IMG/VR virus record: IMGVR_UViG_3300025168_000216
Coordinates: 1-39,232 of that record
Length of the DNA stretch: 39,232 nt
DNA from: a virus
Strand: one strand, 5' to 3'
How positions within the stretch are numbered: the first letter of the stretch is position 1; each line of letters begins with the position of its first letter. Of this stretch, positions 1 to 39,232 are shown one piece after another. A model generated the notes under the pieces. The model was not told the origin of the DNA, did not search any database, and worked only from the letters and a program-made list of their open reading frames with translations. Made by a program: the position numbers and the translations under genes.

Positions 1-127
1 GTGGACTCTTTGATATGTTTGATGCACCTAAGAAAGAAGCAAAGCTAGGTGCAGACTTAGATTATGGTTTATTAGCTAGTAACTTTGCACCTGATATGAA
101 AGAAACAGGCGAAGAAATAAAAACAAT
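1..127 (+). repeat. Terminal repeat, left copy (exact match to 37556-37682)
   Basis: Bases 1-127 match 37556-37682 exactly; the first mismatch is A at 128 against G at 37683. Both copies lie in the 5' part of the variable post-terminase gene. An exact overlap that starts at the contig edge and ends at an allelic branch is what an assembly-graph fork gives. The simplest reading is a circular genome closed through two haplotypes rather than a biological terminal repeat. Confidence 0.8.
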
Positions 128-1625
128 AGTTACAAACCCACGTGAAACTGTTAAAGCAATTGCTGATTTAGCTGGTGGAGCTTGGAGAACTGGTTTAGGT
201 AAAGTTATGCCTGAAGGTGTAATGGATTTTCTTGAGAGCGTAGATGAAAAAGTAGGCTATGACAGTAAACCAAGAGAAGAATTAGCGCAAGGAGCATGGA
301 AAGACATAGTAGCTACTCATGGTAGTATTGATGGCTTTAAAAAGTTTGCACAAGAAAACCCTTTTGAGGCAATGTTAGAACTTACAGGTGCTGGGTTAGT
401 TGCTAGACAAGTTAAGAACGTAACTGCTCCTGTTGTAAAAAATGCAATACAAGCAGCTGAAGAGATAGGATTGATGGATCACGTAAGAAAATTTGGATCG
501 TTGCCTGTTGGATTATCAATAGTAGATGTTAATAAACGCTATCCTGGTGTATCAGATGAAATAAAAAAACAATTAGCAATGGGATTAGGCAGAGACAGAA
601 TAGCTGATGATTTAATAAAAGAGTCAATTAACAAAGGTGTCATGGATATAGATGTAAAGAAAACAGGAACACCACTCGAACATAATTATGTTTCAGCTTA
701 CGATGTTTTACCAGGTAGAGTAGTTGCATCAGGTATGGCAGATGCCTCATCTACTGGTCAAACTATTAGAGAAGTTGGTGGTAAAGAAGTTGGTTTTGGT
801 GGTTCAATTGAAGAAGGCGGTCAACAGTTTGCGGATAAGTTTAAAGACATGGCCTGGGCCAATGATCCAAAGGCTATAAAAGCTCTTGTTAATAATTTAA
901 AAGAGTCTGAAAAATTACGTGTTAAAAAAGGACTTTTAGATGAAACTGCGTTTGCACCTTTCCAAATGGGGTTAGGAGCTATTAATTTCGCAGTTCAAAT
1001 GTCTGACACAATGGTTAAATCTGCTAAAACTAATTTAAACAAAAAACAAATAGCAGACCTAGACGATAAAATTAGAAAAACAGAATACTTAAAAACATTT
1101 AACGAAGGTAAACCAGATGAATTTAAAAAGAAAGTATTCTTAAACCCTGATTTTGTTGGATTAGATAAAGTTGATTTAACTAAATTGTCTGGCCCACAAA
1201 AGAAAGATATTATTAGAATACTTGATACAAATGCTAGAGATGATATTGGCTCAATGTTGCAGCATCAATTAGCTAATAGTGATCCACAACAATTAATTAC
1301 CGATCCTTATACACTTCATAATGTAATGATTCCAGATAAAATTCCACCAAATGCAGATGGTACTATTCCATCAGGTCATAGAACATATGGTGCTGCTGTA
1401 AAAGGTAGAATGGTTGGTCGTATTGAAGAACCAATTAATTTATTAGACTTGATGGTTATAAATGACAACAAAGGAAAAAGAATAACTAACGAAAGAATGA
1501 AAGGCGCAAAAAAAGCCTCATTGAACAAATCTATTATGGGGCAAAAAATTCGTCAAGTTATCACAGAAGAAGATGTTGACAGAGCTGTAAAAGCAAATCA
1601 ACGGAGAATGGGTTTGCTCTTATAA
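3..1625 (+). CDS. Variable post-terminase virion/ejection candidate, allele A (5' partial)
   Basis: The reading frame is open to the left edge, and comparison with the full-length version at 37507-39114 shows that about 18 N-terminal residues are missing; the first internal Met is at 15. The two proteins are almost identical over the first 50 residues, similar again around FKKFAQENPFEAMLELTG, diverge strongly in the central and C-terminal parts, and both end in a short GLL-type tail. There is no signal peptide. The function is unknown. Its place between the large terminase and the neck adaptor and its soluble helical composition suggest a packaged or ejected virion protein, which is inference. 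The central stretch around VLPGRVVASGM weakly recalls domains of large phage polyvalent proteins; I hold this loosely. Confidence 0.7.
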   Translation, partial: GLFDMFDAPKKEAKLGADLDYGLLASNFAPDMKETGEEIKTIVTNPRETVKAIADLAGGAWRTGLGKVMPEGVMDFLESVDEKVGYDSKPREELAQGAWKDIVATHGSIDGFKKFAQENPFEAMLELTGAGLVARQVKNVTAPVVKNAIQAAEEIGLMDHVRKFGSLPVGLSIVDVNKRYPGVSDEIKKQLAMGLGRDRIADDLIKESINKGVMDIDVKKTGTPLEHNYVSAYDVLPGRVVASGMADASSTGQTIREVGGKEVGFGGSIEEGGQQFADKFKDMAWANDPKAIKALVNNLKESEKLRVKKGLLDETAFAPFQMGLGAINFAVQMSDTMVKSAKTNLNKKQIADLDDKIRKTEYLKTFNEGKPDEFKKKVFLNPDFVGLDKVDLTKLSGPQKKDIIRILDTNARDDIGSMLQHQLANSDPQQLITDPYTLHNVMIPDKIPPNADGTIPSGHRTYGAAVKGRMVGRIEEPINLLDLMVINDNKGKRITNERMKGAKKASLNKSIMGQKIRQVITEEDVDRAVKANQRRMGLLL

Positions 1626-1628
1626 CAA

Positions 1629-1657
1629 TCAACATTATTCTTAATTACTGATATACT
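1629..1657 (+). promoter_or_regulatory. Candidate sigma70-type promoter before the adaptor gene
   Basis: TCAACA (1629-1634) and TATACT (1652-1657) are separated by 17 nt, just upstream of the adaptor start at 1679. The same element recurs at the right end as TTAACA/TATACT, so the better -35 is in that copy. The intergenic spacer is conserved between alleles although the upstream gene has diverged. Seen directly; promoter activity is inferred. Confidence 0.45.
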
Positions 1658-1662
1658 TACGT

Positions 1663-1743
1663 TAAAATAGGACTGATTATGGCATTAAATACGTACACAG
1701 GCTTAAAAACAAGCATTGCTGATTTCTTAAATAGAGATGATTT
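1663..1743 (+). repeat. Partner of the right-end repeat (39152-39232)
   Basis: These 81 bases are identical to the last 81 bases of the window and cover the end of the intergenic spacer and the first codons of the adaptor gene. With one upstream mismatch (1662 against 39151) and another at the -35 box, the match extends back to the stop codon of the preceding gene. Confidence 0.8.
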
Positions 1744-2308
1744 GACAGCAGTTATACCTGACTTTATTTCATTGGCTGAAGCACAGATCAATAGAGATAT
1801 ACGTCATTGGAAGATGGAAGCACGAGCCAATGGACAACAAACAAATCTTGATGAATACATGCAGATACCATCTGACTGGGTAGAAACTATTAGATTGCAC
1901 CTGACAGGATCAGGCACGTCTACAGTAAATCTTGTATCAAGAGATGCTATGGCTGATAAACGTCAAGCAAACAATAACGAAACAGGAACACCAACACATT
2001 ACACACACGCAGATGGACAATTTCAGTTGCACCCAACTCCAAGTAATGACATAGATTTTGAGTTACTCTACTATCAGAAGCTAGACGCTTTAAGTAGTAG
2101 TAACGCAGATAATTGGCTTTTACTAGAAGCACCTGATGTATACCTCTATGGAGCGTTATTACATTCAGCACCGTATCTAGCAGATGACCAAAGAGTAGCT
2201 GTATGGGCGCAGTTGTATGGCGCAGCAGTACAGCGTTTAAACGAAGTCTCTGAAGACGCTAGGTTTAGTGGTTCAGGGTTAACACTTAAAGTGAGGGGAT
2301 TGATATGA
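1679..2308 (+). CDS. Phage neck adaptor protein (head-to-tail connector, SU10-like)
   Basis: 209 residues. It starts MALNTYTGLKTSIADFLNR and continues with a helix ending LAEAQINRDIRHW, a pattern I recognise from SU10/P22-type adaptor proteins that sit under the portal and join it to the tail nozzle. The middle has the short beta region typical of the family (IPSDWVET, YTHADGQFQLHP) before a C-terminal helical part (VYLYGALLHSAPYL). The length fits. The start has AGGA at 1669-1672 upstream. Its end overlaps the next gene by 4 nt (ATGA). The first 21 codons are repeated at the right end of the window. Confidence 0.75.
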   Translation: MALNTYTGLKTSIADFLNRDDLTAVIPDFISLAEAQINRDIRHWKMEARANGQQTNLDEYMQIPSDWVETIRLHLTGSGTSTVNLVSRDAMADKRQANNNETGTPTHYTHADGQFQLHPTPSNDIDFELLYYQKLDALSSSNADNWLLLEAPDVYLYGALLHSAPYLADDQRVAVWAQLYGAAVQRLNEVSEDARFSGSGLTLKVRGLI

Positions 2309-2691
2309 GTTTTACCAACTTTTTAGAAACAGAAATTTTAGATCATGTATTTGCTGGAGCGGCTTACTCAGCTCCTTCTCAGCATTACTTAGCATTATTT
2401 ACAGCAGCTCCAGGTGAAACTGGTGGTGGTACTGAAGTATCAACTTCAAATACAGCATATGCAAGAAGACCTGTAAACTTTACTACATCAGGTGCAACGA
2501 CATCAAATAACGCAGCAGTAGAATTTGCTACAGCAACTGCGGCTTTTGGTACAGTCACACACGTTGGAGTATTTGATGCAGCTACATCAGGAAATATGAT
2601 GGCCTACGCAACATTAGCATCATCCAAAGCGATTGATACTGGTGACGTGTTTCGAGTACCATCAGGTGACTTAGACATAACGCTCAACTAA
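2305..2691 (+). CDS. Small virion/tail-fibre-associated protein
   Basis: 128 residues starting MSFTNFLETEILDHVFAG, then a region (YLALFTAAPGETGGGTEVS) that resembles a widespread small phage structural family usually annotated as tail or fibre protein. The rest is Thr/Ala-rich beta-type sequence (VTHVGVFDAATSGNMMAYATL) with no membrane segment. It is coupled to the adaptor gene by a 4-nt overlap and precedes the nozzle-region genes, which fits a tail-associated role. The family assignment is from memory of the sequence pattern, and the exact position in the virion is inferred. Confidence 0.6.
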   Translation: MSFTNFLETEILDHVFAGAAYSAPSQHYLALFTAAPGETGGGTEVSTSNTAYARRPVNFTTSGATTSNNAAVEFATATAAFGTVTHVGVFDAATSGNMMAYATLASSKAIDTGDVFRVPSGDLDITLN

Positions 2692-2705
2692 TACAGTTGT
2701 AACGT

Positions 2706-3698
2706 ATGGCTTTTGTATACGGTGATTCGTATTATGGCTTACGTACTTGGGGTAGTAGTAGCGGTGATGTAAAAGATGCTTCAGCCGCACTTACAGCCAC
2801 ATCAAGTTCAGGAGCTGTAGACTGGGTAGTAGCTCGTGGTAGTGGTGTTATAACAATAACCGTTGCCTCTGGTACTACGTGTAGTGGCGAAAAGATAATA
2901 CTAGAAGAGTCTGACCGTTATACTTATGGTTCAGGCTTGTGGGGGCGTAATGTCTTTGCTGGTAATGCAGACTTACAAACTATTGTATCTGCAACATCGT
3001 CTATTGCAAATGTAGTACAAGAAAGAGTACGTACAGCTAGTGCAACCGTATCCGCAAGTGCAACCGTATATGCAATTGGTGGTATGCGAAGTAACGCATA
3101 CTCCGAATCTGTATCTACCAGTAGCATGGCAACTTCAAATGCTACGCTTAGAGTTAGAGAAAGTGCTGCGACATCTACGTCAGCATCATCTGCAACATCT
3201 AATGCAACGTGTACATGGAGTACAGGAGCAACTGTAAGTGCAACAGGTACGTTAACAGGTGCTGCAATTCAGTTCTTTGAGGAACGTGCAGACAAATTTA
3301 CATATGGTTCAGGTAAATACGGTTACAACCCTTACGATGCTACAGATTTACAAACAATAATATCTGCTACGTCTGTAGGCACATCTTGTGTAGGTGCAAA
3401 AGTAAATCTAGCCGCTGCAAATAGTATTGCTACTTCTTCAGCAACAGCTAGTGGAGAACAAATAGACCAGCCTACAAGTGCTATGTCAGCAACTTCTAGT
3501 GTTACGGTCAGAGCAGAAGCTATATTTACATCAAGTGCAACAAGTCAATCAGCTTCTACTACAGCATTTACAACAGTTATTAGAGTAAGAGAAGATACAG
3601 CGGCAGTATCAGTAACGTCAGGTGTAGCTACATTAGGTAGAGAAAAATGGGAAATAATTGTTAACAACACTAATACTTGGACACAAATAGCGGCATAA
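2706..3698 (+). CDS. Ser/Ala/Thr-rich repetitive tail protein
   Basis: 330 residues of strongly biased composition (long runs of Ser, Ala and Thr). An internal duplication is visible: residues about 68-100 (ESDRYTYGSGLWGRN ... DLQTIVSATS) match about 192-224 (ERADKFTYGSGKYGYNP ... DLQTIISATS), and a weaker third unit begins at residue 3 (FVYGDSYYGLRTWGSS). This suggests tandem beta domains joined by low-complexity linkers. There is no signal peptide or membrane segment and no clear ribosome binding site before the ATG. Location between fibre-like and nozzle genes suggests a tail appendage. I do not recognise a named family. Confidence 0.65.
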   Translation: MAFVYGDSYYGLRTWGSSSGDVKDASAALTATSSSGAVDWVVARGSGVITITVASGTTCSGEKIILEESDRYTYGSGLWGRNVFAGNADLQTIVSATSSIANVVQERVRTASATVSASATVYAIGGMRSNAYSESVSTSSMATSNATLRVRESAATSTSASSATSNATCTWSTGATVSATGTLTGAAIQFFEERADKFTYGSGKYGYNPYDATDLQTIISATSVGTSCVGAKVNLAAANSIATSSATASGEQIDQPTSAMSATSSVTVRAEAIFTSSATSQSASTTAFTTVIRVREDTAAVSVTSGVATLGREKWEIIVNNTNTWTQIAA

Positions 3699-3702
3699 TA
3701 TT

Positions 3703-5187
3703 ATGGCATTAATACCACTACAATTACCACCAGGAGTTCATAGAAACGGTACAGACTTTGAGTCATCTAATAGATGGCGTGATGCTAGTCTAGTCAGATG
3801 GCATGATGGATCAATGCGACCAGTTGGTGGTTGGACTGTGAGAAAATCAAATGCATTTGCAGCAGCTCCTAGAGCAATGCTTTCGTATCTTGATAATAAT
3901 AGTGATGAACACTTAATTGCTGGTACTTATAATAAACTGTATTACGTGAACCCCTCACAAACAGTTTACGATATAACACCAACATCAGGATTTACTGATG
4001 GAACAACAAGTGGTGCGTTAAATACAGGATTTGGTGGTGGTTTTTATGGTTTTTCAAATTATGGTACAGCACCATCAAGCTCTGGTGTTTATTCTGAAGC
4101 AACTACATGGTCATTAGATACTTGGGGTGAATACCTCTTAGCAATATCATCAACAGATGGTAAGCTATTAGAATGGCAAGGCAATACAGGAGCAAAGGCA
4201 CAAACAGTATCTAACGCTCCGACAGGCAATAATGCAATGGTTGTATCTGAAGAACGCTTTGTTTTCTGTTTGGGTGCTGGTGGCAATCCACGTAAAGTGC
4301 AATGGTCTGATAAAGAAAACAATACTGTCTGGTCTCCTTCAGCAACAAATGAAGCTGGTGATATGGAACTACAGACTACAGGGCAAATTATGTGTGGCTT
4401 GAGAATGAGAGGATCGACAATTATTTTGACTGATAACGATGCACATATAGCACAATACTCTGGGCCGCCATTTGTTTATGGCTTTGAAAGAGTAGGTACA
4501 GCTTGTGGAGTTGCATCAAGAAAAGGAGCAGTAGCAATAGATCAAGGTGCATTCTGGATGGGTAGAAATGGATTCTTTACATTTGATGGATCAACAGCAA
4601 AAGAAATGCCTTGTGAGGTAGCAGATTATGTTTTTGATGACATGAACCCAGCACAAGTAAGCAAAGTATATGCAGTTCACAATTCACAGTTTGGTGAGAT
4701 ATGGTGGTTCTATCCATCTGCAAACTCCAACGAAAATGATAGGTATGTAACTTTAGACTATAAAGAAGGTCATTGGGCAACTGGTACATTAGATAGAACT
4801 GCTGGTGTAGATCAAGGTGTGTTTTCTAATCCAATCTTTGTAGATGCTAGTGGTAATTTATACAACCATGAAACAGGGTATACACACTCAGGTTCAGTTA
4901 AACCATTTGCAGAAAGCGGCCCAATAAGTTTAGGTAACGGTGATAACATTATGCGTGTTACACAATTAATACCTGATGAACGTGTGCAAGGTGAAGTTAA
5001 AGTAACCTTTAAAACCAGAACTCATCCAAACGATACAGAAACAAATCATGGTGAAGTAACATTAACAAACCCAACAGACGTAAGATTTCAAGGTAGACAA
5101 GTAAGAATGAAAATACAAGGAGCTGGTAACACAAATTGGCGATCAGGTGTAATGAGAATAGAAGCAAACGCTGGAGGTAGACGATGA
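3703..5187 (+). CDS. Tail nozzle/needle-hub protein, beta-propeller-like
   Basis: 494 residues beginning with IPLQLPPGVHRNGTDFES and RWRDASLVRW-DGSMRPVGGW, a start I associate with nozzle or tail-stabilisation proteins of P22-like and SU10-like podoviruses (P22 gp10 / T7 gp12 type folds). The body has repeated blade-like strands with Trp and Gly turns (EYLLAISSTDGKLLEWQGN, FWMGRNGFFTFDGS, EIWWFYPSANS), consistent with a propeller. It follows the adaptor gene as in related phages and would cap the portal-adaptor channel. The 3' end overlaps the next gene by 4 nt. The fold call is inference from pattern, not alignment. Confidence 0.65.
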   Translation: MALIPLQLPPGVHRNGTDFESSNRWRDASLVRWHDGSMRPVGGWTVRKSNAFAAAPRAMLSYLDNNSDEHLIAGTYNKLYYVNPSQTVYDITPTSGFTDGTTSGALNTGFGGGFYGFSNYGTAPSSSGVYSEATTWSLDTWGEYLLAISSTDGKLLEWQGNTGAKAQTVSNAPTGNNAMVVSEERFVFCLGAGGNPRKVQWSDKENNTVWSPSATNEAGDMELQTTGQIMCGLRMRGSTIILTDNDAHIAQYSGPPFVYGFERVGTACGVASRKGAVAIDQGAFWMGRNGFFTFDGSTAKEMPCEVADYVFDDMNPAQVSKVYAVHNSQFGEIWWFYPSANSNENDRYVTLDYKEGHWATGTLDRTAGVDQGVFSNPIFVDASGNLYNHETGYTHSGSVKPFAESGPISLGNGDNIMRVTQLIPDERVQGEVKVTFKTRTHPNDTETNHGEVTLTNPTDVRFQGRQVRMKIQGAGNTNWRSGVMRIEANAGGRR

Positions 5188-5399
5188 GTATTGCAACACC
5201 ACCTTCACCTTTAGGTGGCGATTGGAAACCGTGGGGTGAAAGACTTAATAAATTTTTGACTGCTACTAGAAATAAATTACAGTTTAGAGATGCAGAGGCA
5301 AAAGCCACAGAAGATGGCATTATAATGTGGGATGCTGTACAAAATGCGGTTGTAGTTTCCAAGAATGGAGCTTGGGTTAAGTTAAAATACGATCCATGA
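5184..5399 (+). CDS. Small tail-region protein of unknown function
   Basis: 71 residues. It opens SIATPPSPLGGDWKPWGERL and carries a short helical segment (KFLTATRNKLQFRDAEAKA), then a terminal strand pair (VVVSKNGAWVKLKYD). ATGA-type overlaps on both sides (5184-5187 and 5396-5399) make it part of a tightly coupled unit with the nozzle and the GNAT-like gene. I know of no function; a small virion or assembly protein is likely from context. Confidence 0.6.
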   Translation: MSIATPPSPLGGDWKPWGERLNKFLTATRNKLQFRDAEAKATEDGIIMWDAVQNAVVVSKNGAWVKLKYDP

Positions 5400-5773
5400 G
5401 TCTAGCTGAAGAATTATTAAGATGCCAGAAATGGATACAGGCTGCATTGAATAAAGGTGGCGATACTCACGACTTTAAAGATGTAGTTGATGGTGTATTA
5501 AGTGGCAACATGCAACTGTGGTTAGGTGCTAACGGTTGTGCAGTAACTGAAATAATCGTGTATCCTAATAAGAAAGTGCTACACGTATTTCTTGCTGGTG
5601 GTGATCAAGGTCAAGGAATAGAACAAATAACAGACATGCATGATGATGCAATGGCATGGGGTAAAGAACAAGGATGTGATGGTATGACAGTAACTGGGCG
5701 TAGAGGTTGGAAAAAAATCTTGCAACCTAGAGGATGGACTGAACAGTTCACAACATTATTAAAGGAGTTTTGA
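5396..5773 (+). CDS. GNAT-like acyltransferase-fold phage protein
   Basis: 125 residues. The central strands VTEIIVYPNKKVLHVFLAGG, the helix DMHDDAMAWGKEQGCDG, and the ending MTVTGRRGWKKILQPRGWTE match the arrangement of small GNAT-fold proteins found beside podovirus tail and internal-virion genes. The G-R-x-G-W motif near the C-terminus is the feature I recognise. Whether it acetylates anything is unknown; many of these phage proteins may be structural or assembly factors. It overlaps the preceding gene by 4 nt and is followed after one base by the next ORF. Confidence 0.55.
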   Translation: MSLAEELLRCQKWIQAALNKGGDTHDFKDVVDGVLSGNMQLWLGANGCAVTEIIVYPNKKVLHVFLAGGDQGQGIEQITDMHDDAMAWGKEQGCDGMTVTGRRGWKKILQPRGWTEQFTTLLKEF

Positions 5774-5774
5774 C

Positions 5775-6572
5775 ATGAGTGGTGGCGGTGGAAAAAGTGG
5801 AAGTGAAAGTACAGAGACTAGTTTACCTGAATGGCTAAGAGGCCCAGCAGAACGTAATCTAGGTAGAGCTGAAGACGTACAAAGATTAGGTTATATGCCA
5901 TACAGAGGCCCAGAAGTAGCAGCCTTTACACCTAATCAATTGGCAGCAATGCAAAATAATAATGATGCAGCACGTGCATTTGGTTTTGCAGCTCCAGGCG
6001 GTGCAGCTGAAGGTATGCCAACACCTGAACTTTATGCGGGTGGTATAAGAGCATACGACTCAAATGCATTATATGACCAAGCACTCTTAGACACTCAAGC
6101 CTATCAACCTGAGACTTTTGACCAATACAACGCATTATTTGGTAGTAATGTAGCAACTACAGCAAATCCTAACCCATTACCTACTGGAAGACCAAGTGGT
6201 GGTGGCGGAAGTTTTGGTGGTGTTGATCCTAATGAAGTTGCAATACAAAAATTACGTGATGACAGAGCTAATGCTACTAATACGCCAACTGCAATGCAAA
6301 ATTATTTAGATGATAGTCAAATGATTCCTAGTGATCCACGTAAATCGCCAGGTCATCCATCAAATTTTAATTACACGCCAAATTATCAAGCATCTATTCC
6401 TGGCACAACAATGGATGATACAGCAGCTATACAAGCTGGTATGACACCTCAGTATCGAAATACAAATTTAGGTGCAATGGATATTCACTCAGGCAGTAGA
6501 CTTGAACAAAATCTCTCAAACCCTATAGATCAAATGATGGCAGAATATGAAGCAAAACTAGCGGGAAAGTAA
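5775..6572 (+). CDS. Virion/ejection protein, zero-frame product upstream of a -1 frameshift site
   Basis: 265 residues, soluble, Gly/Asn/Pro/Gln-rich. The start GGGGKSGSESTETSLPEWLRG and the helix PAERNLGRAEDVQRLGYMPY resemble N-termini of internal or ejected proteins of marine podoviruses; a linker (GRPSGGGGSFGG) follows at about residues 135-150. The start has AAGGAG about 9 nt upstream. The last codons before TAA contain GGGAAAG, the heptamer used by lambda G/T, and the next ORF is open in the -1 frame across this point. The protein may therefore be made both as a 265-residue form and as a 667-residue fusion. Confidence 0.7.
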   Translation: MSGGGGKSGSESTETSLPEWLRGPAERNLGRAEDVQRLGYMPYRGPEVAAFTPNQLAAMQNNNDAARAFGFAAPGGAAEGMPTPELYAGGIRAYDSNALYDQALLDTQAYQPETFDQYNALFGSNVATTANPNPLPTGRPSGGGGSFGGVDPNEVAIQKLRDDRANATNTPTAMQNYLDDSQMIPSDPRKSPGHPSNFNYTPNYQASIPGTTMDDTAAIQAGMTPQYRNTNLGAMDIHSGSRLEQNLSNPIDQMMAEYEAKLAGK

Positions 6573-6593
6573 ACGGGAGTGTAGATGCCTCCC
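6563..6593 (+). promoter_or_regulatory. Programmed -1 ribosomal frameshift signal (slippery heptamer plus hairpin)
   Basis: G GGA AAG (6563-6569) lies in zero-frame phase as X XXY YYZ and is followed at once by the stop TAA (6570-6572). After a 5-nt spacer, GGGAG (6575-6579) can pair with CTCCC (6589-6593) around a 9-nt loop. Slipping back one base gives the codon GTA at 6569 and an open frame to 7777. The heptamer is the one known for lambda gpG/gpGT. Geometry is seen directly; activity is inferred. Confidence 0.7.
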
Positions 6594-6607
6594 CTGTACC
6601 CAGCCTA

Positions 6608-7777
6608 ATGAACGCCTCACTACTATCAAGTGAGAATGGTATAGGTAACGCTGTTCAGGGTTCAGGTATGGGTGTACCAACATTGCAAAATAGAGGTATA
6701 GGTACTGCAACTCAAAGCTCTGGAATGGGTGTACCAACATTACAGGAACGTGGTATAGGAAATGCACAACAATTTTTCAGTCAGCCAATGATGGCTAGTG
6801 GTTCACCAAATAGCAGAGGTGTAGACACATCATTATCAGACAATATGATTAATACGGTTGGTACTGGTATGGGAAACAACCTTAGAGTTTTAGCAGATAA
6901 AATGCAAAATGTTAATGAAATATATGGATCACCTGATACCCTATCTGTAGACGATAGAATTAAAATTATGAACGGTGAAATGACTGAAGCACAAGCAGAT
7001 AAAATTTTAGCAGATTCACAATTGCCTTTTAGAGATAAAGGCGGTAGTGGATTTTTTAGGTCGCTTGATCCGATTGATATGGCTTTTAGAATGGCAGTTG
7101 GTGGTGACACAACACAAAATTCTATTGATGCACATAGAGCAAATAAAAATTCTAATTTTGGCGATGGTCTTATGGGGTATAAAGATGAAAATATGCTCAA
7201 CCAAGATGGTACAACATATATACCAGTATCAGATATGCCGAATGGTTATCATTTTAAATCAGGTAAAGATGCGGGTAATATGGCTAGAGGTGATTTGACT
7301 CTAGGAGGTATTCCGTTGGCTTTATTAGGTCATGCATATCAACAAGGAACAGGACTTTTAAAAATGGATGGTTCGTATGGCAGAGGAGCAAGATTACAGG
7401 CTTCTGACAATGCTAGAGGTATAGCTGCAAGTGGCAATGCACCAGCACTACAAGGTATATTTGATCGTATGGATGCTGGTAGAGCAAGAGATGAAGTTAT
7501 TAAACAAAGAATAGCTGATGGTACTTTTGTGCCAGGTAAAAAAGCACAAGCATATAATCCACCAAAAGAAACTGTTGCTGATAGGAAAGGGTACACACCT
7601 AAACCCGCAGCTAAAACAAAAGTAAAAGTAGATTATAATAAGAACAAACCTGTGGTAGTTAAAAAGACTAAACCTACTCCAAGAGGCCCACAACCTGTAA
7701 AAGTTACAAGAACAACAGGAAGCAGAGGTGGCAGAGGTAATGTAGGCGCAAGACGTAGATTAACAGGCGGTAGGTAA
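6608..7777 (+). CDS. C-terminal part of the frameshifted virion protein (389 aa if started independently)
   Basis: From the first ATG this is a 389-residue protein, but that ATG has no recognisable ribosome binding site, and the same frame is open upstream to 6551, overlapping the end of the preceding gene. A -1 slip at 6563-6569 adds 13 codons before this Met and gives a 667-residue fusion. The start contains two near repeats of GSGMGVPTLQ-RGIG (about residues 19-50). The C-terminus is very basic (repeated K, R and G after residue 320, ending RGGRGNVGARRRLTGGR), as expected for a DNA-contacting packaged protein. There is no signal peptide. Function is inferred as ejection or internal virion protein. 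Confidence 0.65.
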   Translation: MNASLLSSENGIGNAVQGSGMGVPTLQNRGIGTATQSSGMGVPTLQERGIGNAQQFFSQPMMASGSPNSRGVDTSLSDNMINTVGTGMGNNLRVLADKMQNVNEIYGSPDTLSVDDRIKIMNGEMTEAQADKILADSQLPFRDKGGSGFFRSLDPIDMAFRMAVGGDTTQNSIDAHRANKNSNFGDGLMGYKDENMLNQDGTTYIPVSDMPNGYHFKSGKDAGNMARGDLTLGGIPLALLGHAYQQGTGLLKMDGSYGRGARLQASDNARGIAASGNAPALQGIFDRMDAGRARDEVIKQRIADGTFVPGKKAQAYNPPKETVADRKGYTPKPAAKTKVKVDYNKNKPVVVKKTKPTPRGPQPVKVTRTTGSRGGRGNVGARRRLTGGR

Positions 7778-7795
7778 TTAAATGGAGATAATGTA

Positions 7796-9739
7796 ATGGC
7801 TGGACAAGCAAACGGTGGTCAAGTAACTCAACCTAATTCACTAAATCAAGGTAAGTATGTAGGAAATCCAAACCATATGAATGGAGGCACTATGAAATTA
7901 GGTGGTGGTTTGCCACAACAATCTACTCCTGAATATCTTAAAGGCTTTACTCCTCCACAAATGAATACTATGGATAGTCGGAGGTACACTCTAGATGGTC
8001 AACAACTAACAGGTTCAAGCTCATACATTGGTGCATTAACAAAACATTTAAATGATACAGGTCAAGGACATTTATTAACTGGTGGTACGTATACTCCTCC
8101 ATCTACTACTCAACCTGTGCCAACTCCAATAGCTAATCCAACAACTCCCGCAGTACAACCGCCAAACATTAATACATTAGCTGCTGAAGGAATTAGAGCA
8201 GCTGGAACAGCAACTGGACAAGGATTAGGTTTTACTCCACAACAAGTGGCAGTAGCTGGTAATAGTGCTTCAGTTACACCAACTAACGTAGTAGGATCAG
8301 ATGTTGTTAACGCTAATGTAGTTGGCTCAAATGTTAATCCAGCTCTAAATGCTGTGACAGGTAGTAATGTAGATGCTTCTTTAAATGCTGTAACAGGTTC
8401 TAATGTTGATCCATCACAATATAATGTAACAGGATCAAATGTAGATGCTTCTGCAAATGATGTAACTGGCTCAAATGTTGCTGGTTCTAATATAGCTGCA
8501 ACACAGGTAGGCCAACAAAATGCTAGTCCACAAGTAATGGCAGAGCGTTTAGCTAATACAAATATGGCTCAATACATGAATCCATATACAGATCAAGTAA
8601 TTAGAGCTAATGAAGTTGATGTATTGCGAGGTGCTAACATGGGATTGGACATGCTCGGCGCACAGGCACAAGCAGCGGGTGGATTTGGTGGATCACGACA
8701 TGGTATTGCAATGGGTGAGATTGGCCGAGGTATGGCAGATACATTAGCTAGAACTTCTGCTGGACTAAGACAGGCTGGGTATCAAAATGCTCAACAAGCA
8801 GCTGGTCAAGATATTGCCAATAATTTCCAATCACAAATGGCTAACCAACAAGGCGGTCAATTTGATGTAAATACAAATATGCAAAGACAGTTAGCTAATC
8901 AAGGTGCTAACTTACAAGCATCACAACAGAATCAACAAAACGCATTACAAGCTGGACTTGCAAATCAACAGAACACGTTACAAGCTAGACTAGCGAATCA
9001 AAGTGCTGGAATGCAAGGTCAATTAGCTAATCAACAAAATGCACTACAAGCAGCTGGAATGAATCAATCAGCTGGAATGCAAGGAGCATTAGCTAATCAA
9101 GCGGATGCGCTAAGATCACAAGGCATGAACCAACAATATGGAATGCAAGGACAACTTGCTAATCAAAGTAACGCATTGCAGTCACAAGGTATGAATCAGC
9201 AATACGGTATGCAAGGACAACTAGCAAATCAGGGTAATGCCTTACAAGCGGCTTTAGCTAATCAGTCTGCGGGTATGCAATCAGGTTTAGCAAATCAATC
9301 TAATGCATTAAATAGTGCTTTAGCTAATCAAAACTTTAATTTTCAAGGTCAAAGAGCGAATCAACAGGCTGGTCAACAAGACATTGCAAATAGATTACAA
9401 GCAGCTCTTGCAAATCAAAGTGCGGGATTGTCTGGTAACTCTCAAAGGATGGGCGCAGCTCAACAATTAGGTGGTTTAGCTAATCTAGGATTTAACATGG
9501 GGCAAACGGTAAATAGTAATCTTGCACAACAAGGAGCTATGCAACAAGCACTACAACAAGTAATTCTTGACAATGCTAGAGCTAAGTTTGCTGGTTATAC
9601 AGGCCAACCAGCTGCTGGTATAGGTTATTTAAGTCAGGCTCTTGGTAATACACCGACAACAAATACACAAACACTCACAAAAACACCTGGATTGTTTGAT
9701 TACTTAACATTAGGGGCATCAATGATGCCAGGGAGCTAA
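7796..9739 (+). CDS. Repeat-rich internal virion/ejection protein
   Basis: 647 residues with three parts. A Pro/Thr/Gln-rich N-terminal part is followed by a TGSNV-type repeat array (residues about 165-231). A conserved-looking helical block then spans about 248-345, with the motif AQAAGGFGGSRHGIAMGEIG. Last comes a long Gln/Asn/Ala-rich array of units like LANQSAGMQGQ (about 362-545). The C-terminus returns to ordinary composition. Long Ala/Gln helices are common in proteins that podoviruses eject to extend the DNA channel. An AATGGAGATAATGTA leader precedes the ATG. The role is inferred from composition and position between other ejection candidates. Confidence 0.7.
   Translation: MAGQANGGQVTQPNSLNQGKYVGNPNHMNGGTMKLGGGLPQQSTPEYLKGFTPPQMNTMDSRRYTLDGQQLTGSSSYIGALTKHLNDTGQGHLLTGGTYTPPSTTQPVPTPIANPTTPAVQPPNINTLAAEGIRAAGTATGQGLGFTPQQVAVAGNSASVTPTNVVGSDVVNANVVGSNVNPALNAVTGSNVDASLNAVTGSNVDPSQYNVTGSNVDASANDVTGSNVAGSNIAATQVGQQNASPQVMAERLANTNMAQYMNPYTDQVIRANEVDVLRGANMGLDMLGAQAQAAGGFGGSRHGIAMGEIGRGMADTLARTSAGLRQAGYQNAQQAAGQDIANNFQSQMANQQGGQFDVNTNMQRQLANQGANLQASQQNQQNALQAGLANQQNTLQARLANQSAGMQGQLANQQNALQAAGMNQSAGMQGALANQADALRSQGMNQQYGMQGQLANQSNALQSQGMNQQYGMQGQLANQGNALQAALANQSAGMQSGLANQSNALNSALANQNFNFQGQRANQQAGQQDIANRLQAALANQSAGLSGNSQRMGAAQQLGGLANLGFNMGQTVNSNLAQQGAMQQALQQVILDNARAKFAGYTGQPAAGIGYLSQALGNTPTTNTQTLTKTPGLFDYLTLGASMMPGS
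8288..8488 (+). repeat. In-frame TGSNV coding repeats
   Basis: About seven degenerate units of 9-12 codons with the core V-T/V-G-S-N-V (for example AVTGSNVDASLN, NVTGSNVDASAN). Nucleotide copies differ at synonymous positions, so the repetition is maintained at protein level rather than being a recent slippage product. Confidence 0.7.
8879..9430 (+). repeat. In-frame ANQ/AGMQGQL coding repeats
   Basis: About fifteen imperfect units of roughly 10-14 codons built on LANQ(S/Q)(A/N)... with GMQGQ inserts. Periodic Ala, Leu and Gln predict a long helix. Some adjacent units share over 20 nt and could recombine; others differ at third positions. Confidence 0.7.
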
Positions 9740-9742
9740 AAA

Positions 9743-11191
9743 ATGGCAATAGGTTTAGGGCAAATGCTAATAAGTGGTCTCATAGGTAGTGAGGTGCAAA
9801 AAAAAGGTGGCTTGATGCAAATGTTAGGTGGTGGTAATAATACACCTCAAATGCCTAAAGAAGCTACACATACAATGCCTGATGGTACAGTCATGCCTGG
9901 AGCTACACATGGAGAATACAATCAAACTGCACAAGCTCCACAGCAACAAGGTGGTGGCTTTATGCAAGGCATAAGTAATATGATGGGTAACCCAACAGAT
10001 GCTCAAATAGCACGTATGGGAATGGGTTTTAACTCTATGCGATTACGACCTGATGACAACATGGCTAAATCATTTCAACAGCGTATTGATTCAAGCGTTT
10101 CAACTAAAACAAAAAATATAACTGTACAACAATTAAGAAAAATGGGACATGGTAATATTGCCGATCTTGTTGAAAGCGGCGTTATGACAATTAAAGATGC
10201 ATCAGCAGCACTTTCTAAAAACATGGGTAATCCTGGAGATGCAAAAGGCTATGTTGCATGGTTAAATAATGCAGCAAAAGAACCTGGTCAAGAACATTTT
10301 GCACAATATGCAGAAATGCTTAGTTTTAATCCTACAGATGCAATGATGAAAGACATTACCACTATGGTAACTAATGATCTTGGTATGGGTGATGCGAACA
10401 CTAAGATAACTTTTTCAACTCCTAAAACAAACGAAGATACTGGTGAAGAGTATGTTGTAAGAACTGATCCTAACGCAAAGCCTGAAGACCAAATAACTAT
10501 AGTAAAAACAGGTAATATTTTGCCAACTCAAGCAGAGTTAGCTGCAGCTGATTCACAAGCAAAAATATTAGCAGCAGATAAACAAAAAGCGGTAACTACT
10601 GGCGCACAGGCATTTCAAGATGCTCAAGCTCTAGAAGGTGATATTTATAATTACACAATAGCGTTAGATCAATTAACAACTATTGATCCTACAACTGGTG
10701 CTAGAGTATTTACTGATGACAAAGCAAGAACTGGTTGGATAGCTAATCAACTGCCAGCAATGAAAAGAGAAACAGCTTTACTACGAAGAGTTGCAAACGT
10801 AATGGGTATAAGTGTTATTAACATGGCAACATTTGGTGCATTGTCTGAACGTGAAATGGCAATGGCGATGGCTACAAACCTTGACTTGCAACTTCCAGGT
10901 CAAGAGTTAGTTCCTTATATAGAAGAAATGATTGAAGCTAAAAGAAAACTTGCAAATGTTTTATATCAAAGGACTTCTGATTTAACTTCTAATCCTGAAA
11001 TGACTTATACTCAATGGATGAAAGATACTACTGCAAAAGCATTAGAGCATGACAAATACAGATACCACAATTTAAGTAAAGCTCAGAAAAAACAGTTAGA
11101 TGAGTTAGTAGTACAAAGAGGTTTGCCTGAAGGTTACACAGGGCAAATGATTTATAATAGCTTTAACTTAGAAACTAGAAAGGGGTTTTAG
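9743..11191 (+). CDS. Internal virion/ejection protein candidate
   Basis: 482 residues, soluble. The first 80 residues are Gly/Met/Gln-rich (QMLGGGNNTPQMPK, APQQQGGGFMQGISNMMGN). The middle is an Ala/Asp/Lys-rich coil (residues about 235-300), and a helical domain with METALLRRVANVMG-like pattern spans about 330-400. There are no catalytic motifs that I recognise. It starts 4 nt after the repeat-rich gene and ends directly before the next ATG (TAGATG), so it belongs to the same run of ejection-protein candidates upstream of the portal. Confidence 0.6.
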   Translation: MAIGLGQMLISGLIGSEVQKKGGLMQMLGGGNNTPQMPKEATHTMPDGTVMPGATHGEYNQTAQAPQQQGGGFMQGISNMMGNPTDAQIARMGMGFNSMRLRPDDNMAKSFQQRIDSSVSTKTKNITVQQLRKMGHGNIADLVESGVMTIKDASAALSKNMGNPGDAKGYVAWLNNAAKEPGQEHFAQYAEMLSFNPTDAMMKDITTMVTNDLGMGDANTKITFSTPKTNEDTGEEYVVRTDPNAKPEDQITIVKTGNILPTQAELAAADSQAKILAADKQKAVTTGAQAFQDAQALEGDIYNYTIALDQLTTIDPTTGARVFTDDKARTGWIANQLPAMKRETALLRRVANVMGISVINMATFGALSEREMAMAMATNLDLQLPGQELVPYIEEMIEAKRKLANVLYQRTSDLTSNPEMTYTQWMKDTTAKALEHDKYRYHNLSKAQKKQLDELVVQRGLPEGYTGQMIYNSFNLETRKGF

Positions 11192-13243
11192 ATGGCAAAA
11201 ACTTGGATAGAAAACATTAACGAAGCATTAGATGGTGGAAGTGCAGCTGCTACTGAAGGTGAAAGTTTTAGTCCAGAAGCAATGGAAAAAATTGAATCAT
11301 TAGTACCTCAAGTAAATGATGTTGTTGTTCAAGAATCTTTAGCAGAAGTTGAAGATCAAAAGACTAGAGCCTTCGCTCAAGGTCTAACCTTTGGTTTTGC
11401 TGACGAAATGGAAGCCTTTGTTAGATCATTAGCTAATAAAGATGTCAGCTATGAACAACAAAGAGACCAAATACGAAATGCAATGACTGAATATGCAAAA
11501 GCTAAACCTGGTGAAGCATTGGCAATGGAAGTAGCTGGTGCAGTAGTTCCAACAATTGTTTCATTATTTGGAGGCCCAGCTGGATGGGCAAAAGCACTAC
11601 AAACAGTTACAACACTTGGAACAAAATTAGCTGGTAGACAAGGTATAGGAAAGACGGCGCATATGACAGGTAAAGGTACTGCACTTTATTCTGTAGGTGC
11701 TGGAGAGGAAGGATTAGTTGAAGATTTAAAAAACGCTCCAGGTGGCTATGTTTCAGGTCTAACTCTTGGTGCATTACTTTCTGTTGGTGGACAAGCAGCT
11801 GCAGAAGGAGTTGGCAGATTATTAAATACTGAAATTGGCAAAAACTTTACGCCTGTTGTAAGAGAACAAATGGAATTATTAATGCAGAGATCAGGCATGA
11901 CAGCTAATCAAATTATTGAAAGAGTCCAAAATGGCGTATTAATGATTGAAAACGATACATTAAGAGCAGCTATTAAAGCATTATCATCAATGAGTAATGA
12001 TGCTAGTGCAGTTATTACAAAATCAACTAAAGCAAGACCATTAGAAACAAAGAAAGATTTACTTGACGAAATGCAACAGATAACAACTGGAACAAAAGCG
12101 GATAAAAACGTAATTAAACTTTACAATGCAACAGATGACGAATTAATAGAAGCTGAACAGAAAGCATATAAGAGCTTGTTTAAAGATACAAATCCTGAGT
12201 TACCTCCACAAATGGCTCTTAACTTAGAAGATACTATGCGAACATTTCCTGATATGTGGGATGACATGAATAAAATTTATAGCACTAGTAAAGGTGAGGG
12301 GTTAGTTCCTTTCTTTGAAGTTACAGATGGCGTATTGCGTATAATTAAAAAACCAACACTTCAAGATGCTGAACAAATCTTTAGGACTTTAAGAGATATT
12401 CCTAGAATGAATGTAAACAAAGGTATTTTAAGAAATGTAGATGCAGCTGCAAAAACTTTAAAAGCTGAAATAAATCAGTTTAGTCCTGAACTAGCTTTAG
12501 TTAGACAAACAGCTAGTAATACAAGAACAGGAAGAGATGCTTATGAGTATGGTACTAAAATACTAAGCCAAAACCCTGAAAAAATTGCTGTAGAATTAGA
12601 AAAATTTAAACAGACTCCAGGTGCTTTTGACGCTCTTAGGCAAGGATTTATGACTACCTATAAGTTTCGATCTGGATCGAGTAATGCTGCAATCAAAAAT
12701 GTAGCTGAAGAAGGTAAAAACTTTAATGAAATAGTAAGAATGTTGTTTCCAATGGGAAATCAAGCAGACGATATAATCACCAAAGCACAAATTGCTGGTG
12801 GAGCTATAGATACAAAAAATTCAGTTCTTGGTGGTACAACTACAGCAAGAGAACAAGTAGCAGCAGATCAAATGAGTATTGCTACACAAGCTGCTAGATT
12901 AAAAGAAAATCCAATGGATGTTGGAGCTGGTATATCTTTAGTTAGAAATTTAATTAAAACTAGATCGCCAGAAATGAATCCAAAAGATGCACAAAGACTT
13001 GCAGAATTAGTAACATCAAAAAATGCAGACGAAGTTAAAGACGCTATGGTTGATGATGGACAAATAGCTAAATTATTAAAAGTAATTGATATGGCAATAT
13101 ATGGAGCTAGTAGATTATCATCAGCTGGTTCTAAACCTGTTGGAGCGCAATTTCAAGAAGATAGATTAAGTAGTAGTGGACTAATGGATTATAGTCTTGG
13201 TGCAGTCAGCGACAGTATTGGCAACTTAATGCAACAAAATTAA
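11192..13243 (+). CDS. Large internal virion/ejection protein candidate
   Basis: 683 residues. The N-terminal part has the recurrent phage pattern FGFADEMEAFVRSL ... SYEQQRDQIRN (residues about 68-95), then a hydrophobic stretch (EVAGAVVPTIVSLFGGPAGW, about 110-130) that could insert into membrane during ejection. The rest is a long helical body. The FADE-type motif occurs in large injected proteins of many phages. It lies directly upstream of the portal and has AAAGGGG just before its start. It is a likely partner of the two preceding gene products in the ejectosome; this is inference. Confidence 0.6.
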   Translation: MAKTWIENINEALDGGSAAATEGESFSPEAMEKIESLVPQVNDVVVQESLAEVEDQKTRAFAQGLTFGFADEMEAFVRSLANKDVSYEQQRDQIRNAMTEYAKAKPGEALAMEVAGAVVPTIVSLFGGPAGWAKALQTVTTLGTKLAGRQGIGKTAHMTGKGTALYSVGAGEEGLVEDLKNAPGGYVSGLTLGALLSVGGQAAAEGVGRLLNTEIGKNFTPVVREQMELLMQRSGMTANQIIERVQNGVLMIENDTLRAAIKALSSMSNDASAVITKSTKARPLETKKDLLDEMQQITTGTKADKNVIKLYNATDDELIEAEQKAYKSLFKDTNPELPPQMALNLEDTMRTFPDMWDDMNKIYSTSKGEGLVPFFEVTDGVLRIIKKPTLQDAEQIFRTLRDIPRMNVNKGILRNVDAAAKTLKAEINQFSPELALVRQTASNTRTGRDAYEYGTKILSQNPEKIAVELEKFKQTPGAFDALRQGFMTTYKFRSGSSNAAIKNVAEEGKNFNEIVRMLFPMGNQADDIITKAQIAGGAIDTKNSVLGGTTTAREQVAADQMSIATQAARLKENPMDVGAGISLVRNLIKTRSPEMNPKDAQRLAELVTSKNADEVKDAMVDDGQIAKLLKVIDMAIYGASRLSSAGSKPVGAQFQEDRLSSSGLMDYSLGAVSDSIGNLMQQN

Positions 13244-13255
13244 CTGGGGATATAA

Positions 13256-15355
13256 ATGGCGAAGCTAGAAAAAATGACAGATGATCAAGTACAAGACATT
13301 GCTAGTGAAGCAGTTACAAGTGCAATCAGTTTCATTGAAAGTGAGATTGCCGAGGATAGGATAAAGTCTCAGCGTTATTTTGAAGGTGAGACAGATATAG
13401 GACAAGAAGCTGGTAGAAGTAGAATTGTAGCTACTAAGGTTCGTGATACTATTAGATCAATCAAGCCAAGTCTAATGCGTGTGTTCTTATCGTCAGAAAA
13501 TGCAGTAGAGTTTATTCCTACAAGTCAAGATGATGTTAAGGGTGCTGAACAAGCCACAAAATATTGTAATCATCGTTTTAGTGAAATGAATGGCTACACA
13601 TTGTTAAATGATGTGATTCATGATGCTTTAGTCAAAAAAACTGGCGTATTAAAAGTGTGGTGGATGGATGAGGCAGACGAAGAATTTTTTAATTTTTCTA
13701 ATGTCACCGAAGAAGAGATGGCTGCTATTGTTAATGAAGATGATGCAACAGTAATTGAGCAATCTGTAGAAATGTCAACTATGATGAATCCTGAAGGCAT
13801 AGAAATGGAAATGCCACAGTACACACTCAAGGTTAGCTACAAAAAAGAGAAAGGAAAGCTATGTATTGAAGCCTTACCACCTGAAGAATTTTTAGTTGAT
13901 CGTAATGCTAAGTCTGTTGAAGATGCTTATGTAGTTGCCCACAGAACAGAGATGAGAGTAAGTGATCTTGTGCAAATGGGTTACGAGTATGACATGGTAT
14001 CAGAACTGTCTGGTTTATCTTCTGATGACACGTATACAGATTCTGAAGCATTTGAGCGTAAAGGCTATGAGCAAGACGAAGAAGCTAATACAGCTGATGT
14101 ATCAATGAAACTAGTAGCAGTTACTGAAGCCTACATGAAAATGGACAAAGAAGGTACAGGTATAGCTTCAATGTATCGTATTCTTATGGCTGGTGGTGAT
14201 AACAAACTACTAGAGTGTGAAGAGTGGGGTGAAGTGCCATTTGCAGTCTTTGAAGTTGATCCTGAACCTCATACTTTTTTTGGGCGTAGTGTTGCTGATC
14301 TTATTATGAATGACCAAGACTCTTCTACTGCTATGCTTAGAGGTATGATGGACAACGTAGCGTTAACAAACTCGCCAAGACAGGGTTATGTGCAAGGCCA
14401 AGTTAACGTAGATGATTTAATGAACAATGAAATTGGTGGACTGGTTAGAATGAAATCTCCAGCTGCCTTAGTAGATATAGCAACACCTTTTGTAGCTGGG
14501 CAAGTATTAACAGCAATGCAATACATGGATAACACTATTGAAGGTAAGACAGGAGTATCTAAAGCCTCTCAAGGACTTGATCCTGAAACTTTACAAAACA
14601 CATCAGCAACTGCTGCACGTTTACAGGCACAACAAGGTTCTGCTCAGATAGAGGTGATGGCTCGAAATATTGCCGAGGGTGGCATGAAGCGTTTATTTAA
14701 GCTAATGTTAAACCTTTTAGTAGAAAATAGTTGTGAAGAGACTATGATGCGTTTATCAGGTGAATTTATTCCTGTTGATCCACGGTCATGGAATACAAGC
14801 ATGGATGTATCAACTAATGTTGGTTTAGGAACTGGTAAAGAAGACACTAAACAAATGGCATTGACTCAAGCCTTAGAAATGCAAATGCAAATTTGGAGTA
14901 CCTATGGCAGTTCTAATGGATTAGTCACTATGACAGGAATTAGAAATACCCTGGGTGATATGTTAGCTATTGCTGGTATAAAAAATGTTGATAGATACTT
15001 TAATCCAATGACACCTGAAACAGAACAAATGTTAGTGCAACAACAAGAACAATTAGCAGCTCAACAACAAGAGACTGCAATGACTGATGCAGAAGCTCTA
15101 GTACAATCAGAGCAATACAACGCTGATAAACAAATGGAAATGCAACAACTGAAATTGCAGATTGAAGCACAAAAAGCTATTGCTATAGATGATAGAGATC
15201 GAGACAAAATGGATCAAGACCTACTAATAAAAGCAGCTGAAATACTTGGTAAATACGGTACTGCTGTAGATACTGCAAATATTAAGAAGGCGCAAGAAGA
15301 GGCAAGATACCCTGATGCCACACCATCACAAGCAGTTAGTGGAGGTAGATTTTAA
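13256..15355 (+). CDS. Portal protein (P22-like)
   Basis: 699 residues, close to P22-type portals. Recognisable segments are the start with AISFIESEIAEDRIKSQRYFEG, VATKVRDTIRSIKPSLMRVFL (about residues 62-82), HDALVKKTGVLKVWW (about 120-135), the PPEEFLVDRNAKS wing region, and DLIMNDQDSSTAMLRGMMDN (about 345-365) near the crown/stem. The C-terminus is Gln/Glu-rich and coiled. The protein forms the dodecameric DNA channel at one vertex. It is followed with a 1-nt overlap (TAATG) by a small gene and then scaffold and major capsid, the usual order. The start has a GGGGA box. Confidence 0.85.
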   Translation: MAKLEKMTDDQVQDIASEAVTSAISFIESEIAEDRIKSQRYFEGETDIGQEAGRSRIVATKVRDTIRSIKPSLMRVFLSSENAVEFIPTSQDDVKGAEQATKYCNHRFSEMNGYTLLNDVIHDALVKKTGVLKVWWMDEADEEFFNFSNVTEEEMAAIVNEDDATVIEQSVEMSTMMNPEGIEMEMPQYTLKVSYKKEKGKLCIEALPPEEFLVDRNAKSVEDAYVVAHRTEMRVSDLVQMGYEYDMVSELSGLSSDDTYTDSEAFERKGYEQDEEANTADVSMKLVAVTEAYMKMDKEGTGIASMYRILMAGGDNKLLECEEWGEVPFAVFEVDPEPHTFFGRSVADLIMNDQDSSTAMLRGMMDNVALTNSPRQGYVQGQVNVDDLMNNEIGGLVRMKSPAALVDIATPFVAGQVLTAMQYMDNTIEGKTGVSKASQGLDPETLQNTSATAARLQAQQGSAQIEVMARNIAEGGMKRLFKLMLNLLVENSCEETMMRLSGEFIPVDPRSWNTSMDVSTNVGLGTGKEDTKQMALTQALEMQMQIWSTYGSSNGLVTMTGIRNTLGDMLAIAGIKNVDRYFNPMTPETEQMLVQQQEQLAAQQQETAMTDAEALVQSEQYNADKQMEMQQLKLQIEAQKAIAIDDRDRDKMDQDLLIKAAEILGKYGTAVDTANIKKAQEEARYPDATPSQAVSGGRF

Positions 15356-15615
15356 TGGCTAACAAACTATCAATAGTTGAAAAATCTGCTAAGATGAGAA
15401 CATTACAGGCTGATGACACGTTTAAATTAGCCTTACAAGAGATTACTGAGCAGCAAGTTGCTGTTTTTGTAGACGCTGATTCTAGTACAGAACAGCGAGA
15501 GAAAGCACACGATATGATATGTGCGCTTAGAAAGATTGATGATTATTTCGACTCCGTAAAAACGGATGAGGTAATGTACAATCGCAAACTAACCAAAGGA
15601 GAATCAGCACCGTGA
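15355..15615 (+). CDS. Small conserved head-region protein
   Basis: 86 residues, helical and charged (EQREKAHDMICALRKIDDYFDSV). It sits between portal and scaffold with overlaps on both sides (TAATG at 15353-15357 and GTGA at 15612-15615). Small proteins at this position are common in P22/SU10-like head clusters, but no function is known to me. A role in head assembly is inferred from position only. Confidence 0.6.
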   Translation: MANKLSIVEKSAKMRTLQADDTFKLALQEITEQQVAVFVDADSSTEQREKAHDMICALRKIDDYFDSVKTDEVMYNRKLTKGESAP

Positions 15616-16607
15616 GTGAAGCGACTGAAAATCAAATGGATGGCACTATAGAAAGTGCTATATCGAGCTTAATTGCTCCTGAAGAGGTAATTGAAGAAAC
15701 AACTGAAGAAGAAGTTCGGGAAACAGAAGAAATATCTGCCGAAGCTGAAGTTGAAGATGAGATTGACTCGGAAGAAGATGTAACTGAAGATGAAGAGGTA
15801 GAAGCCTCTGACTCTGATGAGGATTACGAAGACCAAGTAGAGGATGCTAGTCCAGAAGAACCACAAAAGTATTCTGTCAAGGTAGATGGACAGGAAACTG
15901 AGGTAACCTTAGAGGACTTAAAGCAAGGCTATAGTGGGCAAAAGTATGTCCAAAAAGGTATGCAAGAAACAGCAGACATGAAGAAAGAAGTGGCTTCTGT
16001 TTACGAAGCATTAAATAATGAACGACAAGTAATAGCAGAGTTATACCAAACAATGCAACAAGGTGGTATTGCAACTCCCCCAGAAAAACCGACTAAGGAA
16101 TTGTTCGATGCTGATCCAATTGGATATATGCAAAAAAACATTGCTTACGAAGAAGAAATGGGTGCGTACAATCAGCAGATGGCACAACTTCAACAAGTCT
16201 CACAACAAAGTAGTGTGGCTTCAGAAAATGCTCAGAAGGCTTATTTACAAGAGCAAATGCAAATACTACAAAAGGAAATTCCTGATTTCGCTGACACTAA
16301 AAAAGCAACGATATTAAGGGAAAAATTGGTCACTACAGGAACAAATCATTATGGTTACACGACTGATGAAATTTCTCAAATAACTGATGCAAGAGCCATT
16401 AAGGTTTTGCATGATGCCCAAAAGTATCAGGATATTATTTCAGGCAAGTCAAAGGCTAAAGTTAAAACTCAGTCTGCGAACTCTGTAATAAAGCCAGGTG
16501 CTAAAAAAGTATCTACTCCGAAAGCTAAAGTCCGTTCACGCCAAATGGCAAAACTCAAAGATACAGGGGACATGAAAGATGCCCTGAATCTAATACTTAA
16601 TACATAA
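15612..16607 (+). CDS. Capsid scaffolding protein
   Basis: 331 residues with a GTG start that overlaps the previous stop (GTGA) and has AAAGGAG about 10 nt upstream. The first 90 residues are extremely acidic (long Glu/Asp runs). The segment KYSVKVDGQETEVTLEDLKQ (about 93-112) is typical of marine podovirus scaffolds, and a coiled middle and basic C-terminus (KAKVRSRQMAKLKD) follow. The basic end probably binds the coat protein and is lost or released during maturation. Position directly before the major capsid gene supports the call. No protease is visible nearby. Confidence 0.75.
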   Translation: MSEATENQMDGTIESAISSLIAPEEVIEETTEEEVRETEEISAEAEVEDEIDSEEDVTEDEEVEASDSDEDYEDQVEDASPEEPQKYSVKVDGQETEVTLEDLKQGYSGQKYVQKGMQETADMKKEVASVYEALNNERQVIAELYQTMQQGGIATPPEKPTKELFDADPIGYMQKNIAYEEEMGAYNQQMAQLQQVSQQSSVASENAQKAYLQEQMQILQKEIPDFADTKKATILREKLVTTGTNHYGYTTDEISQITDARAIKVLHDAQKYQDIISGKSKAKVKTQSANSVIKPGAKKVSTPKAKVRSRQMAKLKDTGDMKDALNLILNT

Positions 16608-16619
16608 CGGAGATATATT

Positions 16620-17579
16620 ATGGCACAGCCAAGTAATACGCTAGACAGTTATGACGTTAAAGGTATTCGTGAGGACTTATCAAATGTTATATATGATGTA
16701 AGTCCTGAAGAGACTCCTTTTTACTCATCACTACAAAAAACAAAAGCAAGTAACACTTATCATGAGTGGCAGACAGATGCTCTTAGATCATCGGCTGCTA
16801 ACGCTCATATTGAAGGAGATGCAACTGTTGCAGAGGCAAGAGGTGTAACTACTCGTTTAGGTAACTACACGCAAATCTTTAAAAACGCTGTAGTAATTCC
16901 TGATACAGACGAAGGACTCGATAAAGCTGGTCGTTCTGCTGAGATGGCATACCAAGTGCTTAAAATTGCTAAAGAGCAAAAGCTAGACATTGAGAAGGCT
17001 TTGTTTGCTAACAACAAGTACGAGGCTGGTTCTTCATCAGCTGCACGTGAACTAGCTGGTTTAGGTGCTTACATGAAAACTAATGTAACAAACATTGGTG
17101 GATCAGGTGGCGCAAATCCAACTGGAAGTGTACCAGGAAATACAGCTCGTACAAATGGAACGCAGACAGCGTTTACTCAAGCTGACTTCGATGCTTGTAT
17201 GCAATCTATTTGGACAAACGGTGGTAAGGCTAGTTCAGTTTACTTATCTGCTTTCCAAATGAATGTTGCTTTAGGCTTTACAGGTAATAACAACCAAAGA
17301 TCAACTGTTAAATCAGAAAGTCAAAAAGTTGTTAAGCACATGGATGTATACGTTACTCCGTGGGGAACTGTAGAGTTTATTCCTAGCAGAGAGAACCAAT
17401 CACGTGATGTTTGGATTCTACAAGACGATATGTTTTGTGCAGCTATCCTTAGACCTACTAAGAATACTGAACTTGCTAAGACTGGCGATAACACAACACG
17501 TCAAGTGCTAACTGAATTGACTCTTGTTTCTAAAAACGAGAAAGCTTCAGGATTAGTAGCTGATTGTTCTACTTCATAA
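16620..17579 (+). CDS. Major capsid protein (SU10-type, DUF5309)
   Basis: 319 residues. The start SNTLDSYDVKGIREDLSNVIYDVSPEETPFYSSL is followed by WQTDAL (about residues 48-53), TRLGNYTQIFKNAVVIPDT, and the helix KIAKEQKLDIEKALFAN, a pattern I recognise from the SU10 major capsid family. The C-terminal half contains the F-x-S-ENQSRDVWILQDD strand region. This is the HK97-fold shell subunit. GGAG lies upstream of the ATG. A strong terminator follows, so this gene closes the head block; high expression is expected. Confidence 0.85.
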   Translation: MAQPSNTLDSYDVKGIREDLSNVIYDVSPEETPFYSSLQKTKASNTYHEWQTDALRSSAANAHIEGDATVAEARGVTTRLGNYTQIFKNAVVIPDTDEGLDKAGRSAEMAYQVLKIAKEQKLDIEKALFANNKYEAGSSSAARELAGLGAYMKTNVTNIGGSGGANPTGSVPGNTARTNGTQTAFTQADFDACMQSIWTNGGKASSVYLSAFQMNVALGFTGNNNQRSTVKSESQKVVKHMDVYVTPWGTVEFIPSRENQSRDVWILQDDMFCAAILRPTKNTELAKTGDNTTRQVLTELTLVSKNEKASGLVADCSTS

Positions 17580-17596
17580 TTTGAGGTAAACTAACG

Positions 17597-17630
17597 GTGT
17601 GGGAAGTCCTCCTTAACTTCCCACACTTTT
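17597..17630 (+). terminator. Rho-independent terminator after the major capsid gene
   Basis: GTGTGGGAAGT (17597-17607) pairs perfectly over 11 bp with ACTTCCCACAC (17616-17626) around an 8-nt loop, followed by TTTT (17627-17630). It stands alone between the capsid gene and a small downstream gene in the same direction. It could cut read-through to the fibre genes or protect the 3' end of the capsid mRNA. Confidence 0.85.
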
Positions 17631-17643
17631 AATGGAGATAAGG

Positions 17644-17934
17644 ATGAAGATTAAAGAACAAGTACATTTTGATAAAAAAGAGAATAAAATCATAGTTGCA
17701 AAAACCTATGACAATCAAGATGTCTTAGATCGTGCCGAGAATTTACGTAAAGGTAAGCATGGCATGACTGGTGAGAATCGACTTGTGGGTACTATACCAA
17801 TGCACGTTATACAAACATGGTGTAAAGAGGCTGGTGTAAAATGGAGTGATCTAGAGGCCCGTAAGGAGATTGTTAGAAAAAATATTCTTAGTGGTGAATT
17901 TGATAAGCTAAGAGTTTGGAAAGGAACTTTTTAA
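17644..17934 (+). CDS. Small conserved phage protein of unknown function
   Basis: 96 residues from the ATG at 17644, chosen because GGAG (17634-17637) lies just upstream; an earlier in-frame ATG at 17632 would bury that site. The protein is basic and helical (VHFDKKENKIIVAKTYDNQD, MTGENRLVGTIPMHVIQTW, KEIVRKNILSGEFDKLRVW). I have no named family for it. It sits after the capsid terminator and before the fibre; a head or neck decoration or completion role is possible but not shown. Confidence 0.65.
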   Translation: MKIKEQVHFDKKENKIIVAKTYDNQDVLDRAENLRKGKHGMTGENRLVGTIPMHVIQTWCKEAGVKWSDLEARKEIVRKNILSGEFDKLRVWKGTF

Positions 17935-17951
17935 ATTAATGGAGTAAACGC

Positions 17952-19673
17952 ATGGCAGATACAACTACTACTACTTTCTCCCTTGTAAAGCCAGAGGTTG
18001 GTGCTTCTGCGGATACTTGGGGAACTAAACTTAACGCTCAATTAGATACAATTGATGATTTATTAGATGGTACAACAGCCATCAAACCTAATCTAACTGC
18101 TGGACAATGGGAGGTCGGAGGCACAGCGATTACTTCAACCGCAGCAGAACTTAATTATACTGATGGTGTAACAAGTGCTATTCAGACACAATTAAATACA
18201 ATTAATGCAAACAACTTTGTAACAAATGCTCGTATTGCAGACAATGCAGTAGACACAGCAGAGATAGCAGCTTCAGCAGTAGAAACTGCTAAGATTAATG
18301 ATGATGCAGTTACAGTTGCAAAATTAAACTTAATATCTACATCTAGTGTTCCTTCTTTAGAGGCAAAAGGTGATGGTAGTTCTCAGGATGGTTACATACA
18401 ATTAAACTGTTCACAGAACTCACATGGTATTAAATTAAAGAGTCCACCACATTCAGCTAATGCTAGTTACACGCTAACATTCCCTAATGATGATGGAAAT
18501 GCAAATGAAGTGTTACTTACTAATGGTTCAGGTGTCTTAGATTGGACTACAGTAGGTACAGCTTCTATAGCAGCAGATGCAATTACAGCAGCTAAAATTG
18601 CTGACGATGTTATTAATAGTGAGCATATAGTTGCAGACTCAATTGATGCAGAACATTTAGCACCAAACTCTGTAAACACAGATGCTATTATTGACGATGC
18701 GGTAACTTCAGCTCACATTGCGGCTGGTGCAGTAGACACAACAGCTTTAGGAGCAGATGCGGTAACTGGAGCAAAACTTGCAGATAATGCTTGTAATAGT
18801 GAACACTATACTGATGGAAGTGTTGACCACGTCCACCTAGCGGCAGATGCTGTAGATGGAGACAACATTGCTGATGATTCAATAAACAGCGAACACATTG
18901 CGGCAGATAGTATAGATGCTGAACACTATGCGGCTGGTTCTGTAGATGCTACAGCTCTAGGAGCGGACTGTGTGACTGCGGCAAAAATTGGTGATAACGT
19001 CTTAAATAGTGAACATTATGCGGCGGCTAGTATTGACAATGAACACCTAGCAGACAATGCGGTGGGAACAGCAGAAATAGCGGCAGATGCGGTAACAGGT
19101 GCTAAGATTGCAGACAATGCAATTAACTCTGAGCATTACACAGATGGAAGTATTGACACAGCACACATTGCTGATGACCAAATAACAGCCGCTAAACTAT
19201 CTAATTCGATGGGAGATTGTGCTTTAGGCGTTACAAAAATTGGTTTTGATGCTGGTGACCAAGTAGAGTTTAATAACAATACAGATATGCGATTTAAGGT
19301 TAATGGTAACGAAGAAATGCGACTTGAAGCTGATGGTGACTTACACGTTGATGGTGACGTAATTGCTTTCTCATCTACTATCTCAGATGCTACTTTAAAG
19401 TATGACATTAACCCTATTGACCATGCTTTAGATAAAGTAGCTCAACTTACAGGTGTTACTTATAAATACTTAAAAGATGGCATGGAGTCAGCTGGTTTAC
19501 TAGCACAGGAAGTAGAAAAAGTTATGCCTTGTGCGGTAACAGAACGCTCATTGCCATTGCACACAGGTAACGACAATAAATACAAAACACTAAACTACGA
19601 CAATCTACACGCATTGCTTATTGAGTCAATCAAGGAGCTAACTGCGAAAGTAGAGAAACTGGAGAATAAATAA
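17952..19673 (+). CDS. Tail fibre/spike with C-terminal S74 intramolecular chaperone
   Basis: 573 residues. The N-terminus ([20 protein letters not shown], residues about 8-27) is the common attachment start of phage fibres. Residues about 70-410 are degenerate 14-17-residue repeats such as DNAINSEH-x-DGSID and [11 protein letters not shown], expected to form a trimeric beta-structured shaft. Residues 478-573 form the peptidase S74 chaperone with [12 protein letters not shown]; Ser478 and Lys483 are placed like the family's autocleavage dyad. The ending is a coiled coil ([12 protein letters not shown]). The chaperone should trimerise the fibre and then be cut off. The stop overlaps the next ATG (TAATG). 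Confidence 0.85.
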
Positions 19674-20725
19674 TGGCAGTACAATCATCAGGTGCAGATT
19701 TATCAATGGAAGATGACATAGTTGCAGAGTTTGGCGGTTCAGCACCTCATGCTATAAGTGAATATTATGGTGGTGCTGGTCTTGTACCAGCGGGTGCAAA
19801 CGGAGATGTGCCAACTTCAGGACAAATAAAATTTAGTCAAATGTACGGTACAGTTGCAGCAACAGTATTGACAATATCATCTAGTGCTAACAACTTAAAC
19901 ATTAAAACTCTTGCAGTAGCTGCTGGTGGTGACCAAAATACGCCAGTTATCATGACAATTAATTCGGGTGTTACTATTGGATCAACTAGTCCATCTACTC
20001 CAGCTTTAATTACAGATACAGGATGGGGTTCAGGAACAACAATTAATATTACAAATAATGGTTCTATTGTTGGTTCTTCTGGTCAATCGACATCAGCTAA
20101 TCCTAGCGGCGGTGGTGGTAATGGTGGTTCGGCTTTTCAGGGTAATCATTGGCAAGGTAATGGAACAGGTCAAGCTGGTCAAGCTGGTAGTACTGGTTCT
20201 GGCTCGGCTGGAGCATCAAACAATGGTAGTCCAGCATTTACACATTCACAACCAGGTTCAAATTTATCTGTAATTTTTGATGTTGCTGGTACACGTACTG
20301 CGGGTTCAGCAGCTCAAGCAACTTTTACAGGAAATGGTGGTGGTGGTGGTGCGGGGCGTGGCCTAAGAAACCAAGTGCCACATAATCCACAAGGTTATTG
20401 GTGGGTTGGAGGTACTGGCGGTGGCGGTGGCGCTCATACTGGACAAGGTGGTCAAGGTAATAATGCTTGGAATTCAAGTTCAAATGAAGGTCAAAATGGA
20501 GGAGCAACTTCTGGAGGTTCAGGAGGCGCACGTTATCCTTCTGCTGGTAGTGGTGGTGGCACGGCTGGGCAAGGTGGTTCAGGCGGGAATTTACAATCGG
20601 CTGGTCAAGGTGGAAATTCTGGAAATTATGGATCAAATGGTGCTGGAGGTTCGGCGGGTTCAAACGGAACTGCTTCAGGACAAGCTGGTCAAGCATTAGC
20701 TGGTAATACAAGTCAAATATCTTAG
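19673..20725 (+). CDS. Glycine-rich receptor-binding adhesin candidate
   Basis: 350 residues. The N-terminus contains two related motifs, EFGGSAPHAISEYYGGAG and VPTSGQIKFSQMYG, seen at the start of many phage distal fibre proteins. From about residue 145 the sequence is mostly glycine-rich blocks (GGGGNGG, GTGGGGGAHTGQGGQG, GGSGGNLQSAGQGG) separated by short variable segments. This is the architecture of T-even gp38-type adhesins that fold as polyglycine-II sandwiches with receptor loops. It is directly coupled to the S74 fibre gene. The adhesin call is inference from architecture. Confidence 0.6.
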   Translation: MAVQSSGADLSMEDDIVAEFGGSAPHAISEYYGGAGLVPAGANGDVPTSGQIKFSQMYGTVAATVLTISSSANNLNIKTLAVAAGGDQNTPVIMTINSGVTIGSTSPSTPALITDTGWGSGTTINITNNGSIVGSSGQSTSANPSGGGGNGGSAFQGNHWQGNGTGQAGQAGSTGSGSAGASNNGSPAFTHSQPGSNLSVIFDVAGTRTAGSAAQATFTGNGGGGGAGRGLRNQVPHNPQGYWWVGGTGGGGGAHTGQGGQGNNAWNSSSNEGQNGGATSGGSGGARYPSAGSGGGTAGQGGSGGNLQSAGQGGNSGNYGSNGAGGSAGSNGTASGQAGQALAGNTSQIS

Positions 20726-20734
20726 GAGTATAAA

Positions 20735-21223
20735 ATGGAATTAAAAGCAAGAAGAGTTCATGGAAATCAGTTTACTGCTGAAGATACGATTGAACTAAAA
20801 TTTACATACACAGGTGACTTACTCAGTTGTGTTCAGCACATTGAAAAAGTTTCTGGCGTAGATGTTACACATGGTGGTGGAGCAAGTGCCGACACACCTT
20901 TACATTACAAGGCAACAGCAGTAGATGCAGATAGTGATGGTATTATTGATTACAGTTCATCTATGATGCAAATTGTACAAGCTAGTAAAGGTACTTCAGT
21001 AATTAAAATTGTCGCAAATTCAATATTAAAATCTGAAGTAGATGCTTGGGAAACAGCACACGCTTCATGGGTTACTGATTATTGTACAGATACAAGTTTG
21101 GCTGATGGTTTTGTTCAAAGAGTAGTGGCAGATGGCGCACCTACAGAACCAGCATATCCAAGTGCTAAAGAAGAAAAATCTGGTAACATTACATTAGTAT
21201 GGGGTGACGATACGTTTGTGTAA
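20735..21223 (+). CDS. Fibre-associated protein of unknown function
   Basis: 162 residues, soluble and acidic, starting ELKARRVHGNQFTAEDTIEL after a good AGGAG site. A beta-rich N-terminal half carries VTHGGGASADTPLHYKATAV; the C-terminal half has a helix (SEVDAWETAHASWVTDYC) and an acidic end. I recognise no family. It lies between the glycine-rich adhesin and the oxygenase cassette, so a fibre chaperone or a small distal fibre component is possible. Confidence is in the gene, not the role. Confidence 0.6.
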   Translation: MELKARRVHGNQFTAEDTIELKFTYTGDLLSCVQHIEKVSGVDVTHGGGASADTPLHYKATAVDADSDGIIDYSSSMMQIVQASKGTSVIKIVANSILKSEVDAWETAHASWVTDYCTDTSLADGFVQRVVADGAPTEPAYPSAKEEKSGNITLVWGDDTFV

Positions 21224-21253
21224 TTAAGCAAGAAATAACTAAGGGAGGTAGTT

Positions 21254-21811
21254 ATGTTAGATGTTTTAATACAAAAAGGTTCTATAATAACTGTACCTGA
21301 TTTTTTAGACAGTTATAAGAATCTAGACAGTAAAAAAGATAAGTACGAATATAGTCCTACATATCAGCCAAACTCTATTGATTATGGTAATAGGTTTCAG
21401 GCTACGCCTTGTTACGAAACTGCTAATCTAGAAGATGTAGACAGTAAAATAAATACATCTATCTTAAAACAACTTAACGCATTATTTGACAAAGAAATAA
21501 TTAATTTTCATTGCCGATTAAGATGTACAAAAACTAGTGAGTTAAGACGATCTCCTCAATATAAAGACAGCAATATTGCCATGATACATACAGATACTGA
21601 CAATTTTGCTGGTGTATTGCCTTTTGCACAATCATTTACAGGTGGTACAGCTTTTTTTGAACACAGTTGGGATAAGTTTCCTGACATCTATTATGGTGCA
21701 TACCCAAACAGATTAGTTTTGTACAGAGGCAAAAGAAACCATGCGGCCTGTCAAGATTTTACTTTTGAAGATAGATTTGCATTAATTTTATTTTTTGATT
21801 TAGCTAAATGA
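21254..21811 (+). CDS. 2OG/Fe(II)-oxygenase-like protein (DUF6445-like)
   Basis: 185 residues. IHTDTD places a His-x-Asp pair at H112/D114, and LVLYRGKRNHAACQDF gives a distal His at 163 with Arg174 downstream; together these form the usual facial triad plus 2-oxoglutarate-binding arginine. The ending RFALILFFDL is the last strand of the double-stranded beta helix. The motif pattern resembles DUF6445 proteins. The substrate is unknown. The start has AGGGAGG. It is the first gene of a five-gene run joined by 4-nt overlaps. Confidence 0.65.
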   Translation: MLDVLIQKGSIITVPDFLDSYKNLDSKKDKYEYSPTYQPNSIDYGNRFQATPCYETANLEDVDSKINTSILKQLNALFDKEIINFHCRLRCTKTSELRRSPQYKDSNIAMIHTDTDNFAGVLPFAQSFTGGTAFFEHSWDKFPDIYYGAYPNRLVLYRGKRNHAACQDFTFEDRFALILFFDLAK

Positions 21812-22386
21812 AAAATCTTTGGTGGTTAATGCCTAACGGTGTGACTGACGATGAAGTGAAAAACATTGTTACGATAGGCAACAATAATAAATTAGAAGAT
21901 GGCACTATTGGATATGGTGGTAAGAAAGGCGAATTAGACAAAACAGTAAGAAGTGCTAAACGCTACTTTTTAGACGGTAAAGAACACAGAGAGGTCTTTG
22001 AATTAATATGGGGTTTAGTTTCACCAATCAATAAATCGCAATTTAATTTTGATATTAAATCAGTAGAAGATATTCAATACACAGTTTATGATGCAGATGA
22101 CAAAGGTCATTACGATTGGCACATAGATACTTTTTGGTGCAATCCAGATGATAAGCCTTACTACACAAGAAAAATAACTATTGTTATTCAGCTATCTGAC
22201 TCAGAGGATTATGAAGGTGGTGACTTTGAGATAAACAATGCTGAATGGGAACAGTTTACAGAAGGTGCTAGACAAAAAGGTGCAGTAATAATTCTTCCAG
22301 CTTTTATAGAACACAGAGTAACGCCAGTAACAAAAGGGGTTAGAAAATCTTTAGTTGCCTGGATAGATGGAGAAAATTTTAGATGA
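21808..22386 (+). CDS. 2OG/Fe(II)-dependent oxygenase (prolyl-4-hydroxylase-like)
   Basis: 192 residues. The core reads HYDWHIDTFW (H105, D107), a strand pair RKITIVIQLS and YEGGDFEI, then GAVIILPAFIEHRVTPV (H169) and VRKSLVAWIDG (R179), the complete signature of the P4H-type superfamily. It should hydroxylate a protein or small molecule using 2-oxoglutarate and O2 in the cytoplasm. Related genes are frequent in marine phages. It is coupled to its neighbours by ATGA overlaps at both ends, so it is probably co-translated with the other oxygenases. Confidence 0.85.
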   Translation: MKNLWWLMPNGVTDDEVKNIVTIGNNNKLEDGTIGYGGKKGELDKTVRSAKRYFLDGKEHREVFELIWGLVSPINKSQFNFDIKSVEDIQYTVYDADDKGHYDWHIDTFWCNPDDKPYYTRKITIVIQLSDSEDYEGGDFEINNAEWEQFTEGARQKGAVIILPAFIEHRVTPVTKGVRKSLVAWIDGENFR

Positions 22387-22970
22387 CTTTTAAAACACAA
22401 GGATATGAAGTTGTGCCAGATGCTATTCCTATTGAAATAGTAAATTTTCTTTATGAGTATTTTTTACGAAAACGAGATGTTGTAAGAATATTGTACGATA
22501 CTAAATACGTGCAAACTCATCCTACGCACATGATAGGTAGTTGGGAGGATGAACAAATTCCAAATACATATTCACACTATGGTGACATTGCTATGGATAC
22601 ATTGTTAGCAAATGCTTTGCCAATAGTAGAAACTATTACAAAAATGCGATTAATACCAGCTTACTCCTATGCTCGTATATATAAAAAAGGTGATGTATTA
22701 GTTGCACACGTAGATCGGCCTGAGTGTGAAATTTCTACAACTCTGTTTCTTGGTGGTGATGAGTGGGAAATATATTTAGAAGGTAAAGCAATTCTGCCAA
22801 AAGTTGGCGAGATGATTATATATAAAGGATGTGATTTAGTGCATTGGAGAGATGCCTTTGAAGGTGAAAAATGTGTGCAAGTTTTTTTACACTATGTTCC
22901 TTACACAAAAAATGCTAAATTTTATGATGGCAGAGAAATGTTAGGTTTACCAATGGAGTTTATGAAATGA
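22383..22970 (+). CDS. 2OG/Fe(II)-dependent oxygenase
   Basis: 195 residues. YSYARIYKKGDVLVAHVDRPECE supplies H109 and D111, EISTTLFLGGDEWEIYL forms the following strands, and GEMIIYKGCDLVHWRD supplies the distal H154. The usual arginine about ten residues later is not obvious: the corresponding strand reads EKCVQVFLHYV, with Lys in the area, so cosubstrate contacts may differ. The protein carries an N-terminal helical part (VNFLYEYFLRKRDVVR). It is the third member of the overlapping cassette. The substrate is unknown. Confidence 0.8.
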   Translation: MTFKTQGYEVVPDAIPIEIVNFLYEYFLRKRDVVRILYDTKYVQTHPTHMIGSWEDEQIPNTYSHYGDIAMDTLLANALPIVETITKMRLIPAYSYARIYKKGDVLVAHVDRPECEISTTLFLGGDEWEIYLEGKAILPKVGEMIIYKGCDLVHWRDAFEGEKCVQVFLHYVPYTKNAKFYDGREMLGLPMEFMK

Positions 22971-23680
22971 AAACAACAACTATTTATTGGTGTTATGGAA
23001 ACCCACATCAAATTAAAGCAAAAGCACCTACACCTGTATTAGCACATTATTTTGCAAGTGACAAGAAAGTGCATAAAACACCAGCGCAAGATTTAGATTA
23101 CATTCGATGTCCTTCATTTAGGTCAGCGTATACAAATACGTTTGCCTTAAGATACATACATGATTACAAATTAGAAATAAACAATGGTAAATTAAGTAGT
23201 AATGATTTTAATCAAGAATTTTATGACCTTCATGTTAGAGTTCGCAATCTAGATGCACACGAAGTTTCTATAGAATCACCTTATATATTTGTTGCTGAAG
23301 ATGATGATATGGAAATGGAATACAGACACTCAGCTATGGAAAATAATGCTTTTAACAAATCTGCTATATTAATTATTGGTGACATCAATATTGGTAAGTA
23401 CGTAAGAGGTACAGAATGTGCGTTTCATATGCGAGAAAATAAAATGGAAATTAAAGAAGATGACGTTTACGCTTACGTTAAATTTAGAACAGATAAAAAA
23501 ATAGTATTAAAACAATTTTTATGGAAACCTGAAATAACTGAACCAGCAAACACAGCAATTAATGGTATTACCTTGTTTAGAAAAAGAATTTTTAAACCTT
23601 TAGATTGGTATTATAAAAAACAACAGGCGTTTAAGGTTAAAGAAAGAACTTTAAAAATGATTAAGGAGAATTTGTTATGA
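22967..23680 (+). CDS. Unknown protein inside the oxygenase cassette
   Basis: 237 residues starting TTTIYWCYGNPHQIKAKAP, with no signal peptide or membrane segment. Strand-rich segments (YIFVAEDDDMEMEYRH, SAILIIGDINIGKYVRG) lie in the middle and a basic helical end follows (KPLDWYYKKQQAFKVKERT). I do not recognise it and see no HxD...H triad. 4-nt overlaps with oxygenase genes on both sides mean it is made together with them, perhaps as substrate, adaptor or partner enzyme. The H-x-x-D/E-rich middle could bind metal; this is speculation. Confidence 0.6.
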   Translation: MKTTTIYWCYGNPHQIKAKAPTPVLAHYFASDKKVHKTPAQDLDYIRCPSFRSAYTNTFALRYIHDYKLEINNGKLSSNDFNQEFYDLHVRVRNLDAHEVSIESPYIFVAEDDDMEMEYRHSAMENNAFNKSAILIIGDINIGKYVRGTECAFHMRENKMEIKEDDVYAYVKFRTDKKIVLKQFLWKPEITEPANTAINGITLFRKRIFKPLDWYYKKQQAFKVKERTLKMIKENLL

Positions 23681-24294
23681 TTATTAATGTACATACTGAA
23701 CCATTTCATTACATTACAGTAACAGATATATGGACAAAAACTGAATACAACGAAATATTAGCAGAGATGCAATACTTGGAAAGTAAAGGATATTTCAAAG
23801 ATGCGGAAGATACTGGGACAGCAACAGATGAAAATCATGAAGCACTAAAGAAAAACAAAGCTCAATGGATTGATCACGTATATCAAGATAGAAAATATTC
23901 AGACATACTAAAACACAACAGAAAAATATTTGATGTTCTACAACAAGAAATAGTAAATGAATCTTGGTTTTTTAAATTACTTGAATTTGATTTAGATACA
24001 ACATTAGTATCTTATTACGAAAATTCTGATTATTATAAGTCACATCAAGACAAAGCAAAAGTTACTGGCTTGTCATGGTTTTTTAGTAAACCGCAAAAAT
24101 TTGCTGGTGGTGATTTAATTTTTACAGATTTTGATTTGCGTTTTCCAGTTGCAACTGATATTCTTATCTTATTTCCTTCTAACATAAAACATGAAGTTAC
24201 TGAAATTCGTATGAGCAAAGCAACACAAGGAAAGCAATTAGGCAGATATGCAATGAATCAATTTTTATGTTTTACTGGTAAAGAATATGAGTAG
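23677..24294 (+). CDS. 2OG/Fe(II)-dependent oxygenase
   Basis: 205 residues with the full triad: YYKSHQDKAKVTG (H123, D125), SKPQKFAGGDLIFTDFD, DILILFPSNIKHEVTEI (H172), and LGRYAMNQFLCF with R190 for 2-oxoglutarate. FAGGDL after the first strand pair is a typical family turn. It is the last of four oxygenase-like genes and its stop overlaps the first exported-protein gene by 8 nt (ATGAGTAG). AAGGAG precedes the start inside the previous gene. The target may be a phage surface protein or a host protein; the sequence does not say. Confidence 0.8.
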   Translation: MIINVHTEPFHYITVTDIWTKTEYNEILAEMQYLESKGYFKDAEDTGTATDENHEALKKNKAQWIDHVYQDRKYSDILKHNRKIFDVLQQEIVNESWFFKLLEFDLDTTLVSYYENSDYYKSHQDKAKVTGLSWFFSKPQKFAGGDLIFTDFDLRFPVATDILILFPSNIKHEVTEIRMSKATQGKQLGRYAMNQFLCFTGKEYE

Positions 24295-24856
24295 AAAGAT
24301 TAACAACACAATTGCCTTTGGCATAGTAGCTACTTTTCTTATACTGTCTTTCTCAGCTATGGCAGATGAAAGCACGATTACGCAAAACACTACATCTACA
24401 GTAACAACTGATGGCAACATGGTGACTACCGTAAAATCGCCACCGCCATCGGCCATATCGCCAAACGTAGGTGGTAACAACTCAGATTTATGTACAATCT
24501 CATCTAGTGGTGCAATGGGTACACAGATATTTTCATTGAGTTTAGGTGCTACATATACTGAGTCTAATTGCCTTAGACTAAAAAACGCAAAAACTCTTTA
24601 CGATTTTGGTATGAAAGTAGCGGCAGTCTCGTTATTATGCGCTGATCCTTCTGGGGAAATTCATAGGGCGATGGCTATGGCGGGGACTCCCTGTCCGTAT
24701 TTTGGTAAAATTGGGAAGGAGGCAACTGAAGCCTGGGCGGTTCACACCGAAGATATACCAGTACCAAGTAAAGATTTGCAAAAAACAACTGAGGAAAAAA
24801 GAGATGATGTCATTAAGATTATGGGCGGTCTTGCTACTGCTTTCTTGTTCTTCTAG
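24287..24856 (+). CDS. Exported protein, conserved marine-phage type, unknown function
   Basis: 189 residues. A signal peptide is clear: basic start SRKINN, hydrophobic core, and likely cleavage after FSAMA at residue about 26. The mature part begins with Thr-rich repeats (TTSTVTTDGNMVTT) followed by SPPPSAISPNVGGNNSDLC, four further cysteines, and AMAMAGTPCPYFGKIGKEA, which I associate with an uncharacterised protein of many marine phages. The C-terminus IMGGLATAFLFF is hydrophobic and may anchor it. Even cysteine number suggests disulfides in the periplasm. It is the first of five consecutive exported products. Confidence 0.65.
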   Translation: MSRKINNTIAFGIVATFLILSFSAMADESTITQNTTSTVTTDGNMVTTVKSPPPSAISPNVGGNNSDLCTISSSGAMGTQIFSLSLGATYTESNCLRLKNAKTLYDFGMKVAAVSLLCADPSGEIHRAMAMAGTPCPYFGKIGKEATEAWAVHTEDIPVPSKDLQKTTEEKRDDVIKIMGGLATAFLFF

Positions 24857-25667
24857 CGTACACGCTTACACATTTGGATACACACCTAACGTAGCTATTA
24901 CTGGCTTAGAATGGACAATGACTCCTACCTATCTTGGTACTAATGGTATTGGTGGTATGGATATATCAGGAGTAACTTACAAGTACACACCTATCAAAAA
25001 CAAAGCTGATGACTATGTTGTTACATTAGAAAACGACAAAGTTGGTGGTGGTTACGTTTTTCAAGATAAACAAGACTGGTCACAACGAGAAGGTGGTACT
25101 GAAATTAGAAGAACCATAGCTTTGCCTTATACACCTATTGCAGTTTTTGGCGATGGTAGGCTCAAGCAAGAAGGTAGTGGCAGTATAGAAGGTGCTGATG
25201 TAAGGTACATCTACAGATTCGATCCTTGCTTTGATCCACAATCTAATCCTAGTTGTCCTGGTTACGTAAAACCTAAACCACCAAAACTTCCCGACATTCC
25301 TGATTATGATGCATTACAGGATGAGTCTGTAGAGATTGCACAAAAAGAAACGGATCGTGAATTATTAGATTCAGATCAAGCAGAGAAAGATGAAGATGAA
25401 GAAGAGAAAGAAGAATCATTAGAATTTATGTTAGCTGATGTCGAGAACGCTCTTACTATTGCTAATGAGATAGCACAGTCTGTAATACTTGAACAATTAA
25501 ACCAAGTTACTAACTTAACTAATTATTACGTGTCTACTATACCTGACAATTACTACCCTGATGCGGTGGCTTTACAAGGTGGTACTATCGTGGATAATAG
25601 GAGGGCATTAAGGAGCTTATCGCAAGATGCGAGAATGAATAAAATGATAGAGGAGCAATACAAATGA
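24804..25667 (+). CDS. Exported acidic protein with signal peptide
   Basis: The start at 24804 (MMSLRLWAVLLLLSCSSSVHA) is preferred over an upstream in-frame ATG at 24702, because it has GAGG about 9 nt upstream and gives a clean signal peptide cleaved near residue 21. The 287-residue product overlaps the previous gene by 53 nt. The mature part has an N-terminal beta-rich domain, a Cys pair (PCFDPQSNPSC), a Pro-rich hinge (KPKPPKLPDIPDYD), a very acidic stretch (about residues 180-200), and a helical end. Function is unknown. It could be an envelope-spanning protein with a flexible linker, which is inference. Confidence 0.65.
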   Translation: MMSLRLWAVLLLLSCSSSVHAYTFGYTPNVAITGLEWTMTPTYLGTNGIGGMDISGVTYKYTPIKNKADDYVVTLENDKVGGGYVFQDKQDWSQREGGTEIRRTIALPYTPIAVFGDGRLKQEGSGSIEGADVRYIYRFDPCFDPQSNPSCPGYVKPKPPKLPDIPDYDALQDESVEIAQKETDRELLDSDQAEKDEDEEEKEESLEFMLADVENALTIANEIAQSVILEQLNQVTNLTNYYVSTIPDNYYPDAVALQGGTIVDNRRALRSLSQDARMNKMIEEQYK

Positions 25668-26155
25668 AAAAACTTTTAATAGCAATGAGTTTAATACTTG
25701 GTGCAACACCAGTTTTGTCGGCAGACATTGATGGCACAGTTGAGTCCAGATGCAATATTGCGGTGACAGAACCAGGAAAATATGGAAACCCAAATGCGTA
25801 TACACTTACAACGCTACCAAGTAGTGGTGGACAAGTGCCTATCATTAGATTCGATACTACACTAGCTAATGCTTATTATGCACAGGTTAGTTATCCTACT
25901 AGCTTTACTGTAAGTCCATCATTGTCTGACAATGTAACGTGGACTGGTGCTGTAACTGTTAAAGCTACTGGAGAGTCTGGGATGTCAGGATACCAAACTG
26001 CTAGTACGGAATCAGGCTCAATGCGACAATACGATCTAACAGTTGTCGGTGCAGTATGGCTACAAAGTACGTCTGTTGCGACATATGGCGGTAATAGAGC
26101 TTTTCCAGGAGGCACGTATAAAAGTGTTGTTTTAGCTCAATGCGTAGCGCAGTAG
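25664..26155 (+). CDS. Exported beta-rich protein (pilin-like in outline)
   Basis: 163 residues with signal peptide MKKLLIAMSLILGATPVLSA. The mature part is short beta strands rich in Thr, Ser and Gly, with one Cys near its start (VESRCNIAV) and one near its end (VVLAQCVAQ), and a last strand pattern GTYKSVVLAQC that recalls secreted fimbrial or spore-coat-U-type subunits. That resemblance is only in outline and I do not claim family membership. It starts with a 4-nt overlap after the acidic exported protein and overlaps the next gene by 16 nt. Confidence 0.65.
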   Translation: MKKLLIAMSLILGATPVLSADIDGTVESRCNIAVTEPGKYGNPNAYTLTTLPSSGGQVPIIRFDTTLANAYYAQVSYPTSFTVSPSLSDNVTWTGAVTVKATGESGMSGYQTASTESGSMRQYDLTVVGAVWLQSTSVATYGGNRAFPGGTYKSVVLAQCVAQ

Positions 26156-26517
26156 CATTATGTTTATTACTGTTTAATTACACAGTACATAGTCACGAGC
26201 AAACTCCAACGTATCCTACTTGGAAAGTAAGTGGAGTAGATGGAATAAAGAAGACTAACATTAGGCTATGGAATAAAAGACCTAATGTTGAGTATTATGA
26301 GATAGGAGTATTTAAAGAAGACTTAAAGACACCGATACCTTTTGTTACAGCTTATAAGATTGTGCCACTAGGTTATTTAAAAGAAGTAAAGTTTGATGTT
26401 TACATCAGAGAAAGTAACATTAAGGATGCTAGATACGTTTGTTCATTGTCTAAATTAAGGAGTAAAGATATGAGTAAGACTTTAGTAGCTACTAGAATAT
26501 GTTCAAAATTCAAATAA
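26140..26517 (+). CDS. Exported beta-sandwich-like protein (periplasmic chaperone-like in outline)
   Basis: 125 residues. The signal peptide RSAVALCLLLFNYTVHS is cleaved before HEQTP. The mature protein has NIRLWNKRPNVEYYEIGVF and TPIPFVTAYKIVPLGYLKEVKFDVYI, a strand order like the first domain of periplasmic pilus chaperones (surface-strand Trp/Asn motif, then Pro-Gly turn and alternating hydrophobics), but half their usual length and without the second domain. Two Cys are near the C-terminus. It overlaps both neighbours (16 and 19 nt). The chaperone idea is speculative. Confidence 0.6.
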   Translation: MRSAVALCLLLFNYTVHSHEQTPTYPTWKVSGVDGIKKTNIRLWNKRPNVEYYEIGVFKEDLKTPIPFVTAYKIVPLGYLKEVKFDVYIRESNIKDARYVCSLSKLRSKDMSKTLVATRICSKFK

Positions 26518-26927
26518 AGTGGTTACTGTTAATGCTAATTTCAACACACACATTGGCTAACAGTACCTCACTTAACTTGCAACTACCTAGTGGTGGCTCT
26601 AGTCATGGTACAGATAGCATTCGAGCTGGTGACCTTGATTGTAAAAATAGTATAGGCGGTAGTACAAATTTTGAAATAGGTATGACAGGAATAATAAACA
26701 ATGCGGTCACACCAATCTTTGGTAAAGATGATCCTACGAATCCAGAAACAAAACAATTAGGCGTATATGCTAGGATTATTATTCCTTTAGATGCACCACG
26801 TGAACGTATTAATTGTAATACTTTATATCAGCTTGAGCTACAAAGACGTAGGTTAGAAGTAGATAAGTTGCGTCAAGAAATAGAACTGTTAAAATCAATG
26901 CAACTTGGAGATGGATTTGATAACTAA
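26499..26927 (+). CDS. Exported protein with C-terminal coiled coil
   Basis: 142 residues. A signal peptide FKIQIKWLLLMLISTHTLA is followed by mature NSTSLNLQLPSGGSSHGTDS, then IRAGDLDCKNSIGG and GVYARIIIPLDAPRERINC with paired cysteines, and a terminal coiled coil (LYQLELQRRRLEVDKLRQE). This motif set recurs in uncharacterised marine-phage proteins as far as I recall. It is the last of five adjacent exported proteins and is followed after 10 nt by a 33-residue membrane peptide. Function is unknown. Confidence 0.65.
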   Translation: MFKIQIKWLLLMLISTHTLANSTSLNLQLPSGGSSHGTDSIRAGDLDCKNSIGGSTNFEIGMTGIINNAVTPIFGKDDPTNPETKQLGVYARIIIPLDAPRERINCNTLYQLELQRRRLEVDKLRQEIELLKSMQLGDGFDN

Positions 26928-26937
26928 GGAGTAAGGT

Positions 26938-27039
26938 ATGAATAATAAATGGATATGGATAGGTCTTGGATTGACTGTATTGGTTATTCTTATGATCTGG
27001 GGTGTTAGTCAAACTATGTGTAAAGAAGCTGTCTGCTAA
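26938..27039 (+). CDS. 33-residue single-pass membrane peptide
   Basis: ATG at 26938 follows AAGGAGTAAGGT. The product MNNKWIWIGLGLTVLVILM... is almost entirely one transmembrane helix and ends in QTMCKEAVC with two cysteines. Its stop overlaps the next start (TAATG). Position beside holin candidates suggests a lysis accessory or antiholin-like role, which is unproven. Confidence 0.6.
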   Translation: MNNKWIWIGLGLTVLVILMIWGVSQTMCKEAVC

Positions 27040-27329
27040 TGACTGAAGTAGAAAGAAGTACAATGACTTGGCGATGGTGTGCTTTGTCATTATATCTTTT
27101 AATTTGTTTTTATGATTTCCTGTTTGTACCTGTTTGGTATGGTTTAAATAGACCTGACATAGCACAATTTATGGAAATAATAAATAGCACAGATGAAGTT
27201 TTAATTCAAATGGAGTTAATGACTAAACTTACTGGACAACACAGTCCGTTTACTTTAATGGGTGGAGGCTTATTTCATTTAGCTTTTGGTGCAATACTTA
27301 CAGGTAGTGCGGTAGGGATGAAAAAATAA
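27039..27329 (+). CDS. Putative holin (two membrane segments)
   Basis: 96 residues with hydrophobic segments at about 13-34 (CALSLYLLICFYDFLFVPVW) and about 72-92 (LMGGGLFHLAFGAILTGSAV), a short charged start and a basic end (GMKK). Size and topology fit small phage holins, which form inner-membrane lesions at lysis. It is joined to both neighbours by TAATG overlaps in a run of membrane proteins before the DUF1353 gene. I know similar proteins only as unnamed marine-phage ORFs. Confidence 0.55.
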   Translation: MTEVERSTMTWRWCALSLYLLICFYDFLFVPVWYGLNRPDIAQFMEIINSTDEVLIQMELMTKLTGQHSPFTLMGGGLFHLAFGAILTGSAVGMKK

Positions 27330-27796
27330 TGGCTGATTTAGGTGACAAGGTAGCAGAGATAGAAGGCTTAGTTGATAAAAGAATTAAGCTAGGTGGTCTG
27401 CGGTTTACTTATACACAGCTTGTTGGTGCATTTGCTCTTCTGTCTACGATAGTTGGCTCACTCTATGGAGGGTTCTTAATGTATCAAAAAGTGGAAGGAA
27501 TCGCAAATTTGGACTTAGGAGCAATACAATCAGCTATGGAAAAGACCTCGGCTGACGTACTAAGAGTTGAGGAGGTTGCATCAGAAATTAAAATTGAGCT
27601 GAAGGAAGACCTCGCAAGACTCAGATCGTCAAGTTATAATCTTGAAAATAGGCTCGACACTAAGCTACAATCTGTAGATGTAAGAATTACTACTATGGAT
27701 AATAAACTGGATAAGTTTGACATACAGCTTGATCTTACAGAAGAAAAATTAATGAAGCGAGTCCAACAAAGTTTAGACAATCCACTAAGTAACTGA
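27329..27796 (+). CDS. Membrane-anchored coiled-coil protein
   Basis: 155 residues. A transmembrane segment at about 29-52 (TQLVGAFALLSTIVGSLYGGF) is followed by a long coiled coil (residues about 60-150, with repeated hydrophobic spacing as in LDTKLQSVDVRITTMDNKLD). An inner-membrane anchor with an extended coil resembles inner-membrane spanins and XhlA-type lysis accessories. No lipoprotein partner is adjacent; the only small lipoprotein gene seen is on the opposite strand at 30465-30638. The spanin idea is inference. Confidence 0.55.
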   Translation: MADLGDKVAEIEGLVDKRIKLGGLRFTYTQLVGAFALLSTIVGSLYGGFLMYQKVEGIANLDLGAIQSAMEKTSADVLRVEEVASEIKIELKEDLARLRSSSYNLENRLDTKLQSVDVRITTMDNKLDKFDIQLDLTEEKLMKRVQQSLDNPLSN

Positions 27797-27812
27797 TAAC
27801 ATAGGAGATACT

Positions 27813-27863
27813 ATGCCATATAAAAAAAGAAAATTACCACCTAGACCTAAAAGAAGATACTAA
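27813..27863 (+). CDS. 16-residue Lys/Arg-rich micropeptide
   Basis: ATG at 27813 sits 5 nt after AGGAGA and encodes MPYKKRKLPPRPKRRY; the stop overlaps the next start (TAATG). Nine of 16 residues are basic. The strong site and coupling argue for translation, though it may act mainly as a leader that couples the next gene. I could not check whether the peptide is conserved. Confidence 0.45.
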   Translation: MPYKKRKLPPRPKRRY

Positions 27864-28051
27864 TGACAGCGAAACAACAAGTGCAGATAGATCGTCATGA
27901 AAAACAAATAGATGATTTATACAAGGATGTCAGAGAGATCAAGAACATGAATTTAAAGTTTATGTCTATGGGCAAAGGTTTAATAATTGCTTTTGTAATC
28001 ATGACAAGTATAGACATTGGCCTGGGTGATTTATTAATGAAGCTCTTATGA
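27863..28051 (+). CDS. XhlA-like small membrane protein
   Basis: 62 residues: an N-terminal charged coil (IDRHEKQIDDLYKDVREIKN) followed by one membrane segment at about 38-56 (GLIIAFVIMTSIDIGLGDLL). This order is the same as in haemolysin XhlA-type proteins that work with holins. Overlaps of 1 nt upstream and 4 nt downstream place it in the lysis-like run. The role in lysis is inferred from topology. Confidence 0.55.
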   Translation: MTAKQQVQIDRHEKQIDDLYKDVREIKNMNLKFMSMGKGLIIAFVIMTSIDIGLGDLLMKLL

Positions 28052-28488
28052 TAAGTTTATTATCAAGCCTAGCTCCCATCTTATTTGGTTTTGTAGCTAA
28101 GATTATTGCTGTTAAAGCTCAAGCAGCATCAGACAATCAAAAGTTAATGATCCAAAACATGAACGCTAGGAATGACTCTATTAATCAAGCTAGAGAAGCG
28201 GAAAAATCTGAGAGTGTAGGTGCAGCACTAAATCGAAGGGTTATTATTTTTGTGATACTCGCCCTCATAATCTTTACCCAAGTAGCTGGGCCTCTTTTAA
28301 ATATTGAAACTGTTGTGCCTACTGTTATTGAAGGTATCAGTTTTTTCGGTATTCAATTTACAAGGGATACTATGGAGTATGTAACTGTGCAGTCAGGTGC
28401 AGTATTGAAGCTAAGTGAGGTCTTTTCATGGGCTACCACCATTATAGAGGTATATTTTGGCGCACAATTGGGAAAGGCTACTAGATAA
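28048..28488 (+). CDS. Putative holin-like membrane protein
   Basis: 146 residues with a hydrophobic N-terminus (LLSSLAPILFGFVAKIIAV), a charged middle helix (RNDSINQAREAEKSESVG), a strong membrane segment at about 66-85 (VIIFVILALIIFTQVAGPLL), and a third hydrophobic stretch near the end. Topology resembles three-segment holins of the GTA type, but I cannot confirm a family match. Its start overlaps the XhlA-like gene by 4 nt. With the 96-residue gene upstream this makes two holin candidates. Confidence 0.5.
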   Translation: MISLLSSLAPILFGFVAKIIAVKAQAASDNQKLMIQNMNARNDSINQAREAEKSESVGAALNRRVIIFVILALIIFTQVAGPLLNIETVVPTVIEGISFFGIQFTRDTMEYVTVQSGAVLKLSEVFSWATTIIEVYFGAQLGKATR

Positions 28489-28503
28489 CAAAAAGGAGAA
28501 GAT

Positions 28504-29004
28504 ATGCCAGTAAAAATTAAATACAAAGAGTTACCAACATTAGTTCCTCAAAAGATTGAAACAAAAAGCAAAGGCTTTATAGGTGGAATAATAATGTGGC
28601 TTTTGACTACTCGTAAATGGGCAGTAGCTGAAGATTGGAAGTTTAGTCTGCAAATGGATGGCCAAAAAACTGCAACTCAATATATGATTCCCAAAGGTTT
28701 TATAACAGATGGCTGTAGTATTCCCAAGTTTTGCAGAAGTTGGGTAAGCGTCACAGGTGTATTATTAGCTGGAGGCCTTATACATGACTATGGTTATATG
28801 ATGGGTACGCTTAGACTAGCTACTAAGAAACCTAAAGCAATTACTACTAAAGACCAAAAATGGATGGATGAATTGTTTCGTGACATAAATATTGATGTCA
28901 ACGGGTTCTTTTTGTTAAATTGGGCAGCCTACTTAGCACTTCGATTAGGTGGTTGGGTTGCTTGGAACGGACACCGCAAACGCAATGTCCAATGGGATGA
29001 TTAA
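28504..29004 (+). CDS. DUF1353 protein of the lysis region
   Basis: 166 residues. YMIPKGFITDGCSIPKFCRSW (about residues 60-80) and LAGGLIHDYGYMMGT (about 88-102) are the two hallmark motifs of DUF1353, a phage family often found near holins and of unproven function. The HDYGY motif looks like a possible metal or catalytic site. A hydrophobic patch (NGFFLLNWAAYLALRLG) lies near the C-terminus. AAAAGGAG precedes the start. The stop overlaps the convergent gene by 4 nt. No conventional endolysin is visible, so this gene deserves attention as a lysis factor. Confidence 0.75.
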   Translation: MPVKIKYKELPTLVPQKIETKSKGFIGGIIMWLLTTRKWAVAEDWKFSLQMDGQKTATQYMIPKGFITDGCSIPKFCRSWVSVTGVLLAGGLIHDYGYMMGTLRLATKKPKAITTKDQKWMDELFRDINIDVNGFFLLNWAAYLALRLGGWVAWNGHRKRNVQWDD

Positions 29005-29252
29005 ATAATTTTCATTACGAGCTTCCACATATCATCTTCATAATGCAGTAGCTTTTGTTTTTTCTTTGGCCTACCTCTAGGTTTACCGCCAGACTTCATA
29101 GTGAAAGGTTTAAAAACATATTCAGGATCATTAGACCTTATTAAACGATTTCTTGCAGCGGCCTCAGTAATTCCTATCTCATCTGCAACCTGTCGGCAAG
29201 TTACCTCTTGACCATCTAGAAGGCTGTAGGTTATAGTTCTACGTTTTCCCAT
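29001..29252 (-). CDS. Helix-turn-helix regulator with AT-hook
   Basis: 83 residues. EVTCRQVADEIGITEAAARNR (about 16-36) is a helix-turn-helix, and GKPRGRPKKK (about 57-65) contains the GRP core of an AT-hook with flanking basic residues. Small DNA-binding proteins with this pair occur in phages. It is the distal gene of the leftward early operon; its stop overlaps the convergent late operon by 4 nt (TTAA), leaving no room for a separate terminator. It could control the switch or bind AT-rich phage DNA; no target is shown. Confidence 0.7.
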   Translation of the reverse strand: MGKRRTITYSLLDGQEVTCRQVADEIGITEAAARNRLIRSNDPEYVFKPFTMKSGGKPRGRPKKKQKLLHYEDDMWKLVMKII

Positions 29253-29368
29253 TACATAATCATCGGTTCATAGTGTTGAAACCACATAGCTAAATACATA
29301 CAACAAAAAGTTATTGTAGCTAACATTAAAAACTTAATCACATTAATAGTTCCTATTAGTGCTTTCAT
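29252..29368 (-). CDS. 38-residue membrane peptide
   Basis: ATG at 29368, with GGAG about 8 nt upstream inside the preceding methyltransferase gene (ATGA overlap). The product begins MKALIGTINVIKF and is one hydrophobic helix (LMLATITFCCMYLAMW) with a short polar tail. The stop overlaps the next ATG (TAATG). A small early membrane peptide might block superinfection or alter the host envelope; function is unknown. Confidence 0.55.
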   Translation of the reverse strand: MKALIGTINVIKFLMLATITFCCMYLAMWFQHYEPMIM

Positions 29369-30003
29369 ATTTTATCTCCAATTGCATGTAAAATTTCTAA
29401 GCATAGCTCATCAGGTATTTTACTTTTTTCATAACTGTTAGCTAATCCTTGTGTGCCAGTTGATGATCCTCTTGGTGCTGGTTGATGATGACAATCTAAA
29501 TTGCCATTAAAACAAACTGGCCTGGGTGTCCAATTAAAAACATTAGTCCATAAATCAGTTGGCTTTGCCCTTATATCACCGTACTGACAATACCATACCG
29601 TTTGCCTTATGTTTTTTCTGCCATGAAAACTAGGATCAATCAAATCCAGCTTACGTAATTTACCTCTTGGGTTTTCAATAACAAAGTATTTTGGTTGCAA
29701 CTCATCAATAATAGCTAATGTTTTTTTTACTAAAGCTATTCCTAATCTCGCACTATCTGTTTTTGGTGTATGGTCTTTATTCCAATGTTTGCCTATTGAT
29801 CCTACTGAAAAGAAAGTACATGGTGGTGATGCCCATATTACATCTGGGCGAAAAGGTACATTGCCACAATCAAAATCAAAAATATCTGTTACATAATCAA
29901 TTTTATCGAATGCTGTTATGTCTGATGTCCAAGTAGTATGTCCTAATTTTTCTGCTACTTTACTAAACGACCTACTCCCAGCAAACAATTCTAGTACATT
30001 CAT
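29365..30003 (-). CDS. Short C5-cytosine DNA methyltransferase-like protein
   Basis: 212 residues. Motif I LELFAGSRSFSKVAEKLGH, motif IV VIWASPPCTFFSVGS with the catalytic Cys62, motif VI YFVIENPRGKLR (ENP instead of the usual ENV), and RQTVWYCQYGD before motif VIII are all visible. Ordinary enzymes exceed 300 residues; here the target-recognition part is very short, so specificity may be relaxed or the protein may act as a phage-type solitary methylase against host restriction. No cognate endonuclease is adjacent. It is coupled to genes on both sides by 4-nt overlaps in the early operon. Confidence 0.75.
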   Translation of the reverse strand: MNVLELFAGSRSFSKVAEKLGHTTWTSDITAFDKIDYVTDIFDFDCGNVPFRPDVIWASPPCTFFSVGSIGKHWNKDHTPKTDSARLGIALVKKTLAIIDELQPKYFVIENPRGKLRKLDLIDPSFHGRKNIRQTVWYCQYGDIRAKPTDLWTNVFNWTPRPVCFNGNLDCHHQPAPRGSSTGTQGLANSYEKSKIPDELCLEILHAIGDKI

Positions 30004-30191
30004 TTTTTGTCTCCAAGTATATTGTTAAGTAAGATGTTGCGAGTTGTAGTAAATACCTCTAAGCGTTTAGCTAATATCTTAGACTCTTCATCACCTTTAA
30101 GTAATGCAGACAAAATGTCCATAGCTTTTTCACCTGTAGTTTCCTTGTCAGAAAATTTTATTAAATCTTCATCAGTAAATTTATTTTTCAT
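30000..30191 (-). CDS. Small early protein of unknown function
   Basis: 63 residues, charged and helical (FTDEDLIKFSDKETTGEK, ILAKRLEVFTTTRNILLNNIL). There is no membrane segment. Overlaps of 4 nt with the methyltransferase and 11 nt with the upstream membrane peptide show co-translation. I do not recognise it. Small charged early proteins often act on host enzymes, but nothing in the sequence indicates a target. Confidence 0.55.
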   Translation of the reverse strand: MKNKFTDEDLIKFSDKETTGEKAMDILSALLKGDEESKILAKRLEVFTTTRNILLNNILGDKK

Positions 30192-30294
30192 CAGGCATAC
30201 CTAGTGTCATCAAGAGTAGCACTAGACCTGATGAGATCAAGCCTGTGCCGATTAAATACAACAGAGGAACTGTTGTTTCAAGCAAGTACATCAT
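30181..30294 (-). CDS. 37-residue membrane peptide
   Basis: Start ATG at 30294 (a second ATG follows at once) after GAGGAAAATT. The product MMYLLETTVPLLYLIGTG... is dominated by one or two short hydrophobic helices and ends MTLGMPDEK. It overlaps the neighbouring genes by 11 and 17 nt. No function is known. Confidence 0.5.
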   Translation of the reverse strand: MMYLLETTVPLLYLIGTGLISSGLVLLLMTLGMPDEK

Positions 30295-30463
30295 AATTTT
30301 CCTCGATTATTCTAACCAATGCCATTCTTTTATCTATTTCTACGCCTTTAGATCGCAATGCACGTTCTAATGAAGCCTTTGTAAAATTATCACGCATATA
30401 TTCCTTGTTCATTGAATCTGAAAAATACGGGCGAAACTTGTTTTTTGGTTTCCATGTCAACAT
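30278..30463 (-). CDS. Small early basic protein
   Basis: 61 residues, basic N-terminus (MLTWKPKNKFRPYFSD) and a helical end (TKASLERALRSKGVEIDKRM ... IIEENYDVLA) that has the rough spacing of a SAP-like helix-turn-helix nucleic-acid binding fold; this is only a suggestion. AAGGAGAAATAAT precedes the start and overlaps the stop of the lipoprotein gene. It is part of the leftward early operon downstream of SSB. Confidence 0.5.
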   Translation of the reverse strand: MLTWKPKNKFRPYFSDSMNKEYMRDNFTKASLERALRSKGVEIDKRMALVRIIEENYDVLA

Positions 30464-30464
30464 A

Positions 30465-30638
30465 TTATTTCTCCTTAATTATATCTTTTTGGGTTAAGAA
30501 ACCATCACATGCAGTCATGGTCTCGCTCTCACAATAGAGTTGATCTAACACGTTAGGTGGTTTTAATAGATCGTCTCGCTTGTCTTGTAATGCACTACAA
30601 CCACTCAAGGCTAGTGCTAATATGATTAGTGCTTTCAA
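30465..30638 (-). CDS. Small lipoprotein with TTG start
   Basis: 57 residues from a TTG at 30638 that overlaps the SSB stop. The sequence is KALIILALALSGC-SALQD: a basic start, hydrophobic core and a lipobox LSGC with the acceptor Cys14. The mature part is about 44 residues with two further cysteines (LYCESETMTACDGF). It should be acylated and placed in the outer or inner membrane. No ATG exists in the frame before the lipobox. Possible roles are superinfection exclusion or an outer-membrane spanin; neither is shown. Early rather than late position argues against a spanin. Confidence 0.55.
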   Translation of the reverse strand: MKALIILALALSGCSALQDKRDDLLKPPNVLDQLYCESETMTACDGFLTQKDIIKEK

Positions 30639-31090
30639 AACGGTATGTCCTTATCCTCGAAGTCATCTAAGACAACTGGAGTAATTGGTTCAGCACTTAC
30701 AGGTGTAGGAGCAACGTCTGTACTAACTTGGTTTTGTTCACGTATCTCACCTTTGCTATCCAGCATTTGCATTGTTGAACCAAAGCCTGAGATAACAACT
30801 TTAGTTTTAGATTGTTTCTCACCTTTTTGATTTTCCCAGGTATCAGTTTTAATCTGACCTTCTAAGTAAACCTTTGAGCCTTTTTTTAAATATTTCTCTG
30901 CGGTTTCTGCAATTTTTCCAAAGATACTGACACTATGCCATTCGACACGTTCTATTTTTTGCCCAGTCTTATCAGTCCAAGATTCACTAGTAGCCACACG
31001 AAGGTTACATATAGCATTACCATTAGATGCATACTTCATTTCAGGATCAGCTCCTAAATTTCCAACCAGTATAACTTTATTAACACTCAT
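30635..31090 (-). CDS. ssb: Single-stranded DNA-binding protein
   Basis: 151 residues. The OB-fold start SVNKVILVGNLGADPEMKY, RVATSESWTDK, the VEWHSVSIFGKIAETAEKYL region and GSKVYLEGQIKTDTW are standard for bacterial-type SSB. A Pro/Val/Thr linker leads to the acidic tip DDFEDKDIPF, which recruits host SSB partners. The phage thus probably plugs its DNA into the host replication and repair network. AAGGAGAAGTA precedes the ATG. It lies just downstream of the Erf gene in the same operon. Confidence 0.95.
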   Translation of the reverse strand: MSVNKVILVGNLGADPEMKYASNGNAICNLRVATSESWTDKTGQKIERVEWHSVSIFGKIAETAEKYLKKGSKVYLEGQIKTDTWENQKGEKQSKTKVVISGFGSTMQMLDSKGEIREQNQVSTDVAPTPVSAEPITPVVLDDFEDKDIPF

Positions 31091-31118
31091 TACTTCTCCT
31101 TTCCTTATTAAAATTTGG

Positions 31119-31135
31119 GGTTACTTAGGGTAACC
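31119..31135 (-). other. Perfect inverted repeat upstream of ssb
   Basis: GGTTAC and GTAACC (6 bp each) around a 5-base centre lie in the 100-nt gap between the Erf gene and ssb. No U-run follows in the direction of transcription, so a terminator is unlikely. It may be an operator or an attenuating hairpin. Confidence 0.35.
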
Positions 31136-31191
31136 AATCCTAACTTTTATATTAACTCTAACGACATTGGAGTGCCGACACAGTCTAGGCG

Positions 31192-31839
31192 TTAAACCTC
31201 TGTGTTCTTTTGTGCAAAATCTTTAGCAAATGCTTTAGTCTTTGCATCTTTTTCTTCTTTCTTTACTTTAGCGTCTTCTGATTTTTTAGCCATGTAATCA
31301 CGCATAAACTCTTCTTCTTCAGCATTAAGAAGTTTATTAACCTCTGATCGTAAGTGTTGATTGCCATGCATATCTGCCCTAGCCTCTTCAATACCTTCAG
31401 CATCATCATTAGCTATAGCAAGTTTAAAAGCTGTAGAGACGTAAGCAACTGCTACCTTCATTGTTTTAAGATGTGCATCAACCTGTGACTGCTGAACAAT
31501 AGCATTCTGTATTTCGTCTGCACTCGCAATTTTGCTCCCATCACTCATAAATCCTGTAGCGAACGAAATCGCCCTCCCCAAACTACTTGTCTCACAGTTC
31601 TCTAATGCACTAGACTTATTAACCTGAGTGCTACCACGAATTTCTTCAGCAAAGCCAGTACCTAAAATTACACCATCAACTATGCAATGGGATTTCATGA
31701 CAACTTTCTCGTCATCGTTTTGCACTATCTCACTTAGAAGCTGACCTGTGTCACCGTAGCGTTCTTTAAAAGCCTTAACTCTTTCACCTACTTCAGCGTA
31801 AGACTTGCCTTGTAAATTAATTGTTTTCATATCTGCCAT
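31192..31839 (-). CDS. erf: Erf-family single-strand annealing recombinase
   Basis: 215 residues from the ATG at 31839 (MADMKTINLQGKSY), chosen because AGGAGAAATAT lies just before it; a longer version from a TTG at 31863 would bury that site. The block VILGTGFAEEIRGS followed by SALENCETSSLGRAISFATG is the conserved annealase signature of Erf/ERF-superfamily proteins. A Lys/Glu-rich C-terminus follows (KKEEKDAKTKAFAKDFA). It anneals single strands during phage recombination and end repair, probably together with the SSB encoded next to it. Confidence 0.85.
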   Translation of the reverse strand: MADMKTINLQGKSYAEVGERVKAFKERYGDTGQLLSEIVQNDDEKVVMKSHCIVDGVILGTGFAEEIRGSTQVNKSSALENCETSSLGRAISFATGFMSDGSKIASADEIQNAIVQQSQVDAHLKTMKVAVAYVSTAFKLAIANDDAEGIEEARADMHGNQHLRSEVNKLLNAEEEEFMRDYMAKKSEDAKVKKEEKDAKTKAFAKDFAQKNTEV

Positions 31840-31849
31840 ATATTTCTCC

Positions 31850-32236
31850 TTATTTAGATTCAATGTAATACTTAGCGTAACTACTATTTTTACGGCCAGT
31901 TCTTTTTTTTGTTACCATTACCATGGCAATATCATAACCATCTCTATGTCGAAGGTTATAAATTCTTGCAGCAAGTCTAGAAATATACAAGTTATCTCTA
32001 GCTTCTTTATCTGTTATTGAGCCATGTTCATTTAACCAAGTCCAAACTTCTTGTTCTTGAGTTATTTTTTCATGTAGTTCAATTGGTACAATCATATTAT
32101 TCTCCTCAGTTGTGAATTCAGGGTAAACAAAATCTTTATTTGTATAACCATACTTAATTAATAAATTAATCATTCTTGGTGTTATTGGGTGATGTGCTTC
32201 AACATCAAATAAATCTGCTATCTGTGAACCTCTCAT
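31850..32236 (-). CDS. HTH_39-like DNA-binding protein
   Basis: 128 residues. The C-terminal half GSITDKEARDNLYISRLAARI (about 71-91) followed by YNLRHRDGYDIAMVMV matches the winged helix-turn-helix pattern found in phage proteins near recombination genes. The N-terminal half has a second helix pair (PITPRMINLLIKYGY). It is likely a regulator or replication accessory. The start overlaps the next gene by 4 nt, and the stop is 10 nt before the Erf start. Confidence 0.65.
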   Translation of the reverse strand: MRGSQIADLFDVEAHHPITPRMINLLIKYGYTNKDFVYPEFTTEENNMIVPIELHEKITQEQEVWTWLNEHGSITDKEARDNLYISRLAARIYNLRHRDGYDIAMVMVTKKRTGRKNSSYAKYYIESK

Positions 32237-32577
32237 AATTTTGCTCCTGTTTTAAGTTCAAAAGATAAACGGTCTTGTAACACATCTTTGATTTGCTCAG
32301 TAAAGTCATAATCGAAGTCTTCTTCGTAATCTCTATACTTTCCATAGACTTGAGTAGAAAACCTGTAATATCGAAGATTTGACACCTTTAAAATAGCATC
32401 ACTAAGTGTAAGCACATCTTCTACTTTCAAAGTTTGATCCAAATCATGAACTAAGTGTTCAACTTCCATCAGAATATTGTCTGCCTCAGTCATGCACTCG
32501 TCACGAGCATCATCAAAATTAGCCTCCCATTGTGATTGGAAGGCATCGCCTTGTTGTAATGATTCTTTAGTTTCCAT
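32233..32577 (-). CDS. Acidic early protein of unknown function
   Basis: 114 residues from the ATG at 32577 (METKESLQQGDAFQ), preferred because AGGAGG lies 6 nt upstream; a longer frame reaches 32619 without such a site. The protein is strongly acidic and helical (ADNILMEVEHLVHDLDQ, YEEDFDYDFTEQIKDVLQD), which recalls DNA-mimic or enzyme-inhibitor proteins in general character only. It overlaps the upstream gene by 11 nt and the downstream one by 4 nt. Confidence 0.6.
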   Translation of the reverse strand: METKESLQQGDAFQSQWEANFDDARDECMTEADNILMEVEHLVHDLDQTLKVEDVLTLSDAILKVSNLRYYRFSTQVYGKYRDYEEDFDYDFTEQIKDVLQDRLSFELKTGAKL

Positions 32578-32758
32578 GTACATCCTCCTTGTCATGATAT
32601 AAACGCAAAGCAGTATCAACCATCTTGTCTGTAATTACTTCGCCTCTGTCTGCAACCTTCATAAGTTCACGTCTCATAACTCTACGAGCCTTGCGACCAT
32701 ATGAACTGGGTTTACCACCGTGCAGCATATCTTTCTCTTTAATAGAATTAGTACCCAT
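32567..32758 (-). CDS. Small basic early protein
   Basis: 63 residues, basic middle (KPSSYGRKARRVMRRELMK) and an acidic C-terminus (RLYHDKEDVHGN). GGAG lies upstream, inside the previous gene. There is no membrane segment and I recognise no family. Its stop lies in the start region of the acidic protein, so the two are made together; a charge-complementary pair is conceivable but untested. Confidence 0.5.
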   Translation of the reverse strand: MGTNSIKEKDMLHGGKPSSYGRKARRVMRRELMKVADRGEVITDKMVDTALRLYHDKEDVHGN

Positions 32759-33159
32759 TAACTATTCTCCTTTTCAATTGTTTTATCTAAAGCGTCTGTC
32801 AATATTTCGCCTAGTTTGTCATATGATTTACGTTGTGCTTGTGCTTCTGCTAACAAAATCTTAGTTTGATTTGGGTGTTTCTTGCCAGTCATAGCTTCCC
32901 ATTCACGCATTTTGATAGCCATCATGCTAGGTGAATAACCCATTGTGAACCATCTTGCACTAGCGTCACTTGGTTGTGGTAATCTTTCTTTAAAAATTAC
33001 ATTGTGTCCACCTTTTTGCCAAGTACCTATGTGTCCTTTATCATTGTAATAAAGATGCAATAATTTACCATCTTCTCTAATCTTGCCATAGTCGAGAAGT
33101 GTGTTGTTGTTAAGTTTGTACAACTTTTCTTCGAACTGGTGTTTAGTTAATTTATCCAT
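32758..33159 (-). CDS. Early protein of unknown function
   Basis: 133 residues from the ATG at 33159 (MDKLTKHQFEEKLYKLNNN), which has GGAG about 8 nt upstream; the longer frame begins at a TTG inside that site. LLHLYYNDKGHIGTWQKGGH is strand-rich, and the C-terminal half is helical (MMAIKMREWEAMTGKKHPNQ). I recognise no family. It is separated from the upstream gene by a short hairpin at 33177-33193. Confidence 0.55.
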   Translation of the reverse strand: MDKLTKHQFEEKLYKLNNNTLLDYGKIREDGKLLHLYYNDKGHIGTWQKGGHNVIFKERLPQPSDASARWFTMGYSPSMMAIKMREWEAMTGKKHPNQTKILLAEAQAQRKSYDKLGEILTDALDKTIEKENS

Positions 33160-33176
33160 TTGTATCTCCAAGTGAT

Positions 33177-33193
33177 GGGGAGCTATGCTCCCC
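33177..33193 (-). other. GC-rich hairpin between two early genes
   Basis: GGGGAGC and GCTCCCC form a 7-bp perfect stem with a 3-nt loop. No U-run follows on either strand, so a classical terminator is unlikely. It ends about 7 nt before the ribosome binding site of the next gene and could influence translation or be an RNA processing site. Confidence 0.5.
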
Positions 33194-33201
33194 TGTTAAA
33201 A

Positions 33202-33564
33202 TTAGTGTTCTAATTGGTAACCTTTTTTTATAGCTAATTGCTTTAAGTGATAAAGTGCTGCATAACCTTTTTCAGCATCATTAAAAAATAATCTTAAAGT
33301 GTCACCGTTGCGTGGATAGTCAGCTAAAGATTGATCACAAATAATTCCGTGACTTTCTAAATGATCTTCAGCATCACCACTGTACGAAGATTGATCACCA
33401 TCCATCATTTGGTGAATAGTTACTTGAGCTAATTCGTTTGGAATTTTAATTGAGTATTTATTTTCCTCAACATAATCATAAACACCGTGCAAAAGCTCAA
33501 GAGGTGAATTCATTAACTCATCGTATGCATCTGTATATTTTTCTATATCTACTAATGTTCTCAT
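33202..33564 (-). CDS. First gene of the leftward early operon, unknown function
   Basis: 120 residues from the ATG at 33564 (MRTLVDIEKYTDAYDE), with GGAG about 8 nt upstream; a TTG-started extension to 33576 would cover that site. The protein is acidic (SYSGDAEDHLESHGI, LRLFFNDAEKGYAAL) and soluble. As the promoter-proximal gene it should be made earliest. Small acidic first-gene products often neutralise host functions, but no motif supports a specific target here. Confidence 0.6.
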   Translation of the reverse strand: MRTLVDIEKYTDAYDELMNSPLELLHGVYDYVEENKYSIKIPNELAQVTIHQMMDGDQSSYSGDAEDHLESHGIICDQSLADYPRNGDTLRLFFNDAEKGYAALYHLKQLAIKKGYQLEH

Positions 33565-33617
33565 TTGAATCTCCAATCTTAGTTAAAAAGTGCCGATTTG
33601 TTATGCTCGACACAGAT

Positions 33618-33639
33618 ATTATATACTAATATTGGTATA
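33618..33639 (-). promoter_or_regulatory. Leftward early promoter -10 with adjoining operator-like sequence
   Basis: On the minus strand TATAAT (33623-33618) is preceded directly by TATACCAATATTAGTA (33639-33624), a quasi-palindrome. The plus-strand form TACTAATATTGGTATA is almost the same as 34342-34357. The -35 box is weak, consistent with regulated transcription. It lies about 55 nt upstream of the first early gene. Confidence 0.55.
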
Positions 33640-33659
33640 GGGTTAGACATTTAGAAATA

Positions 33660-34330
33660 ATTAATTTATGCTTTAGTAGTAGGGGTTGTAGAGGCATTTT
33701 TTGATCTCTCTCGCTAGTAAAGGCTTTTTTTTTGTAATTTTTTACCAAAATGATCAGAAAATCTGTGTATCATTTTAAGTCTTGGTTTAGAGTTATTTGA
33801 GAGATCAGATAGCAAAAATCCTCAGAGTGGTTGAAGCTCTAAGGATTTTCTAAACTGGTGTTTGCCCCACCGTTCTGTAGACGATTATACCCTCTCATAA
33901 CATCTTGGCAAGTATCAGAATACGAAGGTGATATGTCTGTTAATTCGCACTCACACCTAAAAAGAGATTCGGCAAGTATTTCAAGGAGCTGCTGATTGAT
34001 GTTAGATTAAGAAGGTTTATACTGGTAACCACCTTGAACCGATAAAGAAAATCTAGCGTAGGGTTGCAGAAGGCTGAGTACCGATCATACGGTAGCAATG
34101 AACCTTAACTTGTATAGCTGTGATGGTTACAAGCATTGGATGATACTGCGATGAGCTGTAGACTGATGTTAATCTCTAACTTACTTAACTGTGGGTTAGG
34201 GATTGATTTGCCTGAACTCACCAACTCCAAACTGCATCCTGATAAGTTAAAAGCTCTTGATCTTTAATGAGCGTTTAGCTCGGCTCTACCAAAAGTCACT
34301 CGCTGAAAGCGAAATATAAAGTTAAACCAA
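33660..34330. ncRNA. Candidate large structured non-coding RNA (or structured control/origin region)
   Basis: No ORF of useful length exists between 33565 and 34371. From about 33700 the block is less AT-rich than its surroundings and holds many short stems: 33702-33710 with 33799-33807 (9 bp), 33747-33754/33769-33776 (8 bp), 33815-33822/33842-33849 (8 bp plus inner 4 bp), 33926-33930/33954-33958, 34011-34015/34030-34034, 34079-34083/34090-34094, 34171-34180/34195-34204 (10 bp with one wobble) and 34300-34304/34308-34312. GGCAAGTAT occurs at 33907 and 33971. Large ornate phage RNAs such as GOLLD or ROOL are possible classes; membership cannot be judged by eye. A replication origin is the main alternative. 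Confidence 0.4.
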
Positions 34331-34341
34331 CTAAAACATTG

Positions 34342-34359
34342 TACTAATATTGATATAAT
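34342..34359 (+). promoter_or_regulatory. Rightward promoter -10 with operator-like sequence
   Basis: TACTAATATTGATATA (34342-34357) differs at one base from 33624-33639 and overlaps a TATAAT box (34354-34359). Transcription would start around 34366, a few bases before the regulator ATG at 34372. The paired sites suggest binding of the adjacent Cro/CI-like protein at both promoters. Confidence 0.55.
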
Positions 34360-34371
34360 GTTAACTATTCA

Positions 34372-34581
34372 ATGATTTTTTTTATTATGCCTAAGACAAT
34401 TTATTACAAATCAATTCCTAGAGAACTTGAACGATTAAAAATTACACAAAAAGAAGCTGCTAAACTGTTAGGATTATCACTTAGTGGTTTTACTTCACGT
34501 ATAGCATCAAATAAACCTATTACACATTGGATGATCTATGGATTAGCCAACTATTTAGAATCAAATGACAAAAATGTCTAA
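34372..34581 (+). CDS. Cro/CI-like helix-turn-helix regulator
   Basis: 69 residues, or 64 if translation begins at the second ATG (34387). LERLKITQKEAAKLLGLSLSG followed by FTSRIASNKPITHWMIYGLA is a Cro-type five-helix DNA-binding domain. Neither ATG has a Shine-Dalgarno sequence and the predicted transcript starts only about 6 nt upstream, so the message may be nearly leaderless. The operator-like pair at 33624 and 34342 are its likely targets. No integrase is present, so it may be a lytic early-gene repressor rather than a lysogeny repressor. Confidence 0.75.
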   Translation: MIFFIMPKTIYYKSIPRELERLKITQKEAAKLLGLSLSGFTSRIASNKPITHWMIYGLANYLESNDKNV

Positions 34582-34744
34582 AACAGAACGAGAACAATCA
34601 ACTAAAGCACTTAATGATCTAATGATTAAATTAGGTGAAGTTGAAAACTTAAAATTAAAAGAAGAATTAGCTGAAAAAATATTAGCTTTATGTGACCAGT
34701 TAAAATCGTCTATGGTGTTAGATAAATACAAAGGTAAATTGTGA
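34565..34744 (+). CDS. 59-residue helical protein
   Basis: ATG at 34565 lies inside the end of the regulator gene (17-nt overlap); an internal ATG at 34574 is an alternative. The product is charged and helical throughout (TKALNDLMIKLGEVENLKL, ELAEKILALCDQLKSSM), likely a short coiled coil. Its TGA overlaps the GTG start of the next gene (GTGA). No family is recognised. Confidence 0.55.
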   Translation: MTKMSKTEREQSTKALNDLMIKLGEVENLKLKEELAEKILALCDQLKSSMVLDKYKGKL

Positions 34745-35037
34745 AGCAGACAAAAATTACTAAGGCTGCACGAGGTCAAAGATGCACATTAAAATTAGAT
34801 CAATGCATTAAAAATAATGAGACCACGGTTTTTTGTCACTTGAATAATGGTGCAATGGGAGCTAAATCAAAAGACTCTGATGGTAAAGACGTTGGTTTTT
34901 TTGGGTGTCGATATTGTCATGATGTCTATGATGGTAGAATAACACATCCCTGGTACAAACCTGAGTTTGTAGATGAGATGGTAGAGTTTGCAGTTAGATC
35001 AACTGATAAAAAATTAAAAGCTATGGGATTAAAATGA
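34741..35037 (+). CDS. YbcO-like nuclease (DUF1364)
   Basis: 98 residues from a GTG that overlaps the previous stop. KAARGQRCTLKLDQC, TTVFCHLNNGAMG and FFGCRYCHDVYDGR match E. coli YbcO in order, giving two Cys pairs and His residues for a zinc-dependent, HNH-like fold. In lambdoid phages this gene lies beside ninB, as here (4-nt overlap), and is thought to act in recombination or DNA processing, possibly in place of a Holliday-junction resolvase. Activity of this copy is inferred. Confidence 0.8.
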   Translation: MKQTKITKAARGQRCTLKLDQCIKNNETTVFCHLNNGAMGAKSKDSDGKDVGFFGCRYCHDVYDGRITHPWYKPEFVDEMVEFAVRSTDKKLKAMGLK

Positions 35038-35444
35038 GCAATCAAAGTTATAAACGTATATTGCACAGAGACAAACCTAAAGCAGATATTATTGAGAGCC
35101 AGGTTAAAACTTTTTTTAGAGATACAGATTGTGAAGAGGCCCTTATAACAATTGCACCAAACAATAAGAGTCGATCTACAAAACAAAACGCATTGTATTG
35201 GTCTTGGTTGAGCATACTTCAAGAGACTGGAAACACACAAATGGCACTACATACTTATCTAGCCTCTGAATTTTTAGAGCCTGAGATTGAAGAAGTACAG
35301 GGTAGGCCAGTTCTTGTGATAAAATCGACCACACAGTTGTCTGTGAAAGAAATGGGAGAGTATCTGTTACACGTTGAAGAGTTTGCAGATGATATAGGAG
35401 TTAACTTACCTCGACCTGAAGACTGGTTAACATTGGTAAATTAA
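35034..35444 (+). CDS. ninB: NinB/Orf-type recombination mediator
   Basis: 136 residues. APNNKSRSTKQNALYWSWLS (about residues 42-61) is the conserved NinB motif, and the C-terminal part VIKSTTQLSVKEMGEYLLHV followed by NLPRPEDW also fits. Lambda NinB (Orf) binds single-stranded DNA and SSB and can replace RecFOR in phage recombination. Together with the Erf-like annealase and SSB from the opposite operon it makes a Red-like set without an obvious exonuclease. Confidence 0.85.
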   Translation: MSNQSYKRILHRDKPKADIIESQVKTFFRDTDCEEALITIAPNNKSRSTKQNALYWSWLSILQETGNTQMALHTYLASEFLEPEIEEVQGRPVLVIKSTTQLSVKEMGEYLLHVEEFADDIGVNLPRPEDWLTLVN

Positions 35445-35513
35445 TTAGCTAGGGCATTTTTTTTATGGTACTGCGATTAGTGTTGCAAAAATAAGGAGTG
35501 TCCTAGACTAATT
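35443..35513 (+). other. Long imperfect hairpin between ninB and the packaging genes
   Basis: AATTAGCTAGGGCA (35443-35456) pairs with TGTCCTAGACTAATT (35499-35513) apart from one bulge and one wobble. A T-run (35457-35464) and an A-run (35487-35491) inside can extend the stem. It spans most of the ninB-to-35524 gap. It may be a regulatory or processing structure; a run of T inside the loop side does not fit a normal terminator. Confidence 0.5.
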
Positions 35514-35523
35514 AGGAGAGAGA

Positions 35524-35715
35524 ATGACTAAAAGTAAAATAGAAAAATTAAAATTTGACAGAGATATGTGGAAAGTTAGGTATGTAGCATTGTGTGAGAT
35601 GACTGCTGATATATTAAATATTGAAGATGAAGAAGTTAACGAAATAATTAATAGTCAAATTGAAAACTTTGTTACAGAAAATAATCTCTTTAATGAGGAG
35701 AAACTAAATGGCTAA
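35524..35715 (+). CDS. Small acidic protein upstream of terminase
   Basis: 63 residues with AGGAGAGAGA just before the ATG. A basic N-terminal helix (TKSKIEKLKFDRDMWKVRY) is followed by an acidic one (NIEDEEVNEIINSQIENF). It overlaps the next small gene by 8 nt. No family is recognised. Position suggests a role before packaging, perhaps regulation; unsupported by motif. Confidence 0.55.
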   Translation: MTKSKIEKLKFDRDMWKVRYVALCEMTADILNIEDEEVNEIINSQIENFVTENNLFNEEKLNG

Positions 35716-35863
35716 GACTGGACTGTATGCAAACATACATGCAAAAAGAAGAAGGATAGAAGCTGGTAGTAAAGAAAAGATGAGAAGGAAAGGTAATAAG
35801 AAAAGACCAAGCGCTATGAATTTTAGACAGGCTGCAAAGACTGCAAAGGATCGAGGTATCTAA
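35708..35863 (+). CDS. Small Lys/Arg-rich protein next to TerS
   Basis: 51 residues, MAKTGLYANIHAKRRRIEAG then SKEKMRRKGNKKRPSA and FRQAAKTAKDRG. I recognise this as a short basic protein repeatedly found just upstream of terminase genes in marine phages. GAGGAG lies upstream of the ATG, and the stop overlaps the small terminase start (TAATG). The net charge suggests nucleic-acid binding, perhaps during packaging. Function is unproven. Confidence 0.65.
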   Translation: MAKTGLYANIHAKRRRIEAGSKEKMRRKGNKKRPSAMNFRQAAKTAKDRGI

Positions 35864-36234
35864 TGGCTAGACCAACTAAGTGGAGTAAAGAACTAGAAGA
35901 ACAGGCTTATGACTACATTAGAGATTATGGTAACCACGGTCATATGATCCCTAGTATTGAAGGATTAGCTATTGTTTTAGACCTACACAGAGACACTCTA
36001 TACGATTGGGCCAAGCAAAAAGATAAGAAGTTTTCCGACATATTAGGCAAGATATTACAAATGCAACAGCTTACATTGATTAATGGAGGGTTGTCTAACA
36101 AGTTTAATTCAGCTATTACTAAGTTAGTTTTAGGTAAGCATGGCTTCCACGATAAGATGGAACAAGACATAAGTTCTAGTGATGGAAGTATGAAGCCAAC
36201 AGTTATAGAATTGGTTGGTAAGGTCAATGAGTGA
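35863..36234 (+). CDS. terS: Small terminase subunit (P22 gp3-like)
   Basis: 123 residues. ARPTKWSKELEEQAYDYIRDYG and IEGLAIVLDLHRDTLYDWAKQ form an N-terminal helix-turn-helix, and FSDILGKILQMQQLTLINGG with TKLVLGKHGFHDK forms the oligomerisation core typical of gp3-type packaging proteins. It recognises the phage pac site and hands DNA to the large subunit. A circularly permuted headful genome, as the window ends suggest, fits this type. The stop overlaps the large terminase start by 8 nt. Confidence 0.8.
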   Translation: MARPTKWSKELEEQAYDYIRDYGNHGHMIPSIEGLAIVLDLHRDTLYDWAKQKDKKFSDILGKILQMQQLTLINGGLSNKFNSAITKLVLGKHGFHDKMEQDISSSDGSMKPTVIELVGKVNE

Positions 36235-37510
36235 AGTAGCTCAGATAGAATTACCACCTAAATTAGTTCCTGTATTTGAGGGTGAGGCAAGGAGTCGTTT
36301 TTCGTTTGGAGGCAGAGGATCAGGAAAAACCAGAAGTTTTGCGTTAATGACAGCAGTTTATGGTTACAGAATGTCTATGGCTGGAAAGCGTGGTCAGATA
36401 CTTTGCGCTAGAGAGTTTATGAATAGCCTTAGTGAGTCATCATTGGAAGAGATTAAATCTGCAATACTTTCAGTTCCGTGGTTAGCTGACTTCTATGAAA
36501 TATCAGAGCGTACTATTAAAAGCAGAGATGGTAATATTCAATATACGTTCTCAGGTCTTAGAAGATCATTAGACTCAATTAAATCAAAGGCTCGTATATT
36601 GTTGTGTTGGGTAGATGAGGCAGAGGCATTAAGTGGCAGAGCTTACGATGTATTAATACCAACTGTCCGTGAAGTAGACTCAGAAATATGGATAACCTGG
36701 AATCCAGAGTCTAAGTATTCAGCAACACATGAAAGATATAGAGCCAATCCACCAAAAGATTCTAAAGGTGTAATGCTTAACTATACAGACAACCCCTGGT
36801 TTCCTGATGTCTTAGAACAAACAAGAATAGAAGACAAAGAAAAAAGACCTGATATGTATGAGCATATATGGGAAGGTGGTTATCTTATTTATAGTGAAGG
36901 TGCTTACTATGCAGCAGAAATGCGAAGAGCAAGAGATGAGGATCGGATAACTAATGTAGGTTATGACAGAGGTAAAGGCGTTGTAACCAGTTGGGATTTA
37001 GGCGTAGGTGATTCAACTGCCATATGGTTTGCACAGTTTATTGGCACAGAAGTACATCTAATAGATTACTATGAGGCATCAGGTGTTGGCCTGGAGCATT
37101 ATGCTAAAGTGTTACAGGATAAAGGTTATGTGTATGAACAACACGTTTTTCCTCATGACGTTAGAGTTAGAGAGCTTGGATCAGGCAAGAGTCGTATTGA
37201 AACATTAGAAGGATTAGGCATCAGAGATATAGAGATAGCACCATCATTACTCATAGACGATGGCATACAATCAGTTAGAGCTATGCTAGATAAGTGTTGG
37301 TTTGATGCAGAGAAGTGTGAGAAGGGTATAGATGCAATAACAAACTACTCACGTGATTGGGATGACAATGGTAAAACATGGCGTATGAGACCATCTCATA
37401 ACTGGGCATCACATGGCAGCGATTCATTTCGTTACCTGGCAATTGGTTATCAACCTTATAATGAGTCATGGGATAAACCTATTAGAAGAAATATGAAGGG
37501 AATTGTATGA
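36227..37510 (+). CDS. terL: Large terminase subunit
   Basis: 427 residues from the ATG at 36227 inside the TerS stop region; a TTG start at 36215 would add four residues. Walker A is FGGRGSGKT (residues 28-35) and Walker B is LLCWVDEAEAL with D130/E131. The nuclease domain starts at TSWDLGVGDSTAIW (D257), continues with IDYYEASG, and ends at HGSDSFRYLA, giving the three acidic metal ligands. This is the ATP-driven packaging motor and headful nuclease. The stop overlaps the next gene by 4 nt (ATGA). Confidence 0.9.
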   Translation: MSEVAQIELPPKLVPVFEGEARSRFSFGGRGSGKTRSFALMTAVYGYRMSMAGKRGQILCAREFMNSLSESSLEEIKSAILSVPWLADFYEISERTIKSRDGNIQYTFSGLRRSLDSIKSKARILLCWVDEAEALSGRAYDVLIPTVREVDSEIWITWNPESKYSATHERYRANPPKDSKGVMLNYTDNPWFPDVLEQTRIEDKEKRPDMYEHIWEGGYLIYSEGAYYAAEMRRARDEDRITNVGYDRGKGVVTSWDLGVGDSTAIWFAQFIGTEVHLIDYYEASGVGLEHYAKVLQDKGYVYEQHVFPHDVRVRELGSGKSRIETLEGLGIRDIEIAPSLLIDDGIQSVRAMLDKCWFDAEKCEKGIDAITNYSRDWDDNGKTWRMRPSHNWASHGSDSFRYLAIGYQPYNESWDKPIRRNMKGIV

Positions 37511-39114
37511 AAGGTATATTGGCTAATATGTGGAATAACAAAGAGAGTGTAGTTGGTGGACTCTTTGATATGTTTGATGCACCTAAGAAAGAAGCAAAGC
37601 TAGGTGCAGACTTAGATTATGGTTTATTAGCTAGTAACTTTGCACCTGATATGAAAGAAACAGGCGAAGAAATAAAAACAATGGTTACAAACCCACGTGA
37701 AACTGTTAAAGCAATTGCTGATTTAGGTGGTGGAGCAATAGGAAAAATAACTCCTGATTTTATTAAAACAGGATTATTAAAAGCAGCACCTGACAATCGA
37801 ATAACAAGTGAAAGAACATCTAAGATGGCTTCTGATGCATGGACAGATATAGTTGCTACTCATGGTAGTGTAGATGGCTTTAAGAAATTTGCACAAGAAA
37901 ATCCATTTGAAGCAATGCTTGAACTTACTGGTGCTGGATTAGTAGCTAGACAAGTTAAGAACGTAACAGCTCCAGTTGTAATGGATGCTATTCAAATAGC
38001 TGAAAAGAATGGATTAATGGATCAGATACGCAAAGTCGGTTCGTTACCTGTTGGATTATCCATGAAAGATATAAGTAAGATGAATCCATCTGAACTTAAA
38101 ATGTACATGGCATCACAAGATATATACAATGAATATTTAGGTAAAGTTGATCCAAACTATGTATTAGGACAACCGTTAGCAACACAATCTGATGCTGGAA
38201 AATTAGCTACACTTAAAACAGAAATAATAGGTCAAGATCAAGACTTAGTTACACCATCAGGAATAAAATTAAGTGATTTAGAAGGCAGAGTTTTAATGGG
38301 TTTTGAAAGTGATAGGACAGATGCTGGAGGTACTTTAACTAAAGTAAATGATTTTACGGTTAACACAAAATTATTTGGTGGTATTAAATTTCAGTTATTA
38401 ATAGATATGATGAAAAGAGAAGACATATGGGCAAGTGACAAAGCTCCACTTGATAAAATAGCAAAACAAGCTGAACTTGTTAAAGCTATAGAAGGCGAAT
38501 ATCCATTAGTAACTCAATACATAATGCAACCACAAGGAAGTAACTTTGCTCACATGACACAACAACTAATGATGGAAGTTTATCAACAAGCGTTACCAAT
38601 AGCAAAGAAAAATAAAATAAACAAAGAAATTAAAAAACTTGTACCTGAATGGAAAGGCATAGATGCTGATGATTTACCACTTGAGTTATCAAAAATTAAA
38701 GGTGCAACAAGAAAAAAGATTAACTTAATCTTAGGAAGATCAGAATTTACTAATGAAGGATTATCATTAGCTGAAACAGGATTAGCTTTGTCTGATAAAA
38801 CTTTAGTCAATGCACCAAGAGGGCAAATAAGTGGCTTAATTAGTGAACCTAACTTTGGATTAAATCCAATAGAAGCTGGTTCAACACATTATTCTTATCC
38901 TTATAATATGAAAGGTGGAGTTTTAGGGGAATTAGATCGACCATATAATTGGTTTGACTTAATCAGTCATAACCCTATAAACATGAAAGGTAGAATATAT
39001 GATCCAAAAAATCTAAAACCTAAAGACTTTAGAGCTGCACAAACTAATATGCCTTCTTTTGTTAAAATTACTGATAAAGTTTTAAGAGCTGTTGATGACC
39101 AGGGATTACTATAA
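37507..39114 (+). CDS. Variable post-terminase virion/ejection candidate, allele B (complete)
   Basis: 535 residues starting KGILANMWNNKESVVGGLFD. Compared with the left-end allele: near identity from MFDAPKKEAKLG for about 45 residues, divergence for about 40, strong similarity again around THGSVDGFKKFAQENPFEAM and VKNVTAPVV, then low similarity with scattered matches (KLSDLEGRVLMGFESDRTDAG against the VLPGRVV region) and a similar last 20 residues. This mosaic pattern suggests recombination or selection acting on the middle and end. It is soluble with no enzyme motif. The role as packaged or ejected protein, possibly against host defence, is inference. Confidence 0.75.
   Translation: MKGILANMWNNKESVVGGLFDMFDAPKKEAKLGADLDYGLLASNFAPDMKETGEEIKTMVTNPRETVKAIADLGGGAIGKITPDFIKTGLLKAAPDNRITSERTSKMASDAWTDIVATHGSVDGFKKFAQENPFEAMLELTGAGLVARQVKNVTAPVVMDAIQIAEKNGLMDQIRKVGSLPVGLSMKDISKMNPSELKMYMASQDIYNEYLGKVDPNYVLGQPLATQSDAGKLATLKTEIIGQDQDLVTPSGIKLSDLEGRVLMGFESDRTDAGGTLTKVNDFTVNTKLFGGIKFQLLIDMMKREDIWASDKAPLDKIAKQAELVKAIEGEYPLVTQYIMQPQGSNFAHMTQQLMMEVYQQALPIAKKNKINKEIKKLVPEWKGIDADDLPLELSKIKGATRKKINLILGRSEFTNEGLSLAETGLALSDKTLVNAPRGQISGLISEPNFGLNPIEAGSTHYSYPYNMKGGVLGELDRPYNWFDLISHNPINMKGRIYDPKNLKPKDFRAAQTNMPSFVKITDKVLRAVDDQGLL
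37556..37682 (+). repeat. Internal partner of the left-end repeat
   Basis: This is an exact 127-nt match to the first 127 bases of the window, inside the second allele of the post-terminase gene. Downstream the copies diverge quickly, and homology returns in patches. Confidence 0.8.
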
Positions 39115-39117
39115 CAA

Positions 39118-39146
39118 TTAACATTATTCTTAATTACTGATATACT
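39118..39146 (+). promoter_or_regulatory. Candidate promoter before the adaptor gene, right-end copy
   Basis: TTAACA (39118-39123) and TATACT (39141-39146) with 17-nt spacing. The same element at 1629-1657 has TCAACA. The -35 here matches the consensus at five of six positions. Confidence 0.45.
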
Positions 39147-39151
39147 TACGC

Positions 39152-39232
39152 TAAAATAGGACTGATTATGGCATTAAATACGTACACAGGCTTAAAAACA
39201 AGCATTGCTGATTTCTTAAATAGAGATGATTT
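39152..39232 (+). repeat. Right-end repeat (exact match to 1663-1743)
   Basis: The final 81 bases are identical to 1663-1743. Together with the left-end repeat, this shows that both window ends fall in the same locus and that the molecule closes on itself, at a unit length between 37,489 and 37,555 bp depending on allele. Confidence 0.8.
39168..39232 (+). CDS. Neck adaptor protein, 3' truncated repeat copy
   Basis: The first 21 codons of the adaptor gene (MALNTYTGLKTSIADFLNR) cut by the right edge and identical to 1679-1743. It is the same gene seen again after closing the circle, not a second adaptor. Confidence 0.8.
   Translation, partial: MALNTYTGLKTSIADFLNRDD

Follow-up and report, generated by a model that had tools for sequence, protein, structure and literature searches.

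Two overlapping reading frames at positions 5775-7777 of a virus record of 39,232 bases (37.3% G+C; the whole stretch is referred to below as the window) raise the question of whether they are expressed as two separate proteins, as one protein whose frame has been broken by a sequence error, or as shorter and longer versions of a single protein, connected by a ribosomal slip. The features on which the answer turns are the following:

5775-6572, + strand: short-form ORF in the 0 frame, 265 amino acids, the N-terminal domain of a probable DNA-ejection protein
6563-6569, + strand: slippery heptamer G GGA AAG, in phase, kept at 30 of 66 distinct homologous sites
6570-6572, + strand: 0-frame stop TAA, which opens the 5-nt spacer TAAAC (6570-6574)
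6575-6593, + strand: downstream hairpin, GGGAG (6575-6579) pairing with CTCCC (6589-6593) around a 9-nt loop
6551-7777, + strand: ORF in the -1 frame, giving a 402-residue extension that would continue after ...LAGK as VNGSVD... and end in ...RRRLTGGR
7796-9739, + strand: next gene, with its own GGAG, related to the C-terminal part of the same ejection-protein family

Inspection of the sequence shows that the ORF at 5775-6572 ends in ...GCG GGA AAG TAA, and the in-phase heptamer, the stop codon, the 5-nt spacer and the GGGAG/CTCCC hairpin reported in a preliminary description of this DNA are all found at 6563-6593 as described. The sequence also confirms that no stop interrupts the -1 frame of the downstream ORF from 6551 to 7777 and that its first ATG (6608), which is preceded by CCCTGTACCCAGCCTA, has no Shine-Dalgarno (SD) sequence. 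The predicted trans-frame fusion comprises 265 + 402 = 667 amino acids, in agreement with the 265- and 667-residue forms proposed previously. For the window taken alone, chance is possible and the evidence is only suggestive. GGGAAAG occurs twice, compared to 3.4 expected occurrences, the local fold (78 nt) is unexceptional (z = -1.1), and the stem itself, of 5 bp, has a shuffle p of 0.025. In the main genes of the window, 11.7% of the codons end in G and AAG accounts for 23% of the lysine codons; among the 28 Gly-Lys dipeptides encoded by these genes, a single one is written G GGA AAG, namely the site at 6563-6569. The codons that make up the hairpin stem are rare as well (GGG, 4% of Gly; CCC, 1.6% of Pro; TCC, 1.2% of Ser). 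The possibility that the hairpin at 6575-6593 is a terminator was rejected because no T-run follows it.

The window encompasses SU10-type portal, capsid and adaptor genes (Pfam PF23899, PF17236 and PF24175, respectively) and, judged by this gene content, the phage is SU10-type and short-tailed. The product of the ORF at 5775-6572 (P0001, hereinafter the N part) is probably the N-terminal domain of a DNA-ejection protein, as proposed in the preliminary description, and this assignment is supported indirectly, through relatives: L037 matches PHROG 4287 ('DNA ejection protein') over positions 1-158 (E 4.5e-5), L015, L016 and L017 match it strongly along their length, and the annotation of the phiM5 homolog (L017) reads 'detected in phage particle proteome'. 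The N part of the window has no direct profile match to PHROG 4287. The product of the next gene (7796-9739) is related to gp18 of Octadecabacter DB virus 2 (L013; BLASTP E 5e-12) and, since gp18 in turn matches positions 87-387 of PHROG 4287, this lineage seems to have divided an ancestral ejection protein between two genes, with the frameshift site located at the end of the N-terminal one. The 7796-9739 protein contains many GSNV and ANQ/GMQ repeats, is 71% identical to the product of an L045 gene over 519 residues, and had no match in a tblastn search of the phages collection at E 1e-3. In the same collection, Octadecabacter DB virus 2 is the only relative of the N part, the extension (P0002) has none, and no cultured GGGAAAG-bearing relative was found; a genome scan for relatives yielded neither a prophage nor a cellular one. 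Two further ORFs, at the opposite ends of the record (15-1625 and 37507-39114), share approximately 55 near-identical residues near their N-termini (39% overall) and could be either tandem paralogs that flank the circular joint or a residual assembly overlap.

Searches with both halves of the locus matched IMG/VR contigs and were widened by profile searches; relatives of the N-terminal protein are encoded on 320 contigs, 80 loci were kept, and 66 distinct sites were compared. In the first IMG/VR relatives, the two halves are offset by -1 frame; conservation covers GCGGGAAAGTA, the hairpin and the length of the spacer, whereas the flanking proteins have diverged (46-82% identity). Of the 30 distinct sites with GGGAAAG in phase, 26 have it directly before the stop codon (TAA, TAG or TGA) and 4 one codon earlier. 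The codon that precedes GGA in the 30 sites is ATG, GCG, TCG, ACG, GGG, GTG, AGG or TTG; these eight codons specify eight different amino acids and all end in G, as the heptamer requires. The first downstream GGG begins 5 nt past the heptamer in 28 of the 30 sites and 4 nt past it in the remaining 2. When the stop lies one codon further on (L075, L105, L106 and L111), the hairpin is still 5 nt from the heptamer, and the spacing therefore tracks the heptamer rather than the stop codon. The stems differ in sequence yet pair: GGGAG/CTCCC, GGGAGC/GCTCCC, GGGGC/GCCCC, GGGGT/ACCCC, GGGGTGG/CTACCCC, GGGGGTTGA/TCAACTCCC and GGGGAGTTG/CAACTCCCT.

The background set consisted of the 635 distinct ORFs of at least 100 amino acids in all fetched loci, 56 of the family and 579 others. 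Among the family ORFs, 24 of 56 end in GGGAAAG and 5 of 56 in AAAAAAG (29 together), compared to 0 of the 579 non-family ORFs that end in either motif. When the entire viral collection was scanned for the DNA pattern, with no protein information used, the matches belonged mostly to this family, with three additional family sites (L055, L065 and L066) and two chance matches devoid of an upstream gene (L054 and L064). Because the homologous sites share kinship, these counts are not independent observations and overstate independence. Nevertheless, the signal in the window is not due to chance because it is retained by the relatives. The preliminary description had looked to homologs to separate a genuine two-frame layout from a base-calling indel; the heptamer and the two-frame layout persist in them, and the few one-frame forms carry the same N and C parts.

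Other arrangements occupy the same place in a part of the family. Eleven relatives possess A-runs (AAAAAAG or about A9-A11) instead of GGGAAAG, mostly without a hairpin; runs of about A9-A11 are found in L032, L035, L036, L090, L092, L102 and L110. In at least three relatives, both parts are fused in one frame: in L034 and L076, an A12 run joins the same N part to the same extension without a change of frame (the extension of L032 is 89% identical to that of L034 over about 340 residues). In L077, of the short type, the frame likewise stays open across an A-run; the same run leads to TAG in L092. L094 may be a further in-frame form, albeit a weak one (E 0.001). The A-run is kept in the fused genes (L034:1825-3852, L076:2483 and L077:3687), where slippage would yield the short form. 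Seventeen tree rows without the signal are scored 'none', among them L077, which is fused in frame, and L094, which possibly is; with these two in that class, the site states require at least 10 changes in the tree of the N domain; the different solutions therefore have been exchanged repeatedly. The early-branching group in the midpoint-rooted tree has no extension, and its stop overlaps or precedes the start of the next gene. In the unextended L045, L048, L078, L091 and L117, the N part ends in a stop codon that overlaps the ATG of the next gene (TAATG/TGATG), which suggests translational coupling instead of frameshifting, and in Octadecabacter DB virus 2, gp17 (12577-13230) and gp18 (13231-14136) abut in the same frame (TAA ATG).

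In addition to the heptamer and the hairpin, the family displays an SD-like stretch. The anti-SD pairing upstream of the heptamer averages -5.0 kcal/mol for the family; randomly chosen in-phase positions in these genes average -1.3 (sd 0.5), and none of 500 such controls is as low. The pairing peaks sharply with the 8-mer ending 7-10 nt before the heptamer. The score of the window itself is weak (-0.2 kcal/mol), with no convincing stretch, and the hairpin is modest; the efficiency in this phage thus may be low, and the element of the window might lie at the low end of the range.

The comparison of relatives supports the interpretation as a -1 frameshift, and on these comparative grounds, GGGAAAG is very probably the site of a functional programmed -1 ribosomal frameshift. 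Most ribosomes would stop at TAA 6570 and release the 265-amino-acid protein, whereas a fraction, hindered in its progress by the hairpin 5 nt downstream, would re-pair from GGA-AAG to GGG-AAA; the slipped ribosomes would continue as GTA AAC GGG AGT... to 7777 and produce the 667-amino-acid protein. The comparison establishes the signal, the two-frame layout and the coding character of the extension; we infer both the slippage in vivo and its efficiency. In the GGGAAAG relatives, the trans-frame junction is predicted to give a peptide such as ...AKLAGKVNGSVDASP.... Both forms would enter the virion as short and long ejection proteins in a set ratio. The simplest explanation for two lengths would be a fixed proportion between short and long ejection subunits.

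If the gene were in truth one continuous frame, broken in the record by a base-calling or assembly indel, it would resemble L034, L076 and L077, in which such a frame does exist. However, the same layout recurs at 30 distinct sites on many separate contigs, always with the same motif and an in-frame stop, and GGGAAAG is not a long homopolymer; by virtue of these comparative data, the indel reading is already refuted, and its probability is negligible. Expression of two separate proteins without any slip, the downstream ORF being translated from its own start (such as ATG 6608) through coupling or reinitiation, would be compatible with the presence of this in-frame ATG in the window, which L003, L058 and L027 have at the identical codon, as well as with the stop-to-ATG junction of gp17 and gp18 in Octadecabacter DB virus 2. 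Nevertheless, we consider it highly improbable: ATG 6608 is not preceded by an SD sequence, and the first ATG in the extensions of the relatives is scattered (codons 15, 19, 20, 46 and 68) or missing altogether (L037, L038, L040 and L046). The extensions of L038 and L040 contain one TTG only, at codon 25, and the 55-codon extension of L046 has neither ATG nor GTG nor TTG. Separate starts also would leave the in-phase heptamer, the 5-nt spacing and the in-frame fusions unexplained. Slippage of RNA polymerase rather than of the ribosome is a plausible mechanism in the relatives with A-runs, most of which have no hairpin downstream, but there is very little likelihood that it yields both forms here, given that the runs in the window are only three nucleotides long and that the hairpin, the spacing and the SD-like stretch of the GGGAAAG class act on ribosomes.

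A different kind of alternative accepts that the frameshift works and holds that the short form alone matters, with the extension representing a decaying or regulatory tail. Indeed, the extension is a low-complexity sequence, with a length that varies from about 53 to 542 residues across the relatives; searches of Pfam and PHROG profiles detected no match for either the N part or the extension, a PDB profile search gave none, and the mean AlphaFold pLDDT of the extension is 36 (51 for the N part), too poor for a fold search. Against this reading, pN/pS is below 1 in all eleven pairs of relatives (0.18-0.69 for the extension, similar to the N part), the long-type extension has a conserved C-terminal RTTGSRGGRGNV...GGR, and the natural fusions keep the extension. 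Judging from this pattern of substitution, the extension is coding and under purifying selection, and the tail interpretation is unlikely. Recurrent short peptide motifs are found in N parts and short extensions of the family, for example in L037-L049: GNPHMGK closes the 0-frame product, ANPHSS closes the extension, and SPGHPSN is internal to some N parts; these might be alternative C-terminal tags.

With regard to the biological meaning of the programmed frameshift, we put forward, with about even confidence, the conjecture that a lineage of uncultured phages with the SU10 module requires both a short and a long ejection protein, that the three-part cassette is selected for this purpose or else is replaced by an A-run or a fusion, and that the ratio of the two forms sets the assembly of the ejection apparatus. 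If true, this ratio would be the short-tailed counterpart of the G/GT ratio of lambda. The probable frameshift itself adds a new target gene to the phage virion genes subject to programmed frameshifting. The family, with its 320 contigs, is large and shows the signal being held, swapped for another type or bypassed by fusion; the resulting natural set of elements, with or without the hairpin and the SD-like stretch, is suited to measuring the contribution of each. Automatic annotation would miss the extension or call it a separate gene with a false start. The question that arises is why an ejection protein should come in two lengths.

Frameshifting at GGGAAAG is documented in the major capsid genes of SU10, phiEco32 and Privateer (PMC4281155, PMC7881722, PMC9965538) and likewise in that of YF01, all of them SU10-type/Kuravirus phages. 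The extended capsid protein is backed by mass spectrometry in SU10 and Privateer (PMC4281155, PMC7881722), although conflicting evidence for SU10 is reported in PMC9965538. These systems resemble the present one in the heptamer near the 0-frame stop, the long -1 extension and the short tail, and the capsid module (SU10-type portal, capsid and adaptor) is common to them and the window. They differ in that the extended product is the major capsid protein there and that of a probable ejection gene here; near the end of the capsid gene of the window (16620-17579), no X XXY YYZ heptamer occurs. Although the preliminary description knew of no account of such a setting, GGGAAAG frameshifting in a virion gene of a podovirus is already described for the SU10-type capsid genes, so that only the target gene is new; no report of a frameshift in a gene for an ejection or internal virion protein was found in the literature searched.

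The lambda gpG/gpGT system uses the same heptamer, GGGAAAG. There, a -1 shift gives rise to short and long forms of the tail assembly chaperone from one start (PMC5009743), but the gene and its position are different, the present site belongs to an SU10-type module rather than a tape-measure module, and the hairpin and the SD-like stretch are characteristic of the family studied here. Neither P0001 nor P0002 shows homology to tail assembly chaperones in Pfam and PHROG, and no match to a tape-measure gene was detected among the genes scanned, the site being located in the SU10-type short-tail module. Because of the lack of chaperone homology and the different gene context, the site, as judged by these profile comparisons, falls outside the lambda G/GT chaperone family. 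Gene 10A/10B of T7 and T3 is another case of a podovirus frameshift that gives a minor extended virion protein (PMC5009743); the heptamer, the gene and the stimulator all differ from those at the present site. The initial label of a lambda G/T-type signal gives way to another comparison, the family-wide architecture (SD-like stretch, heptamer and hairpin) being closer to cassettes of the dnaX/IS type. In E. coli dnaX and the IS3-family cassettes, an SD-like stretch about 10 nt upstream is combined with a slippery heptamer and a hairpin about 5 nt downstream; dnaX slips at A AAA AAG, and its product is made shorter by the shift. Elements with both an SD-like stretch and a hairpin can far exceed the few per cent efficiency of lambda. 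The dnaX and IS3-family elements reside in cellular or transposon genes, unlike the phage sites described here, but share with this family the same three-part layout.

Follow-up and report, generated by a model that had tools for sequence, protein, structure and literature searches.

Five consecutive, overlapping genes, all on the + strand, lie in the window, by which we mean the whole 39,232-nucleotide stretch of phage DNA analysed here, and small membrane-protein genes follow them:

E1, 24287-24856, + strand: signal peptide, Thr/Asn-rich stretch, four-Cys domain and short hydrophobic C-terminal tail.
E2, 24804-25667, + strand: signal peptide, beta-like domain, acidic/proline linker and conserved C-terminal region ending EEQYK.
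E3, 25664-26155, + strand: exported Ig-like subunit with Cys30/Cys160.
E4, 26140-26517, + strand: exported, predicted single-domain PapD/MSP-like fold with Cys101/Cys121.
E5, 26499-26927, + strand: exported; its conserved beta-like part holds two Cys, and a coiled-coil-like helix forms the C-terminal end.
H0, 26938-27039, + strand: 33-aa ORF with one hydrophobic segment (sequence, hydropathy); candidate neighbour.
H1, 27039-27329, + strand: small membrane ORF, optional, in few relatives.
H2, 27329-27796, + strand: N-terminal TM, coiled coil and C-terminal NPL motif; constant sixth partner.
H3, 27863-28051, + strand: coil and TM, weakly XhlA-like; optional neighbour.
H4, 28048-28488, + strand: multi-TM (hydropathy), possibly a holin; optional neighbour.

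Signal peptides were called by one fixed home-made rule over 54 hand-listed window genes, six of which have signal-peptide-like starts, namely E1-E5 and H0; when the six positives were shuffled, a run of at least five arose in 6e-5 of shuffles. The rule confirms the original prediction of five consecutive, overlapping exported genes, and it recovers the signal in relatives of E1 (18/22), E2 (21/22), E3 (30/33), E4 (30/30) and E5 (10/12). The mechanical ORF of E2 starts at a TTG (24702) and its signal peptide at the ATG at 24804. The paired cysteines expected in most mature parts could be located in every product: four in E1 (69, 95, 118, 136), 142/151 in E2, 48/106 in E5 and the pairs listed above in E3 and E4. 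The acidic flexible linker and the coiled-coil end that had also been foreseen are plainly visible in the sequences of E2 and E5, respectively.

E1 matches phrog_20531 (E 2.4e-15) and has relatives at 67 viral loci; its four Cys columns and C-terminal tail are conserved (alignment A1), and the tail fails a 17-residue hydropathy cut. E2 has 36 full relatives, a conserved C-terminal region (alignment A8) and no weighty PHROG or Pfam match; E2 was rejected as a lipoprotein because the Cys of its LLSC motif is replaced in relatives. E5 matches phrog_37374 (E 2.9e-7) and has at least 446 relatives. PHROG gave no structural label for any of E1-E5, Pfam searches with the E3 (33 members) and E4 (30 members) families returned sub-threshold matches only, and sequence comparison of E1-E4 with solved structures yielded nothing credible. 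A near-identity search in phages found no match, nor did tblastn in phages with E2, the window E4 or one E3 relative as query, and the annotated records examined label the gene family hypothetical or unknown. The match to known lysis or virion proteins that could have spoken against an envelope module did not appear, as no convincing one was found for E1-E5 by sequence or for E3 and E4 by fold.

Gene neighbourhoods were surveyed at 113 E5-bearing loci with more than 4 kb upstream. The order E1-E2-E3-E4-E5 was found at 97 and E3-E4-E5 alone at 16, all Vibrio phage records, and E5 occurred without E3 and E4 at none (0/113); the module thus occurs as a block, as proposed, and its genes are frequent rather than rare companions. 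The joint order is invariant (97/97) on contigs that differ widely in size, and H2 keeps its place after E5. E1 stands without E3-E5 at 25 of the 121 E1 loci having more than 4.5 kb downstream, the E1 profile is absent from 9/9 Vibrio records, and E1-E2-H2 without E3-E5 is found in cultured SAR11 and roseobacter phages; judged from sequence, the unit combines two parts, each with its own distribution, E1-E2-H2 and E3-E4-E5. H2, whose hydrophobic window lies at 29-35 (hydropathy cut) and whose remainder reads as coiled coil, follows the block in 30 of 31 non-redundant loci, the only near-constant neighbour, and has the NPL end in 29/31. The unit therefore extends past 26927, where the original prediction had ended it, because H2 also belongs to it. 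H1 is present in 5/68 loci, including the window's own, and precedes E1 in two of them; H3 fails the Pfam XhlA cut-off (E 0.037); and the H4 family occurs in 10/31 loci, the window H4 having no Pfam match.

Structures were predicted for E4 and E3 as single chains. The E4 model (pLDDT 86.2, pTM 0.74) resembles SafB (Foldseek E 1.8e-4; VIA-align Z 10.0, rmsd 2.9, 103 aligned), and VIA-align scores it similarly against Caf1M and FimC (Z 9.8 each) and PapD (9.2), with MSP domains tying at 9.6; a viral fold library gave no informative name. As modelled, E4 folds like the first, N-terminal domain of a periplasmic pilus chaperone, bearing out the suggestion that one product resembles half of such a chaperone. 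A basic residue (K/R) stands two after the second Cys in 128/128 distinct matched E4 sequences, with 5 further matches not fitting, and it may be equivalent to the Caf1M/PapD lysine, an anchor residue located in the last strand of domain 1. E4 would share with the chaperones of chaperone-usher pili (SafB, Caf1M, DraB, FimC) the first-domain fold, the two Cys on the last two strands and the basic residue; unlike those systems, which pair PapD_N with PapD_C, E4 is a single domain of 125 aa, PapD_N (PF00345) and the usher (PF00577, detected in the E. coli control) were each found in 0/22 records, and E3 is a candidate pilin only. The E3 model (pLDDT 91.7, pTM 0.80) is Ig-like; Foldseek puts pilins at the head of its list, at low TM-score (top FimF, E 2.3e-3), and VIA-align ranks MSCRAMMs first (best Z 7.3). 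The pilin-like ends proposed for it are weakly supported, and the pilin match is only suggestive. Vibrio homologues were found for E3 (98.0%, by profile comparison), E4 (96.7%) and E5 (97.6%), and the E3 and E4 genes overlap by 16 nt in 131 loci; from sequence, a chaperone-like and pilus-subunit-like pair appears to move intact between unrelated phages.

The five adjacent exported-protein genes of this marine phage most likely act on the host envelope late in infection. We tentatively read them, with H2, as a late envelope or exit module in which an anchor resembling an i-spanin is combined with a chaperone and its subunit. Export signals, co-inheritance, the predicted E4 fold and the H2 layout come directly from computation, and from them we infer when the module acts, which parts touch, that a complex forms and that it acts on the outer membrane. 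The block would act late on the envelope, helping progeny out of the cell. H2 would be anchored in the inner membrane, its coiled coil extending into the periplasm in the manner of an i-spanin and its conserved NPL tip docking with the exported proteins; E1 and E2 together would make up a periplasmic bridge, with the acidic linker of E2 as spacer; the Ig-like E3 would be held by E4 as a pilin is by a pilus chaperone; and E5 would join the E3-E4 part to the remainder of the complex, which would act on the outer membrane after endolysin removes the wall. A bolder and unlikely version is an usher-less phage machine in which a PapD-like chaperone of one domain delivers an Ig-like subunit to a trans-periplasmic E1-E2-E5-H2 scaffold and which breaches the outer membrane from inside after wall loss, replacing spanins in many marine phages.

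Two-component spanins of the Rz/Rz1 type, as described in the excerpted text of PMC6139136 (which gives a figure of ~13% of surveyed phages, 91/677), share with H2 the i-spanin layout, here predicted, of an N-terminal TM and a periplasmic coiled coil, and some block relatives likewise adjoin endolysin or terminase; unlike them, the window lacks a lipoprotein partner among its listed genes and has extra exported proteins, and 30 records gave one weak family match. That match, of the ctXG6705 H2-like protein to the Rz-like spanin family (E 0.0067 and E 2.7e-4), favors exit, and its coiled-coil basis may be compositional; the family (phrog_312) has no match in the window, one in 20 records (this same gene) and 0/10 elsewhere. 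A lipobox scan of the 54 listed window genes flagged just E2 and, falsely, one internal site, and no outer-membrane lipoprotein partner. We know of no lysis system that uses a pilus-chaperone fold, which argues against exit.

Neighboring genes favor an exit role for the E1-E2-H2 part. Among eight cultured SAR11/roseobacter phages carrying it, an endolysin is nearby in two and a terminase in three. HTVC023P has E1, an E2-like gene, a small ORF, an H2-like gene and then an M15 peptidase; ctXG6705 has a holin-like gene and a GH24 lysozyme close to the block; and in HTVC202P, Baldr and S28C10 the terminase large subunit is next or third after the H2-like gene. Small ORFs with at least two TM segments, downstream in 21/31 loci and upstream in 6/31, point the same way. 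Against exit, many kb separate E1 from a lysozyme or holin in HTVC115P, Baldr and CRP-810, and no endolysin was recognised in the window. The M15 peptidase family PF08291 is above cut-off in 1/31 records, the window's sole match being sub-threshold and within the tail fibre gene, and holin PF11351 is above cut-off in 1/20 records, far from E1. Several relatives place the block away from lysis genes, and constant residence in a lysis cassette was rejected. In nine Vibrio regions, E3-E5 lie beside holin and endolysin genes in two (Brizo and pVp-1, immediately preceding a holin and an M15 endolysin, consistent with exit) and among head-tail genes in two (K251 g3 and BP15, against it); inspection of these regions by eye found no H2-like protein, also against it. 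The Vibrio neighbors also allow an adsorption-linked role for E3-E4-E5: one large fibre-like protein family precedes E3 (8/8 visible) and a lipoprotein follows E5, both absent from the window. We presume this small gene for a lipoprotein, whose neighbor may serve adsorption, to be comparable to the receptor-masking Llp type of phage T5, from which the block differs as a five-part exported module.

The main rival to an exit module, possible if doubtful, is a surface device in which E4 loads E3 subunits into an exported fibre or a receptor mask, which would block superinfection, keep progeny off debris or aggregate cells. The pilus-chaperone fold of E4 with its basic residue, the constant company of E3 and E4 and the Vibrio fibre-like gene and lipoprotein all suit it, as do the curli genes (type VIII secretion) that pelagiphages carry, for which the excerpts of PMC9599517 propose exclusion or aggregation. 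Like the block, these curli genes form a multi-gene exported module common to unrelated marine phages, and HTVC023P, the type phage of the group covered by PMC9599517, carries E1 too; unlike them, the block records lack the CsgG pore (PF03783, 0/31), on which ground curli (T8SS) membership was rejected, and the searches made linked E1-E5 to no named secretion family. With neither usher nor CsgG, a surface device therefore has no known route through the outer membrane; the pilin identity of E3 is weakly supported, the window has no counterpart of the large upstream gene, and the constant H2 is left unexplained.

That E1-E2-H2 and E3-E4-E5 are unrelated neighboring cargoes with different jobs is improbable: each does occur without the other, and the Vibrio records lack E1, but the order never varies where both meet, and H2 still stands behind E5. 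Least probable of all, we think, is that these periplasmic proteins coat or finish the exiting virion, for instance as fibre decoration. The fibre-like gene upstream in Vibrio phages, the tail fibre gene upstream in the window (with a fibre-type family upstream in 8/31 loci) and the head-tail setting in K251 g3 and BP15 fit such a role, but virions assemble in the cytoplasm, and E1-E5 carry no structural label.

Searches of PMC papers brought up none on the exported module, and the excerpts of PMC12753301 are not decisive for it. The six genes form a conserved exported operon that in some cultured marine phages has an endolysin or a terminase nearby, and they are a concrete candidate for an exit module. 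Should the operon encode a surface device instead, it would give phages a chaperone-subunit system to set beside the curli genes described in pelagiphages. In both cases a large gene family gains a testable role.

The operon of exported-type proteins is real and widespread in phages, and its extent differs from that originally proposed. The genes concerned are as follows.

24287-26927 (+): E1 to E5, five adjacent genes with exported-type products
26938-27039: H0, a 33-aa ORF
27039-27329: H1, a small membrane ORF
27329-27796: H2, with an N-terminal TM segment, a coiled coil and a C-terminal NPL motif

The window, a single virus record of 39,232 bases and 37% GC in which no tRNA was found, is podovirus-like, encoding a small terminase of gp3 type as well as a large terminase, a portal, a scaffold, a major head protein and a tail fibre, and its relatives are mostly marine or aquatic, as judged by named records and MAG titles. 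By a home-made rule applied to the 54 listed window genes, signal-peptide-like starts occur in six, namely E1-E5, each of which overlaps the next, and the 33-aa ORF behind E5; a run of at least five is expected in 6e-5 of shuffles, bearing out the original prediction of five consecutive exported proteins. The same rule finds these starts kept in relatives of E1-E5. Several genes 5′ of E1 (21254-24294) resemble 2OG-Fe(II) oxygenases by eye, and their presence differs between relatives.

Relative loci came from searches with E1 (67 viral loci), with E5 (best 80 of 174, then best 80 of 446 in a wider search) and with a Vibrio E3 (4 loci); profiles were iterated over 260 collected loci, and E5 loci with more than 4 kb upstream were counted. 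All five genes are present in 97 of these 113 loci and E3-E4-E5 only in 16, all Vibrio phage records, although the 16 include some phages represented by two records and further loci overlap, so that 113 is not a number of independent events. The commonest layout, in 131 loci, places the E4 start 16 nt before the E3 end. Of 43 loci flanked by 3.5 kb to either side, 31 were kept as non-redundant; in these, H2 is the sole near-constant neighbor (30/31; NPL motif in 29/31), the next-best families reaching 10/31. The block thus stands as a unit, but one of six genes rather than one ending at E5, with H0 and H1 intervening before H2 in the window. A DUF1353 protein (28504-29004, E 5.7e-10) belongs to a family found 3′ of the block in 10/31 loci.

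The two parts of the unit also occur apart. E1 is found without E3-E5 in 25 of the 121 E1 loci with more than 4.5 kb downstream. E1 is present in 11 annotated phage records, six of them Pelagibacter phages; in all eight fetched, E1 is followed by an exported protein and an H2-like protein with an NPL end (by eye), sometimes with small ORFs intervening. In six of the eight, the protein after E1 contains an extended linker rich in acidic residues or proline, which is missing from the two roseophages. The roseobacter phage "lysozyme" genes CRP-810 gp51 and CRP-207 gp73 (L069 7213-7635, L074 3292-3873) are H2-like coiled-coil proteins, the latter without a lysozyme match in Pfam. A small lipoprotein-like ORF lies 5′ of E1 in two roseophages (L069 5609-5869, L074 1725-1940), sharing part of the E1 Cys motif; it is possibly an o-spanin-like partner. 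The four-Cys motif of E1 also appears in contigs of Alphaproteobacteria, among them the complete chromosome of a Hyphomonadaceae member, in an isolated protein that is rich in Asn and apparently exported (L167 7353-8333, L169 7275-8366); no phage genes were seen nearby.

Queries with the E4 and E3 of Brizo each returned 179 records, Vibrio phages throughout, and the E1 profile matched 0/9 Vibrio records. Profile comparison of window and Vibrio forms gave 98.0% for E3, 96.7% for E4 (signal peptide included in the aligned part) and 97.6% for E5. A His directly follows the predicted cleavage site in 30/30 aligned non-Vibrio E4 proteins (window 26140-26517), and the Vibrio form lacks it.

The predicted E4 structure (pLDDT 86, pTM 0.74) resembles, over its whole mature part, the first domain of SafB, DraB, Caf1M and FimC, in agreement with the earlier likening of E4 to half of a periplasmic pilus chaperone. 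On this model the fold class is clear and the family is not, because animal MSP domains score almost equally (9.6 versus 10.0 for SafB); by sequence, PapD_N has no E4 member (0/22 records). Cys101 and Cys121 sit on the last two strands of the model, as in the Caf1M class, and Lys/Arg stands two residues past the second Cys in 128/128 distinct matched E4 proteins, five further matches being off-pattern. E3, originally described as beta-rich with pilin-like ends, is modeled as a beta sandwich (pLDDT 92) and is classed here as Ig-like. Its pilin likeness is divided: Foldseek ranks the pilins FimF, CfaB and PapG first at low TM-score, while VIA-align puts MSCRAMM adhesin domains ahead (Z 7.3), with no usher-dependent pilin in the 50 rows listed.

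Release of progeny through a late envelope module is the use we rank first, tentatively. Counted in its favor are HTVC023P (E1, E2-like, small ORF, H2-like, then immediately an M15 peptidase), ctXG6705 (H2-like, SprT-like gene, possible holin by phrog_3427 at E 0.0035, GH24 lysozyme), HTVC202P, Baldr and S28C10 (large terminase subunit as the first or third gene beyond H2-like), Brizo and pVp-1 (E3-E4-E5, lipoprotein, small ORF, holin, which is phrog_860 in Brizo, M15 peptidase), and the excess of small multi-TM ORFs downstream over upstream (21 against 6 among 31 loci). Counted against it are a lysozyme many kb from E1 in HTVC115P and Baldr, a similarly distant holin in CRP-810, and head-tail genes adjoining E3-E4-E5 in Vibrio K251 g3 and BP15. 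On the same side, an endolysin lies about 2.3 kb past E5 in 1.205.O and D56, no annotated lysis gene appears in the region around E3-E4-E5 in K376, D82 and PS14A.1, and no endolysin was recognized in the window. Not far 3′ of H2, L145 (11738-12445) encodes a class 3 lipase, whose family is found near the block in 7/31 loci. In L146 (4471-4887), a gene between E5 and H2 encodes a cysteine peptidase of transglutaminase-like type (a BTLCP match under the cut-off) that has no signal peptide and is possibly an endolysin.

Action at the surface, as a fibre or superinfection-exclusion device, ranks close behind and is somewhat less probable. In 8/8 Vibrio regions with a visible upstream side, one family precedes E3 (five assigned by phrog_10818, three by blastp), its gene large, without an assigned function and fibre-like by eye, and a conserved lipoprotein follows E5 (phrog_16916 in the one scanned, the rest recognized by eye). 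These neighbors favor a tie between E3-E4-E5 and adsorption, and mainly for this reason confidence in an exit role stays limited.

Our literature search found no paper on this exported module. Of 677 phages in one survey, 91 are listed as lacking spanins, and its authors call for other routes (PMC6139136); another paper describes pelagiphages with curli genes, proposing exclusion or aggregation as their role (PMC9599517). On their defining features, the block does not qualify as any of three known systems: H2 has an i-spanin-like layout, but no lipoprotein was recognized among the 54 listed window genes and the window has no spanin family match; E4 has a predicted pilus-chaperone fold, but in a single domain, and no usher was found (0/22 records); and CsgG of curli was found in 0/31 records. 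The block may yet function as spanins, chaperone-usher or curli systems do.
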